From: Natrinema soli
GTDB lineage: Archaea; Halobacteriota; Halobacteria; Halobacteriales; Natrialbaceae
Length of the DNA: 11,840 nt
Direction of reading: 5' to 3'
Assembly: GCF_028618695.1 (NCBI RefSeq)
Contig: NZ_JAQIVI010000336.1
Coordinates: 1-11,840, forward strand
Both the position numbers and the translations under genes were made by a program. The notes under the pieces are model-generated. The model was not told where the DNA came from and made no database searches. It saw only the letters and a list, made by a program, of their open reading frames with translations. Position 1 is the first letter of the stretch. Each line of letters starts with the position of its first letter. This document shows, in pieces, positions 1-11,840 of the stretch.

Positions 1-1774
1 CGAACACGCCCGCGCGCTGACCGGGGAGCCGGCGACGGTGATCGACGAGGACGGCTCGCCCAGCGGTCGCCGCCACCTCGCGTTCTGGGATCCGCCGACG
101 GACGGCGGTGGAAGCGATAGTGATACTGAGTGGTCGCCGAGCAAACGCCCCGCCACCGTCGAGGCTCCCGAGGTCTGGGCGCACTGCTGCTATCACGGCG
201 TCCCCTCGCTGTTGTTCTGCGATTCGCGCAAGCAGACGGAACTGGCCGTCGGGCGCGCGCGGGAGTATCTCGAGAATCCCACCTTACCCTACCGGGGCAC
301 CGCCGACCTCGCGGCGTACAACGCGGGTCACGGAAAGCGGTCCCGGCGGGGGACCGAGAACCGGCTCAAAAGCGGGGAACTCGACGGCGTCGCGACGACC
401 AGCGCGCTCGAGGTCGGCATCGACGTCGGCGGGATCGACGGCACGATCCTCATGGGGTATCCCGGCTCCCGGCAGTCGTTCTGGCAGCGCCTCGGCCGCT
501 CGGGGCGCGACGAGCGCGATGCGCTCTCCGTGTTCGTCCCCAGTCACGCGACGCTGGACCAGTACATCCTGCGCCATCCGGAGTACCTCCTCGAGGAGGA
601 GCCCGAGAGCGCGGTCGTCGACCTCGCGAACAACCCGGTCTATCTCCAGCACCTGCGCTGTGCCGCTCAGGAACTCCCGTTGCGACGCGAGGACGCGGAC
701 CGGTTCGGCGGGATCGAGAGACTGGAACGAGCCGTCGAGTACGGCCGACGGACGGGGGATTTCGAGGGATCGCTTGCGGGCGGCGTCACGTACGCCCACC
801 GCGATCGGCCACAGAGCGAGATCAACCTGTACGCCTCCGGCGGGAACGCCTTCGAGGTGCGGCTGGCCGGCGAGGAGACCATCGGCCATCAGCCCATCGG
901 CAAAGCGCGCGCGTATCGGGACTATCACGAGGGCGCGACGGTGCTGTATCGGGGCGACCAGTACGAGGTCGTCGAACTGCGGGAGGATCGACCCCAGCCG
1001 TTCGTCACGCTCGAGCCGGTCGACGTGGACTACTACACCCAGTCCCAGCGCCGGACGACGATCTACGACACCGAAATCCGCGAGTCCCGCGACGTCGGCC
1101 CGTTCCGGCTCAACTGGGGGTACGGAACGGTCACGGTCCACCACGACACCTTCACGAAACGGGAGATCGGGACCGGCGACGTTCTCGCGGCGGGACTCGA
1201 GACCGGCGTCCCGCCCCTAGAGATGCGAACGCAACTGTGCTGGGCCGAAGTGCCCGACGACGTCGAACGGGCGGTAACGGCCGCTCACAGCGACTATCAC
1301 AACGACGAGTGCGAGGAGCTGCCGCCACGACTCCACGGCTACCTCGGCGGTATCCACGCCATCGAGCACGCGATGATCGCCGTCGCGCCCCTCGAGATGA
1401 CCGTAGACGCCGCGGATCTCGGCGGTCTCGCGACCAACCAGCTCCCCGACGGGACCGACGCGAGCGGCTGGTTCATCTACGATGGGGTCGAGGGCGGCCT
1501 GGGCTTTTCCCGGCGTATCTACGAGGAGTACGAGGCGGTCGCCAGCCGGGCGCGAGACCTGATGGCCGACTGCCCGTGCGGGCGCGACGAGGGCTGTCCC
1601 GCCTGTCTCATGGACGACCGCTGTGGCAACGACAACCGGCCGCTGTACGCGCCCGCGGCGACGGACGTGATCGACGCGTTGCTCGGCGATATCGACCCGG
1701 ACGGCCTGCTCTCCAGGTCGGAACCCGATCTCGAGGAAGGGACCGAGCGTCGACCGCCCGCGTCGATCTCGTAG
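1..1774 (+). CDS. DEAD/DEAH-box helicase with C-terminal DUF1998-type cysteine cluster (5'-partial)
   Basis: This is the 3' part of an SF2 ATP-dependent helicase of the YprA/MrfA (Hrq1-like) group; the DEAD motor with Walker A/B lies left of the window. The frame is open from the first complete codon at base 2, so the GTG at 38 is internal. The second RecA domain is visible: LLFCDSRKQTE near base 210, motif V (TTSALEVGIDVGGID) near 400-440, and motif VI (QRLGRSGR) near 485-505. A long middle region of unclear role follows. The C-terminus has a cysteine cluster of form C-x-C-x5-C-x2-C-x5-C at bases 1571-1624, typical of DUF1998 and probably metal binding. In Bacillus, MrfA of this family works in mitomycin-damage repair, so a DNA-repair role is likely but unproven here. 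The stop is TAG at 1772-1774. The next gene is convergent. Confidence 0.93.
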   Translation, partial: EHARALTGEPATVIDEDGSPSGRRHLAFWDPPTDGGGSDSDTEWSPSKRPATVEAPEVWAHCCYHGVPSLLFCDSRKQTELAVGRAREYLENPTLPYRGTADLAAYNAGHGKRSRRGTENRLKSGELDGVATTSALEVGIDVGGIDGTILMGYPGSRQSFWQRLGRSGRDERDALSVFVPSHATLDQYILRHPEYLLEEEPESAVVDLANNPVYLQHLRCAAQELPLRREDADRFGGIERLERAVEYGRRTGDFEGSLAGGVTYAHRDRPQSEINLYASGGNAFEVRLAGEETIGHQPIGKARAYRDYHEGATVLYRGDQYEVVELREDRPQPFVTLEPVDVDYYTQSQRRTTIYDTEIRESRDVGPFRLNWGYGTVTVHHDTFTKREIGTGDVLAAGLETGVPPLEMRTQLCWAEVPDDVERAVTAAHSDYHNDECEELPPRLHGYLGGIHAIEHAMIAVAPLEMTVDAADLGGLATNQLPDGTDASGWFIYDGVEGGLGFSRRIYEEYEAVASRARDLMADCPCGRDEGCPACLMDDRCGNDNRPLYAPAATDVIDALLGDIDPDGLLSRSEPDLEEGTERRPPASIS

Positions 1775-1824
1775 CCGCTGGAAGGAATTCGTCGTGTGCG
1801 GATGCCGAGAAACTGCGGGCGATC

Positions 1825-2217
1825 CTACGTTTCGGACTCGAGTTCGCTCGGATCGAGCGTCCCCTCGAGATACCGTTCGCCCAGTTCGGACACCTCGTAG
1901 ACGCCCGGCATGTGTTTCGTCAGGAGGCCGTACTTGGTCAGTTCGCGACATCGATAGGCCGCGTATTTCGCCGGGGCGATCCCCTCGTCGTCGATCTGGT
2001 TCGGTTCGAAGGCGTCCTCCGATCGGAGGAACTCGAGGATCGGCTTATCCGCGGGTTCCATCCACTCGGCGTCTGTTTCCGCTTCCGCTTCGCTCTCGGA
2101 CGCTTCGGTCCCGGTTTCGGAGTCGTCGGTACCGATTTCGGAGTCGTTAGTCCCAGTTTCGGAGTCGCCGGCATCGTCCGATGACTCCGCCGGATCGTCC
2201 GTCGTCGAATCGTCCAT
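1825..2217 (-). CDS. Small winged-helix DNA-binding protein (PhiH1-repressor-like) with acidic N-terminal tail
   Basis: A 130-residue protein. Residues 1 to about 50 are an acidic, Ser/Thr/Glu/Asp-rich tail containing three heptads (DSETGTN, DSEIGTD, DSETGTE). The remainder, from WMEPADKPILEFL through CRELTKYGLL to YEVSELGERYLEG, matches the haloarchaeal winged-helix pattern often annotated as PhiH1 repressor-like: helix, recognition helix, then the wing and a GERYL helix. It is probably a transcriptional regulator with unknown target. The ATG at 2217-2215 is chosen as start. A TTG at 2226-2224 would add three residues and sits 5 nt after a GGAGG, so it is a real alternative. No clear TATA box is visible upstream. 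It is convergent with the helicase gene, separated by 50 bp. Confidence 0.82.
   Translation of the reverse strand: MDDSTTDDPAESSDDAGDSETGTNDSEIGTDDSETGTEASESEAEAETDAEWMEPADKPILEFLRSEDAFEPNQIDDEGIAPAKYAAYRCRELTKYGLLTKHMPGVYEVSELGERYLEGTLDPSELESET
2106..2168. repeat. Three 21-bp tandem repeats coding the acidic heptads
   Basis: Three imperfect 21-bp units at 2106-2126, 2127-2147 and 2148-2168 share the core TTTCGGAGTCG. They lie in frame within the winged-helix gene and encode the DSE[TI]GT heptads of its tail. Being a multiple of three, the copy number could change without breaking the frame. Confidence 0.85.
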
Positions 2218-2281
2218 GGATGGCAAGACGCCCTCCTCGGGGGAATGTGTTTCTGAATCGCTCGAGGCCGCGCCACGCGAT

Positions 2282-2298
2282 CGGTGGCTTCGCCACCG
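2282..2298. other. Hairpin (7-bp stem, TTC loop)
   Basis: CGGTGGC at 2282-2288 is followed by TTC and then GCCACCG at 2292-2298, a perfect GC-rich stem. It lies 78 bp downstream of the stop of the minus-strand gene at 2377-2805 and 65 bp upstream of the winged-helix gene start. It may be an RNA 3'-end or leader structure. No T-tract follows on the minus strand, so a terminator role is weak. Confidence 0.45.
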
Positions 2299-2376
2299 GG
2301 ACGGAACGCCCGCGAACGACTCGGGACCCCGTCGAGTGAGAGGAACAGAGTGGCCGGCCGGACTCGCCCCTGATCG

Positions 2377-2805
2377 TTACTCCTCCGGGACAGCGTAATC
2401 GACGTGAACGTTCGGGACCGTCGCCGGTTCGCGCCCCGTGATTCCGCGATCGACGAACGTGACGTCGGTCAGGTCGCCGGTAAATCGGAACGTCACCGTT
2501 CCACTTTCGATCGTCCCTTCGACGGTGGTGCCCGAGAGGACGGTCACGTTCGCTTCCCGTTCCTCGTCGGCCAGCTCGATCGCGCCGTCGACGGTGAGTT
2601 CGAAACTCGATGGCGCTCCCTGCCCGATGATCGTCAGCACGTTCGACCGGTCACCGTTTGCGTCGGTCGTGTTCGACGTCGATCTCGTCGCCGCGATGGT
2701 CGCTGTCGCCGGCGTCTCGGTCTGGATCGGTGTACTGGCACGGTCTGTCGATTCCGCGGCGACACGGCCGTCGTCGCGGTCTCCCGTCGCGTTCTCGCGT
2801 CCCAT
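2377..2805 (-). CDS. Hypothetical protein resembling a haloarchaeal secreted beta-rich domain
   Basis: A 142-residue protein of unknown function. Residues 1 to about 52 are low complexity (Ser, Thr, Ala, Asp). From about residue 55, VLTIIGQGAPSSFELTVDG followed by a VEGTIESGTVTFRFTGDLTDV stretch resembles a domain common at the ends of haloarchaeal extracellular proteins, whose pattern is roughly LVIDG.G....YEFTVSG...I.G..V.G.V..G.D.FRFSGD. That similarity is from memory. No signal peptide, lipobox or membrane segment is visible. The start is ATG at 2805-2803: a TATA-like box lies 26 bp upstream and an in-frame TAG closes the frame further up, so no longer start exists. It may be cytoplasmic, secreted by another route, or a remnant that lost its leader. 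Confidence 0.7.
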   Translation of the reverse strand: MGRENATGDRDDGRVAAESTDRASTPIQTETPATATIAATRSTSNTTDANGDRSNVLTIIGQGAPSSFELTVDGAIELADEEREANVTVLSGTTVEGTIESGTVTFRFTGDLTDVTFVDRGITGREPATVPNVHVDYAVPEE

Positions 2806-3058
2806 ATAGTGGACAGAGTCGAGTATGACAGTATAAACCTTCTCACTGAACTAACGGTAAGAACTGGCGAAATATAACCACACAAGCCAAATTTCGACGC
2901 AACTTTGCGTGTTTGTATCGGGATTTTATACCGTCTCTCTGATCGATGATTCCTCGGCGACGGTCGACATGAGATGCGAGATCTCTCCAAGACACTCGAG
3001 CTGGTCGAGGGACGGTCTCTCCCACCCGCTCGACCGCTCTCGAGTGGAAAATCCGTGA
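2806..3058. other. AT-richer intergenic region with TATA-like boxes on both strands
   Basis: This 253-bp gap holds the promoter of the 2377-2805 gene at its left edge. It also has a plus-strand TATA-like stretch (ATTTTATACC, about 2924-2933) with no convincing plus-strand gene after it. A 30-codon frame from the ATG at 2969 reaches a stop just before 3059 and has no recognisable features. The plus-strand box may be fortuitous or may start a small or antisense transcript. Confidence 0.4.
2832..2837 (-). promoter_or_regulatory. TATA box for the 2377-2805 gene
   Basis: TTTATA on the minus strand ends 26 bp before the ATG at 2805. This is the spacing expected for a leaderless archaeal transcript and supports that start. 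Confidence 0.65.
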
Positions 3059-3283
3059 TCAGTCGTCCTCGAGGAGTCCGAGGTCGGTCGCGGCCAGATC
3101 CGCGATCTGATCGGCGATGTCGGGATCGACCTCGGCGACGTCGTCGCCGTCGTGGAGCTGCTCGTTGTGTCGGTCAATGGCGTCGGCGAGAGTCGAGAGG
3201 GGGACGCGAGAAGTCGTTTCGCAGTCAGGACAGACGACCGGGACGCGCGGGTCGTCTTCGTCCGACTCGCTTGTGTTCGTCAT
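3059..3283 (-). CDS. Small acidic C2H2-like zinc-finger protein
   Basis: A 74-residue acidic protein. The N-terminus is a short acidic tail (SESDEDD). Then come C18-P-D-C21, H39 in AIDRHNE and H44 in QLHDG, giving C-x2-C-x17-H-x4-H. This can bind one zinc ion in a C2H2-like manner. The rest is a predicted helical, acidic C-terminus (DIADQIADLAATDLGLL). Haloarchaea encode many such one-finger small proteins, and most have no assigned function. The start is ATG at 3283-3281 and the stop is TGA at 3061-3059. No clear TATA box was found upstream. It is flanked by non-coding gaps, so it is probably transcribed alone. Nucleic-acid or protein binding is inferred only from the finger. Confidence 0.78.
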   Translation of the reverse strand: MTNTSESDEDDPRVPVVCPDCETTSRVPLSTLADAIDRHNEQLHDGDDVAEVDPDIADQIADLAATDLGLLEDD

Positions 3284-3439
3284 TTGTCGTGTGTCTCGCG
3301 CCGATCGTCAAAGCCTCATTGGTTCACGTCCCGTCCGACGCGATCGTGTCGACCGACTTCGGCGTCGACACCCGGACCGGTGGGTTATTCCGCCCGAGCC
3401 GTTCACTCCGTTGCGACGCGCGAGGAACGTCATGGTTCC

Positions 3440-3457
3440 CGGCTACAGCCGTAGCCG
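3440..3457. other. Hairpin (7-bp stem, 4-nt loop)
   Basis: CGGCTAC at 3440-3446, loop AGCC, then GTAGCCG at 3451-3457 form a perfect stem. It directly abuts a second inverted repeat (GGAAC at 3424-3428 and GTTCC at 3435-3439). Both lie downstream of the PGF-CTERM gene on the minus strand and may mark its 3' end. Confidence 0.45.
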
Positions 3458-3480
3458 TCCCCTGTCTTTCTCCGAGTCGT

Positions 3481-3494
3481 CGGTTTCGAAACCG
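3481..3494. other. 14-bp perfect palindrome
   Basis: CGGTTTCGAAACCG reads the same on both strands. It lies in the 296-bp gap between the zinc-finger gene start (3283) and the PGF-CTERM gene stop (3580). It could be a dimeric-protein site or part of a 3' RNA structure. It is about 200 bp upstream of the zinc-finger gene, far for a core operator. Confidence 0.5.
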
Positions 3495-3579
3495 TAACCG
3501 GGACCGTCTGTTGTCGGTCTCCACGTCGACGGTGTGACGAGTGGTCGGCGACCGGGTCGGACGTACCGCCGGGTCGGCG

Positions 3580-4530
3580 TTACCGCCGATGTCGAGCGAG
3601 GGCGGCGACCGACAGCGCGACGACGGCCGCGAGCGCGCCGAATCCGGGCATCTCGTCGCCTCCATCGTCCTCGGTAGATTGCGTATCGTTCTCCTGTGAG
3701 GACTCACTCGAGTTGTTCTCCGGCGGATCGGTGCTGTTCGACCCGCCGGGCTCGAGCCGTTCGTCGGCCGGTGCGTCGAGTTGCAGGACGACGACGACCT
3801 GTCCGTGGGAGGCCTCGGTTTCGTAGGTCCAGCCGCCGCCGGCGTCCGCGTACGGTTCCGCGGCCGCGACCGGATCGATGTCCGTGTCCCAGCCGTTCCC
3901 TTCGGGAACCTGCTGGATGTAGCCGGCCACGTCGATCCTGTCGGCGTGTTCGCCGGTGATCTGCGCTTCGCCGTATTCGACGGTCGCGTCCTCCGGCAGG
4001 CCGTGCAGCTCGATGCAGTGAGAGTCCATGTAGCCGTCGCCCTGTGCGATGTCCGGGCTCGTCCCGAACTGGTCGGCGTCGAGCGGCCGGTCGTAGTTGT
4101 CCGTCATGGGGAAGTCGACGGTCATCGGGTCGGCGTCGGAGTGCCAGCTCGTCACGTCGTTCGTCGGAATCGTCACGGACGTGTTCGGGACCGACTCGCC
4201 GACCACCGGTTCGCCGTTTTCGTTGACCAGCGTAACGCAGACCTTCCCGGAGCCGTCCCCGAGGTACGGACTGCGGTACTCGTCGCGCGGGTTCTCGTAA
4301 CTGATCCAGCTCCCGTCGCTTGCCGCCGCCTCGAAGTAGGGATCGCCCGGCTCCGGCGCGGGTTCGACGTGCGCTTCCTCCGAGACGTTCTCGGTCGAAT
4401 CCTGGGCGACGGTGACCGCGGCCGTACCCGTCGCGACGAGACTGGCGATCACGACCAGTCCGAGGCCGAGAGCGAGAAGTCCGCGTCGCCCGCCCGGGAT
4501 CGGCCCTCGAGACCCCCGTAGTCCGGACAT
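3580..4530 (-). CDS. PGF-CTERM-anchored surface protein of unknown function
   Basis: A 316-residue exported protein. Residues 1 to about 42 are a signal peptide: a basic start including GGRRG, then the hydrophobic core LLALGLGLVVIASLVA, with cleavage probably near TVAQDS. The ectodomain is acidic and beta-rich in look, with two cysteines (KVCVTL and SHCIEL) that could form a disulfide. A Ser/Asn/Thr/Glu linker with N-glycosylation sequons (NST, NSS, NDT) precedes a C-terminal PGF motif (about 295-297), a short hydrophobic helix and the basic end ARHRR. In haloarchaea, archaeosortase A processes PGF-CTERM proteins and they are lipid-anchored at the S-layer face. I do not recognise the ectodomain. 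The ATG at 4530 is chosen; a GTG two codons earlier is possible, and a TGA blocks longer forms. Confidence 0.85.
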   Translation of the reverse strand: MSGLRGSRGPIPGGRRGLLALGLGLVVIASLVATGTAAVTVAQDSTENVSEEAHVEPAPEPGDPYFEAAASDGSWISYENPRDEYRSPYLGDGSGKVCVTLVNENGEPVVGESVPNTSVTIPTNDVTSWHSDADPMTVDFPMTDNYDRPLDADQFGTSPDIAQGDGYMDSHCIELHGLPEDATVEYGEAQITGEHADRIDVAGYIQQVPEGNGWDTDIDPVAAAEPYADAGGGWTYETEASHGQVVVVLQLDAPADERLEPGGSNSTDPPENNSSESSQENDTQSTEDDGGDEMPGFGALAAVVALSVAALARHRR

Positions 4531-4928
4531 GGTCACGCCCCGTCACCGAGTTCGATCGCCGAGTTATCGATCCTGTGACTGTTCTGCAGCGACGACTGTC
4601 GTTCGACGCTATCGGTCATCGAACTGGGGTACCGGGTTCCCCGTTCTATATATGAGCCGCGTACCCTGGGAGTAACCGGTTGTTACGTCTAGTAGGCAGT
4701 CGTTTAGACACTGAACCGTTCGCGAAATATCTGCTACTGGGCAGCCGTGGAGTGACTCGTTCGAAGCGGCTCTCGCTCGGCGTCATCGCAGTTACGCAAC
4801 TGGGTTGTTCCGACTCATCGACCACGGCGAAAATCGGATATAGTTCAGCTGAAGTGATATGAAATGTACACTGTCCGAAAGATGGGCGGTTAGTTAAATT
4901 TAACACCCACTATCTAGCAGGGTGTGGT
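4531..4928. promoter_or_regulatory. Divergent intergenic region between the PGF-CTERM gene and the permease gene
   Basis: This 398-bp region is the longest without a supported gene. It contains a TATATA-like stretch near 4646-4653 that could serve either strand, 115 bp before the PGF-CTERM start. It also has an inverted repeat GTAAC at 4672-4676 and GTTAC at 4682-4686 around CGGTT, a 10-bp palindrome TTCAGCTGAA at 4844-4853, and the permease core promoter at its right end. Open frames here, such as minus-strand 4646-4906, lack protein-like composition and cover the promoters. Confidence 0.55.
4893..4904 (+). promoter_or_regulatory. Palindromic TATA box of the permease gene
   Basis: GTTAAATTTAAC is a perfect 12-bp palindrome ending 24 bp before the ATG at 4929, the right spacing for a haloarchaeal TATA element of a leaderless or near-leaderless transcript. 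Its symmetry means a dimeric repressor could also bind it. A weak GGTG lies just before the ATG. Confidence 0.65.
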
Positions 4929-6326
4929 ATGGGAGAAGATACCAGAAAGTTTGAGCGCATCCTGACGAAGAAAGATCTCTTCGTGCTCGCGTTCGGTGCA
5001 ATGATTGGCTGGGGATGGATCATCCAGACGGGGTTCTGGATCGACGAAGCCGGCGTGGCCGGATCAGTTCTCGGCTTCGTCGTCGGGGCGATCATGGTCT
5101 GTATCGTCGGCCTGATTTACGGCGAACTCGCCTCCGCGTTGCCGTTCGTTGGCGGGGAGCACGTGTACAGCCTTCGAGCGCTCGGTCCGGTCGGATCGTT
5201 CGTGTGCACCTGGTCGCTCGTTCTCGGATACGTCGGCGTCGTCGTGTTCGAAGTCATCGCACTGCCGTCCGCGATGGCGTACATCGTGCCAGGATTTAAC
5301 GTCCTCGAGCTCTGGTCGGTGGCCGGAGAACCGGTGTACGCGTCCTGGATCCTCGTCGGCGGTATCGGTGCGATCGTGATGACGGCGCTCAACTACCGCG
5401 GCGTGAAACCCGCAGCGCAGTTTCAGACGATACTGACGCTCGTCATCGCGCTGGCCGGAATCATGCTCGCCGTCGGGGCCGTCCTCAACGGCCAGTCGCA
5501 GCCGAACCCGCCGTTGTCCGACGTCGGTGCAACGGGGGTCGCCACGGTCGCGATCATGACGCCGTTCATGTTCGTCGGATTCGACGTCATTCCGCAATCC
5601 GCGGAGGAAGCGGATGTGCCTCCCCGTCTCATCGGCCTTCTCATCCCGGCCTCCGTCACGCTGGCCGCCCTGTTTTACATCGGCGTCATCTGGGCGTCCG
5701 GGCAGGCGATGCCCGGTTCCGCACTCGTCGAGAGTCCGCTGCCCGCCGCCGCGGCGATGGAGACGGTCTTCGACAGCCAGCTAATCGGTCGCATTATGGC
5801 CTTGGCGGGGATCGCAGGCGTCCTCACGAGCTGGAACTCGTTCCTGCTCGGTGCCAGTCGCGCGGTCTTCGCGCTCGCCGACTCCGGGATGATTCCGAAG
5901 CGAATCAGCACGATTCATCCCGAGTACAACACGCCGTCGACGGCCGTCATCCTCATCGGCGGGCTCTCTATCTTCGCCCCGCTGTTCGGCGAACAGATGC
6001 TGGTCTGGATCGTCAACGCTGCCGGTCTCGGCCTCGTCATCGCGTGGTTCTTCGTGGTCGTTTCGTTCTTCGTGCTTCGGCGCAACGAACCCGAACTGGA
6101 TCGGCCGCTTAAACTGCCGTTCGGCTACGCGTTCGGCGCCGTTGCACTCGTCCTGACGCTCGGATTTATCGGCCTGTACTTGCCCGGCGGCCCGTCGGCG
6201 CTCCTGTGGCCCTACGAGTGGCTGATCGTCCTCTGCTGGGCGCTTTTGGGTGTCGTCCTGTACAGCGTCTCGTCGACTGACTCGGAGCTCGAACTGACGG
6301 ATCTGGACACGGAGGAACTCGAGTAG
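4929..6326 (+). CDS. APC-superfamily amino acid/amine permease
   Basis: A 465-residue integral membrane protein with about 12 hydrophobic segments, the standard APC length and topology. Segment 1 carries G-A-M-I-G-W-G at residues 23-29, the glycine-rich unwound stretch that binds the amino and carboxyl groups in APC transporters. VGGEHVYS after segment 2 and the motif VGFDVIPQSAEEAD in the middle are also family-typical. The C-terminus is a short acidic cytoplasmic tail. It should import, or exchange, an amino acid or amine by a secondary mechanism; the substrate cannot be read from sequence. It starts at the first ATG after a strong TATA box and ends 12 bp from the convergent Lrp-type regulator gene. 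That regulator and the nearby aminotransferase suggest an amino-compound utilisation role. Confidence 0.92.
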   Translation: MGEDTRKFERILTKKDLFVLAFGAMIGWGWIIQTGFWIDEAGVAGSVLGFVVGAIMVCIVGLIYGELASALPFVGGEHVYSLRALGPVGSFVCTWSLVLGYVGVVVFEVIALPSAMAYIVPGFNVLELWSVAGEPVYASWILVGGIGAIVMTALNYRGVKPAAQFQTILTLVIALAGIMLAVGAVLNGQSQPNPPLSDVGATGVATVAIMTPFMFVGFDVIPQSAEEADVPPRLIGLLIPASVTLAALFYIGVIWASGQAMPGSALVESPLPAAAAMETVFDSQLIGRIMALAGIAGVLTSWNSFLLGASRAVFALADSGMIPKRISTIHPEYNTPSTAVILIGGLSIFAPLFGEQMLVWIVNAAGLGLVIAWFFVVVSFFVLRRNEPELDRPLKLPFGYAFGAVALVLTLGFIGLYLPGGPSALLWPYEWLIVLCWALLGVVLYSVSSTDSELELTDLDTEELE

Positions 6327-6338
6327 CCGCTCGAGCGG
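6327..6338. terminator. 12-bp palindrome filling the gap between two convergent stops
   Basis: CCGCTCGAGCGG exactly occupies the space between the permease stop TAG (6324-6326) and the regulator stop (TCA on the plus strand, 6339-6341). It can fold on either strand as a 4-bp stem with a TCGA loop. A shared bidirectional 3'-end signal is possible, but the stem is short and no T-tract follows. Confidence 0.35.
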
Positions 6339-6830
6339 TCAGTCGGAGTCCGTCGTGGCCTCTACCAACGTCTCTAACTCGAAGTCGTTCAGTGGATGGG
6401 GCTCGTCTTTGACGGTTTCGACGACGAACTGCGAACTCGTTCGGACGACCTCGTCGATCCTCTCGTAGTCGCTGATGAGTCGCTGGACCATCTCGCGATC
6501 CGACAGGTGTGCGATGACGACGAAGTCCGTGTCCCCCATCGTGAAATACACCTGATTGACCCCCTCGATGGCAGCGAGTTTCGTCCCGACTTCGTCGTGA
6601 TACTGCTCCTCGTATTCCGCGATGACTTCCGAGATAACCGTGATCTCGAGGCCCAGTTTCTCGAGATCGACATCGAACAGATCGTCTGTCACGATCCCGT
6701 CCTCTCTGAGCTTCGTCAGTCGATAGTGGACGGTCGACTTCGGAATATCGGTGTACTCGGAGATCTCGTCCGGACTGCCGGTCCCCAGATCCGCGACGGC
6801 CTGCAGAATGCGGATATTTCGCTCGTCCAT
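6339..6830 (-). CDS. Lrp/AsnC-family transcriptional regulator
   Basis: A 163-residue regulator of the feast/famine family. Residues 2-50 form the N-terminal winged helix, with the helix-turn-helix about 20-42 (DEISEYTDIPKSTVHYRLTKL). Residues about 60-140 are the AsnC/RAM ligand-sensing and oligomerisation domain (TVISEVIAEYE, IEGVNQVYFTMGDTDFVVIA). Such proteins bind DNA as dimers or higher oligomers and usually respond to an amino acid. ATG 6830 is chosen because the TATA-like box at 6853-6858 lies 22 bp upstream; the TTG at 6854 would overlap that box. It is divergent from the aminotransferase and convergent with the permease, so it is the obvious candidate to control both and itself. The ligand is unknown. 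Confidence 0.92.
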   Translation of the reverse strand: MDERNIRILQAVADLGTGSPDEISEYTDIPKSTVHYRLTKLREDGIVTDDLFDVDLEKLGLEITVISEVIAEYEEQYHDEVGTKLAAIEGVNQVYFTMGDTDFVVIAHLSDREMVQRLISDYERIDEVVRTSSQFVVETVKDEPHPLNDFELETLVEATTDSD

Positions 6831-6852
6831 ATCTCGTGAAAGGGAACCCGCC

Positions 6853-6858
6853 AATAAA
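6853..6858 (-). promoter_or_regulatory. TATA box of the Lrp-type regulator gene
   Basis: TTTATT on the minus strand ends 22 bp before ATG 6830. An 8-bp palindrome ATTCGAAT at 6863-6870 lies just upstream of it and could be an autoregulatory half of an Lrp site. Confidence 0.6.
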
Positions 6859-6964
6859 CAACATTCGAATACGAAACCTGTACGCGGCCCAAAGTTGGAT
6901 TCAGTTCGATAGTTCGTCGATCGCGCGGAATCACGCTACTCGATCAAACTATCAGCGCTCCCCA

Positions 6965-7000
6965 TTTGAATAACTCGGACTATACTGCCATCTATTCAAA
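6965..7000. promoter_or_regulatory. Candidate operator: perfect 8-bp inverted repeat upstream of the aminotransferase promoter
   Basis: TTTGAATA at 6965-6972 and TATTCAAA at 6993-7000 are exact reverse complements separated by 20 bp (centres 28 bp apart, just under three helical turns). The right arm ends 9 bp before the aminotransferase TATA box, over the usual BRE/activator zone. The position between the divergent regulator and aminotransferase genes makes it the best candidate Lrp-type binding site. It is not proven. Confidence 0.55.
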
Positions 7001-7009
7001 GAAGCATGG

Positions 7010-7016
7010 TTTAATA
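7010..7016 (+). promoter_or_regulatory. TATA box of the aminotransferase gene
   Basis: TTTAATA ends 24 bp before the ATG at 7041, matching a leaderless transcript. It supports the ATG over the upstream TTG at 6966. Confidence 0.65.
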
Positions 7017-7040
7017 GGACATGGTATAGATACAGGAACT

Positions 7041-8375
7041 ATGTCCGAACAAGAACCAGAATCGCCGAACGGAGCGCAGACGAATTCGGCCGTCGTGTCG
7101 GCGTACGACGAGCACCTGATGCCGATCTGGAAATCGCTCGATGTGCCCGTAAAACGGGCCTCGGGATGCACGCTCGAGGACTTCGAGGGCAACGAGTACC
7201 TCGATGTCTTCTCCGGGATTTCGGTGGTCAACGTCGGCCACGGAAACGACGCCGTCGTCGACGCCGCGACGGAGCAACTCGAGGAGTTCGTCCACGGCTG
7301 TTCGTACGTCCACCCCAACGAACCGGTCGCCGATCTCGCCGAGCGGATCGCCGAGGTGACGCCGGGCGACCTGCAGAAGAGCTTCTTCTGTAACTCCGGG
7401 ACGGAAGCCGTCGAGGGGGCCGTCAAGCTCGCGCGGAAGTACACCGGCTCGAAGGAGGTCATCGCCCTCGAGATGGGCTTTCACGGCCGCACGCTCGGCA
7501 GTCTGGCGCTGACGGGGAACAAGGCCTACAAGCAGGGTATGGCCCCGACGCTCAACGATGTCGCTCACACCGCGCCGCCGTACGGCTACCGCTGTCCGCG
7601 CTGTGACGGCGACCGGTGCGACGCCGATTGCGCCGAGGAACTCGAGCGGATCATCGGCTCGCACACGAGCGGGGACCTCGCGGCGGTCGTCGTCGAACCC
7701 GTCATGGGCGAAGCCGGGATCATCGTGCCGCCGGCGGGGTGGCTCGAGCGGGTCCAGGAGATCGCCCACGACCACGGCGCGTTGCTCATCGCCGACGAGG
7801 TACAGACCGGCTACGGTCGAACGGGGGAGCTGTTCGCGAGCGATCACTTCGACGTCGAGCCCGACATCCTGACGCAGGCGAAGGGGATCGCGAACGGGCT
7901 TCCCCTCGGTGCGTTCACTGCCTCCGAAGAAATCGCGAACGCCTTCGAGTCCGGCGACCACCTCTCGACGTTCGGCGGCAACCCCGTCGCCTGCGCCGCC
8001 GCGCTGGCGACGATCGACGAACTGCAGGACGGGATCGTCGACAACGCCAGCGAGCAGGGGGCGTGGCTCGAGTCGGAACTCCAGACCCTCGAAGAGGAGT
8101 ACGACGTCGTCGGGCAGGCGCGGGGCCTCGGATTGATGCGCGGCGTCGAACTCGTCGATCCGAGCGAGACGGGACCACAGAACGTCGCGCCGAAACCGGA
8201 CAGCGACCTCGCGTCCGCGGTGAGCGAGTCCCTCCGCGAGGAGTCGAACGTCGTGATGGGCGTCGGCGGCTACTACAAGAACGTCATGCGCTTCCAGCCG
8301 CCGCTGACCATCTCTCGCGACCAGCTCGAGTACGCCGTCGACGAACTGCGGGCGGCCCTCGAGACGGTCGCCTGA
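7041..8375 (+). CDS. Class III PLP-dependent aminotransferase (4-aminobutyrate aminotransferase-like)
   Basis: A 444-residue fold-type I aminotransferase of class III, the family of GABA, ornithine, acetylornithine and AGXT2-type enzymes. The phosphate-binding loop is C117-N-S-G-T-E-A-V. D252 in IADEVQTGYGRTG contacts the pyridine nitrogen. K281 in TQAKGIANGLPLGA is the Schiff-base lysine. HGRTLGSLALTGN lies between. It would move an amino group, probably from an omega-amino acid, to 2-oxoglutarate or pyruvate. Residues 185-197 hold four cysteines (C-x2-C-x4-C-x3-C) in an exposed insertion, a variant of a Cys-containing loop found in some relatives, possibly metal binding. The start is ATG 7041, by the TATA box 24 bp upstream. 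It is divergent from the Lrp-type gene. The exact substrate cannot be told. Confidence 0.9.
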   Translation: MSEQEPESPNGAQTNSAVVSAYDEHLMPIWKSLDVPVKRASGCTLEDFEGNEYLDVFSGISVVNVGHGNDAVVDAATEQLEEFVHGCSYVHPNEPVADLAERIAEVTPGDLQKSFFCNSGTEAVEGAVKLARKYTGSKEVIALEMGFHGRTLGSLALTGNKAYKQGMAPTLNDVAHTAPPYGYRCPRCDGDRCDADCAEELERIIGSHTSGDLAAVVVEPVMGEAGIIVPPAGWLERVQEIAHDHGALLIADEVQTGYGRTGELFASDHFDVEPDILTQAKGIANGLPLGAFTASEEIANAFESGDHLSTFGGNPVACAAALATIDELQDGIVDNASEQGAWLESELQTLEEEYDVVGQARGLGLMRGVELVDPSETGPQNVAPKPDSDLASAVSESLREESNVVMGVGGYYKNVMRFQPPLTISRDQLEYAVDELRAALETVA

Positions 8376-8407
8376 GCGTCCGCAGCCGCGACGAACGGGA
8401 CCGACTC

Positions 8408-8476
8408 GAGTGCGGATCGACCGCACTCACGGCAGGTTGGCTGCGATCCCGCACTCGATGTGAATCGAACTGCGGG
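8408..8476 (+). terminator. Two tandem hairpins downstream of the aminotransferase gene
   Basis: Hairpin 1 is GAGTGCGG (8408-8415), loop ATCGA, CCGCACTC (8421-8428), a perfect 8-bp stem. Hairpin 2 is CCCGCA (8448-8453) plus TCGAT (8455-8459), a GTGA loop of GNRA type, then ATCGA (8464-8468) and TGCGGG (8471-8476), with a small internal loop. They lie 33 to 101 bp after the stop and may form the 3' end of the aminotransferase transcript. No T-tract follows. A leader or attenuator role for the next gene is less likely, since a TATA box lies between. Confidence 0.45.
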
Positions 8477-8557
8477 TCCTCGCTCTCGGCGGAACAGGTC
8501 GATAGTCGGGACAATCAGCTTCTGTCGGACGCTGTCCAAAAAACGATTGTAAGTTAG

Positions 8558-8564
8558 CTTTATC
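8558..8564 (+). promoter_or_regulatory. TATA box of the biotin carboxylase gene
   Basis: CTTTATC ends 27 bp before the GTG start at 8592. It indicates that the carboxylase gene has its own promoter, although it lies on the same strand 216 bp after the aminotransferase gene. Confidence 0.55.
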
Positions 8565-8591
8565 TGGAAATAGAAACCATATCACGACACT

Positions 8592-9935
8592 GTGTTCGAA
8601 AGAGTGCTGATCGCGAACCGAGAAGAGATCGCCGTTCGAATCGTTCAGGCGTGCAAGGACCTGGGTATCGACGCGATAGCCGTCTACAGCGACGCCGACG
8701 AGGACGCCAAACACGTCCGCATGGCCGACGAAGCCTACCACATCGGCGGCTCGAAGGCGAAAGACAGTTACCTCGACCAGGACGCGCTGCTCGAGGCGGC
8801 GCGGGCGGCCGACGCCGACGCGATCCACCCGGGATACGGGTTCCTCGCCGAGAACGAGTCGTTCGCGGCGAACGTCGAAGAGAGCGAGTTCGCGTGGATC
8901 GGCCCGCCGAGCGACGTGATGGCGGACTTCGGCGAGAAGACGAAAGCTCGGAAGATCATGGAGTCGGCGGACGTCCCCATCGTGCCCGGAACGACCGAGC
9001 CGGTCACGTCCGCCGACGAAGTCGAGGCGTTCGCCGAGGAGCACGGCTATCCCGTCGCGATCAAAGCCGACGGTGGCGGCGGCGGCCGCGGCCTCAAGAT
9101 CGTCCACGAACCGTCCCAGATCGACTCGAAGCTTCAGGAAGCGATTCGAGAGGGCGACGCGTACTTCGACAACCCGACCGTCTACCTCGAGCGGTTCCTC
9201 GAGAGCCCGCGTCACATCGAGGTCCAGATCATCGGCGACGAACACGGCACCGTCCGCCACCTCGGCGAGCGCGACTGCAGCATTCAGCGACGCCAGCAGA
9301 AACTCCTCGAGGAATCCCCCTCGCCGGTGCTAGACGACGAAACGCGCGCCGAACTCTGCGAGGCCGCCTGCCGCGGCGCGGCGGCGGCGGACTACGTCAA
9401 CGCCGGCACCGTCGAGTTCCTCTACGAGGGCGGCGAGTTCTACTTCATCGAAGTCAACGCGCGGATTCAGGTCGAACACGCGGTGACCGAGGAACTCACC
9501 GGGATCGATCTGGTCAAGTGGCAGATTCGGGTCGCCGCCGGCGAAGAACTGTCGTTCTCCCAAGACGAGGTCGAACCGCGCGGGGCCGCCATGGAATTCC
9601 GCGTCAATGCGGAGGACCCCGACAACGATTTCACGCCGCTGCCGGGGACGCTGTCGACGTACGAACCGCCGCGGGGTATCGGCGTTCGCGTCGACGACGG
9701 CGTCGACGAGGGGGACTCGATCGCCCCGTTTTACGACTCGATGTTCGCGAAACTGATCGTCACCGGGCAGGACAGAGACGAGGTGCTCGCCCGCAGCAAA
9801 CGCGCGCTCGACGAAACGGCGATCGAGGGCGTTCCGACGACGATCCCGTTCCACCGGAGACTACTCGAGAACGACGGGTTCGTTTCGAACGAACACACCA
9901 CGAAGTACGTGGAACGGGAACTGCTCGACGGGTGA
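8592..9935 (+). CDS. accC: Biotin carboxylase (AccC-type subunit)
   Basis: A 447-residue stand-alone biotin carboxylase: a biotin-carboxylase N-terminal domain, an ATP-grasp domain (about 115-320) and a C-terminal domain. It uses ATP and bicarbonate to carboxylate biotin on a carrier protein. Conserved residues fall almost at E. coli AccC positions: K158 before the glycine loop G161-G165-R-G, HIEVQI, E287-V-N-A-R291-I-Q-V-E295-H, and R337 in FRVNAEDP. The N-terminal NRGEIA motif reads NREEIA, a Gly-to-Glu change next to a conserved site. The start is GTG 8592, fixed by [10 protein letters not shown] alignment and a TATA box. No acyl-CoA carboxyltransferase is in the window. The convergent pxpA and bccP-like genes suggest that it serves the Pxp complex rather than fatty-acid synthesis. 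Confidence 0.93.
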
Positions 9936-9970
9936 GAACCGACCGGCTGCAGGGGGTGGGCACGGTTCTC
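9934..9970. terminator. Inverted repeat between convergent accC and pxpA
   Basis: GAGAACCG at 9934-9941, overlapping the accC stop codon, pairs perfectly with CGGTTCTC at 9963-9970 across a 21-nt spacer. It fills most of the 55-bp gap between convergent genes and could end transcription in both directions. There is no T-tract. Confidence 0.4.
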
Positions 9971-9990
9971 TTGGCGTTCCGACCCGCCGT

Positions 9991-10752
9991 TCAGGCGATT
10001 TGAGATAGCGGTGCGAGTTCGATATCGTGTTCCTCGACCCGGTCGTGGATCGCCTCGAGGATCGCGACGGCGTTGGGGTTGTCCCCGTGGATACAGATGC
10101 TCTCGGCGGGGATCGCGATCTCCTCGCCGTTCGCCGCCTCCACGACACCGTCGGTGGCGATCGAGACGAACCGATCGGCGACGAGTTCCGGATCGCGGTC
10201 GGCGAGTTCCTGCTCGACGATCAGGGAGCGGTCGGCCCGGTAATCCAGGTCGACGTAGCCTTCGAAAACGGCCCGGAGCCCGTCGATGTCCCGTGCGACC
10301 TCGTAGATGTTCATGTCGGTCGCGAGGTAGATAAGATCGTCGTCGACCTCGAGCATGCCGTTCATGACCGCGCGGGCGTGTTCTGGGCTTTCCGAGAGCA
10401 TCGAATACATCGCTCCGTGGGGTTTGACGTGCTGGACGGTCGCGCCGTGGCGGCGAGCGAACGCCGTGAGCGCGCCGAGTTGGTAGACGACGTAGTCGCG
10501 CACTTCCGCGGGAGTGGCGTCGATCTTGCGGCGACCGAAACCGGTTCGGTCCGGGAGGCCGGGGTGAACGCCGATGCCGACGTCGTGTTCGGCCGCCAAC
10601 TCGACCGTTTCCCGCATTACGTGCGGATCGCCGGCGTGATATCCGCCGGCGACGTTCGCGGACGTGATGTAGGGCATGACCGCCTCGTCGTGGCCCATCG
10701 TCCAGTTGCCAAAGCTCTCGCCCATATCGCAGTTGATGTCGATTGCCGTCAT
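9991..10752 (-). CDS. pxpA: 5-oxoprolinase subunit A (LamB/YcsF family)
   Basis: A 253-residue, full-length LamB/YcsF protein. Family signatures are clear: IDINCDMGE at residues 4-12, SANVAGGYHAGDP at 31-43, GVHPGLPDRTGFGRR at 61-75, HVKPHGAMY at 108-116 and IHGDNPNAV near 222. The fold is a distorted TIM barrel like polysaccharide deacetylases, with the conserved His/Asp residues at the active site. With PxpB and PxpC it forms the ATP-dependent enzyme that opens 5-oxoproline to glutamate in prokaryotes. The ATG at 10752 is chosen: it gives the usual MTAIDINCD start and has a TATA box 24 bp upstream. An upstream start would add an atypical 27-residue extension. It lies 203 bp downstream of the carrier-protein gene and is convergent with accC. 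Confidence 0.94.
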   Translation of the reverse strand: MTAIDINCDMGESFGNWTMGHDEAVMPYITSANVAGGYHAGDPHVMRETVELAAEHDVGIGVHPGLPDRTGFGRRKIDATPAEVRDYVVYQLGALTAFARRHGATVQHVKPHGAMYSMLSESPEHARAVMNGMLEVDDDLIYLATDMNIYEVARDIDGLRAVFEGYVDLDYRADRSLIVEQELADRDPELVADRFVSIATDGVVEAANGEEIAIPAESICIHGDNPNAVAILEAIHDRVEEHDIELAPLSQIA

Positions 10753-10776
10753 GAGTGAGTGTCTAGCACAATCCAG

Positions 10777-10783
10777 CATATAG
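10777..10783 (-). promoter_or_regulatory. TATA box of pxpA
   Basis: CTATATG on the minus strand ends 24 bp before ATG 10752, the expected leaderless spacing. pxpA can therefore be transcribed separately from the carrier gene upstream. Confidence 0.55.
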
Positions 10784-10824
10784 CTTACGTCGGTTCGTCC
10801 AACAGTATCCGAAAACGTCAAATG

Positions 10825-10850
10825 TAGTCTCACGAAGGATGCAGAGACTA
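10825..10850. promoter_or_regulatory. Inverted repeat upstream of the pxpA promoter
   Basis: TAGTCTC at 10825-10831 and GAGACTA at 10844-10850 are exact reverse complements with a 12-nt spacer. The site is about 42 bp upstream of the pxpA TATA box. It may be a regulator site, or a 3' hairpin of the upstream carrier transcript. Confidence 0.4.
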
Positions 10851-10904
10851 GCTCCTATCCGGCTAAATGACAGAAAACCTGTCTCGATTACAGCCGAATC
10901 GCTA

Positions 10905-10922
10905 CCGGCCGACAGCGGCCGG
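10905..10922 (-). terminator. GC-rich hairpin downstream of the carrier-protein gene
   Basis: CCGGCCG (10905-10911) and CGGCCGG (10916-10922) form a perfect 7-bp stem with a 4-nt loop, starting 33 nt after the carrier gene stop on the minus strand. A second small inverted repeat (GACAG at 10869-10873 and CTGTC at 10879-10883) surrounding TTTT on the minus strand follows. Together they suggest a 3' end or processing site before pxpA. Confidence 0.45.
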
Positions 10923-10955
10923 AACCCGCCGATCCGGCGAGTCGCTCCGACGCCG

Positions 10956-11198
10956 TTATTCGATCTCGACGATCGCCTGATCGGCTTCGACTTCGGCTTC
11001 GTTCTCGACGAGGAACTCGCTGATCGTCCCCGAACTGTCGGCCTCGATGTCGTGGAAGTTCTTCATCACTTCGACGAGGCCGATGGTGTCGCCCGCTTCG
11101 ACGGTGTCTCCCGGCTCGGCGAACGGCGGGTCGTCGGGGTCGGGTTGTCGGTAGAAGATGCCCGGCATCGGTGACTTGATCGTGGTTTTCTCTGTCAT
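10956..11198 (-). CDS. accB: Biotin carboxyl carrier protein (biotinyl domain, Pxp-associated)
   Basis: An 80-residue protein that is essentially one biotinyl/lipoyl domain, without the Ala/Pro linker of typical acetyl-CoA carboxylase AccB. The biotin site is EVMKNF with K46 as the acceptor lysine; the -VMK- form is typical of carriers next to KipI/KipA genes, in place of the usual AMKM. PMPGIFYRQPDPDDPPF precedes the barrel. It would carry carboxybiotin made by the biotin carboxylase to an acceptor subunit, most likely the PxpB/PxpC pair. The ATG at 11198 gives the normal start MTEKTTIKSPMPG; a TTG 8 codons upstream is less likely. It lies 80 bp after pxpC on the same strand. The symbol accB is used for the family only. 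Confidence 0.9.
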   Translation of the reverse strand: MTEKTTIKSPMPGIFYRQPDPDDPPFAEPGDTVEAGDTIGLVEVMKNFHDIEADSSGTISEFLVENEAEVEADQAIVEIE

Positions 11199-11278
11199 CT
11201 GTTGCGGTTGTGTCGGATTCAATCCCGAATCTATTCTTTGTTTTGGTTACCGTCCCGTCTGTTAGCGTGTCGTTGACT

Positions 11279-11840
11279 CTAATTCTCTCCTTCGATGTCC
11301 GCTCGGATCGCCTCGAGGCGAGCGTCCTGATCCGTGCGCGCGTCGATCGCTTCGTCGACGTCGACCGACTCGAAGTGGACCGACTTGTGGGTCTGGCGCT
11401 GTGCGAGCAGCCCACGGTCGGCGCTGATCACGGTCCCGACAGTCGCGTAGCCGCCGCCCGTGACCGCGTCCTGCATGAGGACGATCGGCTGCTGGGGCAC
11501 CTGAATCGACCCGATGGGATAGCCGAGGTCGACGACGTTCGACGGGTCGGTTCCCGCGCCGAAGGGTTGCTCGCGCTCCTCGAACTCGAGATCCGGTCCC
11601 TCGAGCCGGTAGCCGACGCGGTCGGCTTCCGCCGAGACGGTCCACTCGGACTCACAGAGCGTCGCTTTGGCCTCGTCCGTGAGCCGGTAGCTCGTCAGTC
11701 CGAGGACGATCCGAACGGTGTCCTCGTCCGCGTAGTCGGGCACGTCATCGTCGTCGATCCGCGTGCCGACCAGTTCGCGTCGTTCGGCCGGCGCGTCGCC
11801 GATCGGGAGCCGGTCGCCCTCCTCGAGGCCGCGGCCCTCG
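11279..11840 (-). CDS. pxpC: 5-oxoprolinase subunit C (KipA/AHS2 family), C-terminal part
   Basis: The C-terminal 186 residues of a KipA/AHS2-domain protein; the frame stays open to the right edge, so the GTG at 11743 is internal and the true start lies outside. Signatures are GLEEGDRLPIG, RVGYRLEGP, YPIGSIQVPQQPIVLMQDAVTGGGYATVGTV split around the GGGYAT core, and ISADRGLLAQ. PxpC pairs with PxpB (KipI/AHS1) in 5-oxoprolinase. The same two domains occur in the carboxyltransferase region of urea carboxylase. It ends with the acidic IEGEN just before a TAG. The carrier-protein gene follows on the same strand, which supports a biotin-dependent reaction. pxpB is expected to lie directly upstream, beyond the window. 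Confidence 0.9.
   Translation of the reverse strand, partial: EGRGLEEGDRLPIGDAPAERRELVGTRIDDDDVPDYADEDTVRIVLGLTSYRLTDEAKATLCESEWTVSAEADRVGYRLEGPDLEFEEREQPFGAGTDPSNVVDLGYPIGSIQVPQQPIVLMQDAVTGGGYATVGTVISADRGLLAQRQTHKSVHFESVDVDEAIDARTDQDARLEAIRADIEGEN

Follow-up and report, generated by a model that had tools for sequence, protein, structure and literature searches.

The closest described systems to the locus studied here are urea carboxylase and the PxpABC-type 5-oxoprolinases. PxpA acts with lactams and not with allophanate, as established for PxpABC. The coupling of ATP to ring opening in PxpABC-type lactamases, in which PxpBC phosphorylate the substrate before PxpA acts, is described as an assumed route (PMC13274462). 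Split genes for the urea-carboxylase-type carboxyltransferase (CT) occur in some bacteria and Thermococcales and are called unstudied in PMC3199775, and the function of PA0493/PA0494 of Pseudomonas aeruginosa is called unknown in PMC6249292. Among the matches listed from the open-licence PMC literature, no biochemical study of a biotin carboxylase (BC)-linked PxpABC or of a split urea carboxylase was found.

The window, which is the whole stretch of 11,840 nucleotides analysed, contains a free-standing AccC-like BC of 447 aa with a GTG start (8592..9935, forward strand; PRK08591, 619 bits, cut-off 597), followed on the reverse strand by the LamB/YcsF hydrolase PxpA (9991..10752, 253 aa, ATG at 10750-10752; PF03746, 292 bits; PRK05406.1-3 of NCBIfam, 298 bits, cut-off 226), which matches the structure 1v6t with an E-value of 2e-70. 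Also on the reverse strand are a biotinyl carrier of 80 aa from its ATG (10956..11198; NF005457/PRK07051, 110 bits, cut-off 87), with the codon of the biotinyl lysine at 11061-11063 in the motif EVMKNF, and the C-terminal 186 residues of a PxpC-like CT half (11279..11839; PF02626), the 5' end of which lies beyond the window. The PxpC-like half has a urea-carboxylase-like insert, AGTDPSNVVDLGYPIGSIQ (11501..11557, reverse strand), with Gln at the position of KlUA residue 1330. The sequence-only reading had placed a BC, an EVMK carrier, PxpA and the PxpC C-terminus side by side, and this was borne out by Pfam/NCBIfam matches above the cut-offs, the PxpC part by PF02626. Since the BC runs on the other strand, tail to tail with pxpA, it falls outside the pxpA transcript. 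The window thus has a BC with ATP-grasp domains and a carrier with a biotinyl lysine, as in biotin-dependent carboxylases in the broad sense, with BC, carrier and CT halves as separate genes and not in the one chain of urea carboxylase.

Additional genes of the window include a class III aminotransferase (6966..8375, forward strand) and an Lrp/AsnC-type regulator (6339..6854, reverse strand), recurrent neighbours in 16 and 15 of 41 distinct haloarchaeal loci, respectively, and an APC-family amino acid permease (4929..6326, forward strand), a candidate uptake partner found in two of the 41 loci (the window and L032); the permease stretch of the window (4890-6333) also aligns in L251 (85%). Hydantoinase A/B domains, amidases and the CoA-type carboxyltransferase PF01039 were absent from the ten scanned window ORFs, and no PxpB gene was detected in the window with Pfam/NCBIfam profiles. 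For the pxpB expected past the right edge, relatives stand in: the collinear loci L251 and L032 (93% and 91%, respectively, over 4.8 kb each) both have a PxpB-like gene, with a 4-base overlap with a full-length PxpC-like gene (8488-9465 in L032, 7333-8310 in L251).

The carrier was found in 47 of the 51 PxpA-bearing haloarchaeal genomes and in none of 60 sampled PxpA-less ones (the first in list order), and it lies within 10.5 kb of PxpA in 43 of the 47 genomes having both; the other four PxpA-bearing genomes lack the carrier, and orphan copies of PxpA also occur. All five genes (BC, carrier, PxpA, PxpB-like and PxpC-like, hereafter the cassette) are present in 27 of 34 haloarchaeal PxpA loci, a linkage far beyond chance and in agreement with the proposed association of accC/accB with pxpABC across haloarchaea. 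Among the incomplete loci, L003 is truncated by the end of its contig, L009 and L035 run out within PxpC, where the retrieved sequence stops, with no carrier seen, L008 is an entire contig of 8.9 kb that has only PxpA and BC, L004 has all genes but the BC, and L025 and L029 have PxpA alone. The BC lies about 112 kb away in L004 (genome G313) and is likewise not adjacent in G142. At least six gene orders were observed among the haloarchaeal loci. The short duplicates L141-L167 were excluded from the counts, and the 41-locus counts omit L135 and L140, which repeat L029 and L008. In a quick unrooted tree with long branches (15 of 35 haloarchaeal and 30 of 74 R-unlinked rows), the window PxpA groups with PxpAs of cassettes of the K-type described below, apart from those of ordinary PxpABC, with an SH-aLRT of only 89.

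All 43 K-type PxpB-like proteins and all four urea carboxylases have the catalytic lysine of urea carboxylase, KlUA Lys1605, whereas Arg takes its place in each of the 89 ordinary (R-type) PxpB proteins (all rows in each case); this reading rests on relatives, L032 and L251 standing in for the window, whose own PxpB-like gene is beyond its edge. The K-type PxpB-like rows, again relatives only, fall outside the R-type group with an SH-aLRT of 98 in a quick unrooted tree with long branches (12 of 31 haloarchaeal and 36 of 75 R-unlinked rows), and their placement beside urea carboxylase comes from midpoint rooting and shared residues. The closest solved structure to the PxpB-like half is urea carboxylase, by a small lead in score (64.0 bits versus 60.9 for KipI 2zp2), and its predicted fold is nearest to KlUC. 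By residue, tree and predicted fold, the PxpB-like half is placed outside ordinary PxpB and is urea-carboxylase-like.

The PxpC-like half shares the urea carboxylase insert and still scores nearer to PxpC, with 162 bits against E. coli YbgK versus 132 against urea carboxylase for L032, and 88 versus 57 bits for the truncated window part (PxpC equivalog cut-off 500). The K-type PxpC-like rows, window included, form one group (SH-aLRT 99; 13 of 32 haloarchaeal and 36 of 72 R-unlinked rows), whose place relative to R-types and urea carboxylase is not fixed by this quick unrooted tree with long branches. A placement of both CT halves outside PxpB/PxpC was dropped, as PxpC-half scores and tree do not bear it out; the trees nevertheless set the PxpB-like and PxpC-like genes apart as a group of their own. 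At the specificity position, which we take to be number 1330 and which was matched to the alignment here, Gln is found in all 42 K-type rows that have data there, the window among them, as in PxpC. In carboxylases of this kind, PMC12186494 links Asn to urea and Asp to guanidine, and these two substrates were rejected from the Gln of the cassette.

The nearest kin of the window BC are haloarchaeal cassette BCs. A single origin of the cassette BC was rejected (AU p 2.6e-14) in a test chosen after a quick tree had shown the split, with groups set by gene context and rows comprising 11 haloarchaeal cassette BCs (PxpA-scan loci plus the window), five of the ten from a ten-genome BC check and all 13 other haloarchaeal BCs from that check; the haloarchaeal cassette BC was recruited separately from the bacterial one. 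The motif NREEIA of the window BC was discarded as a feature of the system, being present in four of 34 haloarchaeal cassette BC rows, with NRGEIA in 23 (L140 repeats L008). Of 31 haloarchaeal loci, 18 have the carrier motif GVMK and 13 have EVMK. Ten genomes, hand-picked from the 51 PxpA-bearing ones (as was a set of 20), all have genes of the BPL/LplA/LipB fold, candidates for carrier biotinylation, and each encodes one or more additional BCs in a frame of 608-780 aa; in G001 this BC lies about 2 kb from a carboxyltransferase.

Alphaproteobacteria and draws made from two bacterial phyla also yielded five-gene sets, so the cassette is not unique to archaea, and the archaeal setting named in the sequence-only reading is not a special one. 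No BC was seen in the stretch covered of the bacterial loci L090 and L216. Additionally, of the 89 PxpB loci of the ordinary R-type, 14 have a BC within 8 kb; BC linkage alone therefore does not mark the urea-carboxylase-like type. Most of these BC-linked loci also have a biotinyl carrier beside PxpA/B/C-like genes, its motif reading EAMK in nine of 14 (those where it was read), their PxpB is mostly shorter or fused, and their BCs belong to other clades. Since they carry Arg, Lys1605 is not required for BC association, was rejected as a general marker of BC linkage, and is used here as a marker of the urea-carboxylase-like subtype only. PA0492-PA0496 of P. aeruginosa, presumably R-type and with PA0492 presumably the PxpA, is probably one of the BC-linked R-type PxpABC loci.

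The cassette probably encodes a split biotin-dependent enzyme of five proteins that opens a cyclic amide by N-carboxylation via carboxybiotin, followed by PxpA. The BC would use ATP and bicarbonate to carboxylate the biotin on the 80-residue carrier, which would visit the carboxyltransferase formed by the PxpB-like and PxpC-like proteins, where the urea-carboxylase lysine may help to transfer the carboxyl to the nitrogen in the ring of a lactam-like substrate. Once N-carboxylated, the ring amide would be activated for hydrolysis by PxpA, and the resulting carbamate would shed CO2 to yield an amino acid. The sequence-only reading is partly supported: its split urea-carboxylase-like layout and its division of labour among BC, carrier, CT and hydrolase are kept, consistent with the linkage, the co-occurrence, Lys1605 and the lack of a nearby acyl-CoA CT in ten genomes; its plain PxpB/C assignment of the CT genes is corrected in that they form their own group. 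Speaking against the proposed enzyme are the BC-linked R-type loci with Arg, the PxpC-leaning scores of the PxpC-like half, the small score lead of urea carboxylase for the PxpB-like half, the genomes with PxpA but no carrier, the loci with no adjacent BC, the variable carrier motif and the ATPase activity that co-purifies with R-type PxpB/C. A molybdenum hydroxylase, for which no NCBIfam model scored above cut-off, is often near related loci and absent from the window. Together with the aminotransferase, carbamoylase and amidase neighbours of related loci, it points to a catabolic cyclic amide, from which we infer a pyrrolidone-type or related substrate, 5-oxoproline being only one candidate.

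An ordinary ATP-dependent 5-oxoprolinase, with direct phosphorylation of 5-oxoproline by PxpB/C and a different role for the neighbouring BC and carrier, would fit the assumed route (PMC13274462), the 75 of 89 R-type PxpB loci with no BC within 8 kb, a PxpC-like half scoring closest to YbgK/PxpC and a window BC on the other strand. It is made distinctly unlikely by the near-perfect co-occurrence of carrier and PxpA in haloarchaea, by a set kept together while gene orders vary, by a PxpB-like half outside the R-types that bears the urea carboxylase lysine, and by the separate recruitment of a BC in haloarchaea and bacteria. R-type PxpB/C are reported to co-purify with ATPase activity (PMC8453981), and CT-like proteins may therefore have other chemistry. 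That the BC and carrier belong to an acyl-CoA carboxylase of fatty acid or propionyl-CoA metabolism is very improbable: NCBIfam labels both as acetyl-CoA carboxylase parts, but PF01039 is not found within 45 kb of PxpA in any of the ten genomes, where it lies farther off or on another contig, so the nearby acyl-CoA partner that would have spoken against the sequence-only reading did not appear, and all ten have a further BC.

Gln instead of Asn/Asp at the specificity position, the partnership of PxpA with lactams rather than allophanate, and the lack of an amidase among the scanned window ORFs make it quite improbable that the cassette is a split urea (or guanidine) carboxylase, whose product, allophanate or carboxyguanidine, would be degraded by PxpA or a nearby amidase. 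Such an enzyme would be consistent with the structural match of the PxpB-like half, the conserved Lys1605, the amidases in eight of 41 distinct haloarchaeal loci, and the need of Acinetobacter baumannii for mumC, a so-named urea carboxylase that shares an operon with a homologue of allophanate hydrolase, for urea use (PMC5050338; families as named in that paper). The same chemistry could act on a cyclic ureide or imide (hydantoin-like) ring and feed neighbouring enzymes, namely an M20 allantoate amidohydrolase/carbamoylase and a hydantoinase-like amidohydrolase, each in five of 41 distinct haloarchaeal loci, or the Zn-dependent hydrolase near the cassette of R. johnstonii. This is unlikely, since these neighbours are missing from the window and most loci, and hydantoinase-like enzymes need no carboxylase to open rings of this kind.

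The preferred reading, a biotin-dependent opening of a cyclic amide, would make the carboxybiotin mechanism directly testable in a natural set with its own BC, carrier and urea carboxylase lysine, and would add to urea carboxylase a relative that is split into separate genes and works with another partner enzyme; where acetyl-CoA carboxylase subunits and a 5-oxoprolinase are annotated at one locus, they may form a single enzyme. More tentatively, the cassette could represent a third, biotin-dependent chemistry for ATP-driven cyclic-amide opening, differing both from that of OplA/CapAB and from the phosphorylation assumed for PxpABC, in an independent lineage next to urea carboxylase that has retained the catalytic residues of the latter and has a Pxp-like pocket. 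Combined with a neighbouring molybdenum hydroxylase, it might make up a hitherto unnoticed catabolic pathway of haloarchaea, Actinomycetota and Pseudomonadota: oxidation of an N-heterocycle or cyclic imine would give a lactam, which would be N-carboxylated before its ring is opened.

Like urea carboxylase/urea amidolyase (K. lactis KlUA; TIGR02712), the cassette has BC, CT and carrier, Lys1605, Tyr1606 and Tyr1637, and the insert of the PxpC half; it differs in its five separate genes, Gln instead of Asn/Asp at 1330, PxpA instead of allophanate hydrolase as partner and a BC of a different lineage. With PxpABC of B. subtilis, E. coli and C. glutamicum it shares the PxpA family, the homologous PxpB/PxpC folds and Gln1330, whereas its PxpB-like half has Lys and not Arg at 1605 and its set includes BC and carrier. 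The gene pairs of PMC3199775 also correspond to the two urea carboxylase CT halves in adjacent genes; section 8 of that paper mentions no linkage to BC, carrier or PxpA and does not name haloarchaea. The BC-linked R-type PxpABC loci differ from the cassette in Arg1605, the EAMK carrier and the BC clades. MSMEG_0435-MSMEG_0436 of M. smegmatis, on the long-chain acyl-CoA carboxylase complex as deposited in PDB 9yx5, is similarly a KipI/KipA-type pair with a BC/carrier complex, but is R-type and on a different carboxylase complex; both this pair and the BC-linked ordinary PxpABC loci may use carboxybiotin too. The CapAB caprolactamase, as described in PMC8453981, opens its lactam with ATP and bicarbonate, as proposed for the cassette, by means of unrelated hydantoinase/OplA-type proteins without biotin.

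The window carries a biotin carboxylase (BC) gene on the forward strand from 8592, followed downstream, within 8592-11840, by reverse-strand genes for PxpA, a biotinyl carrier of 80 residues and a PxpC-like protein, of which the last 186 residues are covered; the adjoining position of these four, described in the sequence-only reading, was borne out. In the collinear relatives L032 (Natrinema versiforme) and L251, the PxpB-like gene, the other half of the carboxyltransferase (CT) pair, shares four bases with the PxpC-like gene, so that of the window should sit just past the window end. An alignment matched 4.8 kb of the window at 93% to L251 and 91% to L032, and its PxpA shares 95% identity with the N. 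versiforme protein, which points to a Natrinema-like haloarchaeon. The window also encodes the C-terminal part of an MrfA/HRQ1-like helicase with an MZB zinc-binding domain (2-1774) and a 318 aa protein (3580-4536) with a C-terminal PGF-CTERM sorting signal and no other Pfam domains at E 0.001.

A scan for PxpA in one genome per species gave 78 loci, including 34 from haloarchaea, and the complete set of five genes (PxpA, PxpB-like, PxpC-like, carrier and BC) was found in 27 of these 34. Among the incomplete haloarchaeal loci, a contig end truncates L003, L008 lies on a contig of 8.9 kb, and in L009 and L035 the edge of the fetched locus falls within PxpC; L004 lacks only the BC, located elsewhere in that genome at a distance of about 112 kb, and L025 and L029 have nothing of the cassette but PxpA. 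The haloarchaeal loci show at least six gene orders, indicating that the cassette stays linked through reshuffling. Of 391 genomes drawn from the N. versiforme class, 51 contain PxpA, and 47 of these have the carrier, which was absent from all 60 genomes checked out of the 340 without PxpA. The carrier lies within 10.5 kb of PxpA in 43 of the 47 genomes; in the other four it is on another contig (one) or 41-213 kb away (three). With 27/34 complete loci and 43/47 nearby carriers, the haloarchaeal linkage of these genes is real. At the biotinyl lysine, 18/31 haloarchaeal carriers (e.g., L010, L012 and L014) have GVMK in place of EVMK.

K-type PxpB-like proteins have the catalytic lysine of urea carboxylase (KlUA Lys1605), where ordinary, R-type PxpB has arginine. 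K-type cassettes were also found on Alphaproteobacteria plasmids (L087-L089) and in genomes drawn from two phyla, that of Paenalcaligenes (L127-L129) and that of Solirubrobacter (L210, L213, L216-L218; BC not seen in L216), ruling out a cassette confined to archaea. The fetched stretch of a Rhodococcus plasmid (L090) has the CT pair and PxpA, without BC or carrier. On the Agrobacterium rubi plasmid L087, the cassette is followed at 9931-16855 by an LLM flavin-dependent oxidoreductase, the F420 genes cofC, cofD, cofE and cofH, and gabT; in L088, hydantoinase/oxoprolinase-type A and B genes of the other lactamase family (11307-15289) lie about 1.4 kb behind the cassette.

A BC lies within 8 kb of 29/31 haloarchaeal and 10/12 bacterial K-type genes, and of 14/89 R-type genes (L122, L124, L126, L168-L170, L172, L173, L195, L199, L201, L202, L206 and L208). 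BC linkage thus extends beyond the proteins with the lysine, and a BC may at times serve ordinary PxpABC too. The BCs of these 14 loci form three groups in a carefully built tree of 58 BCs. By its title, chain names and alignments, PDB 9yx5 (noted alongside 3mml) holds the R-type KipI/KipA pair MSMEG_0435-0436 of M. smegmatis bound to the long-chain acyl-CoA carboxylase complex.

In the tree of 58 BCs, those of the haloarchaeal cassettes have as their sister group not the bacterial cassette BCs but further haloarchaeal BCs, which sit in longer frames (608-780 aa). Forcing all cassette BCs into one group costs 108.5 log-likelihood units, and their single origin was rejected (AU p 2.6e-14). Different BCs have been placed beside the same kind of CT in different lineages, and this separate recruitment argues that the CT needs a BC.

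The BC and carrier are unlikely to belong to a CoA-type carboxylase: the CoA-type carboxyltransferase genes (PF01039) of 10/10 genomes either lie on a different contig from PxpA or are separated from it by more than 45 kb, and each genome has at least one further BC. The acyl-CoA carboxyltransferase partner that would have spoken against the sequence-only reading was not found near PxpA in these genomes. A phosphorylation carried out directly, to which the BC would be a bystander, is disfavoured by the co-occurrence of the cassette genes and by the lysine, but stays a less likely candidate in view of the ATP hydrolysis reported for R-type PxpB/C in a passage of PMC8453981 and of the Pxp-like appearance of the PxpC-like half. 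Urea or guanidine as the substrate is likewise disfavoured, both by PxpA as the partner and by position 1330, the urea/guanidine-specifying site of KlUA, which is Gln in K-type cassettes.

Of 36 haloarchaeal loci (the window, L001-L032, L034, L035 and L091, including the PxpA-only L025 and L029), 8 hold a molybdenum hydroxylase with small, FAD and Mo subunits; in L026, L031 and L034 it sits between carrier and PxpA. It also lies beside three of the six orphan PxpA genes (L134-L139), those of the haloarchaeal loci L137-L139 adjoining it without BC, carrier or CT genes. In the bacterial locus L129 (1128-4367), a second PxpA stands directly behind a molybdenum hydroxylase gene, about 7 kb from a complete cassette. 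The Mo subunit was found near 5/12 bacterial K-type genes versus 1/89 R-type genes (Fisher p 5.6e-5), and near 2/16 bacterial PxpA loci without detected PxpB. In a selection of 20 of the 51 haloarchaeal genomes with PxpA, seven have the hydroxylase within 7.4 kb of PxpA, not all independently, as related species share arrangements; given the 58 such genes, 0.29 would be expected at distances of up to 10 kb. The 41 distinct haloarchaeal loci include a class III aminotransferase (16), an Lrp-type regulator (15), an amidase (8), a carbamoylase-like M20 protein (5) and a hydantoinase-like amidohydrolase (5). The window has an aminotransferase, a regulator and a permease as neighbours but lacks a molybdenum enzyme. 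These neighbours would fit a route in which the hydroxylase produces a lactam, whose opening gives an amino acid that is then transaminated.

No biochemical study of a split urea carboxylase relative with PxpA was found in the open-licence papers searched, and a passage of PMC3199775 calls unstudied an adjacent gene pair, in some bacteria and Thermococcales, that matches the urea carboxylase CT halves. The mechanism of the cassette is predicted; the cassette itself is real and conserved, and it pairs a split relative of urea carboxylase with PxpA as the hydrolase.
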